DNA of 64,000 bases from positions 1-64,000 of the forward strand of contig JAPLGM010000029.1 in assembly GCA_026390165.1 (NCBI GenBank). Reading direction: 5' to 3'. Shown here piece after piece: positions 1 through 64,000 of the stretch (position 1 is the first letter of the stretch; each line of letters opens with the position of its first letter). The DNA comes from Campylobacterales bacterium. Its GTDB lineage: Bacteria; Campylobacterota; Campylobacteria; Campylobacterales; Sulfurimonadaceae. The notes below the pieces were generated by a model that had not been told where the DNA came from, did not search any database, and was given only the letters and a program-made list of their open reading frames with translations. The position numbers and the translations under genes are program-made.

Positions 1-46
1 GAGACGATTTCCCACCGCTAAATCGCGTCGGAATTTTTAGCGTTTC

Positions 47-138
47 TTCCGAATACTCACCGTTGAGCCTTCCGAATCATTTCCGTCGCACCTTCCGAAT
101 GTTCACCGACGCGCTTTCCGGATGTTTCCGACGTCAGC
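47..138. repeat. 23-bp tandem repeat array (4 degenerate units)
   Basis: Four units begin at 47, 70, 93 and 116, exactly 23 bp apart. Each starts TTCCGAAT (TTCCGGAT in the fourth) and most carry a CCG near the middle. There are no spacers, so this is not a CRISPR array. Arrays of short repeated transposase sites are known at the ends of IS21-like elements, which is one possible origin; this is an inference. The array supplies the first ~25 codons of the integrase reading frame that follows. Confidence 0.8.
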
Positions 139-1034
139 AACAAACCAAAAAATTTCGTGATTATGCAGATGAGTATATGAAAATGAAAGAGGATGAAAAA
201 TCTTATGACATGAAACGCTCAACTCGTTTAAAAGTCATAGAATATTTCGGGGATAAAAAAGTTGATGAAATTACACGTCTCGATGTCAAAAGATATCTTA
301 ACACACTCATGATCAAGGAGACTTCAAAGAGACTCTATCTTTCAACAATCAAAGGTGTGTTGGATGTCGCTTTAGATGATGAAATGGTCAAGACGAATGT
401 AACAGTCGGTATTCAGTTCAAACGGACTGAAAAAATTGAAGTTAAGCCTTTTTCAAATGAAGAAGTACAGATCATAATCGAATCGGCAGAAGGTGCATTA
501 AAAAATTATCTCGGTATTGCATTTTACACAGGGATGCGATCAGGAGAAATTCTCGGTCTTATGCACCAAGATATCACCGAAGATACTATCTCAATCAAAC
601 GAAGTGTTTCTAAGGGGAAAGTTACCACCCCAAAGACTCATGGAAGTATCCGAACGATACCGATGTTTGAAAGAGTCCGTCCATTTATCGAAGATCAGAT
701 AAAACGGAGCAAATCACTTTATCTTTTTGATTATGAAGGTCATTTTATTAGTGACATAAGTGTATTTAGAAAACGAAAATGGCATAAACTGTTAAAGGAT
801 TTGGACATAGAGTATCGTAAAATTTACTATACACGTCACTCGTTCATTACGGCTATGCTAAACAGTAATCAATATAAACTTCTAACAGTTGCAAAAATTG
901 TTGGTCATAGTTCTATTGAAACATTAATGTCAAATTATGCAGGATTTATCAAAGACGATCATTTGAAAATCAATATTGAAATGGATATCTTTTGTGAAAG
1001 TTTCGTGAAAGTTCCTAAAATGATGAAAATTTAA
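63..1034 (+). CDS. Tyrosine recombinase/phage-type integrase, probably N-terminally truncated
   Basis: The enzyme would catalyse site-specific integration and excision of a mobile element. The SAM-like core-binding domain spans about residues 30-125 and the catalytic domain about 130-310. Visible catalytic residues are R159 (in TGMRSGE), R258 (in YYTRHSF, where the usual His three residues before the Arg is Tyr), H282 (in VGHSS) and the nucleophile Y292 (in NYAG). The reading frame opens at a TTG without a clear Shine-Dalgarno site, and its first ~25 residues are encoded by the 23-bp repeat array rather than by integrase-like sequence. Integrases of this family usually carry an arm-binding domain before the core-binding domain; none is seen. 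The gene runs towards the 3' end of tRNA-Pro 37 bp away, the usual arrangement for a tRNA-targeted island. The true start, or whether the gene is still functional, is uncertain. Confidence 0.8.
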   Translation: MSLPNHFRRTFRMFTDALSGCFRRQQQTKKFRDYADEYMKMKEDEKSYDMKRSTRLKVIEYFGDKKVDEITRLDVKRYLNTLMIKETSKRLYLSTIKGVLDVALDDEMVKTNVTVGIQFKRTEKIEVKPFSNEEVQIIIESAEGALKNYLGIAFYTGMRSGEILGLMHQDITEDTISIKRSVSKGKVTTPKTHGSIRTIPMFERVRPFIEDQIKRSKSLYLFDYEGHFISDISVFRKRKWHKLLKDLDIEYRKIYYTRHSFITAMLNSNQYKLLTVAKIVGHSSIETLMSNYAGFIKDDHLKINIEMDIFCESFVKVPKMMKI

Positions 1035-1070
1035 AGAAGGGGAAAAGGTCGATATATAGGTGTTTCCACA

Positions 1071-1148
1071 TGGTCGGAGCGACCTGACTCGAACAGGCGA
1101 CCTCTACAACCCCAATGTAGTGCGCTAGCCAAACTGCGCTACGCCCCG
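1071..1148 (-). tRNA. tRNA-Pro (anticodon GGG)
   Basis: Read on the minus strand, the sequence folds as a cloverleaf. The 7-bp acceptor stem pairs CGGGGCG with CGCTCCG (one G-U pair), the anticodon stem CTACA/TGTAG encloses loop TTGGGGT with anticodon GGG, and the T-arm contains TTCGAGTC. The 3' CCA is encoded. The 3' end faces the integrase gene, so it is the likely attachment site of the element to the left. Confidence 0.95.
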
Positions 1149-1225
1149 ATCAATTAATGTGGAGTGGAAGAATAATCGAAAATTGATTAAACCCACCTAA
1201 AAGTGTCTCACGATATACTTACTGA

Positions 1226-1987
1226 ATGAAAATACTTTCCCCCTCTCTTTTATCCTTATATCCTGAGGTCACGGCTTCTTTCACAACCCGTCACGGTGGG
1301 GTGTCGCGAATACCCTATTCAAATGCCAACCTTGCATTTCATGTAGGGGACAATGCTGCCGATGTGAAACACAATCATCTTTTACTCTCGAAAAAATTAG
1401 GGTATGATGTAGAAACACTCGTTTTTATGTCGCAAATTCACTCGGATCGTATTGTCGTTGTGGATGAGACCATGAACTTCACGACACCGCCCCAATGCGA
1501 TGCCCTCATCACAAACCGTCCCAATACCCCCCTTATGGTAATGAGTGCCGATTGTACCCCGATTCTCCTCTATGACCCACGCCATAATGCCATAGGAGCT
1601 GTCCATGCAGGGCGTGCTGGGGCGTTGAATAAAATTCTCCCAAAAACACTGCACGTCATGACCAAAGAGTATGGGACAATACCCGATGAGATACTCGTTC
1701 TTTTAGGGCCCTCGATACACGGATGTTGCTATGAAGTAAATGAGACCATTGCCAAGGATGTGATCGAGAAAGGGTATAAGGATGCACTGCGACGTGCAGA
1801 AGAGAAAGTATTTTTGAATGTTAATACGATTCTACTAGCTCAGATAGAGACTGTAGGGGTAAAACAAGAGCATATTGAGATTATCGATACCTGTACCTCA
1901 TGCCATCATGAAACCTACTTCTCCTATCGCGCCGATGCGCAACATACAGGACGTATTGCGGGGGTGATCGTTCTCAAATCTGCTTGA
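1226..1987 (+). CDS. pgeF: PgeF/YfiH-family protein (multicopper-like purine nucleoside/peptidoglycan-editing enzyme)
   Basis: This 253-residue cytoplasmic protein belongs to the YfiH/DUF152 family (formerly 'laccase domain'), whose members act as purine nucleoside phosphorylase/adenosine deaminase-like enzymes or in peptidoglycan editing. Family hallmarks are TTRHGGVS (residues 20-27), the SADCTPILLYDP segment near residue 110 with the metal-binding Cys, and an AVHAGRAG segment near 126. The last of these normally reads HAGWRG, so this copy varies there. GPSIHGCCYEV and CTSCHHETYFSYRAD follow near the C-terminus. Length is normal for the family. It stands alone on the plus strand and converges with the fapA-like gene 4 bp away. 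The precise substrate cannot be read from the sequence. Confidence 0.88.
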   Translation: MKILSPSLLSLYPEVTASFTTRHGGVSRIPYSNANLAFHVGDNAADVKHNHLLLSKKLGYDVETLVFMSQIHSDRIVVVDETMNFTTPPQCDALITNRPNTPLMVMSADCTPILLYDPRHNAIGAVHAGRAGALNKILPKTLHVMTKEYGTIPDEILVLLGPSIHGCCYEVNETIAKDVIEKGYKDALRRAEEKVFLNVNTILLAQIETVGVKQEHIEIIDTCTSCHHETYFSYRADAQHTGRIAGVIVLKSA

Positions 1988-1991
1988 TCTT

Positions 1992-3797
1992 TTACCTCTC
2001 CAATAGAACCTTTTTCACATCACCTTCTTTGCGCAAACGGATATGGGTCACTTTTCCAGTGGGGGTGACACCATACTCCTGATGGGTTTTTGGATCGAGA
2101 AAAACAACTCTATTTTTCCCATTATAGAGACCATTATGGGTAATCACGGCATGAAGATCAGCATCATAAAGTTTATCAAGATTTTCTTGGTACGTCTGAA
2201 GCTCCAATTCGGCTTCATTGAGTTTTTCAGAGAACGTTTTGAGGGATTCAGCTTCTATTCTAAACTGTTGTATCCGTACCACGTCAGCTTTCATAGGTTC
2301 AGTACCACTTTTTTTGGCATCAATAATCCGCTTTTGCATAATCTTGATACGGCTGTTTTTATCTTTGAATGAGAGTTGACGGGTCAAAAGTTCTTTCTGT
2401 TGTTCTTTAATACGTGATGATTTAACACGGATATCCGCCTCAAGCGTAGCAATGGATTCATGATATGCTTCAATAGCGTGAGGATCAATAATAAGCTTGT
2501 TTCCCTCCCCCTCGATCTTCTCAATAACAATCGATTCAGAAGCAGTGATACGGGCGTTGGAATAGAGAATATCGATAAAAATTTGTCGCGCGATAACTTC
2601 CCCTCCTACCATTTGTTTGATATGGATTACATCTGCTTCGATTTTTCCTGCCTCTAAAATATCAATATTCGCCTCTTTGGCTTTGAGATTACCACGATGA
2701 AGATGGATATTCGCAACCTCACTAATATTAAGTTGAGAACGCTTGTGGGTTTGAGAACCAATATTAACTTCACATGCCTGAATCTTGGTATTGCTCCCAA
2801 CCGTACCTTCAATATCAAGCCTTTGGACATCAATATGCACACCCGATCCTACTGCATCTTTATCGGATAATTTTTGTTTTATTTCTAAAGAAATATCTTT
2901 ATCAAATCCTGTTTCAATAGAACCTGTATGTTTGAAATCTGCTGACTCAATTTTGAGAACTTGAGAAATCATGAATGTCCCATTTTTACGCTCTACAAAA
3001 CCAGAGACCTTGGCATAAAAACGGATACTATGTTCATCTTGTGTGGAGGTAATAGTATTTTTATCGATAACAATAGCTCCAGCATACTTACGATTTGGCT
3101 CAGGGACACTAATAAAATTTCCATCACATCCCCGTCCGTCTCGTCCATTTTTTGGAAAAATATATTCCAGTATCAAATCATCTGGCTGTACCCCATCTAT
3201 AAGGCTTTTCGTCTCTTTATCCTTTTTATAATGGAGAATAATAGAATCGTTCGTCGGAAGAATAGGAGGGAAAAATTCACCCATTTGAAAACGATAGCTT
3301 TCGCTCAAGGGACCTGTTTTTTGAATTTTAAGGAGAAGTCGATTAATTTCACGATCAAGATTTTGATTATAAAGTCCTATCAATAATCCATATTGAAGCT
3401 GTTTACGGACGATAGCCTCTTTTATCCACTCCTGAACTCCTTTTTTAAGAGGAATTTTAGATTTTGGATCAATAACGATGACCACTTTACTCTTATATTT
3501 ATCGGTTGCAATAGAAAAACGCAGATCAAGATAAGGGTGAGGCTGAGCCTCTCGAATACGGATCTGGTACTCCTGCCGAAGTAAAAAAGTGAGGGAGCGG
3601 ATCTCATTTTCGGTAGTGCACTCTAAGAGATCAGTCCCTTCCATTTGGTGCCACTCTTCATCCTCTGTCCCTTTATAAAGGGTCTCGTAGGAGAGGAGAT
3701 CAAAATCGACACTTTCGGTGAGAATACCTCTATCGCTCGCAGCTAAGAGTAAATCCTCCATTACATTGGTTGATGTTTTAATAACAGGGGTAAACAT
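1992..3797 (-). CDS. FapA/DUF342 family protein
   Basis: This 601-residue protein has the 'flagellar assembly protein A' (DUF342) layout. A mixed N-terminal region runs to about residue 190. A beta-helix-like core follows, with GRDGRGCDGNFI near 223 and several turn-like repeats (VGSNTKIQ, VNIGSQTHK, ANIDILEAGKIEADVIHI). A charged coiled-coil-prone segment lies at about 445-560. No signal peptide or membrane segment is visible, so it is probably cytoplasmic. The start overlaps the dxs stop by one base, so it is likely translated with dxs and the fli genes. In Helicobacter pylori lepA follows dxs instead. A link to flagella or surface polysaccharide is suggested by the family name and the neighbours but is not shown here. 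Confidence 0.8.
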   Translation of the reverse strand: MFTPVIKTSTNVMEDLLLAASDRGILTESVDFDLLSYETLYKGTEDEEWHQMEGTDLLECTTENEIRSLTFLLRQEYQIRIREAQPHPYLDLRFSIATDKYKSKVVIVIDPKSKIPLKKGVQEWIKEAIVRKQLQYGLLIGLYNQNLDREINRLLLKIQKTGPLSESYRFQMGEFFPPILPTNDSIILHYKKDKETKSLIDGVQPDDLILEYIFPKNGRDGRGCDGNFISVPEPNRKYAGAIVIDKNTITSTQDEHSIRFYAKVSGFVERKNGTFMISQVLKIESADFKHTGSIETGFDKDISLEIKQKLSDKDAVGSGVHIDVQRLDIEGTVGSNTKIQACEVNIGSQTHKRSQLNISEVANIHLHRGNLKAKEANIDILEAGKIEADVIHIKQMVGGEVIARQIFIDILYSNARITASESIVIEKIEGEGNKLIIDPHAIEAYHESIATLEADIRVKSSRIKEQQKELLTRQLSFKDKNSRIKIMQKRIIDAKKSGTEPMKADVVRIQQFRIEAESLKTFSEKLNEAELELQTYQENLDKLYDADLHAVITHNGLYNGKNRVVFLDPKTHQEYGVTPTGKVTHIRLRKEGDVKKVLLER

Positions 3798-5611
3798 TAT
3801 TCTAAAACCCGTTTAGCGAGTTGCTGTGGTAAAAGCCCAAGAGACTCTTCGACAAGACGTGTATTCCCATGTTTGATAAATTCATCCCCATACTCGAAAC
3901 TTACCACCTGTACATCCATAATCTTTGCTTCACACAACCACTCAAGGAGAGCACTCCCAACCCCACCCATTCGTGATGAGTCACTAAAAATGAACCATTT
4001 TTTATGTTTGGCTGCCATCAAGTGCAACATCTCACTATCCAACGGTTTCACAAAACGCAAATCAAGTAACGACGGTTTATCCTCTAAAAATTTCATCGTT
4101 TGCGCCGCACGTCCTACCCCATTTCCATACCCAATGAAGAGTCTATTACTGCTATTTGAGATCAAAAGCTGCGATTTTCCCTCCTGAAAAGGGGTCGATT
4201 CAGGAAGATCATGGTTCAAAAAAGCACCACGCGGATAACGGATTGTACACGGATGATTGATATGAGCGGCAAATGCAACAATCTGATGAAACGATTTTTC
4301 ATCGCGTGGAGCACAGACGATCATATTGGGGATCAATCGTAAGAAACTAATATCAAATACCCCTTGATGAGTTTCACCATCTTCACCGACAATCCCTGCC
4401 CGATCAAGGGCAAAGACAACGGGGAGATCCATCAAGCAAACATCATGAATCACTTGATCAAATCCACGCTGCAAAAAGGTCGAATAAATCGTACAAAACG
4501 GTTTAAACCCCTCTTTTGCCAAGGCTGCCATGGAGGTCACGGCGTGTTGTTCCGCAATCGCTACATCCCAAAAACGGTCGGGGTATTTCTCCATTAATGC
4601 ACTCAAACCTGTACCGCTTGGCATCGCTGCCGTAACCCCCACAATTTTATCATTATGATCCGCCTGATGAAGCAGTGCTTCGGCATAAATTTGGGTTGCA
4701 GTTTTGACACTGCTTTTACTGTTAGCAACACCGCTTCTTAGATCAAATGGGGAGACACCGTGCCACTTCTCGTGTTTTCCTTCGGCAATCTCATACCCTT
4801 TCCCCTTAATCGTTTGGACATGTACAATGACGGGTTTCCCCATATTTTTAGCAAGAGTCAAAATATCAATAAGTGATTTAAGATCGTGCCCATCAACAGG
4901 GCCAATGTATTCAATTCCCATCTCTTCGAACAGTATACCGGGAGTAATGAGTTTGAATGATTCTTCGAACCGTTTGGCGAGATAATGGGCCCCCTCACCG
5001 AAATTATCAACGAACTGCTCCGTTTTCTTTTTAAACCGCTGATAAAAAGGGCTTGCCATGGCGGAGCTGAGCATCCGACTAATCGCCCCGATAGGTTTGG
5101 CAATACTCATTTCGTTATCGTTGAGAATAATCACCATCGGATATTTACGATCCCCTAGCTCATTAAGGGCTTCGTACACCATCCCAGCCGACATCGCCCC
5201 ATCCCCTATAAGGACAACGGGAACACGACTTGCCTCCTCATTTTTAAGGGCAATTGCTTTTGCTGCTCCTACTCCCAACGAAATGGAGGTAGAACTGTGC
5301 CCTGAGACAAAATAATCACTGGGCGATTCATCCGGTTTGGTATAGCCACTCATCCCCCCGAACTGGCGAAGTGATTCAAAAGATTCCCAACGATCGGTCA
5401 ATAGTTTATGGGCATACGCTTGATGGGATACGTCAAAAATAAAAGGGTCTTTTGTGCTATCGAAAACTTTGTGCATCGCAACAATAATATCGGTTGCTCC
5501 AAGGGTCGAACTAAGATGCCCACCATTACGACTGACAACCTCCAAAATACGATCACGAATGCTCCCTGAAAGGGCTTCTAATTCACTAAGGGTGTAATTT
5601 TTAATATCCAT
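3797..5611 (-). CDS. dxs: 1-deoxy-D-xylulose-5-phosphate synthase
   Basis: Dxs condenses pyruvate with glyceraldehyde 3-phosphate to 1-deoxy-D-xylulose 5-phosphate, the first step of the MEP isoprenoid pathway and a branch to thiamine and pyridoxal. The protein has 604 residues, slightly short of the usual ~620. Seen in order: HLSSTLGATDI, FDVSHQAYAHK (usually GHQAY), SGHSSTSIS, the thiamine-diphosphate/Mg motif GDGAMSAG near residue 138 with LNDNEMSI after it, and the catalytic Glu354 in IAEQHAVT at the start of the pyrimidine-binding domain. DRAGIVGEDGETHQGVFDI follows. It lies directly after fliH, as in other Campylobacterota, and overlaps the next gene by one base, so it is probably expressed with the flagellar basal-body genes. 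Confidence 0.97.
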   Translation of the reverse strand: MDIKNYTLSELEALSGSIRDRILEVVSRNGGHLSSTLGATDIIVAMHKVFDSTKDPFIFDVSHQAYAHKLLTDRWESFESLRQFGGMSGYTKPDESPSDYFVSGHSSTSISLGVGAAKAIALKNEEASRVPVVLIGDGAMSAGMVYEALNELGDRKYPMVIILNDNEMSIAKPIGAISRMLSSAMASPFYQRFKKKTEQFVDNFGEGAHYLAKRFEESFKLITPGILFEEMGIEYIGPVDGHDLKSLIDILTLAKNMGKPVIVHVQTIKGKGYEIAEGKHEKWHGVSPFDLRSGVANSKSSVKTATQIYAEALLHQADHNDKIVGVTAAMPSGTGLSALMEKYPDRFWDVAIAEQHAVTSMAALAKEGFKPFCTIYSTFLQRGFDQVIHDVCLMDLPVVFALDRAGIVGEDGETHQGVFDISFLRLIPNMIVCAPRDEKSFHQIVAFAAHINHPCTIRYPRGAFLNHDLPESTPFQEGKSQLLISNSSNRLFIGYGNGVGRAAQTMKFLEDKPSLLDLRFVKPLDSEMLHLMAAKHKKWFIFSDSSRMGGVGSALLEWLCEAKIMDVQVVSFEYGDEFIKHGNTRLVEESLGLLPQQLAKRVLE

Positions 5612-5625
5612 TATGTAACCTAAAT

Positions 5626-6414
5626 TTAGGATTCCAGTAATAACGATCGCTTTAACCGTTCAAACCGTTTTTTAATTTGTGAGTCAATATTTCCAACATC
5701 GCTAATAGCAACAACACCGCCAAGGCTAATGGCACGATCGGAGAGTACCTCAACATGCTTAAGTGATCCCACTTTTTCAGAGATGATTCCATGATCGGCA
5801 GGATTAACTCTCAACGTTATTTTCGAAGCTTCACTCAGTTCTTCAATCAAAACTTCGGACAATTTAGCGGCAATTTTACCACTGTTTTCCTGTGTCTCAA
5901 CCGCGATAACCTCTTTAGCAATATCAAGGGCGGTATAGGTTAATTCTTTTTGTATTGAGACCAATGCAGTAGTAAATTGTGCAGCACTCTCCTCTAGTGT
6001 TTTAACCGAGGTAGAAAACTGTTCATTTGATTGCGTAATACGAAAGGTATTTTGAGATTGTTCTTGAGCAATACCTCCATTAAATCCCTCCGTATAACTC
6101 GCTTTCTTCGCCGCTTCCAATGCAATTGCATGCTCTTCTTGAAGAGTCTCGAGGCGCATTTGCATTTTGATAACATTAGAACTCATATCGTCCGCTTTTT
6201 TAAGAAGTGATTCTATTAATTCATCTTTAGAGGAGCTATTGACACTCTGAGGTACTCTATCTTGTTCACGCCGTTTCGGTGGCTGTTGCGATTCCAATTC
6301 TTCATTTGCTTCATGAACCGTTGCACCCACCATCCCTGAAAGAATTTTAAACTGATATTTTCCCACAGAGTGTGCGGAGAGATTATCTTTGGTAATCACA
6401 ACATCTTCCGCCAT
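5626..6414 (-). CDS. fliH: Flagellar assembly protein FliH
   Basis: FliH regulates the FliI ATPase of the flagellar type III export apparatus and links it to the C-ring. The 262-residue product has a charged, low-complexity N-terminal region (residues 30-70), a helical central stalk rich in Glu, Gln and Ala (about 75-165), and a C-terminal FliH/YscL domain (about 170-262) typical of V-ATPase subunit-E relatives. Sequence identity is weak in this family, so the call relies partly on position between fliG and dxs, the same place as in Campylobacter and Helicobacter. It starts 6 bp after fliG stops. Confidence 0.88.
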   Translation of the reverse strand: MAEDVVITKDNLSAHSVGKYQFKILSGMVGATVHEANEELESQQPPKRREQDRVPQSVNSSSKDELIESLLKKADDMSSNVIKMQMRLETLQEEHAIALEAAKKASYTEGFNGGIAQEQSQNTFRITQSNEQFSTSVKTLEESAAQFTTALVSIQKELTYTALDIAKEVIAVETQENSGKIAAKLSEVLIEELSEASKITLRVNPADHGIISEKVGSLKHVEVLSDRAISLGGVVAISDVGNIDSQIKKRFERLKRSLLLES

Positions 6415-6420
6415 AATGCT

Positions 6421-7446
6421 TTAGTCAATCATCTCTTCAGATGCCCCCAACTCTAAGACACCCTGCTCTGCTAACGCTTGAACCGCATCAACAATTTTAC
6501 GCTGTGCGGTCTCTACCTCTTTCATTTTAACGGCACCCAAGAACTGTAACTCTTCGACGAAGGTATCTTTTGCCCGCTGTGACATACATGAATAGAACTT
6601 CTCTTTGAGTTCCTCAGGAGAGCTTTTAAGTGCCAACATAAGATCATTTTTGTCAACTGCTTTAAGAATTTCACGGACACTGTTCACATCAAGATTAGCA
6701 ATATCCTCAAACGTAAACATCATCTCTTTGATCGATGCCGCAAGTTCTTGATCAAGCTGTTCGATCTGACTCAATGTCTCTTTGGATACTTTTGCACCCA
6801 AACGGTTAAAGACATCTGCCACAGCACGCGGTCCGCCCACTTCGACTTTGTAGGTTGCCAATGATTCGAGTTTTGATTCAAGAACAGCACTCACCCGCTT
6901 GATAATTGCCGGTGAAATATCTCCCAGTTTCGCCATACGTATAACGACTTCTCCACGTAAATCCTGTGGGAAAATATAAAGTGTTTCTGCGGCGGCAGAA
7001 GGATCCATATGGGCTAAAATAAGGGCAATTGTTTGAGGATGTTCCGTAGAGATAAAGTCAGCAAGCTGTTGTGGTTTGATTTTGGAAAGATAGGCAAAAT
7101 TTTGAGCCCCCTTCATTGTTTTAGAGAGACGTTCCAATATTTTTTTGGCTTCCTCAGGTCCCAGAGCTTTGTACAAAATTTCACGTGCATATTCTAACCC
7201 ACCGTTAGTGAGGTATTGATTCGATTGGATAATGGCATAAAACTCTTCCAATACGGCTGCACCAATGATTTTTTCAATGGAACTGTTTCCCGCAATATAT
7301 TTGGAAATTTCTGTAATTGACTCTATGTTCATCCGCGCGAAAATTTGTGCCGTTGAATCCTCCCCCAATTGAATCAATAATATCGCTATTTTCTCCGACA
7401 TACTCATCTCATCAAAATGAGCCTGCTGTGGTTGTGTCAATGTCAT
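6421..7446 (-). CDS. fliG: Flagellar motor switch protein FliG
   Basis: FliG is the rotor protein that touches the stator MotA and, with FliM and FliN, sets the direction of rotation on the cytoplasmic face of the MS ring. The 341 residues contain the three armadillo-like domains. The N-domain (about 10-100) begins MSEKIAILLIQLGED. The middle domain carries the signature STEHPQTIALILAHMDP near residue 135, used for FliM binding. The C-domain (about 225-330) includes LMLALKSSPEELKEKFYSCMS with the charged helix for MotA. Length is normal. It lies 17 bp after fliF, and the two proteins bind each other in the basal body. Confidence 0.97.
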   Translation of the reverse strand: MTLTQPQQAHFDEMSMSEKIAILLIQLGEDSTAQIFARMNIESITEISKYIAGNSSIEKIIGAAVLEEFYAIIQSNQYLTNGGLEYAREILYKALGPEEAKKILERLSKTMKGAQNFAYLSKIKPQQLADFISTEHPQTIALILAHMDPSAAAETLYIFPQDLRGEVVIRMAKLGDISPAIIKRVSAVLESKLESLATYKVEVGGPRAVADVFNRLGAKVSKETLSQIEQLDQELAASIKEMMFTFEDIANLDVNSVREILKAVDKNDLMLALKSSPEELKEKFYSCMSQRAKDTFVEELQFLGAVKMKEVETAQRKIVDAVQALAEQGVLELGASEEMID

Positions 7447-7463
7447 AATGCCCCCTTTTACTC

Positions 7464-9179
7464 TTATTGCCCGCGTACTACTGGTACTGCTTCTTCATTA
7501 ATCAATGCTTGGATTAGTGACGCAATTTCCTCTGGACGATCTTCAATAATATCACGAATTTTTTCCAATAAAACATCGTACTTTAATTCATCTTCATTAA
7601 AGTTATCCCCAATACCCAGCTGATTTTCAACTTTTTTACGCATTTGTTGCACTTTTTCGACCAAATCTTCATCCTCTTCGCCACCCAATTCTAATATTGG
7701 CTTTTCAAATTCTTCCTCATCTCGGGTGAACTCTAACATTCGATCGGCAAACGGGAGAATCAATTTTTTGTAGGCTATAAATAATATAATACTAACAAGA
7801 ATATACTTGAGAATCGGCATAAATGGGGCAATATAGGTAGTAAAAAACTCAGAGGTTTTAGAAGCTGTCGTTTTGGGTTCCAGAGAACCTTTCGTCCCTT
7901 GAAATTCAAAATTACGTACCGTAACGAGATCACCACGAGCATCATCCACACCGATCGACTGTTTGACCAATGAGGTGATGGCATCCACTTGCGTTTGATC
8001 CAGTGCAACAAATTCTACTTCCTCGCTCGTCTCACCATTGGCCCCTTTTTTGGGCTCATATTTTCCATCAACGACTACTGCTGCCGTTATTCGCTTAATT
8101 CGTGCAAACTCCATTTTGGTCGTAGAAACGGTTTTGGAAATTTCAAAGTTGGTCGTCCCCGTTGTTTTTTCCGATTTTTCACCTGTCCCCGAACTGTTTA
8201 GCTCAGGAACCGGTCCAATATTCGAAACGGCTCCGGGAACTCCCCCCACAGCCACAGGGGTAGGTCCTTCATGTTTTTCTTCACTCGTTTGTTCGCTTCG
8301 TACCACATTTTCAGGGTCAAATTTCTCTGAAGTCGAGCTTTGTTCCGAAAAATCGTATTCGATGGTCACCTTAGCAACGACACGATCTTTCCCTCCAATA
8401 AAAGGGGCAAGAACATTAATTATTTTCTCTTCTTGCTTCTTCTCTTCTTTGGTTTTATACTGCTGCTGCATTTGGGAAAGTTCCCCCATCATAGCCTCTG
8501 CATCACTATCCCCTAAACTGTTCCCCTCGGAATCGATCAACGTCACATTCTCCGGCTTGAGTTTCGGTACAGCAGCGGCTATAAGTTTTTTAATTCCTCG
8601 AATCTGCTTAGAGGTGAGTTTCCGATCTTCATGCAATTGCACCATAACCGATGCTGAAGGGGGGACTTCTTCGGAGACAAACAATGTCTCCTTGGGGAGG
8701 GCAAGACTAACACTTGATTTTTCAACAGGGGCAAGAGAATCAATAGAGCGCGCCAATTCCCCCTCCAAAGCCCGTCTAAATTTGACATCTTGGTCAAAAT
8801 TTGTCGCCCCAAACTCTTGTTTATCAAACAGTTCAAACCCAACATGTCCCTCTTTTGGTATCCCCATAGAGGCAATCGTGATCCGCTCTTTGTAGACCAC
8901 TTCCTTGGGTACTTCGATCACATTATCTCTTGGGATTTTATAAGGGATTTTCTCTTTTTCCAATTGCGCAATAACCTGAGCGGCATCTTGGGGTGAAAGC
9001 TGATCGAAAAGGACCTGATACCCTTCATTATCCCCTTTTTTTCCCTCAGAGCTGTAGAGCATCAAAAAAACCAAAAAAGCGACAATTCCCGTCACTGCGG
9101 ACCCAATAATGATTTTTTGAGTCTGCGTCAACTTTCCAAAAAGGGTGACAAGCTGTAAGAAAAGTGCTTTAAAATCCAT
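7464..9179 (-). CDS. fliF: Flagellar M-ring protein FliF
   Basis: FliF forms the MS ring in the inner membrane on which the flagellum is built. The protein has 571 residues. A first membrane helix at about 23-45 (IIIGSAVTGIVAFLVF) is followed by periplasmic ring-building motifs, including GYQVLFDQLSPQDAAQV and KVKFRRALEGELARSI. A second membrane helix lies at about 455-475. The acidic cytoplasmic tail (RDEEEFEKPILELGGEEDEDL onward) is where FliG binds. A Gly/Thr/Ser-rich loop at about 290-345 is the usual variable RBM3 insert. It is the first fli gene of this cluster, 17 bp after hisC ends. Confidence 0.97.
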   Translation of the reverse strand: MDFKALFLQLVTLFGKLTQTQKIIIGSAVTGIVAFLVFLMLYSSEGKKGDNEGYQVLFDQLSPQDAAQVIAQLEKEKIPYKIPRDNVIEVPKEVVYKERITIASMGIPKEGHVGFELFDKQEFGATNFDQDVKFRRALEGELARSIDSLAPVEKSSVSLALPKETLFVSEEVPPSASVMVQLHEDRKLTSKQIRGIKKLIAAAVPKLKPENVTLIDSEGNSLGDSDAEAMMGELSQMQQQYKTKEEKKQEEKIINVLAPFIGGKDRVVAKVTIEYDFSEQSSTSEKFDPENVVRSEQTSEEKHEGPTPVAVGGVPGAVSNIGPVPELNSSGTGEKSEKTTGTTNFEISKTVSTTKMEFARIKRITAAVVVDGKYEPKKGANGETSEEVEFVALDQTQVDAITSLVKQSIGVDDARGDLVTVRNFEFQGTKGSLEPKTTASKTSEFFTTYIAPFMPILKYILVSIILFIAYKKLILPFADRMLEFTRDEEEFEKPILELGGEEDEDLVEKVQQMRKKVENQLGIGDNFNEDELKYDVLLEKIRDIIEDRPEEIASLIQALINEEAVPVVRGQ

Positions 9180-9196
9180 TCTGGTGAATGCCTACT

Positions 9197-10291
9197 TTAT
9201 ACTAAAGGTTCTATAAGGGTAAAGAATCGATCATTTTGCGCCGATGTCCCAATAGTGACACGAATAGCGTTCAATCCATAGCTGCTTAAATCTCGTATAA
9301 TCATACCCTTTTTTAAGAGTTCTTGGGCTATTTGTGATGAATTTTTTGTTTCAGGAAGGGATAATGTAATAAAGTTGGTGTAACTTTCAATACAATCAAT
9401 CCCTTTACTCTTTGCAAAGGTTTCATATCGTTTCATCTCATTAAAATTATCGGCAATACACCCCTGTACAAAGAGCTCATCCTCAAGTGCAACAGATGCC
9501 GCTTCGAGAGAGAGGGTCGTAATGTTAAAGGGGGGGCGCACCTTGTAAAGGGTTTTGATAATAGGCTCTTGAGCAATCCCATATCCAACACGCATCCCCC
9601 CTAACCCATACGCTTTTGAAAAAGTTCCCAGGAAGAGGACATTTTCAAATCTCTCAATCAGGTCACGCGGTTCCACCGCATACGCAGGATCTTTAAAACG
9701 GGCATACTCCATATAGGCACCATCAACAATGACGAGGGTCTCGTTATCGATTTTTTCGATAAAGGAAATCATCTCTTCGGCGTAAATCGCATCTCCCGTA
9801 GGATTGTTCGGGGTACACAAGAAAATAATAGCAGGGTTATGCTCCACATAGAGGGTGTAAAACTCTTCCATATTATGTTCACGTGACGTGGTACGAATGA
9901 TATTCGCCCCCACTTGTTTGGCATAAATTTCATACATGGCAAAGGTGACACTGTTCATTAAGATAGTGGAACCCGTATGCGCTTTGGCATGAATAGCAAA
10001 CTCGATCACTTGATCGCTTCCTGCACCAATAATCAACTCATTCGTGTTAACATCATATTTTTTCGATAAAGCGTTTTTAAGCTTCACCATCGAATCATCA
10101 GGATACAACGCCATGTTATCAATAATGGCACGCACGGCATCTTTGACCTTCGGTGAGCATCCAAACGGATTTTCATTGCTTGCCAACTTGACAATATCCT
10201 CTTTATTGATCCCATATTCACGGACAACGAGTTCAATAGGCTTGCCCGCTTCGTACGTTGTGATACTCTCTAATGCTTTGTTAAATGTCAT
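9197..10291 (-). CDS. hisC: Histidinol-phosphate aminotransferase
   Basis: HisC is the PLP enzyme that transaminates imidazole-acetol phosphate to histidinol phosphate in histidine synthesis; family members can also serve aromatic amino acids. I place the start at the ATG at 10291 ([10 protein letters not shown]), because it is preceded by a GGGGAA Shine-Dalgarno site and overlaps the pheA stop as ATGA. The longer open frame only adds residues encoded inside pheA. This gives 364 residues, normal for the family. Visible are [10 protein letters not shown], the PLP-contacting [30 protein letters not shown] and the Schiff-base Lys in [18 protein letters not shown]. Its place between pheA and fliF matches C. 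jejuni. Confidence 0.95.
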
Positions 10292-11370
10292 AATTCCCCC
10301 TTTACATAGCTTCCCAACCACGTCACTTCATCGCTGTGTTTGGCGATAATCTCCTGAACGTGCACCTCATCAATATGACCAAAAAAGTCAATAAAAAACC
10401 AATACCCAAAACCACCCTCATCACGAGAAGGACGACTTTCGATTTTACTTAAATTAATATCTGCTTGATTAAAATCCTCCAAAAAGTGGAATAGTACTCC
10501 CGCTTTTTGGGTATCTTTTAACCGAACCAAAATGGATGTTTTATCTTCTCCACTGGGGGAATTCTTAAAATCACTGAGGATAAAAAAGCGGGTAGCATTA
10601 TTATGGGTATCTTCGATGTTTTCAAACAGCGTTGGTAACCCGTAAAGCTTTGCTGCAATATGGCTACAAATCGCAGCCGCCGTACGATCTTTGGACGCTA
10701 ATACCGCTGCCTTCGCCGTAGACTCTACGGGAATATGCTCGACACGATCAAGGCCATGCTCCAATAAAAACTCTCGACACTGACCAAACCCTTTATCTTT
10801 AGAATAAATTTTGGTAATGTTATGTAATTTTTCTGATTTTGTCGCAAATGCCATGTGAATAGGCATATAAAGCTCTGCGACGATTTTAACACTGCTTTTT
10901 CCCAATAAATCAAGGGTTTCACCCACCACCCCATCGCGACTGTTTTCAATGGGGACAACGCCAAATTTTGCACGACCTGCTTCGAGTGTTTTAAATACCG
11001 CTTCGATAGAGCCCAACGAGAGATAATCACTCATTGCCCCAAAACGGGACTCCGCCGCTTGGTGGGTAAAGCTCCCCTCGGGTCCTAAATAGGCAATTTT
11101 CTCCGGTAATTCAAGATTTCGGGCAACCGCAAAAATTTCCAAAAAAACCGCTTCAATCGCATTACGATTGAGCAATCCTCCCGATGTTTCACTCAAGTGG
11201 CTTAAACGATCAAGTATCGCTTTTTCCCGCTCAGGACGATAAACGGCCCCTTTCGTTGCATGCTTGATCTCCCCTACGCGCTGTACTACTTCCATTCGAC
11301 GATTGAGAAGTGCTAAGACTTTATTATCCAACGCATCGATCGCGTCTCTGCACTCTTCTAATGTTTCCAT
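10288..11370 (-). CDS. pheA: Bifunctional chorismate mutase/prephenate dehydratase (P-protein)
   Basis: This enzyme turns chorismate into prephenate and then phenylpyruvate for phenylalanine synthesis. Of 360 residues, 1-85 form an AroQ-type chorismate mutase ([26 protein letters not shown]). Residues ~92-270 are the prephenate dehydratase domain ([35 protein letters not shown], and [10 protein letters not shown] with the catalytic Thr-Arg). About 275-355 form an ACT domain with the ESRPSR motif, which binds phenylalanine for feedback control in known homologues. It overlaps the HAD gene before it by 13 bp and hisC after it by 4 bp, so translation is probably coupled. Confidence 0.96.
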
Positions 11371-12140
11371 AACCCCTCCAATACTGCTTTCATATTTGGA
11401 TAAATGGCATCGGGCTTCACACGTAACTGTGGTACGATCTCCTCTGCCGTACGATATTTCCCACTTAGGACAAATACCCCTCGCATCCCCAGCTCTTGTG
11501 CGGGTAGAAGATCTCCCGTAACATCATCGCTAATAATCGTTACATCACTAAACCCGATCCCTGCTTTTTGCTTCGAAAGCAATCCCAATGCCGTCTCAAA
11601 AAAAGGGGTACTTGGTTTTCCAACAATAGAATAAGAACATGCCGTTGCAAACTCCAGCATCTTCATAATTGCCCCCACACCCGGATAGCGTTTAGCGTTT
11701 TTAACATACAAAGAGGTTTCGTGCATTCCGATAAGTTCCGCCCCACCGAGGAGAAATTCGATCATCTGCGCATATTCATCGGCACTAAAATCCTCTTTTA
11801 TGGCAACAAGAACAACATCAGGATTCGTAAAATCAAGGCTATACCCCATTGATTTCAGAACATTCAAAAACTCTTCTGAGCCATACGCCGCTATTTTCTT
11901 ATCGTGAGATATATGATCCTCTAAAACCATCAACGGATCCAAATAATGACTGGCAGGAATGTTCAATCCAATTCCATTCAAATATCCTAGAAATTCTTCA
12001 CTGCGATATTTGGTGCTGTTCGTAATGACCATATAAGGGATAGGTACGCTATTTAGATGATTAATAAATTCAACCGCTCCAGACAAGGGGAGTTTCGTTG
12101 CATCATCGATCAATGTCCCCTGCACATCAATAAAAAACAT
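11358..12140 (-). CDS. HAD-superfamily (subfamily IIA, NagD-like) hydrolase
   Basis: This 260-residue cytoplasmic phosphatase-type protein has the HAD motifs, with changes. Motif I reads FIDVQGTLIDD, where DxQGT replaces the usual DxDGT. Motif II is MVITNSTKYRSEE with the Thr/Ser-Asn pattern. The Lys of motif III is in SIVGKPSTPFFETAL. Motif IV lies in VTIISDDVTGDLLPAQELGMRGVFV. The large C2 cap between motifs II and III is the NagD/PGP type. Replacement of the second Asp by Gln in motif I could reduce phosphatase activity. It shares one base with lysA and 13 bp with pheA; a gene of this family sits in the same place in C. jejuni. The substrate is unknown. Confidence 0.85.
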   Translation of the reverse strand: MFFIDVQGTLIDDATKLPLSGAVEFINHLNSVPIPYMVITNSTKYRSEEFLGYLNGIGLNIPASHYLDPLMVLEDHISHDKKIAAYGSEEFLNVLKSMGYSLDFTNPDVVLVAIKEDFSADEYAQMIEFLLGGAELIGMHETSLYVKNAKRYPGVGAIMKMLEFATACSYSIVGKPSTPFFETALGLLSKQKAGIGFSDVTIISDDVTGDLLPAQELGMRGVFVLSGKYRTAEEIVPQLRVKPDAIYPNMKAVLEGLWKH

Positions 12141-13342
12141 TACAGATACTCACGCTCTAATGCAATAACATCCTCAAATGTTTCACGCGCACGAATCAGA
12201 CGTGCTGCACCGTTTTCAAACGCAACCTCAGCGGAACGGCCACGTGTCTTGTAGTTGCTTCCCATCCCGAATCCATACGCCCCTGCACTGTGGACAATGA
12301 GCAAATCATTATGCTCCATCATCGGCAATGGATACTCTTTTGCCAAAAAATCACCGCTTTCACATACAGGGCCTACAATATCAGCAAGAGTGCACTCACC
12401 CTCATTTTTCAACGCTTCAACACGGTGGTACGCTTTATAAAGACTTGGGCGTAGCAGATCGTTCATTGCCCCATCGACAACAACAAATCGTTTGGAACCA
12501 TTCTTTTTCTCATACAATACTTTAGTCAAAAAGTACCCTGCATTCGCCGTCAGAAAACGCCCCGGTTCGCAAATGATCGTCACATCCAATCCCTTAAGGG
12601 CACCCAAAATTGCTTGGGAATAGTCGTACGGGGTAATCGTTGTCTCATCATCATACCGAACCCCTAAACCTCCCCCAACATCAAAGAACTTAAGGTTAAT
12701 ATCAATAGCTGAAAGGGAGCGCATCAAATCTGCCACAATGACCGCCGCTTCATAAATCGGTTCCAATGCCGTAAGCTGTGAGCCAATATGGAAATGAATT
12801 CCTACAGGATCCAAATGGGGTGAATTCTTCGCACGGATATACATCCGCTTCGCCGCATCAATCTCTACCCCGAATTTATTGTCGTGCAACCCCGTAGAAA
12901 TATAGGGATGGGTTTGTGGATCAATATTCGGATTAACACGAATACTGATACGAGCAGCTTTTTCAAGCTCTTGCGCAATCATCTCAACACGCCCCAGCTC
13001 TGCTTCACTCTCGACATTAATATAAAGAATATCGCTGATTAACGCTTCGCGTATCTCATCATCTCGCTTGCCCACACCGCTAAAAATAACTTTGTAAGAG
13101 GGGACTCCCGCCATCAATGCCCGTCGCACTTCACCAATAGAGACACAATCCGCCCCAGAGCCTAACGATGCAAAATGTTTAATCACACTAAGATTCGAAT
13201 TCGCTTTGACCGCATACGCGAGGATCGATTTTCGTCCACGAAATGCTTCTTTTAACGTATCAAATTGTTCTTTCATCGCATCAAAATCATAAAGATACAA
13301 AGGGGTTGAGTAGGTGTCTGCCAAAGATTGAAAAGGGATCAC
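12140..13342 (-). CDS. lysA: Diaminopimelate decarboxylase
   Basis: LysA decarboxylates meso-diaminopimelate to L-lysine, the last step of lysine synthesis. The 400-residue protein is a fold-type III PLP enzyme. The PLP Lys46 is in LAYAVKANSN at the start of the TIM barrel. HIGSQLTALEP and the glycine loop VGGGLGVRY bind cofactor and substrate. CEPGRFLTANAG contacts the phosphate. The C-terminal barrel carries VGPVCESGDFLAKE with the catalytic Cys, and the AGAYGFGMGSNYKTRGRSAEV segment. The start overlaps the stop of the upstream permease gene by 4 bp (13339-13342). Confidence 0.97.
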   Translation of the reverse strand: MIPFQSLADTYSTPLYLYDFDAMKEQFDTLKEAFRGRKSILAYAVKANSNLSVIKHFASLGSGADCVSIGEVRRALMAGVPSYKVIFSGVGKRDDEIREALISDILYINVESEAELGRVEMIAQELEKAARISIRVNPNIDPQTHPYISTGLHDNKFGVEIDAAKRMYIRAKNSPHLDPVGIHFHIGSQLTALEPIYEAAVIVADLMRSLSAIDINLKFFDVGGGLGVRYDDETTITPYDYSQAILGALKGLDVTIICEPGRFLTANAGYFLTKVLYEKKNGSKRFVVVDGAMNDLLRPSLYKAYHRVEALKNEGECTLADIVGPVCESGDFLAKEYPLPMMEHNDLLIVHSAGAYGFGMGSNYKTRGRSAEVAFENGAARLIRARETFEDVIALEREYL

Positions 13343-14439
13343 ACATTAGCCTTTTTTTGGGATAAATTTAAAAAAGATTTTATCTTAAATCTGCTTAGAT
13401 TCAAGGCGGTAAAAATTGCCAATAACGCGATAGGAATAACAATCCCCACTTCGGGAATAAGCGTTTTATTATTGGAGAGTTCTCCGCTCATAAACAACAG
13501 ACCCCATACCAATAGTGTCACTAATATGGCACCAAAACTGTAGAGCGAAAGATTTGCAAAACGCGATCCAATAGGAACACGCCCATAAATAAGGATAATC
13601 AGTATTAGGGCAAACCACGGCGTGATCAACGTACGGTAGAGTGAACTTTTTATTTTTGAGAGATCAATATTTTGTGCATTTAACAATCTCATCGCATCCA
13701 CTGCATCAAAAATCGTATAATTGACTTTTCCCTCATAAATTTGATCGAGTATTTTAGGTCTGAAATTATGAAGAACCCGTATTTCATTAACATCTTCGGT
13801 TTCAATCCCCTTTCCCCGTAAATTTAATACGTCAGGAGGTCGTATTAAATGAGCCTTTTGTATCACCCAATAGTGATCTTTATAATAGGCTTCGTCGGCA
13901 CTCAAAGCCTCATGAAGTTTCCCTTTTTCAAAGGTGAAAATACGTATTGTTTGCGCGGTTTGAGTGATTGGGTTAAGGGTTCCAAAGAAAATATAATTCC
14001 CCTCATGGGTAAAAAAGAGATTGTTCGTTGGAATTAATAACTGTGACGATTCACGTAGATTATCAGAATACTCATTGGCACGGGCAAAAGAAGTTGAATG
14101 GGCTCCTATATAGACCATTAATACAATTACCGTTGTTACGAGAAAGGGAGCTAATACTTTTAACCTCGAATACCCAAGTGCATAATACGCTGTTAAGGCA
14201 TTAGAGCGCACGAGCTCCACCATCGTGATAATAAAAGCAAAGACAGTCGAAATGGGGAGCATCATATCCAGTGCATACAACCATCGATAACTAACGTATA
14301 ATAATGCTAAATTAGCAGACTTTGGGAGCTTGGCGAGACTGTCCATTAGATCAAATCCCAGCATAAACCCCGTCAGTGCAATCAAAATAATAATACAATA
14401 ACGAAGATAAAGAAAAGAGATTGTTTTAAAAAAAAGCAT
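13339..14439 (-). CDS. LptF/LptG (YjgP/YjgQ) family permease
   Basis: This 366-residue inner-membrane protein is of the family that, with LptB and LptC, pulls lipopolysaccharide from the inner membrane towards the LptA bridge. There are three membrane segments in the N-terminal half (about 8-30, 50-75 and 95-120), a soluble periplasmic jellyroll region (about 130-255, with FARANEYSDN and NYIFFGTLNP), and three more membrane segments towards the C-terminus. The layout is typical. LptF and LptG cannot be told apart from this single copy. The same position next to lysA and pth holds a homologue in C. jejuni. It is relevant to the LPS-type locus at the other end of the window but is not linked to it. 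Confidence 0.85.
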   Translation of the reverse strand: MLFFKTISFLYLRYCIIILIALTGFMLGFDLMDSLAKLPKSANLALLYVSYRWLYALDMMLPISTVFAFIITMVELVRSNALTAYYALGYSRLKVLAPFLVTTVIVLMVYIGAHSTSFARANEYSDNLRESSQLLIPTNNLFFTHEGNYIFFGTLNPITQTAQTIRIFTFEKGKLHEALSADEAYYKDHYWVIQKAHLIRPPDVLNLRGKGIETEDVNEIRVLHNFRPKILDQIYEGKVNYTIFDAVDAMRLLNAQNIDLSKIKSSLYRTLITPWFALILIILIYGRVPIGSRFANLSLYSFGAILVTLLVWGLLFMSGELSNNKTLIPEVGIVIPIALLAIFTALNLSRFKIKSFLNLSQKKANV

Positions 14440-14464
14440 AATTACCTACTCAATACAAAGGTTT

Positions 14465-15022
14465 TTACTGTAGCGCCAACCCCTTAAGCGAACACTTAGA
14501 AGAGACCTCACTGCAAGGTGATGTAAACAACATCTCCACCGCATCCGCACCTTTGCTAATCCACTCTTCTAAATGCGATTGTTCTTCAGGAGAAAAAGGG
14601 TGAAGGACATAATCGGCAACTTGGGATTTGTGCTCAGGCTTTCCGATTCCCATCCGTACGCGAATATACGCTGAACTAATAGCTGCATCAGCCGATTTTA
14701 GTCCATTGTGACCGCCATGTCCGCCCCCCTTTTTGAAGCGCAAAGCACCAAAGGGGAGATCAAGATCATCATGGATAACAATAACCTCATCAATTTTATA
14801 GAAGTTTTTAACGGCTAAAATCGATTTGCCCGAAAGATTCATAAAAGTAAGCGGCTTGAGACAAAAATGTGTCCCCATTTTAAACAACTCCCCATCAAAG
14901 GAGCTCTTTGAAACATTGACACCACTGCGACGACGCGTCAGCTCATCGATCACCATAAATCCAATATTATGACGTGTTGCTGCGTATGCCGGGCCGGGGT
15001 TGCCCAGTCCGACGATTAGCAT
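14465..15022 (-). CDS. pth: Peptidyl-tRNA hydrolase
   Basis: Pth frees tRNA from peptidyl-tRNAs that drop off the ribosome. The 185 residues match the family length. Seen are LIVGLGNPGPAYAATRHNIGFMV with the catalytic His, LKPLTFMNLSGKS, IVIHDDLDLPFG with the catalytic Asp, and KKGGGHGGHNGLKS followed by RVRMGIGKP. It starts 2 bp after rplY ends, a pairing conserved across Campylobacterota. The C-terminus is slightly unusual, with two Cys in TSPCSEVSSKCS. Confidence 0.97.
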   Translation of the reverse strand: MLIVGLGNPGPAYAATRHNIGFMVIDELTRRRSGVNVSKSSFDGELFKMGTHFCLKPLTFMNLSGKSILAVKNFYKIDEVIVIHDDLDLPFGALRFKKGGGHGGHNGLKSADAAISSAYIRVRMGIGKPEHKSQVADYVLHPFSPEEQSHLEEWISKGADAVEMLFTSPCSEVSSKCSLKGLALQ

Positions 15023-15024
15023 AA

Positions 15025-15561
15025 TTATTTCGCTTTGATGATACTCAAAACAGATACGCGATCCGCATCGGTAAAAGTAACATTATCAATACGTGCTACA
15101 TCACGAAGCAATACAGAATCACCCAAATCAAGTGGAGCCACATTGATTTCAATGAAATTAGGGAGATTTTCGATAGCTGCTTTAACACGAAGACGTTTTT
15201 TAGCAATAAACAACATCCCTTTGTTTTTCAACCCGATTGGGGTTCCAACAGGCTTAACAGGAACATGATAATGCGCTACAAGACCCGCTTGTGCAATCAT
15301 CAAATCAACGTGCAACAAATTACCAGAAACAGGATGAGACTCATACCCTTGAACAACAACATTCAATTCTTGACCTGCTACACTTACAGGAAATGCTACT
15401 GTTTCTTTATTGCGCACCGTACGGATAAAATCGTTCATTTTGAACGCAGCGTGAATATTTTCAAGCCCTTTTCCGTAGATGTTGGCAATAAGATAACCAT
15501 CACGGCGAAACGCTTTTGTTATCGGTTTGCCAATACTCTCTCTTACAATGCCTTCTAACAT
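15025..15561 (-). CDS. rplY: 50S ribosomal protein L25/CTC
   Basis: This 178-residue protein has the two-domain CTC form. The N-terminal L25 domain (residues ~1-92, with IANIYGKGLENIHAAF and the HPVSGNLLHVDLM segment) binds 5S rRNA. The C-terminal TL5/CTC domain (~95-178) begins HYHVPVKPVGTPIGLKNKG. It is led by an AAGGAC Shine-Dalgarno site and a TATAAT -10 box at 15591-15596. It is probably the first gene of the run that continues through pth and the permease towards lysA. Confidence 0.95.
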   Translation of the reverse strand: MLEGIVRESIGKPITKAFRRDGYLIANIYGKGLENIHAAFKMNDFIRTVRNKETVAFPVSVAGQELNVVVQGYESHPVSGNLLHVDLMIAQAGLVAHYHVPVKPVGTPIGLKNKGMLFIAKKRLRVKAAIENLPNFIEINVAPLDLGDSVLLRDVARIDNVTFTDADRVSVLSIIKAK

Positions 15562-15590
15562 ATTAATGTCCTTAAAATAAAATGAGGCGA

Positions 15591-15596
15591 ATTATA
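15591..15596 (-). promoter_or_regulatory. -10 promoter element for rplY
   Basis: Read on the minus strand this is a perfect TATAAT, 30 bp before the rplY ATG and preceded by T-rich DNA. No good -35 box is present at 17 bp, which is normal for sigma-70 promoters of Campylobacterota. Confidence 0.6.
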
Positions 15597-15619
15597 CTTA
15601 AAATAGCCTAAAAACAGCC

Positions 15620-16816
15620 TTACCCTTTTAAGCCGATAATCTCATCTTCGTGAAATTCCCGTTGCACTTCTTCTTTTCCAAACTGACTTTTATCGATTGT
15701 TCCCGCCATCCCAGCCATTTTAAGTTTTAAATCTGACGGTGAGGTCGCATATCCAAGGGCATCGTCTCGGCTAATACGCCCAGCAAGATACAAATCCAAA
15801 ATTCCCTGATCGAATGTCTGTGACCCATAAAGCTCTTTCCCATCGGCAATCGTATCGGGAATCTCAACATCGCGGTTTTCAGCAATCAGCTGTTCAATAC
15901 GTGCCGTACGAACCAGTACCTCCAACGCCGCTGTCCGCTTTCCATCTAGCGTTGGGATAAGGCGTTGAGAAACAACCCCTTTTAACACCGATGCTACTGT
16001 CATACGGACGCGGTTTTGCTCCACTGAGGGAAAGACCGATACGATACGATTTACCGTCTCTTTGGCATCCAATGTATGCAGCGTCGAGAAAACTAAATGC
16101 CCCGTATCGGCTGCGTGTAAAGCAATTTCGATCGTCTCCATATCCCGCATCTCCCCAACAAGGATAATATCAGGATCTTCACGCAATGCAGCACGAAGGG
16201 CATTTCCAAAACTCTTGGTATCCTGCCCGACACTGCGCTGATTGATGATACATTTACGATCTTTATGGACAAACTCAATCGGATCTTCAATCGTAATAAT
16301 ATGTTTACGTTTAGTCAGATTAATCTCATGCATAATCGCCGCAAGGGTGGTTGATTTACCACTCCCTGTTACCCCCGTCACTAATACCAATCCCCGCTCC
16401 ATTTGGGCAAAGGTATGGACAATTTGGGGAAGATTAAGCTCATCAATGGTCAAGATTTTAACAGGGATGAGACGAAATACCGCTGATATCCCCTCCATTT
16501 GAAAAAAGATATTGATCCGAAACCGGGTAGCGTCATCGAAAGGATAGACTAAATCAAGCTCTTTTTTCTCGACTAGCTCATGGAAACGACCGCGTAACAG
16601 CTCTTTAGCAAAAACAAGGGCATCACCTTTGGAGAGAATTTCACCAGAGAGCGGGACGACTTCCCCATTAATGCGAGCTCGAACAACGGAATTAGCCTTA
16701 ACATGCAAATCACTCGCACCAGCATCAATCATACGGCGTAAATACCCCCGTATTTTTTTTAACATCTCAAAATTTAACCCTTCAAGATTATAGCTATGAT
16801 CCTCTTCTTCTGCCAT
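15620..16816 (-). CDS. pilT: PilT-like type IV pilus retraction ATPase
   Basis: This 398-residue cytoplasmic hexameric ATPase is of the PilT family, which powers pilus retraction and twitching. An N-terminal PAS-like region begins at about 20 (MIDAGASDLHVKANS). The ATPase core has Walker A in GVTGSGKSTTLA near residue 150, the Asp box EDPIEFVH, Walker B in DPDIILVGEMRDMETI (ending in the family GEMRD motif), and the His box HTGHLVFSTLHTLDA-like segment. The C-terminal tail is longer than in typical PilT (~345 residues) and acidic, a feature also seen in PilU. No other pilus gene is nearby. It sits between tal and rplY, which are adjacent in H. pylori. It starts 4 bp after tal ends, so it probably shares the tal promoter. 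Confidence 0.88.
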   Translation of the reverse strand: MAEEEDHSYNLEGLNFEMLKKIRGYLRRMIDAGASDLHVKANSVVRARINGEVVPLSGEILSKGDALVFAKELLRGRFHELVEKKELDLVYPFDDATRFRINIFFQMEGISAVFRLIPVKILTIDELNLPQIVHTFAQMERGLVLVTGVTGSGKSTTLAAIMHEINLTKRKHIITIEDPIEFVHKDRKCIINQRSVGQDTKSFGNALRAALREDPDIILVGEMRDMETIEIALHAADTGHLVFSTLHTLDAKETVNRIVSVFPSVEQNRVRMTVASVLKGVVSQRLIPTLDGKRTAALEVLVRTARIEQLIAENRDVEIPDTIADGKELYGSQTFDQGILDLYLAGRISRDDALGYATSPSDLKLKMAGMAGTIDKSQFGKEEVQREFHEDEIIGLKG

Positions 16817-16819
16817 TTT

Positions 16820-17800
16820 TTACTCCAATGCCGTTAAAATTTCACTAAAAGCACTTTTAAATGCCTCTAATCCTTCATGTATTTGCCCTTCAATCACACG
16901 CTCCATCTCCACACCTGCATCTTTGACTTTTTGCTTATGAATTTCAATCTTTTCACCAAAGAGGGGGAGTTTTATCGTTTTATCCCCACGCGCAACATAC
17001 GCATTAATGGTGGCAATTGGTGCCGTATTGACGCTGTTGCTAGCTAGCAATTCATCAATATAATAGGATGCTCTAAAATCGTCTCCCTTAACCCCAGTAC
17101 TTGCAAAAAGGACGCGACACTTCGGTACACTCAACGCTTCTACTTGGGTATAAATCTCCGCTGCATTCATAATCCCCATCAACCCTGATTCAACACCCGA
17201 CGATTGCAATTGTGCATCAATTTCACGATCGATACGACTGACGAAAATGCTAATCACTGTATCGACGGGTTCACTATTTTTGGAAGCATTAGTAAAAGCA
17301 TTCGCACACTGTAGTGCTTGCTCACTTGAAAAAATGAGGGTCGCATTTACGGGAATACCGCGAGAAGCCAACGCCTCCATTGCACCGTATCCCGCTGGCG
17401 TTGCAGGAACTTTAATCATCACATTCGGGCGATTAATCGTTTCAAACAAACGTATCCCCTCCTGCGTCGTTGCCTGTGTATCATCACATAAAAATGGATC
17501 AACTTCAATACTCACATATCCATCATCCCCGACATTGTACAAAGGACGCAAAATATCAGCCGCTTTTTGAATATCGAAGATCGCAACGGCTTCATACTTC
17601 TCTTTGGGGGAGAGATGGGAAAGGGTAGAGAGTTGCTCTGTATAGGCACTGGAGGTGAGAATCGCATTTTTAAAAATAGCAGGATTGGAGGTGGCACCAG
17701 TAATAATCCCCTGCGCTACGAGTTCTTTAAACCCCTCATCCAAAAAAGTACGTTCAATAAAATCAGCCCATAAAGAGAAGCGAGCGGTAGGAATATACAT
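16820..17800 (-). CDS. tal: Transaldolase
   Basis: Transaldolase moves a dihydroxyacetone unit between sugar phosphates in the non-oxidative pentose phosphate pathway. The 326-residue protein is an epsilonproteobacterial form. Visible are SLWADFIERTFLDEG, the GATSNPAIF segment near residue 37, VSIEVDPFLCDD, the Schiff-base Lys in NVMIKVPATPAGYGAM near residue 132, NATLIFS, and the SIFVSRIDREID segment. A -10 element lies at 17832-17837. The order tal-(pilT)-rplY-pth resembles H. pylori apart from the inserted pilT. Confidence 0.93.
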   Translation of the reverse strand: MYIPTARFSLWADFIERTFLDEGFKELVAQGIITGATSNPAIFKNAILTSSAYTEQLSTLSHLSPKEKYEAVAIFDIQKAADILRPLYNVGDDGYVSIEVDPFLCDDTQATTQEGIRLFETINRPNVMIKVPATPAGYGAMEALASRGIPVNATLIFSSEQALQCANAFTNASKNSEPVDTVISIFVSRIDREIDAQLQSSGVESGLMGIMNAAEIYTQVEALSVPKCRVLFASTGVKGDDFRASYYIDELLASNSVNTAPIATINAYVARGDKTIKLPLFGEKIEIHKQKVKDAGVEMERVIEGQIHEGLEAFKSAFSEILTALE

Positions 17801-17831
17801 AGTTTTAACTCCAAAGCATTAAAGTGCAGTG

Positions 17832-17837
17832 ATTATG
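17832..17837 (-). promoter_or_regulatory. -10 promoter element for tal-pilT
   Basis: On the minus strand this reads CATAAT within TTTTTTTGGCATAATC, an extended -10 with a T-tract just upstream. It lies 32 bp before the tal ATG and just after the stop of the Lnb-like gene. T-rich tracts upstream of the -10 are typical of Campylobacterota promoters. Confidence 0.5.
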
Positions 17838-17848
17838 CCAAAAAAAGT

Positions 17849-19648
17849 TTAAAAATAGCAATTCACCCCTGCTCTCATCCGATCATCATTGATATATTGG
17901 TGGTTCAGTTCAAGAGTACCAAAAAAACTCACAGAGGAATTAACTTGCCATTGATGGGAAAACATCCCATGTATCCGATGCGGGGCATCCACATACACCA
18001 TTTCTCCCATTTCAAGGAGCGTCTTCATCCGATTTCCCCAATTGATCGCACCCCCTGCACTCAATCCGATCCCTATATCGCTCTTGAAGCCCACTCGAAC
18101 CTCTGGCTCACTGAGTAAATACCCATACCATCTGTCATTACCAATTGCACTTCCCGCTCCAATACGGGTCACAAAGCTTAATTGATCCACTCCATACTCT
18201 CTGTCCCACCCCGCCCTCATACGCCACGAAAAAGGTTTAAAAAATTGGCTCACAGGGGTGATCGATGAGAGGGATAATATCGTTAAGCGCTCAAGACTCA
18301 CTTTCTCATTCTCAATTCCAACCAATGTATCGAGGAATTCAATTTGCGCACCACTAAGTTGCCCCGTATCGTCTTCGCTCAAATCATGCAATGCAGGTCG
18401 CCAACCTAAAAGAGTCGGGGAACGATTTGCTAACCACCCTTTCGCCAACTCAAACCTAGCAGCATGATGGGCACTATCGGGATTGGATTTTGAATCAATG
18501 GCAAGTAGTTCACCTTGCCCTAACGAAGCTCTTTGACTTAGTAAATTATGATAACGTACGGCATAAACCTCTTTGGTCAATTTGCCTTGAATGTAATCGT
18601 ATTCGATGAGTTCCGCTGCCGCTTCAAGTACATAGCGCCGTTGTGATCTACTAAGATTATCATCAAAAACCACTGTATCACCCTGTGCCAATGATTTTAC
18701 TGTTTGAATTGCTTGCGGATTTAATTTCCGTTCGTACGCCAAAAGCTTCGTCCGCTTAGAGGGGCGATAGTGTTTCTCACCCACTAATTGCTCCTCTTCA
18801 AAAGCTCTTACCGTTTCGGGGGGGATGACATAATAGCTAAAATGATCCCGTAAATGGACACGTGCACGTGCAACCTCAGCAAGCCATAACATATTATAAG
18901 AGCAATTTTCATCCAAAAAATAGTACCACGATGAAATCCGCTGTAACTCCCAAATATGACGCACCATCGCCATCACTTCATCGTGGGTAAGATTAAGATC
19001 ATACTCCCACACATCACGCGATTCGCTGTCACGGTACTCTTTGAGCTTTTCATAATAGGGGAGCATCGAGTAAAATCCGCTATAACCGCCAAAAAGCCCT
19101 TTGTAGGCGAACGATACCCCATTCGTCTCATCCGTTTGGGCAGCATAATTGATGGCGTACGACATCAGCTTGCTCTCCATCGACGAATCAATCCGTAAAA
19201 ATGTATGCCCGAACATTGATGCGGGGGAGTTAATATGAGCACTGGGAAAAACAAGGGTCACTTTTTGGGGATCCATTTTTTCTAATAGAGATGCATATTC
19301 GGTACATTCTCCCTCACCGAACGTCGTATTAAGCTCGCTTTCCAACCATCCTCGACGCGCTGGGAAACGGCAGAATACACTCTCATTACTGCGATTGGTA
19401 TCCTCATTCAACCTTCGAATTATTGTCTCTAATTCACTACTTAGATTGCTTTTTCCATCGGGTGCCAAGAAAAAAGTTTCATCATCAATTTCACTCTCAT
19501 TATAGGGCGCGTGCATCAGTAAATGCCAATAACGGCTTTGGGAAAGTTTGAGAGAGCGGGCTTGTGTAATCAGTTCATCCGTCGATGTTGCATGAACGGC
19601 TAAACTCATGACACACAGTAAAAAGAAAAGGGGCAAAAAAGACCTCAA
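17849..19648 (-). CDS. Lnb-like/DUF4105 periplasmic domain protein
   Basis: This 599-residue exported protein has a signal peptide at 1-20 (cleavage near AVHA). The Lnb N-terminal periplasmic domain (DUF4105) lies at about 120-290 and shows LVFPSAHINSPASMFGHTFLRID, SYAINYAA and LDENCSYNMLWLAEVA. The His and Cys in these segments are conserved in the family and suggest a papain-like/NlpC-type fold; this is an inference. The region after 400 is rich in alternating aromatic residues and ends MRAGVNCYF, resembling a small outer-membrane beta-barrel. The start is a TTG, because a stop lies just upstream in frame and the signal peptide follows directly. A stable hairpin lies 5 bp before the start. 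Confidence 0.8.
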   Translation of the reverse strand: MRSFLPLFFLLCVMSLAVHATSTDELITQARSLKLSQSRYWHLLMHAPYNESEIDDETFFLAPDGKSNLSSELETIIRRLNEDTNRSNESVFCRFPARRGWLESELNTTFGEGECTEYASLLEKMDPQKVTLVFPSAHINSPASMFGHTFLRIDSSMESKLMSYAINYAAQTDETNGVSFAYKGLFGGYSGFYSMLPYYEKLKEYRDSESRDVWEYDLNLTHDEVMAMVRHIWELQRISSWYYFLDENCSYNMLWLAEVARARVHLRDHFSYYVIPPETVRAFEEEQLVGEKHYRPSKRTKLLAYERKLNPQAIQTVKSLAQGDTVVFDDNLSRSQRRYVLEAAAELIEYDYIQGKLTKEVYAVRYHNLLSQRASLGQGELLAIDSKSNPDSAHHAARFELAKGWLANRSPTLLGWRPALHDLSEDDTGQLSGAQIEFLDTLVGIENEKVSLERLTILSLSSITPVSQFFKPFSWRMRAGWDREYGVDQLSFVTRIGAGSAIGNDRWYGYLLSEPEVRVGFKSDIGIGLSAGGAINWGNRMKTLLEMGEMVYVDAPHRIHGMFSHQWQVNSSVSFFGTLELNHQYINDDRMRAGVNCYF

Positions 19649-19653
19649 TATAG

Positions 19654-19680
19654 CTCAGAACGCATAGAATACGTTCCGAG
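19654..19680 (-). terminator. Hairpin between the DUF3015 gene and the Lnb-like gene
   Basis: The 9-bp stem CTCGGAACG/CGTTCTGAG (one G-U pair) has a 9-nt loop. It lies just after the DUF3015 stop and 5 bp before the TTG start of the next gene. The T-run that follows on the minus strand is inside that gene's second to fourth codons (12 nt later), so it may act as an attenuator or as an mRNA-end or processing structure rather than a simple terminator. Confidence 0.5.
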
Positions 19681-19687
19681 AAAGTAA

Positions 19688-20134
19688 TTAACCTGCAATG
19701 GTCGAAACGTTATCCAAAACGGTCGCCATATCCGCTTTTTCAGTCGTATAAATTGCGTTATAATTTGCTTGAAGTGCGGATGCAAATTCTGCTTTGTTTG
19801 CAACATTCAAAAGCTCTGCCAATGTTGAAACACTTTCACCTTGACCGATAGCAATTTCACGAGAGAGCTGATCCATATTGGAAGCGACAAACTCCGCTGC
19901 ACGTTCATTCATTACAAATTTGGCTTTTTTACACCCTGATGTCCCTGACGTGATTCCAAAAGTTTGGTTTGCAGAGGTACCGTTTGTTGTTGCTTGAAGT
20001 GCCAACATCACCGCTGAACTGTCGTCATGAATAATTTGTGAACCTAGACCACACCCTGTTTGATTATTAACCGTTGCAAAACCTGCTGTGGCAAGGGTTG
20101 CTACTGCTACTATACTGATTAAAACTTTTTTCAT
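19688..20134 (-). CDS. DUF3015 family exported protein
   Basis: This 148-residue protein has a clear signal peptide (MKKVLISIVAVATLATAGFA), so it is periplasmic. The mature part has the family features: NNQTGCGLGSQII with the first conserved Cys, LQATTNGTSANQTFGITSGTSGC with the second, then a helical C-terminal half (VASNMDQLSREIAIGQGESVSTLAELL). Two Cys may form a disulfide. The function of DUF3015 proteins is not known. It has its own promoter-like -10 box at 20166-20171 and a strong AAGGGG ribosome-binding site. Confidence 0.85.
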   Translation of the reverse strand: MKKVLISIVAVATLATAGFATVNNQTGCGLGSQIIHDDSSAVMLALQATTNGTSANQTFGITSGTSGCKKAKFVMNERAAEFVASNMDQLSREIAIGQGESVSTLAELLNVANKAEFASALQANYNAIYTTEKADMATVLDNVSTIAG

Positions 20135-20165
20135 CGTGACCCCTTTTATGTGAAATTTATGATTT

Positions 20166-20171
20166 AGTATA
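20166..20171 (-). promoter_or_regulatory. -10 promoter element for the DUF3015 gene
   Basis: On the minus strand this reads TATACT inside TTTTATACTAAAT, 32 bp before the ATG of the DUF3015 gene. Confidence 0.5.
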
Positions 20172-20205
20172 AAAGAGATCCCCTTAAGAGTTTCTTTCTT
20201 TATCT

Positions 20206-21696
20206 TTAAAAAAGTTCAAAATCATTATCAGAACTTTCTACGCTTTTAAACTCATCCGATAACGCCAACTCTATTTGCAAACACGTACTAAAAAGAGACG
20301 TATCAATATAATGGATATCTAATGCACTTTGAGCAATGAATATATTGTTATTCCAGCTTGCAAGATCATCTTTAATACTACGAATCAATAAACAAAGTTT
20401 ATTCAACATTTTCATATCAATTTTAGTGGTATCAATCGATATTAATAACATTTTAAGAGAACGAATAGCATATGCCAAATCGTCAAACTCAAATAATAAC
20501 CCAATTTTACGTGCATATATTTCAAACGCATCCGCAATCGTTATAAGCATTGCAAAATTACTATCAGATTGAAGCTCATCAATAGCACTCTCCAAATCTC
20601 TGTCAATTTCTTGAAGTTCCTGTAGTTCTTGTAATACTTCATCATCAAGTTCTTGGACATACACGTGTGCCGTTGTTTTAATTTTGTGCGATCGGCGCAA
20701 AACTTCTCTCTCTTCATCATTAATAAAACGCGTAGATGCTATATCCAAATCGTTTACAACTTCTATTGATTTTAAAGATTGACCTTTTGATACAGAAGAA
20801 GTAACAGGAGGAACAAATGAATAGCGACGCTTTTTGATGATGAACTCTTCGAGTATTTCCGTATAATTTTTAATTTTAACTTTTTGATACTCTTCCCATG
20901 TAACGTCGTTAAAAGTAATCATAACACTTATACTGTCGTTGCCATCGAGTTCCAATTCACGCATCATAATGCGATAAATTTTTCGCCCCTTCAAACGTGT
21001 TATGGAAATTTTGTTCATGGAGGGGTCATTACGATTATACGCATCAAGACTGGGGAGAAATCCAACCCTTTTATCGAAAAAACTATCCAATGAGACTCTA
21101 TTTTCGAGTAACATCTCCAAATTGGTTCGTTGAAACAACTCAATAAATGGCTGATTGACATAGCGGATGGTTTGATTCGTATAGATAATGCAGGGATTTG
21201 GAAATGCATTAGTGATTTGGGTCATCACCTGTTCAGACATTTTATTAATTTTATCTTGGACTTTTCGTTGCTCCAGCTCTTCTAATTTTTTTCTATTTTC
21301 TAAAAGCAAGGCTATTTTATAAAAAGCCTCTTTCGCTTGCTCTGCTTGAATCGGTTTTAATAAATACTGATCCACTTTTAATTCGATGGATGAAAGAAAA
21401 TAGTCCGAGTCGCTAAAGGCCGTAGTAATAATAACGGGAATCTCAGGTGATTTGACTCTTATTACCCGTATCATTTCTAAACCATTCATATTTGGCATCT
21501 GTATGTCAGTAATAATGATATCAGTGGGATGTTCATTAAACAAATCCAATCCCATTTTTCCATCTGATGCAACAAGAACGTGTTTAAAAAACAGCTTCAA
21601 AATTGAAACTATATTTTTTCGAATACTCTCCTCATCTTCAACATATAAAACAGTATAGCCACTTGTAACTTTCTGAATCTCTTTTAAAATTAACAT
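20206..21696 (-). CDS. Response regulator with PAS-like domain (REC-PAS-helical output)
   Basis: This 496-residue cytoplasmic signalling protein begins with a receiver domain (residues ~12-130). Acidic pocket E20-D21-E22, phosphoacceptor D64 in IIITDIQMP and the Lys of LLKPIQ are all present. A PAS-like domain follows a short coiled coil, at about 160-270 (NAFPNPCIIYTNQTIRYVNQPF, later MITFNDVT). The rest (275-496) is helical and acidic without a DNA-binding or enzymatic motif I recognise. It ends 509 bases before the internal features of no other gene and starts 11 bp after the GGDEF/EAL regulator stops, so the two are probably co-transcribed. The output mechanism is unknown. Confidence 0.8.
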   Translation of the reverse strand: MLILKEIQKVTSGYTVLYVEDEESIRKNIVSILKLFFKHVLVASDGKMGLDLFNEHPTDIIITDIQMPNMNGLEMIRVIRVKSPEIPVIITTAFSDSDYFLSSIELKVDQYLLKPIQAEQAKEAFYKIALLLENRKKLEELEQRKVQDKINKMSEQVMTQITNAFPNPCIIYTNQTIRYVNQPFIELFQRTNLEMLLENRVSLDSFFDKRVGFLPSLDAYNRNDPSMNKISITRLKGRKIYRIMMRELELDGNDSISVMITFNDVTWEEYQKVKIKNYTEILEEFIIKKRRYSFVPPVTSSVSKGQSLKSIEVVNDLDIASTRFINDEEREVLRRSHKIKTTAHVYVQELDDEVLQELQELQEIDRDLESAIDELQSDSNFAMLITIADAFEIYARKIGLLFEFDDLAYAIRSLKMLLISIDTTKIDMKMLNKLCLLIRSIKDDLASWNNNIFIAQSALDIHYIDTSLFSTCLQIELALSDEFKSVESSDNDFELF

Positions 21697-21707
21697 TTAA
21701 ACCTCTT

Positions 21708-23390
21708 TTAGCAGTAAGATTTTGGTTCACCAAAATAATACCCTTGGGTATAATCGATATCAAGTTCAAGAACTTTTTCATAAACAGCTCGACTATGGAC
21801 AAACTCTGCTATAACTTTCGCACCGATACTCTTCGCAAAATTGGTAATGCTCTGCGCTATTTTATAACTGTTCTCATCCGTATCAATAAACTTAATAAAA
21901 GTACCGTCGATTTTAATATAATCAACTTGAAGCCGATGAACACGCTCGAAATTTGAATTTTGCGTCCCAAAATCATCAATAGCCAATTGAAATCCTATCA
22001 ATTTCAGATCATTAAGCTGGTTGAGATTGGATTCAGTGGCGTAGGTACTCACCCCTTCCAGCACTTCTAAAATAACCCGATTGGGATCAATCGCGTATTT
22101 TTGTGCCGATTCTTTTAAAAAATCAATCAGATAACCATCATTGAGATCAGGCTCACTAATATTAATCGAAAAGCTAAAAGGCTTATCCCTAAAAAATAAA
22201 AAACTTTTTTCAATCATAATACGGGTGATACTGGGGAGCATTCCACTCACTTCTGCTGCTTTAATGAAGAAAGCGGGAAGGATAACATGCCCATTATCGC
22301 CTACAATCCGTGCTAAACACTCATATTTCTCAATCTCTTCCGTTTTATTATTGATAATTTGGTGAAAATAAGGGGTAATTTGATCCTCATTAAGTGCATC
22401 AAAAAGGAGTGGAATGTGACGTTGTATCTCTTTTTGATACGATTCAAAGCGTGAGTCAGGATCATAGGTTTTAATGCGGTTTTTCCCCAATAACCTTGCC
22501 TCTTTAAGGGCAAGATGGGCATTTTTCAAAAGATCAAAGCCCCCTTGAGCAATAGCGATAGTTGCCGTGAATCTAACTGAAATTTTTCCATCTTTAATGG
22601 GGAAAGTCGCAATTTTATTTTGAAGTTCTTCGGCAAATGATTGAACCTCCGGCAAACTCCCTTCACGCCAAAGAAATGCAAATTCATCATGCCCAAAACG
22701 AAAAACATTGACGTCTGGTGGGCTATTTAGTTGAAGAAAATTAGCAATATTATAGAGAATAACATCTCCGCTGCTATAGCCATAACTAATGTTTATATTA
22801 TCGAAATTATCAATATTTAATAGAAGTAAAATCTTATTATCCTCTACTTTTACCATATTATTAAATTTATGACGATTATACAATCCCGTCAATGTATCAA
22901 TATTGGCTAGTTTTTGTAATTCATTTGTTTTCTTTTTTACTTCATTTTCAAGACGAGTGTAATACTCACTAACTATTTTTTTGGCCTCTATCATATTTGC
23001 CAGTTTTCGTAAAACATCTTTCATCTGTTCAACTTCAATGGGCTTCATGATAAAGCCATCAACCCCCACCCGTATCGCTGGCAATAAATATTCACTCTCA
23101 TTATGGGCAGAGATCAGAACTACTTGTTGAAAAGGATTTTTATTTTTTATTTTTTCGGCAAGTTCAATTCCATTCATCTTGGGCATATTAATATCGGTAA
23201 AAACAATATCATACACCACTCTTTCGTATTCATTCCATCCCTCTTCTCCATCTTGGGCAATAACAACATTTGCGAATAATAGGCTAAAGACTTGACTTAC
23301 TTGTCTTCTTGATGCTTCATCGTCCTCAATATAGAGAACAGTTAAATCTTTTGTTTGTTCTTTAAGAACTAAAACTGATTCCATCCCCAT
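21708..23390 (-). CDS. Response regulator with GGDEF and EAL domains
   Basis: This 560-residue REC-GGDEF-EAL protein is of the cyclic-di-GMP signalling class. The receiver (~15-135) has E22-D23-D24, D66 in FTDINMP and the Lys of IMKPIE. The GGDEF domain (~165-315) starts DTLTGLYNRHKFNN, but its active-site loop reads FGHDEF instead of GGDEF, so diguanylate cyclase activity is doubtful. The EAL domain (~325-558) reads ECLAR for EALLR and keeps NINIS, the Glu of LEVLEG, DDFGT, YIKIDG, IAEF and QGYYFGEP, so phosphodiesterase activity remains possible. A start two codons later (ATG at 23384) is also plausible. It is divergent from the histidine kinase at 23535 across a 144-bp shared promoter region. 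Confidence 0.9.
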   Translation of the reverse strand: MGMESVLVLKEQTKDLTVLYIEDDEASRRQVSQVFSLLFANVVIAQDGEEGWNEYERVVYDIVFTDINMPKMNGIELAEKIKNKNPFQQVVLISAHNESEYLLPAIRVGVDGFIMKPIEVEQMKDVLRKLANMIEAKKIVSEYYTRLENEVKKKTNELQKLANIDTLTGLYNRHKFNNMVKVEDNKILLLLNIDNFDNINISYGYSSGDVILYNIANFLQLNSPPDVNVFRFGHDEFAFLWREGSLPEVQSFAEELQNKIATFPIKDGKISVRFTATIAIAQGGFDLLKNAHLALKEARLLGKNRIKTYDPDSRFESYQKEIQRHIPLLFDALNEDQITPYFHQIINNKTEEIEKYECLARIVGDNGHVILPAFFIKAAEVSGMLPSITRIMIEKSFLFFRDKPFSFSINISEPDLNDGYLIDFLKESAQKYAIDPNRVILEVLEGVSTYATESNLNQLNDLKLIGFQLAIDDFGTQNSNFERVHRLQVDYIKIDGTFIKFIDTDENSYKIAQSITNFAKSIGAKVIAEFVHSRAVYEKVLELDIDYTQGYYFGEPKSYC

Positions 23391-23534
23391 CCTTTATGCC
23401 GTTACTATGGATAACTTAATATTAGATATTGTAGCGTCTCTTTCAAAAATGTTTCTTAAAGTTATTAATTGTAATATATTACTTTGGAAATGCACTATTA
23501 TTACTGCCTAAAATAAAAAGAAGAGGGAGATAAA

Positions 23535-24833
23535 ATGATTAAATCACTAAAATATTTAAATACCCTCTGTTCTTCACGCTTCACCAAATTCACCTACGCT
23601 GTTGTGTTACTAACATCATTATTTGGAGTAGTACATCTCATTCATAGCAATTTTGTGAATGCCCTTATCGATTTAAGTATAGCTCTTCTCTCCCTTATAA
23701 ATCTAAAAGTACCAAATTCTTATCATACGTGTTTGCATAAAATAAATGTTTTTAACTTTATTGGAGCCTCTCTATTAATTTACCTCCTTTTTTCAGGGGG
23801 GACAGCTCGCACCGGATGGTTATGGATTCTTATGTATCCCGCATTTGTTTTTCTCCTTGACTCTAAAAAAAGAGGAGTACGATGGATACTCTCATTTGCC
23901 GTTATAATCCTCCTCTCCAATCTTCTCCAGTATATGCAGTGGATCGAAACTGCCTACAATCATACAGAGCTTTCTATCCTCTTTATTGTGTACGGATTAA
24001 CGGCTTATTTGCTTTATTTATTTAAAAAAGAGATTACCTACTATGTTGATCAGATCAAATCGCTTAATAGTGTATTGGAAAGAAGGGTAGCATCTGAAAT
24101 AGAAAAGAACCGAAAAAAAGATAAACTGCTAAACAATCAAGCCAAGCAAGCACAGATGGGGGAGATGATCTCAATGATAGCTCACCAATGGCGACAACCG
24201 CTCAATGCCATCAGTGCCGCCTCTATCAATCTAAATTTTCAAAGTAAACTGGAGTTGCTCAACGAGCAAACCATTCAAGAGATAACTCAATTTATCCAAA
24301 ATAAAACGAAAGAGATGTCAGAGGTGATTGATACCTTTGTAGAATTTATCAAACCTGATCATCAAAGTAAAGATTTTTTCCCTCTCGAAGCTATTCATAA
24401 AACATTAAGTATTATAAGCTCTCAACTTTCTAATCATAATATCACCATCGAGGTCACTCATACGGAAGCGTTTATGACCTATAGGCTTAATGGAGTTATT
24501 AATTTATTGGAACAAATACTATTAAATCTGCTCATTAATTCACGCGATGCTTTCAATGAACATCCCGATATAAAAGAGAGAAAAATCACTCTCTTTGGTG
24601 ATGAAAACGGCAAGATCATTTTTGAAGACAACGCAGGGGGGATCACGAAAGAGATTCAGGAAAAGGTATTCAATCCCTATTTTACAACTAAAGAGGTGGG
24701 GAAAGGGACAGGATTGGGACTTTATATGGCTCTCAAGATTATGAGAGACCATTTTGGAGGGGATTTAACCTACAAACCAACGGAGGGTGGAAGCCGTTTT
24801 ATTTTGACATTCGTCAATGATTTGAAATCGTAG
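23535..24833 (+). CDS. Membrane-bound sensor histidine kinase
   Basis: This 432-residue kinase has five or six predicted membrane helices in the first ~170 residues (for example FTYAVVLLTSLFGVVHLI, IGASLLIYLLF and LFIVYGLTAYLLYLF). A coiled coil at 175-205 leads to the H-box with H217 in MIAHQWRQPLNAIS. The C-terminal HATPase domain has the N-box LLNLLINSRDAF, G1 EDNAGGI, and G2 GKGTGLGLYMALKIM. No separate periplasmic sensor is visible, so it may sense through the membrane domain. A strong AGAGGGAG Shine-Dalgarno site precedes the ATG. The gene leads the plus-strand signalling operon, and its H-box and ATPase closely resemble those of the next gene. Confidence 0.92.
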   Translation: MIKSLKYLNTLCSSRFTKFTYAVVLLTSLFGVVHLIHSNFVNALIDLSIALLSLINLKVPNSYHTCLHKINVFNFIGASLLIYLLFSGGTARTGWLWILMYPAFVFLLDSKKRGVRWILSFAVIILLSNLLQYMQWIETAYNHTELSILFIVYGLTAYLLYLFKKEITYYVDQIKSLNSVLERRVASEIEKNRKKDKLLNNQAKQAQMGEMISMIAHQWRQPLNAISAASINLNFQSKLELLNEQTIQEITQFIQNKTKEMSEVIDTFVEFIKPDHQSKDFFPLEAIHKTLSIISSQLSNHNITIEVTHTEAFMTYRLNGVINLLEQILLNLLINSRDAFNEHPDIKERKITLFGDENGKIIFEDNAGGITKEIQEKVFNPYFTTKEVGKGTGLGLYMALKIMRDHFGGDLTYKPTEGGSRFILTFVNDLKS

Positions 24834-24845
24834 AGGAGACTATTG

Positions 24846-26825
24846 ATGTTTACACTCAATCACAATTATCACGATGATGCTACACTTGAGGGATGGTTGG
24901 ATGAAAATAGTTTTGCAAAGAAACAAGAATGCCTTGTACAATTTTTTTGTGGTCAAATCAAAAAAAGTACAATGGAACACATTGCCTCGCTATTGGCAAA
25001 AGAACTCCCTTTAGCACATATAATAGGTTCAACTAGCGATGGGGAGATTATCGGGAATAGAGTTTTAACTGAATCAATCGTCATAAGTTGCAGTGTATTT
25101 GAGCAAAGTAGACTCCACTCGGCAAAAAAGAACTATAATGGAGATTCATATACCCTTGGAAGAGAGATTTGTACCGAACTCGATAATGAAGAGATTAAAG
25201 CAATTATTTTTTTTACGGCAGGGTTAGATTTAAACGGTGAAGAGTTTTTAAACGGTGTCCGAAGTGTTTCAGGAGATAGATATATCATCGCTGGGGGGGT
25301 AGCAGGAGATAATGCCCAGTTCACCGGTACATACGTTGCTCACCGCGACACAATTCTCGACTATGGGTGCGTTGGAATCGCTCTTTGTGGATCACAATTG
25401 CATGCTATAAATCAATACCATCTTGGATTGAAGGCAGTGGGATTGCCCATGAAGGTGACGAGAGCCCAAGGGAACCGTGTTTATGAAATAAACCATCACT
25501 CTGCGGTATCGATTTACGAAAAATATCTAAGCAAACCCATTGCAAATCAGCTTCCTAAAATCGGATTGGAGTTTCCGCTCATCATTGAGCGCCATGGTAT
25601 TAAGCTAGCACGCGCCTGTCTCAAGAGACTCGACGATGATTCATTAATCTTTGCTGGAAACATTGCGGTAGGAGAGATGGTCCGTTTTGGTGTGGGGGAT
25701 ATGTATACGATTCTCGAAGAGAGCAAAGAGGTATGTAACCATACCCAAAAGAATTTTCACCCAGAGAGTATATTTGTCTATTCGTGTATGGCGAGAAGAC
25801 GGCTCTTAAAAAATTCCTCTCCATTTGAGTTAAAAAATCTCTCTATGCAGTGTACGATTAATGGATTTTACACCTATGGTGAATTCTTTTCTGATAAAAA
25901 TGACAACTATATGATGAGCGAAAGCATGACCCTTTTGGGATTAAGCGAATCGTCCACAAACGATATTGACCCTGTCAATAGACTTTTGGAGGAAAAGGAT
26001 CCTCGCTCACCCAATATTGTGGCACAAGCTCTGACGTATATGATAAACGTCGTTAGCAAGGAGTGGGAAGAGCGATTAAACGAAGAGATAGCGAAAAACA
26101 GGGAAATAGAGAGAATCGATTTTCAAAATACTAAACTGATTCAGATGGGAGAGCTGGTGAGTATGATAGCGCACCAATGGCGACAACCGCTGAACGCATT
26201 GAGTGCTGCCGCTATCAACATGTCACTCCTCTCCAGCATGGGAAAACTTGAATTACAACAGGTTCAAGAAAGCAGCCGTTTTATTCAAGAACAGTGTCAA
26301 AAGATGTCACAAACTATCGATACCTTTATCAATTTTGTAAAACCGGCAAAAGAGAGTCAATCATTTACTTTACAACATACGATAGAAGCAATAATGCAAA
26401 TTATCGGGAGTCAGATGAGCAGCCATAACATTGACATAACAATGCAACAACTCGATGAGACCATTTCTATAGATGGCTATGAGGATTTGCTCGAACAAGT
26501 GCTGTTAAATCTTATATCCAATACGAAAGATGCCTTTGATAATCAGAGCATAGTGGAAAGAAAGCTAACCATTACTGTCACTATAAAAGAGGGGATTCCA
26601 CGAATTATTATGGAAGACAATGCGGGGGGGATACCAGTAGATGCACGTGAAAAGATATTCAACCCCTATTTTACGACCAAATCACCCGGAAAAGGGACGG
26701 GGATCGGTCTATATATGAGCATCAACATTATGCGCAAAAGTTTTAATGGCGACTTGCTCTACACCCCCCTACCCAACGGAAGTCGGTTCGAGCTTATTTT
26801 AGGGCAACAAAAAAAGGGAAAATAA
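24846..26825 (+). CDS. FIST-domain histidine kinase
   Basis: This 659-residue cytoplasmic kinase has a FIST N domain at about 20-215 (with IIGSTSDGEIIG, FFTAGLDLNGEEFLNGV and AGGVAGDNAQF) and a FIST C domain at about 220-375 (ending in FVYSCMARRRLL and GFYTYGEFF). FIST domains are proposed to bind small ligands such as amino acids. A coiled coil at 400-430 leads to the H-box with H443 in MIAHQWRQPLNALS, then N-box LLNLISNTKDAF, EDNAGGIP and GKGTGIGLYMSINIM. I use the ATG at 24846, because GAGGAG lies 8 nt upstream; a TTG just before it is the alternative. No membrane segment is seen. It follows the membrane kinase by 12 bp and precedes a response regulator by 2 bp. Confidence 0.92.
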   Translation: MFTLNHNYHDDATLEGWLDENSFAKKQECLVQFFCGQIKKSTMEHIASLLAKELPLAHIIGSTSDGEIIGNRVLTESIVISCSVFEQSRLHSAKKNYNGDSYTLGREICTELDNEEIKAIIFFTAGLDLNGEEFLNGVRSVSGDRYIIAGGVAGDNAQFTGTYVAHRDTILDYGCVGIALCGSQLHAINQYHLGLKAVGLPMKVTRAQGNRVYEINHHSAVSIYEKYLSKPIANQLPKIGLEFPLIIERHGIKLARACLKRLDDDSLIFAGNIAVGEMVRFGVGDMYTILEESKEVCNHTQKNFHPESIFVYSCMARRRLLKNSSPFELKNLSMQCTINGFYTYGEFFSDKNDNYMMSESMTLLGLSESSTNDIDPVNRLLEEKDPRSPNIVAQALTYMINVVSKEWEERLNEEIAKNREIERIDFQNTKLIQMGELVSMIAHQWRQPLNALSAAAINMSLLSSMGKLELQQVQESSRFIQEQCQKMSQTIDTFINFVKPAKESQSFTLQHTIEAIMQIIGSQMSSHNIDITMQQLDETISIDGYEDLLEQVLLNLISNTKDAFDNQSIVERKLTITVTIKEGIPRIIMEDNAGGIPVDAREKIFNPYFTTKSPGKGTGIGLYMSINIMRKSFNGDLLYTPLPNGSRFELILGQQKKGK

Positions 26826-26827
26826 TT

Positions 26828-28453
26828 ATGGGACAAGAACTTGAGCTCAGAAATATTACACGTAATCTTTCGCTTCTGTATGTAGAGGATAATGATTCAA
26901 TACTGCAGGAGTTCGCAAAAATCTTCGAACTCTTTTTTAAAGAGGTGGTAACGGCGGATAATGGTCAAATCGCATTAGAAAAATATGCAAAACAAAAGTT
27001 TGATTTGGTAGTGACAGATTTAACGATGCCCGTCATGGATGGAATAACACTGATTCAAAAAATCTTAACGCAAAACCCCTCTCAGCATATTATCGTTATC
27101 ACTGCCCATAATACAGGAGAAGAACTCAAAGATTCTATTGAACATCATATCGATGGAATCTTGATGAAACCTGTCGATGTAGATCGACTATTGCAATTGT
27201 TTCTTAAAGTGTGTCGATCCATTGCTCTAGAGCATAAAGAGAGCTATATTTCTACCCAATCGCACACCTACGAGATTGTCGCTTCGTTTGAAAAAGAGAC
27301 TCATATCGTATCCATCGCTGTTATTGATGCATTTGATGAGATTGTAAAAGAGTTCGGCTATGAAACTAAAAACAACCTTCGAAAAGCGGTCGAAAAACAT
27401 CTTTCAGATTTTATCATCAATGAAGAAAACTGTTTGTGGAATAATGATGTTTTTATTTTTTTAGTACAAAGAGAAGAGTGCCGAAATATTTTTATTGCAT
27501 TGCAACGTTGGCTAGAAGAGCATAAAACATTATCGGTAGATATCAACAATTTGCCCTTTAGCGTTACTCTGTCGTATGGTATGATTGACTTTAACACAAA
27601 AAGTTGTGATTTAGAATGCAAGCATGATCACCTCTTTTTTCATATAAACACTATCGTTTCACAGATCCAAAAGAGTGGTCGAAATAGCTTTATCGTGAAT
27701 ATGGATATTGATTCGTGTAAAACATTTAAGGAAAATGCGCTTGAACGTCTCAATACGGCCTTGAATGCTTTAAAAGAGGGAAAAATAACCCCTTTTTACC
27801 AAGCCATTGTAGATATTGAGACTCTCGAAACCGTTTGCTACGAAGTATTTGCACGAATCGAAAACAATGGTCAATTGATTTTACCTGAATTATTTATTGG
27901 TCTAAGTGAAAAGGCAGGGGTATTACAACTGATATCCGAAAATATTTTTGAAAAAAGTTATGAAAAAATAGCGACAACAAAGTTTAATTTTCATATCAAT
28001 ATTACGGATGCTGTGAACCGAGACACTAATTTAGAAGAGTATTTACAATCACTCAATATCCGTTTTAATATCCCTTATGAGCGGGTGATTTTAAATATAA
28101 CGAATACTCCATCCATAAAACCGGATGGAATCATCCTTCATCGTCTTTTACGTCTCAAAGAGATTGGATATAAAATTGCGCTAAAAGAGTTTTGTAAAGA
28201 AGCCATTAGAATTGATACCCTATCATTGTTAAAGCCAGATCTTATTAAATTTGATCAAGAAATTGTCCAGAAAAGTTTAGTAAACAGTACCCTAAAAGAG
28301 ATTATTATTTTTATACTAAAATACACAAAACACGCTCATATAAAAAGTATCTTGGTGGGGGTTGAGAATGAAACTACCTTAAAAGAGGGGAGAGAACTTG
28401 GGTTTGACTATGTGCAAGGATATTATATTGGAATGCCCAAAGATACATTATAA
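26828..28453 (+). CDS. Response regulator with degenerate GGDEF-like and EAL domains
   Basis: This 541-residue protein is the likely partner of the two upstream kinases. The receiver (~12-130) is complete: E20-D21, D64 in VVTDLTMP, and Lys in LMKPVD. The middle (~150-300) has the length of a GGDEF domain but no GGDEF motif. The C-terminal EAL-like domain (~310-541) has lost its catalytic residues. EVFARI stands for EALLR, INITDAV for the NxS strand, VILNITN lacks the metal-binding Glu, and LKEFCKE replaces DDFGTG, although QGYYIGMP remains. It therefore probably works as a c-di-GMP- or protein-binding output rather than as a phosphodiesterase. The binding partner is unknown. Confidence 0.88.
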   Translation: MGQELELRNITRNLSLLYVEDNDSILQEFAKIFELFFKEVVTADNGQIALEKYAKQKFDLVVTDLTMPVMDGITLIQKILTQNPSQHIIVITAHNTGEELKDSIEHHIDGILMKPVDVDRLLQLFLKVCRSIALEHKESYISTQSHTYEIVASFEKETHIVSIAVIDAFDEIVKEFGYETKNNLRKAVEKHLSDFIINEENCLWNNDVFIFLVQREECRNIFIALQRWLEEHKTLSVDINNLPFSVTLSYGMIDFNTKSCDLECKHDHLFFHINTIVSQIQKSGRNSFIVNMDIDSCKTFKENALERLNTALNALKEGKITPFYQAIVDIETLETVCYEVFARIENNGQLILPELFIGLSEKAGVLQLISENIFEKSYEKIATTKFNFHINITDAVNRDTNLEEYLQSLNIRFNIPYERVILNITNTPSIKPDGIILHRLLRLKEIGYKIALKEFCKEAIRIDTLSLLKPDLIKFDQEIVQKSLVNSTLKEIIIFILKYTKHAHIKSILVGVENETTLKEGRELGFDYVQGYYIGMPKDTL

Positions 28454-28487
28454 CATCGATAATGACTTCGACAAACGAACGAATTGC

Positions 28488-29156
28488 TTACCTCCACCCC
28501 TCCACTGACACGTTATCATCTGAACAGCTCGCTAATTTTTCCAAAAAAGCCTCCCTCGAAACTTCGATAGCTCCCAAACTCTTCAAATGGGGGGTCGGTA
28601 CCTGACAATCGATAAAACGATAGCCCCACTCCCGTAAATGATCGACCAAAACAGCAAACGCCACTTTTGAAGCATCTGAAACTTTTGCAAACATCGACTC
28701 TCCGCAAAATACCGCTCCAACACTGACGCCATACAATCCTCCGACCAGTTCACCATTTTGATAGGCCTCAACACTGTGAGCGTATCCGAGAGCGTGCAAA
28801 GTTTCATACGCTTCAATCATTTCGGGGAGAATCCAGCTTCCTGCTTGTTTTCGTCGTGAGATTTGAGCACAGGCACGGATCACCGCTGAAAATGCACTGT
28901 CGAAACGGATCTCAAAATGAGATATTTTTTTACGCAGGGAGCGATGAAGTTTAAAATCTTCCAACTCTAAAATAAGACGAGGATCAGGTGACCACCATAA
29001 TATCGGATCACCCGCACTGTACCACGGGAAAATGCCGTTACGATACGCTAGCATGATGCGAGAGGGGCTTAAATCGCCCCCGTACGCCACAATCCCCTCA
29101 GGGGAAGCACTTTTGGGAGAGGGGAAAGAGAGGTGGTGAGAGAGACGTGGGATCAT
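28488..29156 (-). CDS. aat: Leucyl/phenylalanyl-tRNA-protein transferase
   Basis: Aat adds Leu or Phe to proteins with N-terminal Lys or Arg, marking them for ClpS/ClpAP degradation. The 222-residue protein has the family signatures FPSPKSASPEGIVAYGGDLSPSRIMLAYRNGIFPWY, PILWWSPDPRLIL, GSWILPEMIEAYETLHALGYAHSVE, LVGGLYGVSVGAVFCGESMF and the FIDCQVPTPHLKSLGA segment. It starts 3 bp after clpA ends, and the clpS-clpA-aat order puts the whole N-degron pathway in one operon, as in C. jejuni. Confidence 0.97.
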   Translation of the reverse strand: MIPRLSHHLSFPSPKSASPEGIVAYGGDLSPSRIMLAYRNGIFPWYSAGDPILWWSPDPRLILELEDFKLHRSLRKKISHFEIRFDSAFSAVIRACAQISRRKQAGSWILPEMIEAYETLHALGYAHSVEAYQNGELVGGLYGVSVGAVFCGESMFAKVSDASKVAFAVLVDHLREWGYRFIDCQVPTPHLKSLGAIEVSREAFLEKLASCSDDNVSVEGWR

Positions 29157-29159
29157 TCG

Positions 29160-31337
29160 TTACGCGTACTCAAAAATAAGGGTATCGGTATAATCAACCG
29201 CTACTTTTCCGCCGTTTGTCAGTTGTCCAAACAGCACCTCATCGACCAATGGGTCTTTAATCTTCTCTTGTATAATACGGCCCAGAGGTCGCGCCCCCAT
29301 TGCTTTGTCGTAGCCCATCTGCGCGAGATACCCTTTGGCTTTTTCGGTGAGGGTAACCGACACTTTTTTAGCTTTCAGCTGCCCATTGAGTTCGTCCATA
29401 AATTTATCAACAATCTTCTCAACTACCTCCATCGGTAATGCCCCAAACTCAACGACTGCATCAAGACGGTTGCGAAATTCAGGGGTAAAAAATGATTTTA
29501 ACGCTTCATGTCGTGAAATAGAGCTGTCAGCATTGAACCCCATGACCGTCCGCTCACTGGCACCGATGTTTGAGGTCATAATGAGGACAACATTGCTAAA
29601 GTTGGCTTTGTATCCATTGTTATCGGTCAAGGTTGCGTTGTCCATCACTTGAAGGAGGATATTTACTAAATCGGGGTGTGCTTTTTCGATCTCATCGAGT
29701 AGCAATACCGTATAAGGGTGCTTTCGGATGCACTCACTGAGCAATCCCCCCTGCTCAAACCCTACATATCCGGGAGGGGCACCGATGAGACGGCTAAGGG
29801 CGTGTTTTTCCATGTATTCGGACATATCAAACCGCTCGAAATGAATCCCCATTGACTCGGCAAGTGATTTGGCAAGCTCTGTTTTTCCCACCCCAGTAGG
29901 ACCCGAAAACAAAAAGGATGCGATGGGTTTATGGGGTGCAGAGAGTCCTGCGTAGGAGCGCTTGATCGAGCGAACCACTTTTTCGATGGCGTTATCTTGT
30001 CCGATAACAAGAGATTTCAACTCCTCTTCTAACCCTGCTAATTTTTCACGATCATCACCACTAATTTTTGAGAGAGGAACTCCCGTCATTTTTGCAATAA
30101 TACTCTCAATATCGTTCGGGGTAACGGTTGTACGCTTATGATGGTACAGATGAAAGGATGCCCCCGCTTCATCGATCAAATCAATCGCCACATCGGGTAA
30201 GAATCGGTCGGTAATAAATTTTTTAGAGAGTTCAACGGCACTGCGCAACGTTTTATCCGTATATTTCACCCCGTGATGTTTCTCATACCTCTCCCGTAGC
30301 CCTTTGAGAATTAAAAAACTCTCTTCTTGGGAAGGTTCCCCTACGTCGATACGGGCGAATCGACGGCTTAATGCACGATCTTTTTCAAATACCGAACGAT
30401 ATTCGGCGTGTGTTGTTGCCCCCATACATTTGAGGCTCCCCGAAGCAAGGGCTGGTTTGAGCTGATTGGAGGCATCCATACTTCCGCCCCCTACCGCGCC
30501 TGCCCCCACGATGGTATGGATTTCGTCAATAAATAAAATGGCATTGGGGTGTGCTTGCACTTCATCAATGACCGCTTTGAGCCGTTTTTCAAAATCACCG
30601 CGATACTTCGTCCCTGCCAACATCGCCCCTAAATCAAGGGCAAAAAGTTCGGCATTCTCTAGCAATTTCGGCACATCCCCCGCGACAATCCGTAACGCCA
30701 ACCCCTCGGCAATGGCTGTTTTACCCACCCCCGGCTCACCTATGAGCAGTGGGTTGTTTTTCTTGCGACGGCAAAGAGTTTGGATAGCACGCTCTATCTC
30801 ATTGACCCGCCCGATAACGGGATCGATTTTCCCTTTTTTGACTTGCTCTATGAGATTGATCGCGTATTTCTCTAAAGCACTATCATTCTCTTGATTTTGC
30901 GCTGGCGGTTCAACATCTTTGTGCGAAATCGCTTCGAGTATATCCACACGGCTAATTCCGTACTCTTCAAGCAACATACACGCGTAGGTGTGGTGCTCTT
31001 CATAAAGGGCTGCAATAAAATCCCCCACATCGGCATGCTGTTTTTGAGCACTTTTGACATGAAGCATCATCCCATCGATAAGACGCGACAACGCTACTGT
31101 TTCGTAAGGTTCTTGGTTAAGCCCTTGGGGGAGCGGTTCGAGAGAATGGATCAAATAATTCCCCAACGCCTCCCGAATAGTCTCTACCTCTATCCCACAT
31201 GATTTTATGATTGCTGATCCATCAGGGGAGTTGAGCAAGGAAAGCATAACATGCTCAATCGTGAGATACTCGTGACGCTGATGGCGCGCCAAGGCGACCG
31301 CTTTTTGGAAAATAGAGTTAAGTTCTGCACTTATCAT
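29160..31337 (-). CDS. clpA: ATP-dependent Clp protease ATP-binding subunit ClpA
   Basis: ClpA unfolds substrates and feeds them to ClpP. The 725-residue protein has an N-domain (~1-140, which docks ClpS) and two AAA+ modules. D1 has Walker A GEPGVGKTA near 205 and Walker B LFIDEIHTIVGAG. D2 has Walker A GPTGVGKTEL near 475 and Walker B VLLLDEIEKAHPD. There is no long ClpB-type middle coiled coil. The D2 small domain contains a ClpP-docking type loop. The gene overlaps clpS by 4 bp. It is slightly shorter than E. coli ClpA (758). Confidence 0.97.
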   Translation of the reverse strand: MISAELNSIFQKAVALARHQRHEYLTIEHVMLSLLNSPDGSAIIKSCGIEVETIREALGNYLIHSLEPLPQGLNQEPYETVALSRLIDGMMLHVKSAQKQHADVGDFIAALYEEHHTYACMLLEEYGISRVDILEAISHKDVEPPAQNQENDSALEKYAINLIEQVKKGKIDPVIGRVNEIERAIQTLCRRKKNNPLLIGEPGVGKTAIAEGLALRIVAGDVPKLLENAELFALDLGAMLAGTKYRGDFEKRLKAVIDEVQAHPNAILFIDEIHTIVGAGAVGGGSMDASNQLKPALASGSLKCMGATTHAEYRSVFEKDRALSRRFARIDVGEPSQEESFLILKGLRERYEKHHGVKYTDKTLRSAVELSKKFITDRFLPDVAIDLIDEAGASFHLYHHKRTTVTPNDIESIIAKMTGVPLSKISGDDREKLAGLEEELKSLVIGQDNAIEKVVRSIKRSYAGLSAPHKPIASFLFSGPTGVGKTELAKSLAESMGIHFERFDMSEYMEKHALSRLIGAPPGYVGFEQGGLLSECIRKHPYTVLLLDEIEKAHPDLVNILLQVMDNATLTDNNGYKANFSNVVLIMTSNIGASERTVMGFNADSSISRHEALKSFFTPEFRNRLDAVVEFGALPMEVVEKIVDKFMDELNGQLKAKKVSVTLTEKAKGYLAQMGYDKAMGARPLGRIIQEKIKDPLVDEVLFGQLTNGGKVAVDYTDTLIFEYA

Positions 31338-31636
31338 GACGTCTCCTCCATAATTGCTTTTAACGGAAACCCGCTTTCTCGTGAGAGGGAACCAACTTGA
31401 TGAATTTTTGTTTCCGCAATTTCATACGAATAGGTTCCGCACAACCCACGCCCCCCTTGATGCACCTGCATCATAATCTGGTGCGCTTGAGCATAATCTT
31501 TATGAAAAATCCCGATCAAAATATCGATCACAAAATCCATTGACGTGTAATCGTCGTTTAGTAAATAGACATGATATTTTTTCGGCTCTCGAAGATCCAA
31601 AGAATACTCGAGGCTATGTTTCGTTTTTGTACTCAA
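31334..31636 (-). CDS. clpS: ATP-dependent Clp protease adaptor ClpS
   Basis: ClpS delivers N-degron proteins to ClpA. The 100-residue protein has an unstructured N-terminal tail followed by the core YHVYLLNDDYTSMDFVIDIL, in which the NDD..TM.FV pattern forms the N-degron pocket and Met here covers hydrophobic N-termini. HQGGRGLCGTYSYEIAETKIHQV follows. It is the first gene of clpS-clpA-aat, and its ATGA junction with clpA suggests coupled translation. Confidence 0.96.
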   Translation of the reverse strand: MSTKTKHSLEYSLDLREPKKYHVYLLNDDYTSMDFVIDILIGIFHKDYAQAHQIMMQVHQGGRGLCGTYSYEIAETKIHQVGSLSRESGFPLKAIMEETS

Positions 31637-31702
31637 AATAATATCCCTAATTTTAAAAATACTCTAACAAGGGTTACGTATTATTTGGCTTAAAAGGGAG
31701 GA

Positions 31703-32935
31703 TTAACTTCGTGCACGCATAAAGTCGCTAATAATATCCTCAGGATTTTCAAGCCCAACAGAGATACGAACCAACCCTTCGGTGATCCCCAAAAACTCTC
31801 GCGTAGGGGCATCAAAATCGCGGTAAATCGTCGATCCCATATGCAGACCCAACGTTCGTGAATCTCCGATATTCGCGGTAATCGTGATCAGTTTTGAACA
31901 GTTCAAAAAAGCAAATGCCGCCTCCTTACTTCCCATATCAATAGTGAACAGTGTTCCGCAACCTTGAGAAAATTGTTCTTTATACCGCTCATGGTGAGGA
32001 TGCTCTACTAGTGAGGGGTGGTTGATACAAAAACCTGCGGCATCCAACGCAAGAACAATTTTCTCCACACTAGAGACGATACGATCCATCCGTAACGGCA
32101 ATGTTTCCAATCCTAACATCGTCAGATAGCTTCCAAAACCGTTCGCCGACATACCGAAATCACGTAATGCTCTCTTTTTAGCATTACCGATGAGTGCCAT
32201 TGCCCCCATTTTCTTTATAAACGGATGGAGTTCACTATAGCGCTGGGTTTTAAATTTATCTTCACCCTCTTTGATAGGACGAAAAACAACGGCTCCGCCA
32301 AGAGCGGACGCGTTCCCCGTAATAATTTTCGTCGTGGAGTAGACGACAATATCGGCACCCAGTTCGAGAGGTTTGATACTCAAAGGGGTTATCGTATTAT
32401 CCACCATCAGCACCACACCATGCGCCACAGCCATATCCGCGATTCGTTTAATATCCGGCAAGTGCATATTGGGATTTCCAACGCTCTCTAAAAAAAGGAG
32501 TTTGGTTTTATCGGTAATAGCCTCTTCGATTGCGCCCACTTCATCCACATCGAAAAATCGGGTGGTAATCCCAAAACGGGTCAATGTTTCAGAAAAATAA
32601 GAGTACGTCCCCCCGAACAATCCGCCGATACTGATAATCTCATCCCCTGCTTTGAGGAGGCTTAACGTCGCCATTGCCGTTGCCCCCATCCCTGAAGAGG
32701 TGGCAATTGCACCGATCCCCCCGTCCATCGCTGCCAAAATTGACTCCAGCTGTCCCGATGTCGGGTTCCCCATACGAGAATAGAGCGGTTTTTTCACCGA
32801 ACCATCAAAAATCCCCTCCCCCGTCTCACTGTCACCATACCCAAACGATGCCGAATTCACCAATACAGGGCTAATTGCCCCCTCTTTTTTTCCCACTTGC
32901 TGAACAAACTGTGTGGAAAATTCTTCAAAACGCAT
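31703..32935 (-). CDS. Cys/Met-metabolism PLP-dependent enzyme (O-acyl-homoserine sulfhydrylase/gamma-lyase type)
   Basis: This 410-residue fold-type I PLP enzyme of the trans-sulfuration family has SRMGNPTSGQLESILAAMDGG, ATSSGMGATAMATLSLLKAGDEII, the VDNTITPL strand with the PLP Asp, and the Schiff-base Lys in ADIVVYSTTKIITGNASALGG. TANIGDSRTLGLHMGSTIYRD (usually SLG..ESL..HPA) and GLVRISVGLENPEDI follow. In this family the exact reaction (O-acetyl- or O-succinylhomoserine sulfhydrylase, cystathionine gamma-synthase or methionine gamma-lyase) is hard to assign by sequence. The SGSSG-like and HPATTTH regions are altered here. It is transcribed alone, divergent from bioD. Confidence 0.85.
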   Translation of the reverse strand: MRFEEFSTQFVQQVGKKEGAISPVLVNSASFGYGDSETGEGIFDGSVKKPLYSRMGNPTSGQLESILAAMDGGIGAIATSSGMGATAMATLSLLKAGDEIISIGGLFGGTYSYFSETLTRFGITTRFFDVDEVGAIEEAITDKTKLLFLESVGNPNMHLPDIKRIADMAVAHGVVLMVDNTITPLSIKPLELGADIVVYSTTKIITGNASALGGAVVFRPIKEGEDKFKTQRYSELHPFIKKMGAMALIGNAKKRALRDFGMSANGFGSYLTMLGLETLPLRMDRIVSSVEKIVLALDAAGFCINHPSLVEHPHHERYKEQFSQGCGTLFTIDMGSKEAAFAFLNCSKLITITANIGDSRTLGLHMGSTIYRDFDAPTREFLGITEGLVRISVGLENPEDIISDFMRARS

Positions 32936-33012
32936 ATCTATCCTTTTGTGATTGCTTTATCTTTACGAAATCTATACTACAATTCGATAATTATAGCCAA
33001 AAGAGTCCCACC

Positions 33013-33693
33013 TTGACCAAACGTATTTTTATCACCGCCACCAATACCGATATAGGGAAAACCTATACAACACTTCAGTTGCTTAACGCATTCACCGCTC
33101 TTGGGTACCGCGTCGGAGTCTACAAGCCGATCGAAACAGGGGTCAATGGACTCCCTGCCGATGGAAGCTTGCTTCTCAAACATGCCCAAAACCTCAATCC
33201 TGAGCTCAAATCGTTGCGTGTAAACGATATTGTTACCCTCTCATTTGCCCTCCCAGCAGCCCCTTACGTTGCCAACAAGGGGGCAAAAATAGATTTTAGC
33301 CAATTCGATCACCCCCTTGAGAAAATCGAAAAGCTGTGTGATATTCTCCTCATTGAAGGGGCTGGTGGACTGATGGTACCTCTGGATGAAGCGTCAATGA
33401 TGATCGATTTAGCAAAACATTTTCATGCGACGGTGTTGCTTGTGACCCATTGCCGTTTGGGATGTATTAACGATACCTTGCTGAGTCTCAATGCCTTGAA
33501 ACAGTTCAATATCCCCCACGAATTTGGATTCAACTGTCGTGCTGAGGATAAGAATTTTATGCAGACCTCTCTCCCCTATTTTAAGAACCATTTTGAGCCT
33601 CTCTACTTTATCGGTCACAATACCGATGCACTCGCTCAAGGATTATTGGATAAAATAAACTCAAATAATAAGGAAGACCCATGCGCCATCTAA
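33013..33693 (+). CDS. bioD: Dethiobiotin synthetase
   Basis: BioD closes the ureido ring of dethiobiotin from 7,8-diaminopelargonate, CO2 and ATP, the penultimate step of biotin synthesis. The likely start is the TTG at 33013, giving (M)[19 protein letters not shown] and 226 residues, the usual size. The longer open frame begins inside the divergent gene and has no family sequence before this point. Visible are the P-loop [26 protein letters not shown] with the catalytic Lys, [13 protein letters not shown] and [14 protein letters not shown]. It overlaps pyrB by 13 bp; linkage of a biotin gene with pyrimidine and folate genes looks like simple operon packing. Confidence 0.93.
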
Positions 33694-34550
33694 TCCGAAC
33701 CGATGATTTTACAATTGAGCAAATCAAGACCGTTTTAGACGATGCGGCTTTGTTTAGCGATGGTCATTTTGATCCACTTTTACGTGAAAAAATTATTATT
33801 ACCCTCTTTTTTGAAAACTCTACCCGGACCAAAAGCTCGTTTGAAATCGCTGCCAAACGTTTGGGGGCCGAAGTCGTACATCTCGATGTTCAAAAAAGCT
33901 CCACCCAAAAAGGGGAGAGTCTCGTCGATACCGCTGCCAATCTTGACGCTATGGGACCGCACGCAATGATCGTCCGTCATGCCCACGCAGGGGTTCCCAA
34001 TATCCTCTCCCAGCATACGAACGCCTCGATCATCAATGCAGGAGACGGTGCCCATGCTCATCCGACCCAAGCACTTTTGGATTTATTTACCTTGAAACAA
34101 CATTTTGGAGAGGTACAAGGAAAAAGAATCGCCATTGTCGGAGACATTAAAAACTCCCGTGTTGCCAACAGCAATATCGAACTACTCACTCGCTTTGGAA
34201 TGGAGATCACTCTTGTTGCTCCTCCCCATTTTCTCCCTGCAACAACGCTACCAACGACCCATAATCTCAACGATGTTCTTGACAATGTCGATGCAATTAT
34301 GAGTTTACGTACCCAAACCGAGCGTCACTCCCACCAAACCTACGGCTCTCTCAAAGACTACGCCAGCGATTTTTGCATCACCAAAAAACTGATTGCAGAT
34401 CGTGACATTATCGTTATGCACCCCGGACCCGTTCACCGTAATATCGATATTGACGATGCGATGCTCAATGATCCAAGGTGCAAAGTCTTGGAGCAGGTGA
34501 AAAACGGTGTCTCCATCCGTATGGCGGTTCTTAAGGCACTAATCGCCTAA
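33681..34550 (+). CDS. pyrB: Aspartate carbamoyltransferase catalytic subunit
   Basis: PyrB makes N-carbamoyl-L-aspartate, the first committed step of pyrimidine synthesis. The 289-residue protein has the carbamoyl-phosphate loop [21 protein letters not shown] with the STRT motif, the [16 protein letters not shown] stretch, [35 protein letters not shown] and [14 protein letters not shown]. An AAGGAAG Shine-Dalgarno site inside bioD precedes the ATG. No pyrI regulatory-subunit gene is adjacent. The stop overlaps the pabB start as TAATG. Confidence 0.97.
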
Positions 34551-35485
34551 TGTTTGACCAATTCACGCAGTGGATACAAGAGGGGGTTCCCACCTTCTTT
34601 TATACCGATTTTAAGGGAGAGAATCTCCATTGCCACCCCTTTCGTGATTTAAAAAACCATGATATCGAATGTTCTTTTCATAGTGACACTCCAATCCATA
34701 ATTTTCCCCACAAACCGTACTATATTCCTTTATCTTTTGAAGCGTATCGCGTGCAATTTGAAGCCGTCCAAGAGCATATAAGCGCAGGAAATAGCTACCT
34801 CCTGAATCTTACCGTTCCTACCCCGATTAAGACCCCCTATCCCCTCCGTGAGATTTATACCATGGCACACGCCCCCTATAAACTCCGCGTCGGTGAAGAA
34901 TTTGTCTGTTTCTCCCCCGAACCTTTTATCACCATCGAAGACAATGTCATTCATACCTACCCGATGAAAGGGACGATCGATGCATCCGCCCCTAATGCGA
35001 TCGAAACGTTACTCAACGACCCTAAAGAAATAGCAGAACATACGATGATTGTTGATTTGTTACGCAATGATTTAGGAATCGTGGCAACGCAAATACAAGT
35101 AGAGGCGTTTCGCACCATTAGCACAATCGATACAGGGGTTAAACAGCTCCACCAAACAAGCTCTCATATCAGCGGAAAGCTTCACCCCCATTGGCGCGAC
35201 AATATCGGGGATATTCTCCGTTCCCTATTGCCCGCAGGAAGTATTAGCGGCACACCCAAAAAACGGACAGTAGAGATTATCGAAGCGGTAGAAGAGTATG
35301 AACGGGGATATTTTACAGGGGTATTTGGCTATTTTGATGGAAAAAATCTTTACAGTGCCGTAGCTATCCGTTTTATCGAAAACAAAAATGGAAACTTACT
35401 TTATAAAAGTGGTGGGGGGATCACAGCGGAGAGCGACGTGCAAAAAGAGTATCAAGAGATGATTGATAAAATTTATATTCCATAA
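34550..35485 (+). CDS. pabB: Aminodeoxychorismate synthase component I
   Basis: PabB converts chorismate to 4-amino-4-deoxychorismate for p-aminobenzoate and folate. The protein has 311 residues, the short form that lacks most of the N-terminal subdomain of E. coli PabB. Visible are VQEHISAGNSYLLNLTVPTPI, YPMKGTIDA (the Lys/Thr of the chorismate-binding core), EHTMIVDLLRNDLG, LRSLLPAGSISGTPKKRTVEII, and RGYFTGVFGYFDGKNLYSAVAIRF with a final GGGITAESDVQKEYQE. These are the shared TrpE/PabB active-site motifs, and the PIKG/S-type segment fits PabB. Translation is coupled to pyrB through TAATG. Confidence 0.93.
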   Translation: MFDQFTQWIQEGVPTFFYTDFKGENLHCHPFRDLKNHDIECSFHSDTPIHNFPHKPYYIPLSFEAYRVQFEAVQEHISAGNSYLLNLTVPTPIKTPYPLREIYTMAHAPYKLRVGEEFVCFSPEPFITIEDNVIHTYPMKGTIDASAPNAIETLLNDPKEIAEHTMIVDLLRNDLGIVATQIQVEAFRTISTIDTGVKQLHQTSSHISGKLHPHWRDNIGDILRSLLPAGSISGTPKKRTVEIIEAVEEYERGYFTGVFGYFDGKNLYSAVAIRFIENKNGNLLYKSGGGITAESDVQKEYQEMIDKIYIP

Positions 35486-35511
35486 AAAAATCCGCCCCAA
35501 CTACGTGAGGC
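35484..35511 (-). terminator. Rho-independent terminator after the peroxiredoxin gene
   Basis: On the minus strand GCCTC (35507-35511) can pair with GGGGC (35494-35498) around an 8-nt loop, followed by GGA and a run of seven T (35484-35490). It lies 13 bp beyond the peroxiredoxin stop. On the plus strand no T-run follows, so it is not obviously a terminator for pabB. Confidence 0.6.
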
Positions 35512-35523
35512 AGAAAATAAAAA

Positions 35524-36120
35524 TTATAACGCTTCAGCGTGAGCTGTCAAATATTCAGCAACACCTTCAGTGCTAGCTTTCATACCAGCATCCCCTTTTG
35601 CCCAACCCGCTGGACACACTTCACCGTGTTCATTAGTGAACAACATCGCATCAATCATACGAAGCATCTCATCGATATTACGTCCCAATGGAAGATCATT
35701 GATAACGGCATGACGAACGGTACCATCTGCATCGATCAAGAATGAACCGCGAAGGGCAACCGACTCATCCAGAAGAACATCATATGCCATTGAGATTTGT
35801 TTATTCAAATCGGCTACGAGTGGGTAACGAACTTGTCCGATGCCCCCTTGGTTGACCGGTGTATTTTTCCATGCGAAGTGGCTAAATTGTGAATCAACCG
35901 ATACACCGATCACATTGATACCACGTGCAGTGAACTCTTCCAAACGGTGGTCAAATGCAATGATTTCAGACGGACAAACAAACGTAAAATCCAATGGATA
36001 AAAGAAAAGGACAGCCCCTTTTTCCCCTAAGTTTTCATACAAGTTGAAGTTATCAACGATTTGATTGTTCCCAAGAACAGTAGTAGCGGTAAAGTCAGGA
36101 GCTTTTTTGGTTACGAGCAT
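35524..36120 (-). CDS. Typical 2-Cys peroxiredoxin (AhpC/Prx)
   Basis: The enzyme reduces peroxides in the cytoplasm. The 198-residue protein has the peroxidatic Cys in FYPLDFTFVCPSEI near residue 50, the conserved Arg in the DADGTVRHAVINDLPLGRNIDE region, and the resolving Cys in HGEVCPAGW near 170, so it is a dimeric 2-Cys type. GGIGQVRYPLVAD (a GGLG-like motif) and the C-terminal helix (GVAEYLTAHA rather than YF) bear on sensitivity to overoxidation; the YF motif is absent, suggesting a robust form. It is transcribed alone and has its own terminator-like hairpin. Confidence 0.95.
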   Translation of the reverse strand: MLVTKKAPDFTATTVLGNNQIVDNFNLYENLGEKGAVLFFYPLDFTFVCPSEIIAFDHRLEEFTARGINVIGVSVDSQFSHFAWKNTPVNQGGIGQVRYPLVADLNKQISMAYDVLLDESVALRGSFLIDADGTVRHAVINDLPLGRNIDEMLRMIDAMLFTNEHGEVCPAGWAKGDAGMKASTEGVAEYLTAHAEAL

Positions 36121-36214
36121 GAGATTCCCTTTGTTGTTTTTATAGTATCGGGAAATTGTAACACACGAAGATTAATATTAATAAGAGTCGGGAAGTTAAC
36201 CCGAAACTCTAAAT

Positions 36215-37162
36215 TTAGACTTCCTCTTTATCTTTGCGGAGAAACTCAAGTAAAAAGATACCAAAAATTCCAAGGATGAGGGATGTCACAAATGATACAA
36301 CAACAACCAATCCCCGATTAGGTCCCTCTTTATCTTTTTCATACGCAACACTTGGAGCTGTCATCATTTTCACATTATAATAATCACTTGATTGGGCTAA
36401 AACTTTTTTCTGAATCAATCCCGACATCAACTGGGAGAGTTGAGTTTTGAGTGCAAGATCATTCGTTTTTTGTAACTCTTTGTCGTAATACGTGATCTTT
36501 TTTTCCATATCCGAAAGTTCATTCATACGGAGAGAATTTGACGCTTGGGTTAAAAACAGCATCACTATCTCTTTCGCTAATACAGGATCGGGATCACTGC
36601 AGCCCAGCGTAATCACTGAAGTTTTTTTATCACTCGCAATTATTAATTGACCTTTCACTTTTTTATACGCTTGAAAGAGTTTTGCTTCTCTCTCTTCAGA
36701 AGTCAACTCTTCCGAGGATTTTTTAGGTGACCGCTTCATCAACCGATAAAATCTATCGGTTCCCAATGCAAAACGGTAATTTTTATCAGCATCAACTCGA
36801 TTCATCTTTTCAAAAAGCTTTGTTTGTATTAAGAATGTTCGCATCCAACTGAAGTCATCGAGATAGAGTTGATAGGCACCATCAGGTGTCATACCTCCAC
36901 CACCGACATCAACGCCCGCTAAACCTGCCAATGCCCCAAGTCCCCCCATCGAGGAAGAGGCTGAATCCCCTTGTGGCACTAACACCGCCTGAGAGTGATA
37001 AATATTGGGCTTCGTTAGAGTCCATACCCCACTTAACAACGTCACGATGAGAGTAAAGGCAATCAGCTTTTTCTTGTGTTTCCCAATCGTTCGTCCCAGC
37101 TCGCGTAAGTCAATCTCATCTTCCTCAATCAGTGCTGACGTAGTATGTGGTATTTGTTCCAT
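36215..37162 (-). CDS. Wzz-type polysaccharide chain-length determinant
   Basis: This 315-residue inner-membrane protein (PCP family) would set polysaccharide chain length or gate export. There are two membrane helices, at about 33-52 (KLIAFTLIVTLLSGVWTL) and about 288-307 (GLVVVVSFVTSLILGIFGIFLLEFL). Between them is a periplasmic domain with a Gly-rich segment (GGLGALAGLAGVDVGGGG, about 75-92) and helical regions. MTAPSVAYEKDKEGPNRG before the second helix is the usual Pro-rich motif (APxxPxxP-like). There is no cytoplasmic tyrosine-kinase domain. It shares one base with the stop of the SLBB export gene, so the pair probably works together. Confidence 0.88.
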   Translation of the reverse strand: MEQIPHTTSALIEEDEIDLRELGRTIGKHKKKLIAFTLIVTLLSGVWTLTKPNIYHSQAVLVPQGDSASSSMGGLGALAGLAGVDVGGGGMTPDGAYQLYLDDFSWMRTFLIQTKLFEKMNRVDADKNYRFALGTDRFYRLMKRSPKKSSEELTSEEREAKLFQAYKKVKGQLIIASDKKTSVITLGCSDPDPVLAKEIVMLFLTQASNSLRMNELSDMEKKITYYDKELQKTNDLALKTQLSQLMSGLIQKKVLAQSSDYYNVKMMTAPSVAYEKDKEGPNRGLVVVVSFVTSLILGIFGIFLLEFLRKDKEEV

Positions 37163-40100
37163 TAAATACTTCCAATCGTATGAAGTGCTGCGACGGATAC
37201 CGCCATTTGATAGATAATAGCCGTAATGTCTTTCGCAAATTGGATACCGCTAACGGTATTAATTTTCATAGGGACAATCACAACGTCACCAGGTCCTGCA
37301 GCGGCATTAGCGCTAAAGAAGCCACGACTACGAGGCTCTGCATCTCCATTGCTGTGGACAACAAAAATATTGCTGGTATCCGCACCCTCTTTGATTCCCC
37401 CTGATTTTTCAATATAATCATCGATGGAGAAAGATGCGTTGTAAATCGTGGCATTAGGATTAAGAACCTCTCCTTGAACGATAACACTCTCATCTTTTTC
37501 TGGGATATAAAGGGCATCTCCATTTTTGAGCACTACATCTGAATTGGATCCTTGAAACTTTTGAAGATCACTGTCCAGACGAATCGACAAACGTCCTGCA
37601 AATACGGTTTTTTCAACCTCTTCTTTGAGCATCGTGATCATATTGACCGTTTGCATTTTATCGGCTGGATTCTGCCCCGTTTGAGTCGGCTGAGAGGCAG
37701 CGAATAACATTCGATCTTCTAAACTTTTAATCTGTCTCTTCGCCCCCTCTTGCTGACGCTGTTTAAGCTCTTCACGTGTAAATACGGCCGCTTTTGTATA
37801 GGCACTCTCGGTAAATCCACCGGCACGTCGGATAAGATCGGACAAACGATCACCATCTTCGACAGCGTATTCTCCCGGATAATTGACTTTCCCCATAATT
37901 TTGACTGATTTGCGCTCATTCCATTTAGGGATTCTAAAAATAGTCACTTCATCATAATTGGTAAGGAGTGGAGAAGAATCCGACATTGCCTGTGCTACCG
38001 TCATATTCTGAACTTGTCGAGTACGAATACCATCAACAACCACATACCGAATAATTTCCAGCTTGTCTTGACTAGCCTTATCCGTAAGATTACCCGCCGC
38101 CAAAATCACATCTTTAAGCGTTGTTGTATTTTCATCAATCTGGAATGAACCCGGTTTGTATACTTCACCATTAACAGTAACCGATGAACGAATCGTCAAT
38201 TCATCAATATTATAGATAGTGACCACATCTTTGTCAGTCAAGCCAAACCCTGCCGCATCTGCATCGAGATCTCGCACTGAAATAAAGTAATCTTGAGTAC
38301 TAAATTTTTTTCCATCATCCGACAATGTACGTGTAATACGTGCTCTATCAAGGAATGTATATTTTGTCAATCCCCCTGCCGCTAAAATTATATCTTTGAG
38401 GGTTGTTGCCTCTGAGATTGGATAAGTCGCAGGCTTGTATACCTCACCACTAATAGTCGCTTGTTTGATGGGATTGGTCGTAAAAAATCCGATGGTTCGG
38501 ATATCGTCAAACTCTTTAAGCGGTACCGACTTTTTTTGGAGCGTATCGACGACGCGTACTTTTAGGGTCATCGCCACGGGATCTGGAGAGACGATCGTCA
38601 CTTTGCTTCGATCGATGGGACAGGTTGTCCCCACGGTACTCATCAACGATTCAAACGTCATCTTATCAAAAAATCGATATTCTCCTGGACGTGCGATACA
38701 CTCCCCAGAAATTTTTACAATTGAGGGAGGGGTAACCGTAGAACGATTTAAAATAAAGAGTTGATCACGACTGTAAAGGGAAATTTTTTCTTCGCCATTA
38801 AGCACTTTTGCCAATGAAAAACCGATAATCTCCTCTTTTAGATTTGATTTAATCCGTTTAATGATTGCGTAATCAAAATAGGTATCTTCGAGAAAAACCC
38901 CACGTAATGTATTCTGAGCAATTTCTTGCTTGAAAAAGTCTCGTAATCCCATCCCCTCTTTTGGCAATGGCCAAAATCCAGGTTTTACAATATTGCCATA
39001 AAGGGTAATCCCCCGCAAATTACTTCTGTCAAGACCATGCACATAGACACTATCTTTATCCATAGCAACCATTTTTTTTGCTTCGATTAGTGAAACATTG
39101 AGGGCACTCATCCTTTGATGTGCTTCATATCGAGTAATTCGAATATCATTCTTATTCGCCTCTGCACTCAATCCACCCGCTAAATAAATTAACTCACCGA
39201 TCGTTGTGTTACTTTTGGCTTCATAAATAGCGGGGCGTTTGACATCCCCGTCAATGACAACACTTTTCCCCATTACAGGTACGACAATAATATCACCTGC
39301 TTGTAATAGAGGATCACTTCGTCCACTTCCTCGGATAATTGTATATAAATCAATATCTTTATAAACTCTTCCCCCTCTTTTGATAAGAACGGAACGCATA
39401 GAACCATTTTTAGATAATCCGCCCGCCGAAATCAATGCCTCTTTCACGGTCGAGAATGAACTAACGTTATAAATACCGGGAGTCGCGACTTCTCCTGCCA
39501 ACGTCACCTGAATCGTCGAAAACTGGGTAATATTGACCGTTACACCGACATTGGGAAATGCTGCCATCAGAGCATCACTGATCGTCTTCTTCGCATCTCC
39601 AAAACTGAGTCCTGCAATATGAAGAGGACCGAATGAGGGGATAATAATATTGCCCTCTTTATCCACCGTAAGAGACATATTATCGCTTTTTGGCCCGTAC
39701 AATATGACCGATAAAACATCTTTTGGAACCAATCGGTAGCTCTCTGGGACAGGAAGTGATGAGAGATCCATCCCGTTTTTATTGGAGAAAAATTCGAAGC
39801 CATAGCGTTGAAGCGCTGAAGCTTGCCCTTTGATCTGGCGAGAGAGAAGACGTTTCGCATAATCACTGGTCTTTTCCACCGTAAGTGGGGAGTGATATAT
39901 CTGTGTCATGTCAGCATCAATGACTACTGGCTTATCTTTAACCGTATCACTCTTATTATCATCACTCATTTGTTCAATATCTACCTTATTGGTAGACTTT
40001 TCCGTAGCAGCCGTAGGTGTAGTTGCAGCAGGTTTGGAGACCTGATCTACCTTTTGAAGTACTTCGCTTGCGGTCACCCCTTTTTGCTGCATTGCCTGCT

Positions 40101-40239
40101 GTGCTTGAGGCGAATTCAAAATATTCGGATTCGCTTTAATCGCTTGGACGATCGATGCACTCGGCATCCCTCCTATATCTTCCGCATTGACGGAGAGAAC
40201 AAGCATCATATATAATGCTATGATTTTTAGAAACTTCAT
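37162..40239 (-). CDS. Large SLBB-domain polysaccharide export protein (Wza-like)
   Basis: This 1025-residue exported protein has a signal peptide at 1-19 (MKFLKIIALYMMLVLSVNA). A low-complexity linker (60-105) leads to a polysaccharide export (PES) domain at about 165-245 (SYRLVPKDVLSVILYGPKSDN). A long series of SLBB beta-grasp repeats follows, recognisable by phrases such as VTLAGEVATPGIYNV, VVIDGDVKRPAIYEA, ATISGEVYKPATYPI, VTVNGEVYKPGSFQI, VKIMGKVNYPGEYAV and VIVQGEVLNPNATIY. Typical Wza is about 380 residues with two SLBB domains, so this one is much enlarged. A hydrophobic or amphipathic segment ends the protein. No lipobox Cys is seen. It is probably the outer-membrane/periplasmic conduit of the locus. 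Confidence 0.92.
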   Translation of the reverse strand: MKFLKIIALYMMLVLSVNAEDIGGMPSASIVQAIKANPNILNSPQAQQAMQQKGVTASEVLQKVDQVSKPAATTPTAATEKSTNKVDIEQMSDDNKSDTVKDKPVVIDADMTQIYHSPLTVEKTSDYAKRLLSRQIKGQASALQRYGFEFFSNKNGMDLSSLPVPESYRLVPKDVLSVILYGPKSDNMSLTVDKEGNIIIPSFGPLHIAGLSFGDAKKTISDALMAAFPNVGVTVNITQFSTIQVTLAGEVATPGIYNVSSFSTVKEALISAGGLSKNGSMRSVLIKRGGRVYKDIDLYTIIRGSGRSDPLLQAGDIIVVPVMGKSVVIDGDVKRPAIYEAKSNTTIGELIYLAGGLSAEANKNDIRITRYEAHQRMSALNVSLIEAKKMVAMDKDSVYVHGLDRSNLRGITLYGNIVKPGFWPLPKEGMGLRDFFKQEIAQNTLRGVFLEDTYFDYAIIKRIKSNLKEEIIGFSLAKVLNGEEKISLYSRDQLFILNRSTVTPPSIVKISGECIARPGEYRFFDKMTFESLMSTVGTTCPIDRSKVTIVSPDPVAMTLKVRVVDTLQKKSVPLKEFDDIRTIGFFTTNPIKQATISGEVYKPATYPISEATTLKDIILAAGGLTKYTFLDRARITRTLSDDGKKFSTQDYFISVRDLDADAAGFGLTDKDVVTIYNIDELTIRSSVTVNGEVYKPGSFQIDENTTTLKDVILAAGNLTDKASQDKLEIIRYVVVDGIRTRQVQNMTVAQAMSDSSPLLTNYDEVTIFRIPKWNERKSVKIMGKVNYPGEYAVEDGDRLSDLIRRAGGFTESAYTKAAVFTREELKQRQQEGAKRQIKSLEDRMLFAASQPTQTGQNPADKMQTVNMITMLKEEVEKTVFAGRLSIRLDSDLQKFQGSNSDVVLKNGDALYIPEKDESVIVQGEVLNPNATIYNASFSIDDYIEKSGGIKEGADTSNIFVVHSNGDAEPRSRGFFSANAAAGPGDVVIVPMKINTVSGIQFAKDITAIIYQMAVSVAALHTIGSI

Positions 40240-40278
40240 CTACTCTAACCCACCCTTTTTAAAATTTGTTTTTCACGA

Positions 40279-40887
40279 TTAACCCGTGTATCCCATTAGA
40301 CGATCAACTTCTGCTTTGGCTTCACGCCACGCTTTTTTAGGGCTCATCCCCTGTGCGATTTTTTCATCTGTGCGCTGTGCCAATTGCCCTTGCACGAAAC
40401 GGCTGCGAGGATCATCCACCATCTGTGCCGAAGAATTGTTCTTCGAGGTGGGACGTTCATCCTCTCCATGAACTATCTCTACCATCGCCAATCGCTTAAG
40501 CCATTGATTCTTAAACACAGGATTAGCCGAGTGATAACAGCCAATTGCACTGAGATTGTACCCTCTTTTGCGTATATGTGAACTGAGAAGTAATGCCCCC
40601 ACGTAGATGTTCACCTCAGGATCCAGCAGCGCTTGTTTCGTCACTCCTATCGCAGAAAGGCGTTTAAGATGCATCGAATTAATCTGCATGAGCCCAATAT
40701 CAACAGTACCATTGGTGTTTTGATTGATCGCACGAGGGTTCATACTGCTCTCGATTGTTGCAATACGTGCAAGCAAGGAGGGTTCAATCCCGAAATCATG
40801 TCCTGCTTTTTCAAAAATAGGTTCGAACCGAGAGGTGCCATAAAGAGATAAAGAAATTAATGTTATCAAAAATACTATTCTAGCCAT
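40279..40887 (-). CDS. Lytic transglycosylase (SLT domain)
   Basis: This 202-residue exported protein would cut peptidoglycan between MurNAc and GlcNAc. The signal peptide is MARIVFLITLISLSLYG. The SLT domain spans about 20-140. The catalytic Glu is in ARIATIESSMNPRAINQN near residue 47, followed by DIGLMQINSMHL, VNIYVGALLLSSHI and AIGCYHSAN. The C-terminal 60 residues are charged. Family-1-like transglycosylases often accompany envelope-spanning machines; here it precedes the export gene by 39 bp and may open the wall for the exporter. The 250 bp upstream (40888-41137) is AT-rich and likely holds the promoter. Confidence 0.9.
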   Translation of the reverse strand: MARIVFLITLISLSLYGTSRFEPIFEKAGHDFGIEPSLLARIATIESSMNPRAINQNTNGTVDIGLMQINSMHLKRLSAIGVTKQALLDPEVNIYVGALLLSSHIRKRGYNLSAIGCYHSANPVFKNQWLKRLAMVEIVHGEDERPTSKNNSSAQMVDDPRSRFVQGQLAQRTDEKIAQGMSPKKAWREAKAEVDRLMGYTG

Positions 40888-40895
40888 TAGAGCCC

Positions 40896-40988
40896 TTATT
40901 TAATTTTTTTCTTTTGCTGTTGTAGCATTCCATTTAAAATCCAACATTGCTCATTATCACTAAAATTAAGTCCAAGGTATAAAAATAC
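40896..40988 (-). other. Possible C-terminal remnant of an unrecognised gene
   Basis: A 30-codon stop-to-stop frame without an ATG near its beginning reads like a protein tail, with YLGLNFSDNEQCWILNG followed by a Lys-rich end, and stops 8 bp before the transglycosylase ATG. A frame this short can arise by chance in AT-rich DNA. I do not recognise it. Confidence 0.2.
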
Positions 40989-41137
40989 TTACTAATTTTA
41001 ATGCCAATACCATTTTAAATATACTTTTTTTTGTTAAAAATAAATTGTATTATCTCTAAGTTTTACTTAGAAAATCACCTATAAACATTAGACTTTTCAT
41101 TTGGCGAATTCGCATAGTAAAGAAATAGCCCTAAAAA

Positions 41138-42229
41138 TTAGTTGACTTTTTTATCACTTTGTAACCATTCCAAAAACATCGGGTCAAAAAATTGTTTATT
41201 TTCATCGATGATACCATCATCTTTGAGCTCTTTTATCATTTGACTTTTGTACGACAAACTTACCTTGTCTCCCCCTTTAAATCCCTCAATCGCAAGTTCT
41301 TTTACTATTGAGCCTTTATGTTTTTTAGAGTTAAGTTTTTGCCACAAAGTTTCAAAATAAATAGCATTGTCAAATAAAATCTTTTCAATAGCTTGATGGA
41401 TATTATTTCCGGAAACTGTGAACACATTATTATTTTCCATCAAAAGGCAAATATATCCCTCTTGCAAAACTTTAATAGTATAAAAAGGATGACCATTGAC
41501 ACTCTTTATTAAAGTCATAACTGCTTCATTGTCAAATCTAATCTTTTCATTGAGAATAAGTTCACTTGCAAAAGTTTCAATTGATTCGTTTGACAATCTT
41601 CCAATTCTCATAAGTGTTGCAAAGTTGAAAAACGCATTATCAGAATTCAAAAAAATATCATCCATAACACTTTGTTGACTTCCAGCAAAAATATAAACCA
41701 CATTGGAATGCGTTTGAAAATAGCTTCTTAGTTTTTTGATGAAATCTTGTCCAAATTTTGCCAAATCTCCAAATTCATCAAAAAAAGCAATCAGTTTTTT
41801 CCCTTTGGATAGGGATATGCTTTGTGCCAAATCAAATGTTTTTCTCACAAGCTCATTTTCATCTTCTTCTTTGAGTAAATCATACCCAACTTTCACATCA
41901 CTATATTCCAAAGAGAATTTTCCCATAATCTCCATAACATTATCTTTTGCATGTTTTATAAAGTTTTTAACTCCATCTAGCTTATAAATAGAATCTATGT
42001 ATATCTCGCAAAACTCTCTAATAGTAGAAGCCGCAAATACATCAATTTTACAAATAAGATATTCATTTTCTTGTTTGTCCAAAAACGCATTAACCAAGGT
42101 AGTTTTCCCATACCTTCTTGGGGCAATGATAGCGATATGTTGTCCCAAAGATACATAAGCCTCAAGTTGCATAAGTTCTTTTTCTCTACCAATCACCACC
42201 GAACTAAGTCCACCAGCATTTAATTTCAC
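41138..42229 (-). CDS. Archaeal-type (STAND-like) ATPase with C-terminal winged-helix region
   Basis: This 363-residue ATP-binding protein resembles the PF01637 'archaeal ATPase' group. Residues 10-35 carry VIGREKELMQLEAYVSLGQHIAI. Walker A is APRRYGKTTLVNAF (~36-49), Walker B is KKLIAFFDEFGDLAKFG near 155, and a sensor-type segment YIFAGSQQSVMDDIF lies near 185. The C-terminal part (~290-363) looks like a winged helix and ends in FLEWLQSDKKVN. There is no membrane segment. It does not belong to any sugar pathway, yet it sits between the export genes and the WecA-like gene. It has its own upstream region with repeated sequence at 42287-42352. The role is unknown; members are sometimes found on mobile DNA. 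Confidence 0.75.
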   Translation of the reverse strand: MKLNAGGLSSVVIGREKELMQLEAYVSLGQHIAIIAPRRYGKTTLVNAFLDKQENEYLICKIDVFAASTIREFCEIYIDSIYKLDGVKNFIKHAKDNVMEIMGKFSLEYSDVKVGYDLLKEEDENELVRKTFDLAQSISLSKGKKLIAFFDEFGDLAKFGQDFIKKLRSYFQTHSNVVYIFAGSQQSVMDDIFLNSDNAFFNFATLMRIGRLSNESIETFASELILNEKIRFDNEAVMTLIKSVNGHPFYTIKVLQEGYICLLMENNNVFTVSGNNIHQAIEKILFDNAIYFETLWQKLNSKKHKGSIVKELAIEGFKGGDKVSLSYKSQMIKELKDDGIIDENKQFFDPMFLEWLQSDKKVN

Positions 42230-42286
42230 TTTTTAACCTTTTTAAATAATAAAATATTTAGTATATTACATAAACATTTTATTAAT

Positions 42287-42352
42287 CTCAATAAGTGTTT
42301 ATGCTATTTACTAAACATAAGGTTTATTTTAAGTAAAAACTCAATAAGTGTT
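42287..42352. repeat. 13-bp direct repeat upstream of the ATPase gene
   Basis: CTCAATAAGTGTT occurs at 42287-42299 and again at 42340-42352. The first copy also lies in an imperfect palindrome (AAACATTTTATT...AATAAGTGTTT, about 42272-42300). Both are in the promoter region of the ATPase gene, so they may be operator sites; this is an inference. Confidence 0.55.
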
Positions 42353-42393
42353 ACCCTCAATCAGGGTCGATGTATGGATGTCTCCGTTTTTTG

Positions 42394-43464
42394 CTAGCTA
42401 GCACGCTCATAATTAGTATTTCTTTTGGTATAAAAAAATATTGATTGTGATTTTTGGAAACGAATAATACGTTTATATTTAGACATGTACACTATATAGA
42501 CAATCGTAACCAAAGCCATAAGTGCGAATACGTATTGATGAACGAAAAATGCCGCTAAATTGATAAAGAAATGAAACACCAAGATACGTCCGCTAATAGC
42601 ACTATTACTTTTGTTACTTCTGCGATATTTTAGCGTATGGTAATGAACTTTCTCTGCTTCAAAAAAAGCAATACCATATTTCTTTTTTCGTTTGATGCGA
42701 CGACTGATGGTTACAAATGTTTCAATAATCGGATAAGACAAAGCAACCAATGGATACCATAACGAAACTTCAGGGTGTCGAGCTGCCAACATAATGGAAA
42801 ACATTGCCAACATAAATCCAAGAAAATAGGCTCCTCCATCTCCCAAGAAAATCTTACCTTTTGGATAGTTCCAAAGAAAAAAGCCTAAAATAGCTCCGCC
42901 TAGTATCATGGAGAGAGGTAGTGTTACGGAACCCTCATACAAATAGTCAACAAATGCGAAAAAACTAAGTGTTACCATACTCACACCACCCGCCAAACCA
43001 TTGAGTCCGTCGATAAAATTGATGGCACTGCTCAGCCCAACAACAGCAAAAATAGTAAATAAGACAGCAAGCCAATACGGCAATATAAAAAACTCACTGT
43101 TATCCGCCACATAACCGCCAAAATATATCGCGATAAGTGTTCCAAGTGCCATAGCCCCCAAACGGTACTGCTTTGATGTATCCCCATGCCAATCTTCAAA
43201 AAGCCCAAATCCAAAAATCACCGCACCACTGACAACCAACCACCAATAGTGTGGCATCAAAATCATCGTAGAAATGGCAAATGCAAGAAAAATCCCTATT
43301 CCGCCCACTCGTGGGGTTGGAGTGTTGTGTATTGCATGTGCCTTCGTGCTTGGATCACTAAAAAAATTGTATTTCTTTTCTATTCGAATCGTCCAATATT
43401 GATATACCAGCGACTGAATAAAAGCTATTATAAACCCCATTATTATCACATCTTTCTTTTTCAA
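42394..43464 (-). CDS. WecA/MraY-family polyprenyl-phosphate sugar-1-phosphate transferase
   Basis: This 356-residue inner-membrane enzyme would load the first sugar phosphate from a UDP-sugar onto undecaprenyl phosphate and so start the repeat unit. About ten membrane helices are visible. Family motifs are HNTPTPRVGGIGIFLAF (the PxxGG loop), GFGLFEDWHG, the Asp pair in SSAINFIDGLNGLAGG, the catalytic GKIFLGDGGAYFLGFMLA, and a His-rich cytoplasmic loop RIKRKKKYGIAFFEAEKVHYHTLKYRR (cut by three residues from the canonical HxHH). No separate PHPT-type initiator is in the window, so this is the best candidate for chain initiation. Confidence 0.9.
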   Translation of the reverse strand: MKKKDVIIMGFIIAFIQSLVYQYWTIRIEKKYNFFSDPSTKAHAIHNTPTPRVGGIGIFLAFAISTMILMPHYWWLVVSGAVIFGFGLFEDWHGDTSKQYRLGAMALGTLIAIYFGGYVADNSEFFILPYWLAVLFTIFAVVGLSSAINFIDGLNGLAGGVSMVTLSFFAFVDYLYEGSVTLPLSMILGGAILGFFLWNYPKGKIFLGDGGAYFLGFMLAMFSIMLAARHPEVSLWYPLVALSYPIIETFVTISRRIKRKKKYGIAFFEAEKVHYHTLKYRRSNKSNSAISGRILVFHFFINLAAFFVHQYVFALMALVTIVYIVYMSKYKRIIRFQKSQSIFFYTKRNTNYERAS

Positions 43465-43520
43465 TTTACTAATTATTATACCCTAGTAATGCTTTAAAAG
43501 TAATCAAAATAAACAAAACT

Positions 43521-43625
43521 TTAATCTCTTTTAAAATCATCACTAATTCTGACTATATCATCTTCACCTGTATATTCCCCAACTTGCGCTTCGATGAGGA
43601 TTACAGGAATTTTTACTAGGGGGTG
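43521..43625 (-). pseudogene. C-terminal remnant of ManC (mannose-1-phosphate guanylyltransferase/isomerase)
   Basis: A 34-codon minus-strand frame just downstream of gmd ends in a stop and reads PVILIEAQVGEYTGEDDIVR, the cupin-type tail of type II ManC (usually IEVQ.G.Y.GEDDIVRF). An in-frame TAG lies immediately before it and no start codon is present, so only the end of the gene survives. No intact manC is in the window. GDP-mannose for Gmd must come from a gene elsewhere. Confidence 0.75.
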
Positions 43626-43701
43626 CTAAATGGTTACCTTTATTGGAAGTATAATTGTCAATTTCTAATATTGCTTCTAAAATATTTTAATAAGAATTTT
43701 T

Positions 43702-44745
43702 TTAGAAACTGAATCCAATCTCGTTCCTTTTTAAATCGGCTTTAACCATCATTGCACAAAGCTCTTCAAGAGTACATTTGGGTTCCCAGCCTAAAATATC
43801 TTTTGCTTTTTGTGGATTACCGATGAGCAGTTCTACTTCGCATGGTCTGTAAAATTTCGGATTTACTTTCACTAAAGTTTTACCCGTAGCTTTATCAACT
43901 GCAATTTCATTTTCTTCACTACCACTAAACTCTAGCTCTATCCCTGCAGCTTTAAATGCCATCGTCACAAAATCTCGGACGGTTTCTGTTCTATTCGTTG
44001 CGAGAACATACGTATCAGGTTTATCTGCTTGGAGCATGAGATACATCCCCTCCACATAATCTTTTGCATATCCCCAGTCTCTTTTTGCATCCATATTACC
44101 AAGCTCTAAACACTCTAACTTGCCAAGTTTGATTTTTGCAACACTATCAGTAATCTTACGTGTCACAAACTCTCGTCCACGTAATGGTGACTCATGGTTA
44201 AAGAGTATCCCGCTGCATCCGAAGATATTGTAAGACTCTCTGTAGTTAATAACCATCCAGTGAGCATAAAGCTTTGCTACGCCATACGGACTTCTAGGGT
44301 ACAACTGCGTTTTCTCGGTTTGAGGAACTTCTTGAACCAATCCAAACATTTCCGATGTCGAAGCTTGATAAAACTTGATCTTCGGATTGACAATACGGAT
44401 AGCTTCGAGTAAATGCACACAGCCCAAACCGGTAATATGAGCAGTAGCGAGTGGCTGATCAAAAGAAACCCCTACAAAACTTTGCGCCGCAAGATTATAA
44501 ATCTCATCGGGTTGAATTTCCGCTACCATTCGAATACTGTTAGCTTGATCAGTGAGATCGTATTCTACTAAATGCAAATTGGGATGATTAGTAATCCCAA
44601 GCTCTTCCATTCTCCAAAAATTGACCGAAGAAGTACGACGATATGCTCCATATACTTCATACCCTTTTTCGAGTAAAAGTTCTGCCAAATAGGCTCCGTC
44701 TTGTCCTGTGACTCCTGTAATAATTGCTTTTTTACGATTCTGCAT
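43702..44745 (-). CDS. gmd: GDP-mannose 4,6-dehydratase
   Basis: Gmd converts GDP-mannose to GDP-4-keto-6-deoxymannose, the precursor of GDP-fucose, GDP-rhamnose or GDP-perosamine. The 347-residue extended SDR has the NADP motif [41 protein letters not shown], the catalytic STSEMFG and the [10 protein letters not shown] Tyr-Lys pair, [16 protein letters not shown] (typical of Gmd), and the C-terminal [28 protein letters not shown]. Length is normal. The next enzyme (WcaG, RmD or PerA) is not nearby, so the end product is open. It starts 36 bp after the upstream glycosyltransferase ends. Confidence 0.96.
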
Positions 44746-44781
44746 TTAGTGCCTCACTGTACTGAATTTTGATTTTTGTCA

Positions 44782-45924
44782 TTATTGTTTCCATTCCTTA
44801 TAGAGTAAATCAACTTTGTCTTCAAACTCTTTTTCAAACCGTTCTTTACTGAAACGCAATGCGCTTTGTCGTATTATAACCTTATTAAACTTTGAACTAT
44901 TTTGCTCAAATAACTCAACAGCATTCAAAAGTGATGGGATTGATTGTTCTTCAAAAAATATTCCTGTATCACTTTCTTTTACATTCTTCGTACCCGCACA
45001 GCTACCAATGATCGTTTCTAAAGTTGCACCCTTCCCAAATGCAATCACAGGAATACCGCACGCTTGAGCCTCGATTGGAGCTATACCAAAATCCTCTTCG
45101 GCAGCAAAAATATATGCTTTAGATTTTTGTATGATGTTTTTCATATTTTCAAATGATTGGTAGCCTAAAAGTTCGACGTTTTTACCCGCTTTGGCTTTGA
45201 TTTTTTCCCAGTCTGGTCCCGTACCTATTACGATTAATTTATGATTAGTTTGAGACATCGCTTCGACGATAAGATCAATCTTTTTATACGGAACCATCCG
45301 TGATGATGTTACATAGTAATTTTCTGTAATATCACCTATGGTAAAACTGCTAGTATCGACAGGGGGATAAATGACATCAGCTTTTTTCCCGTAAATTTTT
45401 TCGATCCGACGAGCTATATAATGAGAGATAGCAATATAATGATCAACACGATGCGCTGTTGAAACATCCCATAAACGTATTTTATGGAGAAAATATTTTG
45501 CAAGCCATCCTTTGAGCCCTTTGTCGAGCCCACTTTCTCGTAAATATTGAAAATGCAGATCCCATGCATAGCGAATAGGTGAATAGACATAGCTGATATG
45601 AAGCTGATCTGGACGTGTTAATACTCCTTTTGCCACAGCATGAGAGGATGAGAGGATCACCTCATACTCACTCAAATCAAACTGTTCAACAGCCAGTGGA
45701 AATAAAGGGAGATAATTTCGATATTTTTTCTTGGCGAATGGCAAATTTTGGATAAAAGAAGTTTGAGCTTTTTTACCTTTTAGGATAATCTCTCGATCTT
45801 TGTCGCTCAAAAAATCGATCAGACTATAAACATCAAAATCATCCCAAATATTCGTAAAACTTTCCACACATCTTTCAGCTCCTCCAAAATCATTTAACCA
45901 ATCATGCACTAATGCTTTTTTCAT
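44782..45924 (-). CDS. GT4-family glycosyltransferase (WbaZ-like)
   Basis: This 380-residue cytoplasmic GT-B glycosyltransferase has the N-terminal HDWLNDFGGAERCVE, close to WbaZ-type mannosyl- and rhamnosyltransferases. YVYSPIRYAWDLHFQYLRE and HYIAISHYIARRIEKIYGKKADVIYPPVD are the family linker. The GT1/GT4 C-domain has IGTGPDWEKIK and the E(X7)E motif in AAEEDFGIAPIEAQACGIPVIAFGKGA. Next to gmd, a GDP-mannose-derived donor is plausible but not proven. It starts 3 bp after the RhuM-like gene ends. Confidence 0.9.
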   Translation of the reverse strand: MKKALVHDWLNDFGGAERCVESFTNIWDDFDVYSLIDFLSDKDREIILKGKKAQTSFIQNLPFAKKKYRNYLPLFPLAVEQFDLSEYEVILSSSHAVAKGVLTRPDQLHISYVYSPIRYAWDLHFQYLRESGLDKGLKGWLAKYFLHKIRLWDVSTAHRVDHYIAISHYIARRIEKIYGKKADVIYPPVDTSSFTIGDITENYYVTSSRMVPYKKIDLIVEAMSQTNHKLIVIGTGPDWEKIKAKAGKNVELLGYQSFENMKNIIQKSKAYIFAAEEDFGIAPIEAQACGIPVIAFGKGATLETIIGSCAGTKNVKESDTGIFFEEQSIPSLLNAVELFEQNSSKFNKVIIRQSALRFSKERFEKEFEDKVDLLYKEWKQ

Positions 45925-45927
45925 ATT

Positions 45928-46788
45928 TTACTTCAACCTTCCTATCATCTCAAATGTTTCTTTATCCATCTTTGAAAAACCAAACCATTTATTTCCTAAG
46001 TCTTTCAAACTTGCACCTATATGGTAAAACTCATTTTCATCGATTATCAAAAATCTATCGTGTGATAAATCAAATTTTTTTATTTCTATTGCAGGGTATT
46101 GACTATTGTATTTTTTCAAATCAAGTTCTAATTGCTTTGATATATTTTTTGTATAGATAGTTGCTTCACATTTTTGTACTCTTTTTGAAAGTAGTAAAAG
46201 CACACTTTCATCTACATAGTTATCTATAAGTACGATGGAATTTTTTGCACTCTTGATGATGTCACTCACAAAAGCATAAGCATCAAACATTTGTCCATCA
46301 TAAAATATTCCACTTTTAGTTTTAATGGATTGATCTTCGAGCGAGTTTGAGATATTTTCTACTTTCATTTTAAGTACGGTTATATCATTTTCCAGCTCTC
46401 TAAATCTTTGGTTCGTAATCTTTTCAGTGTTGATCACATAGCCATCGGTCATGTAGCTTTTTAGAACAGAGGTTGCCCATTGTCTAAACTTTGTTGCTTT
46501 TATGGAATTGACTCTATAGCCAACAGAGATAATGACATCAAGATTATAATGCTCAATTTCTCTTTTTACTTCTCTTTTTCCTTCTTGTTGAACTATTAAG
46601 TATTTCTGAATAGTTCGATTTTCAAAAAGCTCTTCTTCTTTATATATCGCCTTGATGTGCATATTGATATTGGGAACAGTCACTTCAAAAAGCTCAGCTA
46701 TTTGTTTTTGCGTAAGCCAAATCGTATCCTCATTGACAGAAACATTAAGTTCTAGTTCACCATCATTGTACACCACTAAATCACTCAT
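45928..46788 (-). CDS. RhuM/ORF6N-like protein with PLD-like C-terminal region
   Basis: This 286-residue protein has the RhuM-family N-terminal half (residues ~10-130). WLTQKQIAELFEVTVPNINMHIK is a helix-turn-helix, and IEHYNLDVIISVGYRVNS and FRQWATSVLKSYM follow. A coiled coil lies at about 135-165. The C-terminal half resembles a phospholipase-D/nuclease half-site (SIVLIDNYVDESVL, later HDRFLIIDENEFYHIGASLKDLG), in which the HxKxxxxD pattern is degenerate (HDRFLIID). RhuM proteins are found on pathogenicity islands and in toxin/defence contexts; their biochemical role is unsettled. It lies between two glycosyltransferase genes and overlaps a 21-codon ORF upstream by ATGA. It has no evident role in sugar transfer. 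Confidence 0.8.
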   Translation of the reverse strand: MSDLVVYNDGELELNVSVNEDTIWLTQKQIAELFEVTVPNINMHIKAIYKEEELFENRTIQKYLIVQQEGKREVKREIEHYNLDVIISVGYRVNSIKATKFRQWATSVLKSYMTDGYVINTEKITNQRFRELENDITVLKMKVENISNSLEDQSIKTKSGIFYDGQMFDAYAFVSDIIKSAKNSIVLIDNYVDESVLLLLSKRVQKCEATIYTKNISKQLELDLKKYNSQYPAIEIKKFDLSHDRFLIIDENEFYHIGASLKDLGNKWFGFSKMDKETFEMIGRLK

Positions 46789-46850
46789 ATCAATACCTCT
46801 TTATTGGATGTCGCAAATTGCGATTTCCAATTTTCCAGTTCTTTTCTCAT
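46785..46850 (-). pseudogene. 21-codon ORF resembling a fragment of an ORF6N domain
   Basis: This tiny ORF overlaps the stop of the upstream glycosyltransferase and the start of the RhuM-like gene, by 4 bp (ATGA) in each case. Its product contains ELENWKSQFATSN, which resembles the E.L.SQ.VTSN stretch of ORF6N/KilA-type domains that lie before a YAFTEQGVAML motif in full-length proteins. It may be a leftover of a related gene or only a coupling peptide. Too short to be sure. Confidence 0.35.
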
Positions 46851-47890
46851 CTCAACCTCTCAATAACATCAACAATCTTCTTCGCCGACTCTTCCCAACT
46901 AAACCGTTTGATATTTTCAAAACCTTTGACCCGTAGCTCATTTTGCAACGCCTCGTCTTCCAATACCATTTTTATCTTTTCAGCTATGTCTTCTACGCTG
47001 TAGGGATTACAATACACAACACTATCGCCACACACTTCTGGGAGGCTGGCAACATTCGAAGCAATAACGGGACAACCACATGATTGTGCTTCTAGCGGTG
47101 GTATTCCGAAACCTTCGTAAAAGGATGGGTATATAAAAAGTGATGCCCTATTGTACAACTCAACTAATTCTTCATCACTAACATATCCTGTAAACTTTAT
47201 ATCTTCAGATAAATCATCAACACTTAATGAAGAAAACACTTTATTTTGCTGCCCCACAATCATGAGTGAATACTCCGTATGATTAGCAAATATATCAATA
47301 ATATTTTTAAGATTTTTTCGAGGGTCTATCGAACCTACAGCTAATGCGAAATGTTCTCTTTGGGATAGTTTATTTTCAAAAATATCGGAATGCGCACCAT
47401 AAACAACATCTATCTTTGATTCAGACAGCTTATATACTTCCATCATTTCTTGTTTTATAAATTCACTATCCGTCAAGATATGTTTTGAATTTTTCAGTAT
47501 TTTAGGAATTAATAAATTATATGACAAAGCAAATTTTTTTGAAAACCATTCAGGATGATGATAAAAGGCTAAATCATAGACTGTAACAACTTTATTTTTA
47601 TAAAATATGGGAGCGGTATTGGCGAGATTCAGAAGCAATGGTTTACCATTTTTAGAAAGAAAATACGGTAAATCTATCTGCTCCCATAAATGACCTGTAA
47701 GATTACCCACTACTTTTACATCAAGCTCTTTTGCTAATTCAGTATGAATAATATTTTTTGCTGATACGAACTGTACTTTATCACCTAAAATATTTTTGAG
47801 CTGCTTTGAAATTTCAATAGCAAATCGTTGGACACCTGTTATATTTTGAGTTAAAAATCGGGCATTAATTATAAAATGATAATTGTTCAT
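46847..47890 (-). CDS. GT4-family glycosyltransferase
   Basis: This 347-residue GT-B enzyme has the N-terminal [23 protein letters not shown], typical of mannosyltransferase B-like GT4 proteins, and [25 protein letters not shown] is the classic donor-domain entry. The E(X7)E motif is in [36 protein letters not shown]. It probably adds one sugar of the repeat unit on the cytoplasmic face. The start overlaps the stop of the Wzy-like gene by 4 bp. Donor and acceptor are unknown. Confidence 0.9.
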
Positions 47891-49098
47891 GCATTTAACC
47901 TATCAAAATATTTCATTTTTACACCAAGATACAAAAATGGTAAAATAAGACTAACAAAATGCATTGATGAACCTGACAGCAATGAAGTAACGAATAAACC
48001 AAACACAATTGATTTGTATTGAAAACTTTCTTCATTACAATTCATTTGTTTATAAAAATATAACTTGTAAAAAAATGTGCAATAAATAAAAATTCCAATA
48101 ATTCCAAATTCTACAATAATTCTTCCAAGAAAACTATCCTCATACTCAAATCCTGCATTCCCTGCACCGATTCCAAATGGATGATCAACCAAAGAAGTAA
48201 ATCCGCTAAACAAAGCAAATAAATGACCTATAGAAGATTCGAAGTATAAATAAAGAAACAATGACATTGCACCGACAAGTAGAATGTATATAGGTATTTT
48301 TATTTTCGGATACTTAAGTGAAGAAAAGTACATCAGTACAAAAACAACTTCAAACATATAGCCTTTTGTTTTTGATATTATCCCAACAAAGAGACTTAAT
48401 AAAAATAATAATGATGTGAAAGAAAAATATTTTTTGATACTAAAAAAAACAAGCACACTAACCCAGCCAAGCACATGCCCTGATTCTATTGGTGAACCAG
48501 TTAATGTTCCATACCTTGTTATTGGGTTAATAGCATCATAATTACTATACATATTATCAATGGAATCATTATTAAGAAAACCAGTAAATTTAGATGAGTT
48601 ATCAACAATCATATCCTGACTGGATAAAAATAATTCTAAAAAGCCTACCTCTTTCCAAAACACCTGAGGAGTTTTAATCAATTCAAATATTAAAATGATT
48701 AAAGCAAAAAAAATTAAAATAATAGCAATTCTTCTGATATCATTCTGTCGATAGAAATAATAGCCAACTAATATCAAAAATGCAAATATTGTAAAATCTT
48801 TAAAACTTCTAATAGCTTGAAATAAATTCGAATGAAAGACAATTAAACTAAATACAATTGATAATAGTATAATAAAAATATAAATATAAATAAATCTTAA
48901 CGATTTAGACATATGAATAACTTTTTTATTGATAAAGTACAATAATAATAAAATAATAAATAAAATAATTGTAGGCTCTTTAAATAGCTTCTGTACTAAT
49001 AAAGCCGAATCAGTAGATGATAAATTGAAAAATATGATACCCAACCATGATGACATAATCGCAAAAACAACATAAAGTATTTTAAAATTATTATTCAT
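47887..49098 (-). CDS. O-antigen polymerase/ligase-like membrane protein (Wzy candidate)
   Basis: This 403-residue protein has about eleven hydrophobic helices and a large loop at about 165-215 (VDNSSKFTGFLNNDSIDNMYSNYDAINPITRYG). It resembles the Wzy_C/O-antigen ligase superfamily through HPFGIGAGNAGFEYEDSFLGRIIVEFGIIGIF, in which the Gly-rich GxGxG..E...H/E pattern precedes the last helices. Its place among the glycosyltransferases and a flippase suggests a polymerase rather than a ligase. The DNA is very AT-rich. Sequence conservation in this class is poor, so Wzy is an inference from topology and context. Confidence 0.75.
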   Translation of the reverse strand: MNNNFKILYVVFAIMSSWLGIIFFNLSSTDSALLVQKLFKEPTIILFIILLLLYFINKKVIHMSKSLRFIYIYIFIILLSIVFSLIVFHSNLFQAIRSFKDFTIFAFLILVGYYFYRQNDIRRIAIILIFFALIILIFELIKTPQVFWKEVGFLELFLSSQDMIVDNSSKFTGFLNNDSIDNMYSNYDAINPITRYGTLTGSPIESGHVLGWVSVLVFFSIKKYFSFTSLLFLLSLFVGIISKTKGYMFEVVFVLMYFSSLKYPKIKIPIYILLVGAMSLFLYLYFESSIGHLFALFSGFTSLVDHPFGIGAGNAGFEYEDSFLGRIIVEFGIIGIFIYCTFFYKLYFYKQMNCNEESFQYKSIVFGLFVTSLLSGSSMHFVSLILPFLYLGVKMKYFDRLNA

Positions 49099-49099
49099 T

Positions 49100-50221
49100 T
49101 TAAAATAACTCTCTAAACTTACAAATTACATTTTTTGGAGAAGTTTCAATAGACTTGAGTATTATATTTTCTGTTAATTTTAAAATAATATTTTTATCAA
49201 TAATTAATTTTTTAATTGCTAAAGCTAAACTACTAGAATCTCCTTCTATGAATTTTAAACAATTTATTTCATCTTCCAAATCATTAAAGGTATTTATATC
49301 TGACACTATCATTGGCTTACCAAATGCCATAGCCCATTTCATAGGTCCACTAGAAGAACCTGTTTGGATAGTTCTATATGGTAATACTAAAAAATCTATG
49401 CTACTATAAAAAATTGGCATTTCTTCATCTTCTAAAAATCCATTGAACTCAACGATATTATCTAGCTCATTTTCATGAACAAAAGTTTTTAATTCATTAT
49501 AATACTTTCTATCACCATTACTAATACAGTCACCTGCTATAGAAACTTTAATCTTATCCCTTATCTCGACATCTAATATTGATATAGCTTTTAATAATAG
49601 ATCAACGCCTTTATGCTTTGCAATGAAACCATTAAATCCTATAATAATTTTTTCATCTATAATATTCACTTCATTTTTTTTCAACTTTGTATCAAAAAAA
49701 TTCATGAGAGGAATAAAAAAAACATCATTGATTTTTTTTGTCTTCATCATTAATAATGCTTTTTTAGATAACACTATAAAGCTATTTCGTTTGAAGAAAC
49801 TTTTTTCTATGCTCTTTCCTAATGTCATATTGAATATTCTTCTTATTATTCTAATAACTTTGTATTGTTCATATTTCCAAAAAAATTGAAATAAATTATT
49901 AATACTTTTGGGAGCATCGTGTAAAACTACAAATGACTTCGTATCAATATAGTGTTGAATATATTTCAAAATAAAAAACTCTCTCGTTTCATTTAGCCCT
50001 ATTTCAGTTAATATATAGTCAAAATTATTTAATATATTTTTCTCTAATAAAACATCAATTTCTAAAAATGTATTATTACTTTTATTTATAAGTTCATTAA
50101 AATCTACTAAAATATAATCATCTTTAGCATATTTTTTACTCATTTCTAAGAATAGTTGAGAATATTTTCTAATACCTGACTTACTTATCTCTTGTGGTCT
50201 AATATATAGTATTCTTTTCAT
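49100..50221 (-). CDS. GT4-like glycosyltransferase
   Basis: This 373-residue GT-B type protein has an N-terminal half (LYIRPQEISKSGIRKYSQLF) that is divergent. The C-terminal donor domain is clear: IIGFNGFIAKHKGVDLLLKAISIL, VSIAGDCISNGDRKYYNEL, VEFNGFLEDEEMPIFYSSIDFLVLPYRTIQTGSSSGPMKWAMAFGKPMIVSDINTF. The usual E(X7)E is replaced around SSSGPMKWAMA, so the first Glu is missing, an arrangement also seen in other GT4 sub-groups. It overlaps the next upstream gene by 4 bp. The low G+C content suggests recent acquisition with its neighbours. Confidence 0.85.
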   Translation of the reverse strand: MKRILYIRPQEISKSGIRKYSQLFLEMSKKYAKDDYILVDFNELINKSNNTFLEIDVLLEKNILNNFDYILTEIGLNETREFFILKYIQHYIDTKSFVVLHDAPKSINNLFQFFWKYEQYKVIRIIRRIFNMTLGKSIEKSFFKRNSFIVLSKKALLMMKTKKINDVFFIPLMNFFDTKLKKNEVNIIDEKIIIGFNGFIAKHKGVDLLLKAISILDVEIRDKIKVSIAGDCISNGDRKYYNELKTFVHENELDNIVEFNGFLEDEEMPIFYSSIDFLVLPYRTIQTGSSSGPMKWAMAFGKPMIVSDINTFNDLEDEINCLKFIEGDSSSLALAIKKLIIDKNIILKLTENIILKSIETSPKNVICKFRELF

Positions 50222-51261
50222 GAATATTTTCTCTGTATCTCATCAAAGCTATTATTTTCAAAAACAATATCAAATATTAAAATTGCTCTTTTAAAATCTT
50301 TTTTTATAAATATAGCCGAACATATTCTTAATAGATAGCGAATATAAAAAATAAATATATACTGTGAATAAAAGCTTTCAGTGAATTTCATATGACTGTT
50401 AATCATATAATATGTAGATAACAAAGATTGTTTTTTTATCTCTTGATTACTACCGATAGATGCTCCCTCTTTATGATAAACAATACTACTTCTACATACA
50501 TCAGAAGTGAAATTTTTATTTTTGCCTCGAATTGCCCAATCTAACTCTTCAAAATACAAAAAATATTTTTCTTCCATTAAGCCAACTTTATTAATAAAGT
50601 TTTTTGATACAAACATTGAAGCACCAATAATGTAATCTATACTTTCTTGTTTATTCAAGTCTTTAGTTAATTCTAATTGAGCTGTAAAAGGATTATATCT
50701 ACCGCCTATACCTTGTAAAACATTTTGATTATAGTAGAAATATAACATTGAGCCTAAAATACCTATAGAATTTTTATTTGATTCAAAATATTTTATTTGA
50801 CAATTCAGACTATCTCTCTCTATAACCGTATCATTATTCAAAAGCCATACATACTCAAAATCATCTTTTTCTAAAGCATATTTGATCCCTATATTATTCC
50901 CGGCTGCAAAACCACCATTTTCTCCTGCTTGGATAAAAATCAGTGGGTTGTTATATTCTGACTCTTTTATTTGATCTCCGCCACTTAATGCTTCCTCTTT
51001 GGTGTAGTAAACATAATCCAGTGGTTTTGGCTCATAAGGCTGGCTAAGGTGCTTTAATTGCGAGTTTTCATCATAAATGACCTCTTGCTTTCCTTCTGCC
51101 CAAGCCTTGATATACTCCATCGAATTATTGGGTGAGTCATTGTCTACTACTATGATTTGATAGTTTTCATAGTCGTTCTTTAGCACACTTTCCAGACACT
51201 CTATTGTGTCTTTCCAACCATTGTAATTTAGGAGAATGATGTAGACTTTTTTATTTAGCAT
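50218..51261 (-). CDS. GT2-family glycosyltransferase (rhamnosyltransferase-like)
   Basis: This 347-residue GT-A enzyme begins VYIILLNYNGWKDTIECLESVLKNDYENYQIIVVDNDSPNNS, the WbbL/rhamnosyltransferase-like GT2 start. There is an insert at about 65-105, then AGENGGFAAGNNIGIKYALEK and VWLLNNDTVIE with the metal-binding acidic motif. GIGGRYNPFTAQLEL and EKYFLYFEELDWAIRGKN contain the ED-type catalytic base. The ATG at 51261 is preferred over a TTG three bases earlier. It overlaps the WbsX-like gene by 11 bp. dTDP-rhamnose is a possible donor given the rfbABC genes, but RmlD is not seen. Confidence 0.9.
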   Translation of the reverse strand: MLNKKVYIILLNYNGWKDTIECLESVLKNDYENYQIIVVDNDSPNNSMEYIKAWAEGKQEVIYDENSQLKHLSQPYEPKPLDYVYYTKEEALSGGDQIKESEYNNPLIFIQAGENGGFAAGNNIGIKYALEKDDFEYVWLLNNDTVIERDSLNCQIKYFESNKNSIGILGSMLYFYYNQNVLQGIGGRYNPFTAQLELTKDLNKQESIDYIIGASMFVSKNFINKVGLMEEKYFLYFEELDWAIRGKNKNFTSDVCRSSIVYHKEGASIGSNQEIKKQSLLSTYYMINSHMKFTESFYSQYIFIFYIRYLLRICSAIFIKKDFKRAILIFDIVFENNSFDEIQRKYS

Positions 51262-52315
51262 CAATTGTATCTCTTATTATTTTTAGATATTCAAATCCAT
51301 GCTTTTTATCCGGTTCCAGATATGTACCTTCTGCCCATTCATTCCAGGCATTGATAAAAATATATTCTGAATTATTTTCTTTTGCTTTTTCTACTTGTTT
51401 AGCAAAGTAATGTTTAAATTTTTCAGATGACATACCTCTAAATATAAGACCCTTTATACCTTTTCTTGCAGTATTATCCCAGTCTATAAATGATCCTAAA
51501 AACATTTTTCTATTTTCAAAAGTTTGAAATTTTCTTTTTATTATCAGTTTCCAAATATAATCGTAACTTCTTGTAGTAATAGCTTTGTAAAATACAAAAT
51601 TATATATTTTATCAATAATTTTTTGTTTTGTAGAAATAAATTCACTAACTGTGTACATCGGTTCAAATTCTACCATAGCAGATGACTTTTCAACAAAAGG
51701 TGAATTTTGAAATGAATTGAAAGTTTCTACTAGATAAATTCCATCAAATCCATTTTGAACAGCTAGTCTCTCCCAACAACAATACATTTCGTTTACATTA
51801 GGTATATTTTCAGTTCTATATATTAAGAACATTGGTTTGTTATCTATTTTAATATATCTATCATCTTTAAAAAATTGAAGCAGATAGTCAAAATGTTTTT
51901 CCCACTCTTTCTCATTTCCATATTCCTGTGGCATTAAGACATTTGTATTTTGCCCATCCCATGTTCTTGCCCACGGTTCATTTGCCCATGAAAAACAAAA
52001 TGGAATAGTTACTTCTTTATCTTTGAGCATATTTTCAAGCGGCTTTTCTAAAAGTTTTGTACCATTAAACCAGTAATGATAATAACAAAATCCATAAATT
52101 CCATGTTCTTGGGCTATCTTTGACTGCCATTTCATAACTTCAACATCAGATAAATCATAATAGTTATCATTTAGTGGTTCTCTTGGTTGTCGATGCCCTT
52201 CAAATAGAGGTTTAGCTTTTTTGACATTTGTCCAATCTGTAAAGCCTTTACCCCACCATTTATTATTTTCAGGTATTTCATGAAATTGTGGTAGATAGAA
52301 TGCTAATATTCTCAT
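51251..52315 (-). CDS. Glycoside hydrolase family 99-like (WbsX-type) protein
   Basis: This 354-residue protein shows the WbsX/GH99-like signatures: LAFYLPQFHEIPENNKWWGKGFTDWTNV, YGFCYYHYWFNGTKLLEKP, PFCFSWANEPWARTWDG, KPMFLIYR and YIFINAWNEWAEGTYLEPD. Family members lie in O-antigen and capsule loci and are thought to be cytoplasmic, some fused to glycosyltransferases; their exact role is unclear, and endo-mannosidase-like folding does not prove hydrolysis. The Glu residues of SWANEPW and NAWNEWAEG are candidate catalytic acids. It overlaps both neighbours, so it is an integral part of this glycosyltransferase operon. Confidence 0.9.
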   Translation of the reverse strand: MRILAFYLPQFHEIPENNKWWGKGFTDWTNVKKAKPLFEGHRQPREPLNDNYYDLSDVEVMKWQSKIAQEHGIYGFCYYHYWFNGTKLLEKPLENMLKDKEVTIPFCFSWANEPWARTWDGQNTNVLMPQEYGNEKEWEKHFDYLLQFFKDDRYIKIDNKPMFLIYRTENIPNVNEMYCCWERLAVQNGFDGIYLVETFNSFQNSPFVEKSSAMVEFEPMYTVSEFISTKQKIIDKIYNFVFYKAITTRSYDYIWKLIIKRKFQTFENRKMFLGSFIDWDNTARKGIKGLIFRGMSSEKFKHYFAKQVEKAKENNSEYIFINAWNEWAEGTYLEPDKKHGFEYLKIIRDTIDAK

Positions 52316-53313
52316 TATTCTTCCTTTTTAATGCTATTATTTAAATTGTTTAATTTAAACATATTTATAAACTTATTGATTACTTTTAATGGAAATTTGC
52401 CCAAGTATACGAGTGTAAACTTTATTAAAAAACCAAACCAAACTCCATTAAGTCCATAAGTTAAATATTCGTATTCTTTAGAATTTTGTTTTATTTTTTC
52501 TTGAATACTTATTGCTAGTAGTCTAGGTAATAAATCTTTTAAAATAGATTTATTAAAAATTTTTCTCATGACATAAATATTAAAACCTTGCTTAGGTGCA
52601 TGCTCAAGTAATAATTTTTTCCATTGATATGCAAATGCATATATAATTCTATAATTCCCGGAATAGGCAGCTCGTATCGCTATACAAGGCTTTCCAATAA
52701 TTACTACATTTTTTGACAATTGTAGTAAATCAACTAATGCATATGATAATAAAATATCAGTTCCTATATAATTTTCAATATTTTTATTCATTGTCCATTT
52801 TTCTCTTTTTACAACAAAAGATGAAACAAATGTAGCCCATATCCAAATTGATGATAAAAATTGATTCATATCAGTATATACATAATCATTATTTGAAATA
52901 AATATTCTATCATAACTCGTCATTTTATTTGGATTAAAACTTTCACTAAATATAACGCCATTTAAGAAAATGAAATCTAAGTCTTTATTAATAAAAGTAA
53001 GAATCTTTGCTAATGCATCGTCAATTAACAAATCATCATCAGATAGTATATGAACATAATGACCAGACGCTTCAAATACACATTTATTTATATTAGCATC
53101 AATACCTATATTGGTTGTATTTCTGATATACTTTACTCTATTTTGATATTTCTGAATTAAATTTGCAGTATTATCTTCAGATGCATTATCTACTATAATT
53201 ACTTCAATATCTAGTCTATTACCTACTTGGCTTAATACGCTTTCAATTGTCAATTGAAGTAAGTCACATCTATTGTAAGTAGGAATCGCAATTGTCAGTA
53301 TGTAATTATTCAT
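52315..53313 (-). CDS. GT2-family glycosyltransferase
   Basis: This 332-residue GT-A glycosyltransferase begins ILTIAIPTYNRCDLLQLTIESVLSQV, with IEVIIVDNASEDNT and the metal-binding VHILSDDDLLIDDAL. The C-terminal part (~180-332) is helical and ends in an amphipathic region (FLIKFTLVYLGKFPLKVINKFINMF) that may attach to the membrane, as in abequosyltransferase-like GT2 enzymes. That similarity would fit the CDP-dideoxyhexose genes upstream but is an inference. It shares one base with the WbsX-like gene and overlaps the wzx start region by 8 bp. Confidence 0.88.
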   Translation of the reverse strand: MNNYILTIAIPTYNRCDLLQLTIESVLSQVGNRLDIEVIIVDNASEDNTANLIQKYQNRVKYIRNTTNIGIDANINKCVFEASGHYVHILSDDDLLIDDALAKILTFINKDLDFIFLNGVIFSESFNPNKMTSYDRIFISNNDYVYTDMNQFLSSIWIWATFVSSFVVKREKWTMNKNIENYIGTDILLSYALVDLLQLSKNVVIIGKPCIAIRAAYSGNYRIIYAFAYQWKKLLLEHAPKQGFNIYVMRKIFNKSILKDLLPRLLAISIQEKIKQNSKEYEYLTYGLNGVWFGFLIKFTLVYLGKFPLKVINKFINMFKLNNLNNSIKKEE

Positions 53314-54631
53314 TAGTAGTTTTCCTTGTTATTATATTATATGTTTGAAGTGCCCCAAATATAGCAAATAATGATAAAGAAATTATAGATGCAATGATTA
53401 TAGAATATATACCTAATTTAAAGACTTTAACAAACAATATTGATAATGGGATATTTAAAAACATAGCGATTATAGAAGTTTTAAATTGAACATCAAAGTT
53501 ATTAATACTATTAACAAAGGTAGAAAACAATGCATTCCATGTAGAAATTATTGTAAAAACACCTATAGAAATTATTAATTTATAATCAATTATTATACTG
53601 TCATTTACCCATAAATCAATAATTGGATTAACTAGAAATCCAATTATAATAATGCTCAAGAGTACGTATATGTATATTTTCAATTGCTTTACAAACATTT
53701 CTTTAATCCATAGATAATCATTTCTACTATAAGCATCACTATAAGATGACCATAAAGGTGCACTTATTAATGTATATATTATTGTAATAAGTGAAAATAT
53801 CTTGAATACAAGATCATATGAAACTATATATTCAGGACCAAAAAGTTGTGTTATTAAAATTTTATCAGTAGTGAATATTACTATCGCTGCAATTTGAAGA
53901 ATAAAAAACTTAAATCCTATCGATGTAATAGACTTGACAAATTTTCTATTGTATAAAGCTATTTTTGGTAATAAATTCAAATTTTTACTATAAAACCAGA
54001 TACTTAATATTATACTTGAACTCAGTAGTGATGCCCCATATACTATAGCCAAATTAATCAATGAAGTTTTTATATATAAAGATAAAATATAGACAGAAAT
54101 TAGAGATAAAAAATTTGACAGAAACTGGTTAAAAACTGTTATAGATGATTTTTGAACTCCATTTGCTACTTGATTTATCAAACTTAACCAAAAATTTATA
54201 AAAATAAATCCAGCTGATATATTTAGAATGTTTATAAGTTCTTCATTTGGTAATATTGTTGTATTAAAAATAGTTTGCCAATCAACAAAGTTACTTGCTA
54301 GCATAAATACAACTAATAGTAATGATGAAATAACGCCAATCAAAATATAAGAAGTTGATATATATTTTTGAGCACTTAAAATATCATCTTTTGCTAAAGA
54401 TTCAGCAACTTTGTTTCTAAGACCATTTCCAATACCTATATCAAATAATACAACCCATGAAATAATAGATAAAAGCGTTGACCATATACCGTACTGCTCA
54501 TTTCCTAAATATTTAATCATAATAGGAATCAATAGAAAAGATGACAATACAGCCAATAATTTAAATATAAAAGAACCTTTTAATTGTTTAAAATAATTTT
54601 TAGTTCTTTGATTGGAAATATCTAAGCTCAA
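53306..54631 (-). CDS. Wzx-like oligosaccharide flippase
   Basis: This 441-residue polytopic protein (about 12-14 helices) of the MATE/MVF superfamily begins LKGSFIFKLLAVLSSFLLIPIMIKYLGNEQYGIWSTLLSIISWVVLFDIGIGNGLRNKVAE, the classic polysaccharide-synthase/Wzx start. It would flip the lipid-linked repeat unit across the inner membrane for the Wzy candidate at 47887. It overlaps the RfbE-like gene by 4 bp. Base composition is strongly AT-rich. Confidence 0.92.
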   Translation of the reverse strand: MSLDISNQRTKNYFKQLKGSFIFKLLAVLSSFLLIPIMIKYLGNEQYGIWSTLLSIISWVVLFDIGIGNGLRNKVAESLAKDDILSAQKYISTSYILIGVISSLLLVVFMLASNFVDWQTIFNTTILPNEELINILNISAGFIFINFWLSLINQVANGVQKSSITVFNQFLSNFLSLISVYILSLYIKTSLINLAIVYGASLLSSSIILSIWFYSKNLNLLPKIALYNRKFVKSITSIGFKFFILQIAAIVIFTTDKILITQLFGPEYIVSYDLVFKIFSLITIIYTLISAPLWSSYSDAYSRNDYLWIKEMFVKQLKIYIYVLLSIIIIGFLVNPIIDLWVNDSIIIDYKLIISIGVFTIISTWNALFSTFVNSINNFDVQFKTSIIAMFLNIPLSILFVKVFKLGIYSIIIASIISLSLFAIFGALQTYNIITRKTTNE

Positions 54632-55647
54632 TAATTACTTACCCACTTTATCATTTTACGAATTCCTTCTTCCTTAGAAACCTTAGGTTCCCATCCAATC
54701 AACGCTTTTGCTTTGGTTAAATCTGCTACAAAAATCTTTTGATCTGACTCTCTTACTGGAAGCTGAGTATATTCCATCTTCACATCAAGTTCATTCTCTA
54801 AAAAATGAAACAGTTCAAGGAGCGAAGAAGAGTTATCTATACCGCCACCAACATTAAATGCTTGGCCTTTGATGCTATCTATCTTGGTTGAAGCTTTTAG
54901 GTAGAGTGCTACCATATCCTCGGCATGAGCTATATCTCTTACTTGTTTACCATTGCCTGAGATTGTAAAAGGCTCTTTTTGCATTCCATTTTTGATGTTT
55001 ATTGCTTGTTGTGTAAACCACCCTATCCATCCTTGATCGTACGTAGCAAACTGTCTTCCACCAAACATAGAAGAGTGTCTAAATACAACAGTTTTTAGTC
55101 CATAGATACGTGCAAAATCAAGCATGTACTGATCTGCGCTTCCCTTGGATGTTCCATAAGGGGAATGAAAGTCGAGATTAACACTCTCATCAAATCCATT
55201 TGGTTTTTCGATGCATTTATAACGCGTTTGGGTCTCTTCATAGGTAAATTGTTCTAAATCTCCATAGACTTTATTGGTAGATGAATAAATGATAGTTGAC
55301 TCAGGAGAATAAAGTCTTACAGCATTGAGCAGATTAAAACTTCCTCCCACATTTACTTCAAAGTCCATTCTAGGATCTGATATTGAGGTTGTCATAGCAA
55401 CCTGTCCAGCCAGATGATAAATAACATCAGGTTTATATGTTTTGATCATGCGCTCAACATCATTAGTATTGCGGATATCACCGTGAATAAATTCAAAATC
55501 ACCTTGAATTCTCAACCATTCAAGATTCTGATAGCTACCAAATCTATAAAGATTATCAAATACTACAAGCTCATTTCCTTGCTTTAATACTTCACTTGCT
55601 ATGTTTGAACCTAAGAAACCACATCCACCTGTTATTAAGTATTTCAT
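54628..55647 (-). CDS. rfbE: RfbE-like NAD-dependent epimerase (CDP-paratose 2-epimerase type)
   Basis: This 339-residue extended SDR has LITGGCGFLGSNIASEVLKQGNELVVFDNL, YHLAGQVAMTTSISDPRMDFEVN, the active-site SSTNKVYGD and the Tyr-Lys pair in HSPYGTSKGSADQYMLDFARIYGL. FRHSSMFGGRQFATYDQGWIGWF and FNVGGGIDNSSSLLEL follow. These match CDP-tyvelose epimerase (RfbE), which turns CDP-paratose into CDP-tyvelose by C2 epimerisation. Placement directly after rfbH and a Prt/Abe-like gene supports this. Whether the product is tyvelose depends on the stereochemistry of the preceding reductase, which cannot be read here. It shares one base with rfbH. Confidence 0.88.
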   Translation of the reverse strand: MKYLITGGCGFLGSNIASEVLKQGNELVVFDNLYRFGSYQNLEWLRIQGDFEFIHGDIRNTNDVERMIKTYKPDVIYHLAGQVAMTTSISDPRMDFEVNVGGSFNLLNAVRLYSPESTIIYSSTNKVYGDLEQFTYEETQTRYKCIEKPNGFDESVNLDFHSPYGTSKGSADQYMLDFARIYGLKTVVFRHSSMFGGRQFATYDQGWIGWFTQQAINIKNGMQKEPFTISGNGKQVRDIAHAEDMVALYLKASTKIDSIKGQAFNVGGGIDNSSSLLELFHFLENELDVKMEYTQLPVRESDQKIFVADLTKAKALIGWEPKVSKEEGIRKMIKWVSNY

Positions 55648-56978
55648 TAGTTAGCCTTTAAAAATTCTCGAATTTTTTGAATCATATAATTGATAGCATC
55701 ATCACCCATACCAGGATATAATCCTATCCAAAAGCTATTTGTCATAATAGTATCTGTGACCGTTAACTCTCCCACTATTCTATAATCAATATCTAAAACC
55801 ATACTATCAAACATCGGATGTCGTGTCATATTTCCGGCAAAAAGGTTTCTTGTTTGAATGTTGTTATTTTCTAAGTGTTCTACAAGTTCATTTCTACTAA
55901 ATTTTGCTTTTTCAGTGAGTGTCATCATAAACCCAAACCAGCTAGGGTCTGCGTTTGGTTGCGTTTGTACAAGTTGTAACTCTTCTACGTCTTTAAGCCC
56001 ATCATAGAGTTTCTTTTGATTTTCTTTTCTTTTTACTACAAAGCTAGGAAACTTTTCAAGTTGAGCGACACCAACAGCTGCTTGCATATCTGATACTTTG
56101 AGATTAAATCCAAAGTGAGAGTAAACATATTTATGGTCATACCCTTTTGGCAAAGTTCCAAAACTTTGTGAAAATCTGCATCCACAAGTATTGTCCACAC
56201 CACTTTCACACCAACAGTCTCTTCCCCAGTCTCTCATACTCAGCATTATCTTTTTGAGCAGTGGATTGTCTGTATAAGTAGCGCCACCTTCACCCATCGT
56301 CATATGGTGTGGCGGATAAAAACTACTTGTTCCAATGTCGCCCCAAGTTCCAGTTGGTTTTCCCTCATACGTAGAACCTAAAGCATCGCAGTTATCTTCT
56401 ATGAGCCAAAGATTGTGTTTGTCACAAAATTCTTTTACCGCTCTAAGGTTAAATGGGTTTCCTAAAGTATGCGCTATCATGATAGCTTTTGTTTTTGGGC
56501 TAAGTGCTAATTCAAGTTTTGTTACATCTATATTTGCACAGGTTAGTTCCATATCTACAAACACAGGGACTGCGCCATACTGAACGATAGGAGCAACTGT
56601 TGTAGGAAATCCAGCAGCTACAGTGATGACTTCATCGCCACGTTTAATTTGTCTCTCTTTAAGAAGCGGCGAAGTCAAAGCATAAAACGCAAGAAGATTA
56701 GCAGAACTTCCAGAGTTCACTAAAAATGTCCATCGAACATTTAAAAAATCTGATAACTGCTTTTCAAATTTTTTGGAATAATCGCCATAAGTAAGCCAAA
56801 AATCTAGTGAGCTATCCACTAAATATTGCATCTCTGTCTCATCAAAAACACGACCTGCATAATTTACTCTACTTTTACCTTCAACAAATTTTTTCATTTG
56901 TTGTGGTTTGTGTACTAGTTCATAATACTCTTTTGTTTTAGTTAAGATCTCTTGTTTTAGTTGTTCTGCTTGTGTCAT
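55647..56978 (-). CDS. rfbH: CDP-4-keto-6-deoxyglucose 3-dehydrase (E1, RfbH)
   Basis: RfbH removes the C3 hydroxyl of CDP-4-keto-6-deoxyglucose using pyridoxamine phosphate and an iron-sulfur cluster, with a partner reductase. The 443-residue DegT/AHBA-fold protein carries the diagnostic change. In SSFYPPHHMTMGEGG the position of the PLP Lys of related aminotransferases is His224, so no internal aldimine forms. The Cys set RDCWC...DNTCGC supplies the [2Fe-2S] ligands. LVNSGSSANLLAFYALTSP and DNCDALGSTYEGKPTGTWGDIGT are also typical. The partner E3 (RfbI/DdhD) is not in this window. It starts 1 bp after the Abe/Prt-like gene stops. Confidence 0.96.
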   Translation of the reverse strand: MTQAEQLKQEILTKTKEYYELVHKPQQMKKFVEGKSRVNYAGRVFDETEMQYLVDSSLDFWLTYGDYSKKFEKQLSDFLNVRWTFLVNSGSSANLLAFYALTSPLLKERQIKRGDEVITVAAGFPTTVAPIVQYGAVPVFVDMELTCANIDVTKLELALSPKTKAIMIAHTLGNPFNLRAVKEFCDKHNLWLIEDNCDALGSTYEGKPTGTWGDIGTSSFYPPHHMTMGEGGATYTDNPLLKKIMLSMRDWGRDCWCESGVDNTCGCRFSQSFGTLPKGYDHKYVYSHFGFNLKVSDMQAAVGVAQLEKFPSFVVKRKENQKKLYDGLKDVEELQLVQTQPNADPSWFGFMMTLTEKAKFSRNELVEHLENNNIQTRNLFAGNMTRHPMFDSMVLDIDYRIVGELTVTDTIMTNSFWIGLYPGMGDDAINYMIQKIREFLKAN

Positions 56979-56979
56979 T

Positions 56980-57846
56980 TTAATTTTCTCCTATTGTTTT
57001 TTGTATGGCTTCTTCCATTGTAAATTTTGGCTTCCAACCTAAATCATACAATGGTTTTACATTTTCAACTATTTCCATAAACTCACCTTCTCTGTAAGCT
57101 TTTACTCCAAAGTTAAGTTTTGTATCTATTCGTTTTATTTTAAATACTTCATTATAAATTTTAAGTATAAATTCTTTAAGTTCTATTTGATTTCCAGTAC
57201 CTACATCAAATTCACTAAATGCTTGAAAACTCTTCGACTTTTCAAGCATGAGTATATATACATCCACAATATCATCTATGTAAACAAAATCTCTTTTTTG
57301 TTTACCCTCAGTTAAATCAATCGATTTGACATTCTGCATCATTTGGCTTATAAGCCAAGTTACAAATTTTGTATTATCATCTTTTGGACCGTACATGTGC
57401 TCTAGTTTTAGATTTACGACCTTTATCTTATTACTGAAGTATTTAAGCCACTCCACAAACTGTTTTTTAGATAATGAATAGTGATTTAAATATTTATATA
57501 ATAATGTATCCGTATTAAAAAATGTATCTGTATTAAAAAATGTAGCTGTTTCTAACAGCTTTAATGAGAACATTAAGTTTGTATCTACGATACTTGAGAC
57601 CGTCCCATTATTTCGCCCATAGTTAGTTACTGTATGAATAACAGCATCTATTTTTTGTTCTTCAAATGGTTTTTCCATAGAAACAGTATCTATATCATAG
57701 CTTTTTACTTTTGACAATAGCGAATCTATTCTCCAAGTATTTGAAGTAGTTCTTTTTAAAATAACTACATTGTAATTCAATTCAATAAGTTTTTTTAATA
57801 GGTGACTTCCTAAAAATCCTGTAGCACCTGTGAGCAAAATAGTCAT
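56980..57846 (-). CDS. CDP-abequose/paratose synthase-like NAD(P)-dependent reductase
   Basis: This 288-residue short extended-SDR protein has the nucleotide motif ILLTGATGFLGSHLLKKLIELNYNVV, NYGRNNGTVSSIVDTN, the Tyr-Lys pair in HYSLSKKQF, LKLEHMYGPKDD and KQKRDFVYIDDIVDVYILMLE. Size and motifs fit Abe/Prt, which reduce the 4-keto group of CDP-3,6-dideoxyhexulose. Which epimer it makes cannot be told. Residues ~104-115 carry a duplicated FFNTDT hexapeptide, encoded by an 18-bp tandem repeat just before the catalytic Tyr. The ATG directly follows the stop of a 41-codon RfbG remnant. Confidence 0.85.
   Translation of the reverse strand: MTILLTGATGFLGSHLLKKLIELNYNVVILKRTTSNTWRIDSLLSKVKSYDIDTVSMEKPFEEQKIDAVIHTVTNYGRNNGTVSSIVDTNLMFSLKLLETATFFNTDTFFNTDTLLYKYLNHYSLSKKQFVEWLKYFSNKIKVVNLKLEHMYGPKDDNTKFVTWLISQMMQNVKSIDLTEGKQKRDFVYIDDIVDVYILMLEKSKSFQAFSEFDVGTGNQIELKEFILKIYNEVFKIKRIDTKLNFGVKAYREGEFMEIVENVKPLYDLGWKPKFTMEEAIQKTIGEN
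57506..57541. repeat. 18-bp tandem duplication inside the Abe/Prt-like gene
   Basis: Two copies at 57506-57523 and 57524-57541 differ at one base (GTATCCG/GTATCTG followed by TATTAAAAAAT), and a partial third copy (GTAGCTG) follows. The unit is in frame and adds six residues (FFNTDT) to the product. The six-A runs could be slippage-prone. Confidence 0.85.
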
Positions 57847-57972
57847 TTAAATTACCCACTCAACATTTTTAGCTTTAGCATCGCTAGCATACGTACCTAA
57901 CTCTTCTTTTGTTAAAATTTTAGCATTTTCTTCATAAAACGCTTTATAGCATTGTACCATTTTTTTAATCAT
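57847..57972 (-). pseudogene. 41-codon remnant of a second RfbG (CDP-glucose 4,6-dehydratase) C-terminus
   Basis: The ORF starts with an ATG overlapping the YhcG stop (ATGA) and ends right before the Abe/Prt-like ATG. Its product pattern FYEEN...L..Y.SDAKAKNVEW matches the intact RfbG tail FYENN...L.NYVMDAKKKKLEW encoded near 59025-59130, with clear divergence in DNA and protein. No start-proximal RfbG sequence is present. It is therefore best read as the leftover 3' end of a different rfbG allele. It could still be translated through coupling. Confidence 0.7.
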
Positions 57973-59021
57973 TTTTCACGCTCCACTCCAAATCCTTCTT
58001 CACTAAAAAATGATAGTAGTTTTTCTTCTATCTCTCTTGTGCTTGGTAAATACTCTTTTAAATCACTTGGTAGTGTATCAGATAAACTGTACGTTGATAC
58101 GCCGATTGGCTGATTGCTGTCTTTGAGTGCGTATTCGACTGTTGTTCTTTTTTTCTCTTTACAGATAATGATTCCGATGGAAGGGTTTTCATCAGAAAGC
58201 TTGACCGTATCGTTTAATGCAGAAAGATAAAAGTTCATCTTACCTGCGTATTCAGGTTTAAATTTTCCTATTTTTAATTCAATAGCAATTAAAGACTTGA
58301 GTCTTCGATGATATAAAAGCAGATCAATAAAATATTCTTCATCATCGACTAGAATTTTGTATTGATTCCCTATAAAGGTGAAATCACTCCCCATCTGGGC
58401 TAAAAATTCTCGTATTTTATTGATAAGTCCTATTTCTAATTCATGCTCACAATACTCATCTCTCAGTGCTAAAAAGCCAAAATTGTATTCATCTTTGACA
58501 GCAAGTGAGGCTTGATTGTTATAGGCTTCAGGAAGTGTTTTGTCAAAATTAGTTTGATTGAGAAGATATTTTTCGTACGTTTTGTTATCTATATGGTTAT
58601 CCAATACCCTATACGTCCAGCCAAATTTTTTAACACTTCGCATATAAAATTCTCGTTCTAAATTATCTTTGCATTTTTGAAAAATAACTACATTATGCGA
58701 CCAACCTATTTCTCTAGACACTGTCTGGAGTTTTTTGTTTTGTTCATATTCCACGTAAAATAGTCTCATATTCCAAAGATTCTGAACTGAAAACCCTTTC
58801 ATCCCCACGAACTCTTTTTGCAATTCATCCGATAAATTTTGAACGATAGACTTGCCCCATCCGAATACTTCTTGTTTAGTAATGATACTTTTGCCAATTT
58901 CCCAATAAAGACTTATTAATTCTTTATTAACTGCTTTGAGTGCTGTATATTGAGATGATAGAATTTTTTCTTTTATCTCAATTACAAAATGGTTAAAATT
59001 ATCATTAGAAATTTTATCCAT
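57969..59021 (-). CDS. YhcG-family (DUF1016) PDDEXK nuclease
   Basis: This 350-residue protein has the two YhcG parts. The N-terminal helical domain (~1-155) contains LYWEIGKSIITKQEVFGWGKSIVQNLSDELQKEF, FSVQNLWNMRLFY and SREIGWSHNVVIFQKCKD. The C-terminal PDDEXK nuclease domain (~190-320) contains GSDFTFIGNQYKILVDDEEYFIDLLLYHRRLKSLIAIELKIGKFKPEYAGKMNFYL, where D, E and K of D..E.K are visible. Members occur near restriction systems and on mobile DNA; their substrate is uncertain. It has no sugar role, yet its start lies just after rfbG ends and its stop overlaps an rfbG remnant. This suggests it entered the operon as cargo with an allele exchange. Confidence 0.92.
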   Translation of the reverse strand: MDKISNDNFNHFVIEIKEKILSSQYTALKAVNKELISLYWEIGKSIITKQEVFGWGKSIVQNLSDELQKEFVGMKGFSVQNLWNMRLFYVEYEQNKKLQTVSREIGWSHNVVIFQKCKDNLEREFYMRSVKKFGWTYRVLDNHIDNKTYEKYLLNQTNFDKTLPEAYNNQASLAVKDEYNFGFLALRDEYCEHELEIGLINKIREFLAQMGSDFTFIGNQYKILVDDEEYFIDLLLYHRRLKSLIAIELKIGKFKPEYAGKMNFYLSALNDTVKLSDENPSIGIIICKEKKRTTVEYALKDSNQPIGVSTYSLSDTLPSDLKEYLPSTREIEEKLLSFFSEEGFGVEREK

Positions 59022-60116
59022 TTATTTGCTCCACTCCAACTTTTTCTTTTTCGCATCCATAACATAGTTATTCAAATCATCGGTCGTACCAACAGTATTA
59101 TTTTCATAAAAGTTTTTATACCATAGTACCGTTTTTTCAAAAGTCGTTTCGCTATCCCAAACATCTTTCCACTTTAAACGGATATGGGCTTTTGAACAAT
59201 CGAGTTTTAATAAATTGGCTTCATGAAGTTGATGAGGATCGCGATTGATCTCATAATCAATTTTATCCCAATGTTTTTTGACATGGTTCACTACCTCTTC
59301 AACAGTAATGCTTCCTTCGTCACTAGGACCAAAATTCCATGCTTCGCCAAATGCAACATTTTCTTCAAGAAGTTTCTGTCCGATCACGAGATATCCGCTG
59401 AGGGGTTCTAAAACATGCTGCCACGGGCGAGTTGCATTGGGATTTCGGATACTGACTTTTTGACCTTGCGATACAGAGAGCATAATATCGGTCATCAGAC
59501 GGTCTTTTGCCCAGTCACCTCCGCCGATCACATTTCCAGCACGGCAAGATGCCAAGAGGGTATTATGTGATTTTTTATACTCGTGCGGATTAAAATAAGA
59601 GCTTCGGTACGAGTTAGCTAATAAATCCGCGCATCCTTTAGATGAGCTATATGGGTCATAACCACCCATCGGATCGTTTTCTCGATATCCCCATATCCAC
59701 TCTTTGTTTTCATAAGCTTTATCACTTGTAATATTTACGATTGCCTTGACACCGTTGGCTCGACATGCTTCAAAGACTTTGAGAGTTCCGATGACATTGG
59801 TTTCGTATGTTTCGATAGGATTTTCATACGAGAGCCGTACAAGAGGTTGTGCTGCGAGGTGAAATACAATATCTGGTTTATGTGCTGCAAAAGCTGTGTT
59901 TAACCCTTCCAAATCCCGAATATCTCCGATAATGGAGGTAATATCAAGATTTAAGAGTCCGATATGATTTGGTTCGGTCGGTGCCTCCAATGAGTACCCG
60001 ATGACGTTTGCCCCCATTTGATTGAGCCAATAGGTAAGCCATGAACCTTTAAATCCAGTATGTCCTGTTACAAGTATTGTTTTGTCTTTATATATACCAG
60101 AAAAAAGATTTTGCAT
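59022..60116 (-). CDS. rfbG: CDP-glucose 4,6-dehydratase
   Basis: RfbG (DdhB) makes CDP-4-keto-6-deoxyglucose, the substrate of RfbH. With the ATG at 60116 the protein has 364 residues. This start forms TAATG with the rfbF stop and has GGAAAG 7 nt upstream; upstream ATG or TTG codons inside rfbF are alternatives. Visible are ILVTGHTGFKGSWLTYWLNQMGANVIGYSL, FHLAAQPLVRLSYENPIETYETNVIGT, NITSDKAYENKEW, YDPYSSSKGCADLL (Tyr-Lys pair), RAGNVIGGGDWAKDRLMTDI and NPNATRPWQHVLEPLSGYL, all typical of RfbG. Confidence 0.96.
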   Translation of the reverse strand: MQNLFSGIYKDKTILVTGHTGFKGSWLTYWLNQMGANVIGYSLEAPTEPNHIGLLNLDITSIIGDIRDLEGLNTAFAAHKPDIVFHLAAQPLVRLSYENPIETYETNVIGTLKVFEACRANGVKAIVNITSDKAYENKEWIWGYRENDPMGGYDPYSSSKGCADLLANSYRSSYFNPHEYKKSHNTLLASCRAGNVIGGGDWAKDRLMTDIMLSVSQGQKVSIRNPNATRPWQHVLEPLSGYLVIGQKLLEENVAFGEAWNFGPSDEGSITVEEVVNHVKKHWDKIDYEINRDPHQLHEANLLKLDCSKAHIRLKWKDVWDSETTFEKTVLWYKNFYENNTVGTTDDLNNYVMDAKKKKLEWSK

Positions 60117-60889
60117 TACCATACTTTCCAAGGAGCTTTATTGGTATCCCAAAGTTTATTGAGATCATTTTTATCTTTTAAAGAATCCATAGGAGACCAA
60201 AAACCTTCATGTTGATAGGTAAATAACTCTCCATCAAGAGCAAGGTTTTTCAGAGGTACCTGCTCAAAAATAGTTCCATCACCTTCAGTAATGTAATCAA
60301 AAACTTTTGGCTCACACACAAAATAACCAGCATTTATCCATCCACCATCACCTTTTGGTTTTTCCAGAAAATGTGTTACTTGGCTATTGTCTTTTATATT
60401 CAAAGCTCCAAATCTTCCATCTGGTTGACTTGATGTCATGGTCATCGCTTTTCCATGAGCTTTGTGAAACTTTACTAGTTCATCAATATTGATATCACTA
60501 ACACCATCTCCATAAGTCAGCATAAAAGACTCATTACCTATAAAATTTTGAGCTCTTTTTATTCTTCCTCCCGTCATACTGTTTAATCCAGTATCAAGAA
60601 GTGTTACTTTCCACGGTTCACTAGAGTTATTGAGTATCTCCATTTTTCCGTTTTGCATATCGATTGTCACATCACTTTGATGAAGAAAATAGTTTGCAAA
60701 ATACTCTTTTATGAAATAGCCTTTGTACCCAAGAAGGATTACAAAATCATTAAAGCCATACTTTGAATATGTCTTCATAATATGCCATAGTATTGGCTTA
60801 CCTCCAACTTCAACCATTGGCTTAGGTCTTACATCTGTCTCTTCACTCAGTCGTGTTCCATATCCGCCTGCTAATAATACTACTTTCAT
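60116..60889 (-). CDS. rfbF: Glucose-1-phosphate cytidylyltransferase
   Basis: RfbF (DdhA) joins glucose 1-phosphate and CTP to give CDP-glucose, opening the CDP-dideoxyhexose pathway. The 257-residue protein has LLAGGYGTRLSEETDVRPKPMVEVGGKPILWHIMKTYSKYG with the catalytic Arg/Lys, DVTIDMQNGKMEI, LTYGDGVSDINID with the metal Asp, and HEGFWSPMDSLKDKNDLNKLW, the characteristic RfbF end. It overlaps rfbB by 4 bp and rfbG by 1 bp. Confidence 0.97.
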   Translation of the reverse strand: MKVVLLAGGYGTRLSEETDVRPKPMVEVGGKPILWHIMKTYSKYGFNDFVILLGYKGYFIKEYFANYFLHQSDVTIDMQNGKMEILNNSSEPWKVTLLDTGLNSMTGGRIKRAQNFIGNESFMLTYGDGVSDINIDELVKFHKAHGKAMTMTSSQPDGRFGALNIKDNSQVTHFLEKPKGDGGWINAGYFVCEPKVFDYITEGDGTIFEQVPLKNLALDGELFTYQHEGFWSPMDSLKDKNDLNKLWDTNKAPWKVW

Positions 60890-61908
60890 TTAGATACTCC
60901 TTTTTTATATTTATCTAAATACCATTCAATAGTCTTCACAATCCCACTATCAAAATTTTCATCCGCTTTCCAGCCAAGCTCAGATTCTAGTTTCGTGGCA
61001 TCAATCGCATAACGTCTATCATGTCCTGCTCTGTCTTCCACGAATGTGATAAGTTCCTTATAACTCACATCTTTCGGAACTTTTTCATCCAATATCGTTG
61101 TGATTGCATCTACTATCTGAAGATTGGTTCTCTCATTTCTTCCACCGATGTTATACACATTTCCAGCTTTACCTGTATGGTAAACGATATCTATCCCTTT
61201 GCAGTGATCGAGGACATAGAGCCAATCTCTGATATTTTTGCCATCACCGTAGATGGGGATAGACTCACCGGCTAATGCTTTTCGGATGATCGTCGGGATC
61301 AGTTTCTCATCATGTTGTTTCGGACCGTAGTTGTTGGAACAGTTGGTAATAACCGTGTTCAGTCCGTAGGTCTCTTGGTAGCTTCGTACTATCATATCGC
61401 TTGACGCTTTTGAAGCGGAGTAAGGAGAGTTCGGGGCGTAGGGAGTCTCTTCGGTAAAGAGATCTATTTCGTTGAGAGTGCCATACACTTCATCGGTTGA
61501 GATGTGGTGGAATCTGCATCCTTGATAGTTTTCTTTATACTCAAACGGTTTATTCATCCAATAACGTTTCGCTACATCCAGCAGAGTAAATGTCCCCGTT
61601 ACGTTTGTTTGGATAAATACACCGGGATTTTTAATAGAGTTATCGACATGGGATTCTGCTGCGAAGTGGATAACACCTTGGATGTCATACTCGGTAAAGA
61701 GTAACTCTATGAGTTCACGGTTACAGATGTCCCCTTTGATAAATTTATATCGGGGGTTTCCTTCGCACTCTTGGAGGTTTTCTAGGTTACCTGCGTAGGT
61801 GAGTAAATCTAGATTGATTAACGTGTAGTGCGGATATTTAGCCAAAAAGTAGGGGACGAAATTACTTCCTATAAATCCTGCTGTTCCTGTTAGTAGTATG
61901 TTTTTCAT
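60886..61908 (-). CDS. rfbB: dTDP-glucose 4,6-dehydratase
   Basis: RfbB (RmlB) makes dTDP-4-keto-6-deoxyglucose from dTDP-glucose. The 340-residue extended SDR has ILLTGTAGFIGSNFVPYFLAKYPHYTLINLDLLTYAGNLENL, VIHFAAESHVDNSIKNPGVFIQTNVTGT, FHHISTDEVYG with the catalytic Asp-Glu, YSASKASSDMIVRSY, NCSNNYGPKQHDEKLIPTIIRKAL and GKNIRDWLYVLDHCKGID. It is separated from rfbC and rfbA by the zeta-like gene pair, although these three genes are usually contiguous. A clear AGGAG site precedes the start. Confidence 0.97.
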   Translation of the reverse strand: MKNILLTGTAGFIGSNFVPYFLAKYPHYTLINLDLLTYAGNLENLQECEGNPRYKFIKGDICNRELIELLFTEYDIQGVIHFAAESHVDNSIKNPGVFIQTNVTGTFTLLDVAKRYWMNKPFEYKENYQGCRFHHISTDEVYGTLNEIDLFTEETPYAPNSPYSASKASSDMIVRSYQETYGLNTVITNCSNNYGPKQHDEKLIPTIIRKALAGESIPIYGDGKNIRDWLYVLDHCKGIDIVYHTGKAGNVYNIGGRNERTNLQIVDAITTILDEKVPKDVSYKELITFVEDRAGHDRRYAIDATKLESELGWKADENFDSGIVKTIEWYLDKYKKGVSK

Positions 61909-61923
61909 CTCTTTATCTTTCTC

Positions 61924-62670
61924 CTATAATTTCAACTTGATTTTTTTATCTAATAAATATTGATAAACCCATTTTGGAGCAACATCAACTTTCATATCCA
62001 CTTTCGAACCATCAGTTATTTCACATATCCAAGTTTTTTCATAAGATGAGTTGTCAAATATATAGGCTCTATCACTAAGTTTAACTGCATCTTGTAAATA
62101 ATCCAAAGACCTATAGTATCGGCTAATAATCTTATCTTCAGATACATTATGTCCTTTAAAAGCAACTCTATTCTTTACCCTTGATATATTAATAATAGGA
62201 TCACTTGTAGCTATATAATATAAATAATTTTTATATCCAAGTTTTTTTGATAACTTTAACAACTCAACTTTATCATATGAGCTCATAACGGTTTCAAATG
62301 TAAATGATTTTCTTGCCTCTAACAATTTTGTTCTTATAAAATCTGCACAAACAGATGCAAGATAAGAATTGATATTTACATTTGAAAAAATAAGTTTATC
62401 ATCACTGTAGTTCAAAAAAGCAACATCTTCTAGTAAATTTACAGATTTTAGTAGTGTAGAATTACTGAAAAAATCCACAACTTCATCTTTATTGGTTTCA
62501 AATTCATAGTTACTAAACTCAATAAATTCATACTCTTTTATCTCTTTTTCTATCTCATCTGGATTTATATAAATACCAAGTAATTCTTTATTGACCACAT
62601 CTTTAATGGTGCTTTTACCACTGCCATTTGGTCCTGCAAACATTCTGAGTCTTGGTATTTCTAAATTCAT
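61924..62670 (-). CDS. Zeta-toxin-like P-loop kinase
   Basis: This 248-residue cytoplasmic protein begins LRMFAGPNGSGKSTIKDVVNKELLGIYINPDEIEKEIK, the zeta-toxin/ZTL Walker A and following Asp-rich start. The middle has FIRTKLLEARKSFTFETVMSS (the E.V-type substrate loop) and GYKNYLYYIATSDPIINISRVKNRVAFKGHNVSEDKIISRYYRSLDYL, where the R..RV..GGH.V....I..R motif is typical (here AFKGHNV). Known zeta toxins phosphorylate UDP-GlcNAc and block cell-wall synthesis. It overlaps a 73-codon gene upstream by 4 bp, and the two could form a toxin-antitoxin pair. Other ZTL proteins lack toxicity, so this remains open. Confidence 0.85.
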   Translation of the reverse strand: MNLEIPRLRMFAGPNGSGKSTIKDVVNKELLGIYINPDEIEKEIKEYEFIEFSNYEFETNKDEVVDFFSNSTLLKSVNLLEDVAFLNYSDDKLIFSNVNINSYLASVCADFIRTKLLEARKSFTFETVMSSYDKVELLKLSKKLGYKNYLYYIATSDPIINISRVKNRVAFKGHNVSEDKIISRYYRSLDYLQDAVKLSDRAYIFDNSSYEKTWICEITDGSKVDMKVDVAPKWVYQYLLDKKIKLKL

Positions 62671-62888
62671 ATTGTAAATATTTTTCTATCTGTTTTGATT
62701 TCAGGTTCTATGTCTTTTATGTACTTTTTTGAGCCATCTGGGAATATCTCATACATTTTATTTTGGATCACTTCTACTACACTATTTCCTGCACTCAAAG
62801 CATCTAAATATGCTTTTTTTATAGCACTATTCGCAAGTTCTGGTATGTAGCTTTCTAAAAAGTCCAATTCTTTTGTTGTCTTCATCAT
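62667..62888 (-). CDS. Small protein, putative antitoxin partner of the zeta-like kinase
   Basis: This 73-residue soluble protein has an AGGA Shine-Dalgarno site before ATGATG. The first half is predicted helical (ELDFLESYIPELANSAIKKAYLDALSAGNSVVEV). The second (KMYEIFPDGSKKYIKDIEPEIK) reads like a strand pair that would follow a toxin-bound helix. It shows no visible similarity to the classic epsilon antitoxin. The ATGA overlap with the kinase gene and the small size are what suggest an antitoxin role. I do not recognise a named family. Confidence 0.65.
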   Translation of the reverse strand: MMKTTKELDFLESYIPELANSAIKKAYLDALSAGNSVVEVIQNKMYEIFPDGSKKYIKDIEPEIKTDRKIFTI

Positions 62889-62895
62889 TTATTCC

Positions 62896-62985
62896 TTAAC
62901 TATTACGAGTATATACTTTTTTTGCATCAAGTAAGTTTTTACTAGCATTATTCACCGTCTCTTTAATTTTGTCTATTAACAGCAT
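62896..62985 (-). other. 29-codon ORF overlapping the end of rfbC (uncertain)
   Basis: An ATG inside the last codons of rfbC opens a frame reading DKIKETVNNASKNLLDAKKV and ending 8 bp before the antitoxin-like ATG. It may be a remnant tail, a leader peptide or chance. No ribosome-binding site is convincing. Confidence 0.2.
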
Positions 62986-63553
62986 AATAATCCACTCCAT
63001 AGGCAAATAAATCATCCGTCTCGCTCAATTTAGGCTGTACTTGATCTTTGGCAGAGAGATTAAGTTCGGTATGTGGAACCATCCAATCTATCCCTAATGC
63101 TTCATCATCAAATGCTATCCCTCTATCATTCTCAGGTGAATAGTAGTTATCTACTTTGTAAGCAAACACGGTATCATCTTCAAGCACGACAAACCCATGT
63201 GCGAATCCTCTTGGTACTAACAGCTGTCTTTTATTTTCAGATGTAAGTTCTACTGCCACATGTTTGCCAAATGAAGGAGAGTTTTTCCTGATATCCACTG
63301 CAACATCAAGCACTCGGCCTTGTATAACACGAACGAGTTTGGTCTGCGCAGCAGGAGCTAATTGATAATGCAAACCTCTTAAAACGCCACGTGAACTTTT
63401 AGATTCATTATCTTGGCAGAAGTTTATTGTATAGCCAAGGAACTCTTCCAGTTTATCCGCACGAAATGTTTCTACGAAATAACCACGAGAATCACCATGA
63501 ACTTTTGGCTCAATAATTATAACATCAGATATCTCTGTTCGTATAAAGTTCAT
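62963..63553 (-). CDS. rfbC: dTDP-4-dehydrorhamnose 3,5-epimerase
   Basis: RfbC (RmlC) epimerises C3 and C5 of dTDP-4-keto-6-deoxyglucose on the way to dTDP-L-rhamnose. The 196-residue cupin has VIIIEPKVHGDSRGYFVETFR, FCQDNESKSSRGVLRGLHYQ with the catalytic His, RVIQGRVLDVAVDIRKNSPSFGKHVAVEL, LLVPRGFAHGFVVLEDDTVFAYKVDNYYSPENDRGIAFDD (catalytic Asp/Tyr region) and LSAKDQVQPKLSE. It starts 1 bp after rfbA ends. RmlD, which would finish the rhamnose, is not in the window. Confidence 0.96.
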   Translation of the reverse strand: MNFIRTEISDVIIIEPKVHGDSRGYFVETFRADKLEEFLGYTINFCQDNESKSSRGVLRGLHYQLAPAAQTKLVRVIQGRVLDVAVDIRKNSPSFGKHVAVELTSENKRQLLVPRGFAHGFVVLEDDTVFAYKVDNYYSPENDRGIAFDDEALGIDWMVPHTELNLSAKDQVQPKLSETDDLFAYGVDYYAVNRQN

Positions 63554-63554
63554 A

Positions 63555-64000
63555 CTATTTTAACCCTCTTGGTTGTGATGCTCTTCGAATGAGATATTGA
63601 CCGTATTGGTTTTTCTTTAGAGGTTCTGCCAGCTCTAAAAGTTTCTCTTTCGAGATATATCCCATCTCATAGGCGATCTCTTCGATACAAGCAACTTTTA
63701 GAGATTGACGGTTTTCAATCGTTTGGATAAATTGTGACGCTTCAAGAAGACTCTCATGTGTCCCCGTATCAAGCCAAGCATAACCTCTTCCCATAAGTTC
63801 AACTTTAAGTCGTGTATCATGTAAATAATCTTGATTGAGTGTCGTTATCTCTAGCTCACCTCTGTGCGAAGGCTTTACCTCTTTTGCTTTTTTGACGACA
63901 TCATTGGGATAAAAATAAAGCCCTACAACGGCATAGTTACTTTTAGGATGTTCAGGTTTTTCTTCTAATGAAATGACACTGCCAGATTCATCAAATTCAG
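63555..64000 (-). CDS. rfbA: Glucose-1-phosphate thymidylyltransferase (3' part; gene continues beyond the window)
   Basis: The frame stays open to the last base of the window, so only the C-terminal 148 residues of an expected ~290 are seen. Visible are [27 protein letters not shown] with the metal/substrate region, [16 protein letters not shown], and [47 protein letters not shown], which are diagnostic of RmlA/RfbA. RfbA makes dTDP-glucose from glucose 1-phosphate and dTTP and is usually inhibited by dTDP-rhamnose. The ATG at 63794 is internal and not the start. Confidence 0.95.

Follow-up and report, generated by a model that had tools for sequence, protein, structure and literature searches.

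The window, i.e., the whole analyzed stretch of 64,000 nucleotides from Sulfuricurvum genome G000, revealed five ORFs at positions 20,206–28,453, and their positions, strands, and divergent layout were exactly those described in an earlier note on this DNA. The minus-strand arm consists of P2 (21708..23390) followed by P1 (20206..21696), and the plus-strand arm of P3 (23535..24833), P4 (24843..26825), and P5 (26828..28453), with P4 located directly upstream of P5 at a gap of 2 bp. As bordering genes, we identified a gene for a DUF3015 protein on the left (19688..20134, minus strand) and a gene on the right (28488..29156, minus strand) that we take to be aat, encoding leucyl/phenylalanyl-tRNA transferase; based on empty sites, each of them marks one insertion edge. 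The two arms are separated by an intergenic region of 144 bp (23391..23534), in which a block of 39 bp (23428–23466) is identical in G008, namely Sulfuricurvum sp. isolate S02.Bin029 (contig JAABPY010000169.1), and represents a probable shared control region. The block is not unusually long, as the aligned coding regions of G000 and G008 contain identical runs of 49 and 44, and a search with its 28-base core at up to 6 mismatches revealed no copies among the loci read beyond these two sites.

Pfam searches identified three Response_reg receivers on the island, in P1, P2, and P5, all of which retain the phospho-acceptor Asp and the conserved Lys as located by motif. The three REC domains are visibly unlike one another, and no DNA-binding domain was listed by Pfam for any of the three proteins. 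P1 combines its REC domain (aa 16–124, Response_reg E 1e-24) with a weak PAS-like region (aa 160–266, PAS_8 below cut-off) and a C-terminal domain that we named P1C (aa 319–496, 20206..20742, minus strand). No c-di-GMP domain was found in P1, and Pfam gave no match above cut-off for the 180 residues at its C-terminus. P2 harbors Response_reg, GGDEF (motif GHDEF), and EAL domains, and P5 was assigned Response_reg and EAL, the latter degenerate, together with a degenerate GGDEF motif (NNDVF). Both EAL domains were inspected at ten positions (E, N, E, E, D, D, K, D, E, and Q) that are catalytic or ligand-binding in EAL enzymes. None of the ten deviates from the common residue in P2, which is, judged by its sequence, a probable c-di-GMP phosphodiesterase. 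P5 has lost five of them (E to N, E to N, D to K, D to E, and E to V), and the same losses recur in its G008 orthologue. Between G000 and G008, the dN/dS of P5 (about 0.13) resembles that of its live neighbors (about 0.17 for P1, 0.14 for P2, 0.17 for P3, 0.10 for aat, and 0.13 for the neighboring Lnb-type gene), so that the dead P5 is maintained under purifying selection. The earlier note had seen decayed c-di-GMP domains as the common target of the kinases; decay was found in P5, but not in P2, with its complete set of residues, nor in P1, which has no such domain.

The remaining two genes encode histidine kinases, one membrane-bound and one cytosolic, as had been proposed. P3 displays a membrane sensor (aa 1–175), with four hydrophobic segments above cut-off in the first 163 residues and a MASE6 match below cut-off, followed by a kinase part (aa 202–424) with HisKA and HATPase_c. 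P4 has no hydrophobic segment above cut-off and carries FIST_N and FIST_C (aa 31–349) in front of its kinase part (aa 430–651), for which HATPase_c was detected and HisKA fell just below cut-off. In total, six FIST matches were found in the G000 genome. The close likeness of the H-box and ATPase motifs of both kinases, also noticed before, could be confirmed: their H-box regions share 75% identity, a value equaled or exceeded by 144 of 3739 kinase pairs with a median of 28%, and their ATPase boxes 85–89% compared with 40–44% in the kinase-pair background. Over the kinase domains, identity amounts to 50%.

Several lines of evidence identify the locus as an acquired low-GC insertion between aat and the DUF3015 gene. 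Its GC content is 0.36, with 0.43 and 0.46 in the flanks; within the island, P4 shows 0.41 and the other four genes 0.33–0.36. The aat gene is present in 37 of 41 genomes of the genus, and among the 30 aat loci read, the island occurred in two, the window and G008. The direct empty site, i.e., aat followed by the DUF3015 gene bordering the island here, was found in 13 loci, and in three more, less than about 1.2 kb separated the two genes; otherwise, aat was followed by the Lnb-type gene (one locus), by a match to positions 16,820–17,800 of the window (seven), or by other neighbors (four). Within the family sample of 121 genomes, only G000 and G008 gave strong matches to the P3 membrane sensor, and 14 others gave weak ones (E 8e-11 to 7e-4). 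Regarding traces of the insertion event, no tRNA was found near the island and no Rfam match between 17,000 and 32,000, the island edges showed no convincing direct repeats, and no integrase was present among the neighboring ORFs examined. The dS values between G000 and G008 (0.71–0.90) lie within the range of the flanks (0.45–1.04), and therefore the island was probably already in place when the two lineages split and passed on vertically from then on.

The G008 version of the island comprises P1, P2, P3, and P5 inside the same flanks and in the same order and orientation, with proteins 73–81% identical to those of G000, but P3 is directly followed by P5 and a FIST-kinase is missing. The linkage of the genes in close relatives, on which the earlier note had staked its claim, is thus preserved for four of the five genes in G008 and for P1 and P2 in all six genomes where this pair was found, but does not extend to P4, so that a single known genome has the two-kinase form. 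The GC content of P4 favors a later gain in G000 over a loss in G008, a question that its place in the kinase tree (support 90/73) does not decide. Occurring with or without the FIST-kinase, the island offers a test case for the addition of a second input to an existing module.

To this kinase tree, 60 of 89 kinase domains contributed, namely those best matching P3 or P4. Both kinases fell within a clade of 12 rows (support 100/97) and, inside it, into a group of five with support of only 90/73. Eleven of the 12 clade members are situated at loci with a P1-type gene (two each in the window, G002, and G030, and one each in G008, G015 (locus L089), and loci L091–L093), and the twelfth, on contig C131 of G008, had no P1C within the 20 kb read. 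When loci were picked purely by a kinase match to P4 of at least 40% identity, P1C was present in six of eight, the window included (G000, G001, G002, G015, G030, and contig C169 of G008, but not contigs C131 and C162 of G008), compared with none of 16 loci matched at 34–39% (L172–L187; Fisher p 2e-4), the latter being our own choice from a longer list of P4 matches. P1, P2, and the clade kinases are thus co-inherited. In G001, G002, G015, and G030, P1 and P2 are adjacent and lie beside at least one of CheD, CheW, and a receptor, from which we conclude that the P1-P2-kinase core probably originated in a chemosensory operon.

P1C, an all-helical domain without a name so far, was detected in 47 of 248 genomes of the order sample, 30 of 41 of the genus, and 12 of 150 of the phylum sample, while a plasmid search gave no match. 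In 28 of 33 copies read, it is placed behind a receiver within one protein. Invariant residues in 39 aligned proteins include L333, F404, W448, F453, H462, Y463, D465, S467, and Q474, and the domain features the motif DIHYxDxSxxSxxxQxE and a DDLELF-type tail. The only Pfam match of the P1C in the window, searched at E up to 10, was IFT43, below its own cut-off, and Hpt was absent among the 25 families listed of the 42 matched by 41 P1C members. Searches of solved structures by sequence revealed no match for the FIST part and a best E of 1.9 for P1C.

An AlphaFold2 model, built from an alignment of 41 of the 43 P1C domains, revealed an all-helical bundle (pLDDT 85, pTM 0.77). Comparison by VIA-align placed CheA P1 structures at all of ranks 1–6, i.e., 3kyj (Z 13.2, rmsd 2.9, 126 aligned residues), 1i5n (12.6), 2lp4 (12.6), 8c5v (11.6), 2ld6 (11.6), and 1tqg (11.0), though a Z near 13 can arise by chance for helical bundles, and Foldseek returned nothing at E 0.001 or better. 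A second model, of a member of a different sub-family, used a smaller alignment lacking the clade of the window; it again had CheA P1 at ranks 1–5 and is partly dependent on the first, as nine of its ten alignment rows were also among the 41. A relationship to CheA P1 at the sequence level was dismissed, with an hhalign local probability of 1.2% and a trivial global alignment. Given the possible chance origin of such Z values and this lack of a profile relation, we describe P1C as resembling CheA P1 in its modeled fold and do not claim membership.

In CheA P1 and HPt domains, the phosphorylatable His lies in an HxxKG-type motif on helix B. No conserved His occupies this site in the 39-protein alignment of P1C, as far as the hhalign register allows this to be told, and the sole invariant His of the domain, H462, just precedes the last helix of the model. 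The stretch RRSHKIKTTA (aa 334–343) was considered as an H-box of a phosphorylatable HPt and rejected: its His gives way to F, R, or other residues in many of the 39 aligned sequences, and the motif precedes the part of the model matching CheA P1. Regarding a CheZ-type phosphatase, no CheZ structure was among the VIA-align matches listed; in the genus, the Pfam CheZ model performs too weakly to judge whether CheZ is present or absent (0 of 41 genomes over cut-off, 8 of 41 weak).

The genomic surroundings of P1C support a chemosensory role. Core che genes were located within 5 kb of 19 of 33 P1C genes compared with 6 of 59 control receiver genes; the former were distinct genes on loci of at least 9 kb, many of them chosen from the order-sample matches without regard to context and from related genomes that are not independent, and the latter came from loci gathered mainly by kinase or FIST similarity. 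Throughout the genus, 29 of 88 P1C places lie within 12 kb of a CheA, where about 3.3 were expected, taking all 88 P1C and all 101 CheA places and assuming random placement on what are many short contigs from genomes that are related and hence not independent. No che genes are near the P1 of the island in the window, although six proteins with a CheA dimerization domain were found in the G000 genome. Single-domain CheY-type proteins are encoded beside other P1C genes.

Altogether, we propose, as a reading with about an even chance of being correct, that the island may constitute an acquired, compact two-component module, branched as in Roc and receiving a FIST input, with a phosphodiesterase and a chemosensory-type output under its control. 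It builds on gene anatomy, the insertion, the paralogy of the kinases, the co-inheritance of P1, P2, and kinases, the selection on P5, the vicinity of P1C to che genes, and its modeled fold. One input would enter through the membrane sensor of P3 and another through the predicted ligand domain of P4, the cytosolic FIST part. With their nearly identical phosphotransfer and ATPase regions, both kinases would probably phosphorylate the same set of receivers, which we infer from this likeness and by analogy to Roc of Pseudomonas aeruginosa, where the paralogous kinases RocS1 and RocS2 both activate all three regulators (PMC12051241). The visible differences among the three REC domains suggest that the kinases may not treat the receivers alike. 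Further points against the reading are the modest support for the P3–P4 group inside the kinase clade, the existence of G008 without P4, the absence of che genes near P1 in the window, and, for P1C, the missing sequence relation to CheA P1, the lack of Foldseek hits at E 0.001 or better, and the possible chance origin of its Z values. Phosphorylated P2 would alter c-di-GMP hydrolysis through its intact EAL domain, and the catalytically dead P5 would probably act as a binding or regulatory partner, sensing or buffering without catalysis. Phosphorylation of P1 may expose or hide P1C, which would probably dock on a chemosensory kinase or receiver. The idea of a multi-input switch put forward earlier fits such a module, with its related kinases, different sensors, and three intact receivers, except that decay of the c-di-GMP domains is limited to P5.

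A further-reaching proposal, which we consider unlikely, is that P1C is an undescribed, receiver-controlled mimic of CheA P1 that could not itself accept a phosphoryl group at the usual site. Through P1C, ordinary sensor kinases would then gate the chemosensory array, with CheA being occupied or CheY-type receivers being titrated, and this gate would be coupled to c-di-GMP hydrolysis. If true, a P1-shaped decoy could allow two-component kinases that are not part of the chemotaxis array to direct it, and c-di-GMP would be tied to chemotaxis in Campylobacterota. Besides being widespread and without a Pfam match above cut-off, P1C lends itself to direct testing.

The island might instead hold two insulated pathways, in which P3 would serve the divergent P2/P1 operon (and P5) and the later-inserted P4 would act on P5 alone, with P5 as a NosR-like sink or switch. 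The immediate proximity of P4 to P5 would suit this arrangement, which we regard as conceivable but somewhat unlikely, and a dead c-di-GMP output domain is also borne by NosR of Burkholderia pseudomallei. The deviating GC content of P4 and its lack in G008 likewise point to a separate history of this gene, but G008 possesses P5 without P4, which implies that P5 already had another kinase, and the identity of the H-box regions of P3 and P4 argues against insulation. A mere lineage-specific expansion, i.e., common kinase and REC-GGDEF-EAL genes accumulating without any shared function, seems quite improbable to us. The G000 genome is rich in such genes, with 24 matches to P4 and a similar HK/REC-GGDEF-EAL cluster on contig C26, and FIST-kinases of the genus appear in several contexts, as a REC-GGDEF-EAL gene was directly next in one of 12 loci read (the window) and came after one further kinase in two. 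Against accretion stand the conserved order and orientation in G008 at the protein identities given above and the recurrence of P1 and P2 with clade kinases in G001, G002, G015, and G030.

In regard to known systems, the claim that no described system has such a layout was too strong, since the branched module preferred here has close functional precedents in Roc and NosP-NahK-NarR. No literature description of P1C or of the island layout itself was found in the literature searched, which covered few subscription journals, and a search of the Arcobacter butzleri genome paper (PMC2147049) gave nothing matching either. Roc (RocS1/RocS2, RocA1, RocA2, and RocR) shares with the island two paralogous kinases, three regulators, one of them a REC-EAL phosphodiesterase (P2 here, by sequence), and an operon of kinase and regulator that diverges from a further regulator gene; there is also a paralogue resembling RocR whose EAL is doubtful (PMC12051241). 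In contrast, the Roc kinases are unorthodox phosphorelay kinases encoded at two loci, and those of the island are simple HisKA kinases at one, and two Roc regulators (RocA1 and RocA2) are transcription factors, whereas the island regulators have no recognized DNA-binding domain and one carries P1C. NosP, a FIST nitric-oxide sensor, occurs in operons with a kinase (NosK/NahK) and a c-di-GMP regulator (NosR/NarR) (PMC12570481, PMC11237717). Like the island, these link a FIST sensor to a kinase and a receiver with a c-di-GMP-type output, dead in B. pseudomallei, but in P4, FIST and kinase form one ORF with P5 adjacent, and the island adds a second, membrane kinase. P4 scored 58.2 bits against the NosP model NF041558 (cut-off 450) and thus falls outside that family. 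The P1C models rank CheA P1 first, yet P1C differs from CheA P1 and HPt domains in showing no sequence relation, no Hpt match among those seen, and no conserved phospho-His, and in being fused to a receiver. P2 resembles RocR/PvrR-type phosphodiesterases in its REC domain and complete EAL residues and additionally has a GHDEF-type GGDEF domain. Overall, the island layout is a variant of branched two-component c-di-GMP modules in which most parts are ordinary and P1C is the part of interest.

At its C-terminal end (window 20206–20250), the receiver protein P1 carries an acidic DDLELF-like motif that is conserved among homologues of its all-helical C-terminal domain, P1C. In the AF2 model of P1C, the tail ending in this motif was of low confidence; it is probably disordered, and the motif is perhaps a short docking motif. 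Weak P1C-like matches were also detected in open frames of about 445–470 aa on five other contigs (G027:C4, G033:C12, G038:C38, G018:C4, and G035:C13). A CheA frame of roughly 930–950 aa lies about 4–5 kb away from these frames, which suggests a diverged second P1C family linked to another che cluster.

Elsewhere in the window, the GC content drops to 0.25–0.28 across a run of minus-strand ORFs (48001–54000), the rest being well above, and this stretch is perhaps another acquired cluster. The same genome harbors a further signalling cluster on contig G000:C26 (L180, 3707–10145), encoding a kinase, a REC-GGDEF-EAL protein, a REC-kinase, a REC protein, and a second REC-GGDEF-EAL protein.

In genomes G024 and G035, FIST proteins of 666–676 aa without a kinase adjoin FIST-kinases (L049, 8622–10622; L050, 11787–13817). 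On G032:C8 (L173, 6197–8642) a stand-alone FIST protein of 375 aa is directly followed by a kinase of 438 aa. This pair is nearer to the gene order of the FIST nitric-oxide sensor NosP and its kinase than P4, the FIST-kinase fusion of the window (24843–26825, plus strand).
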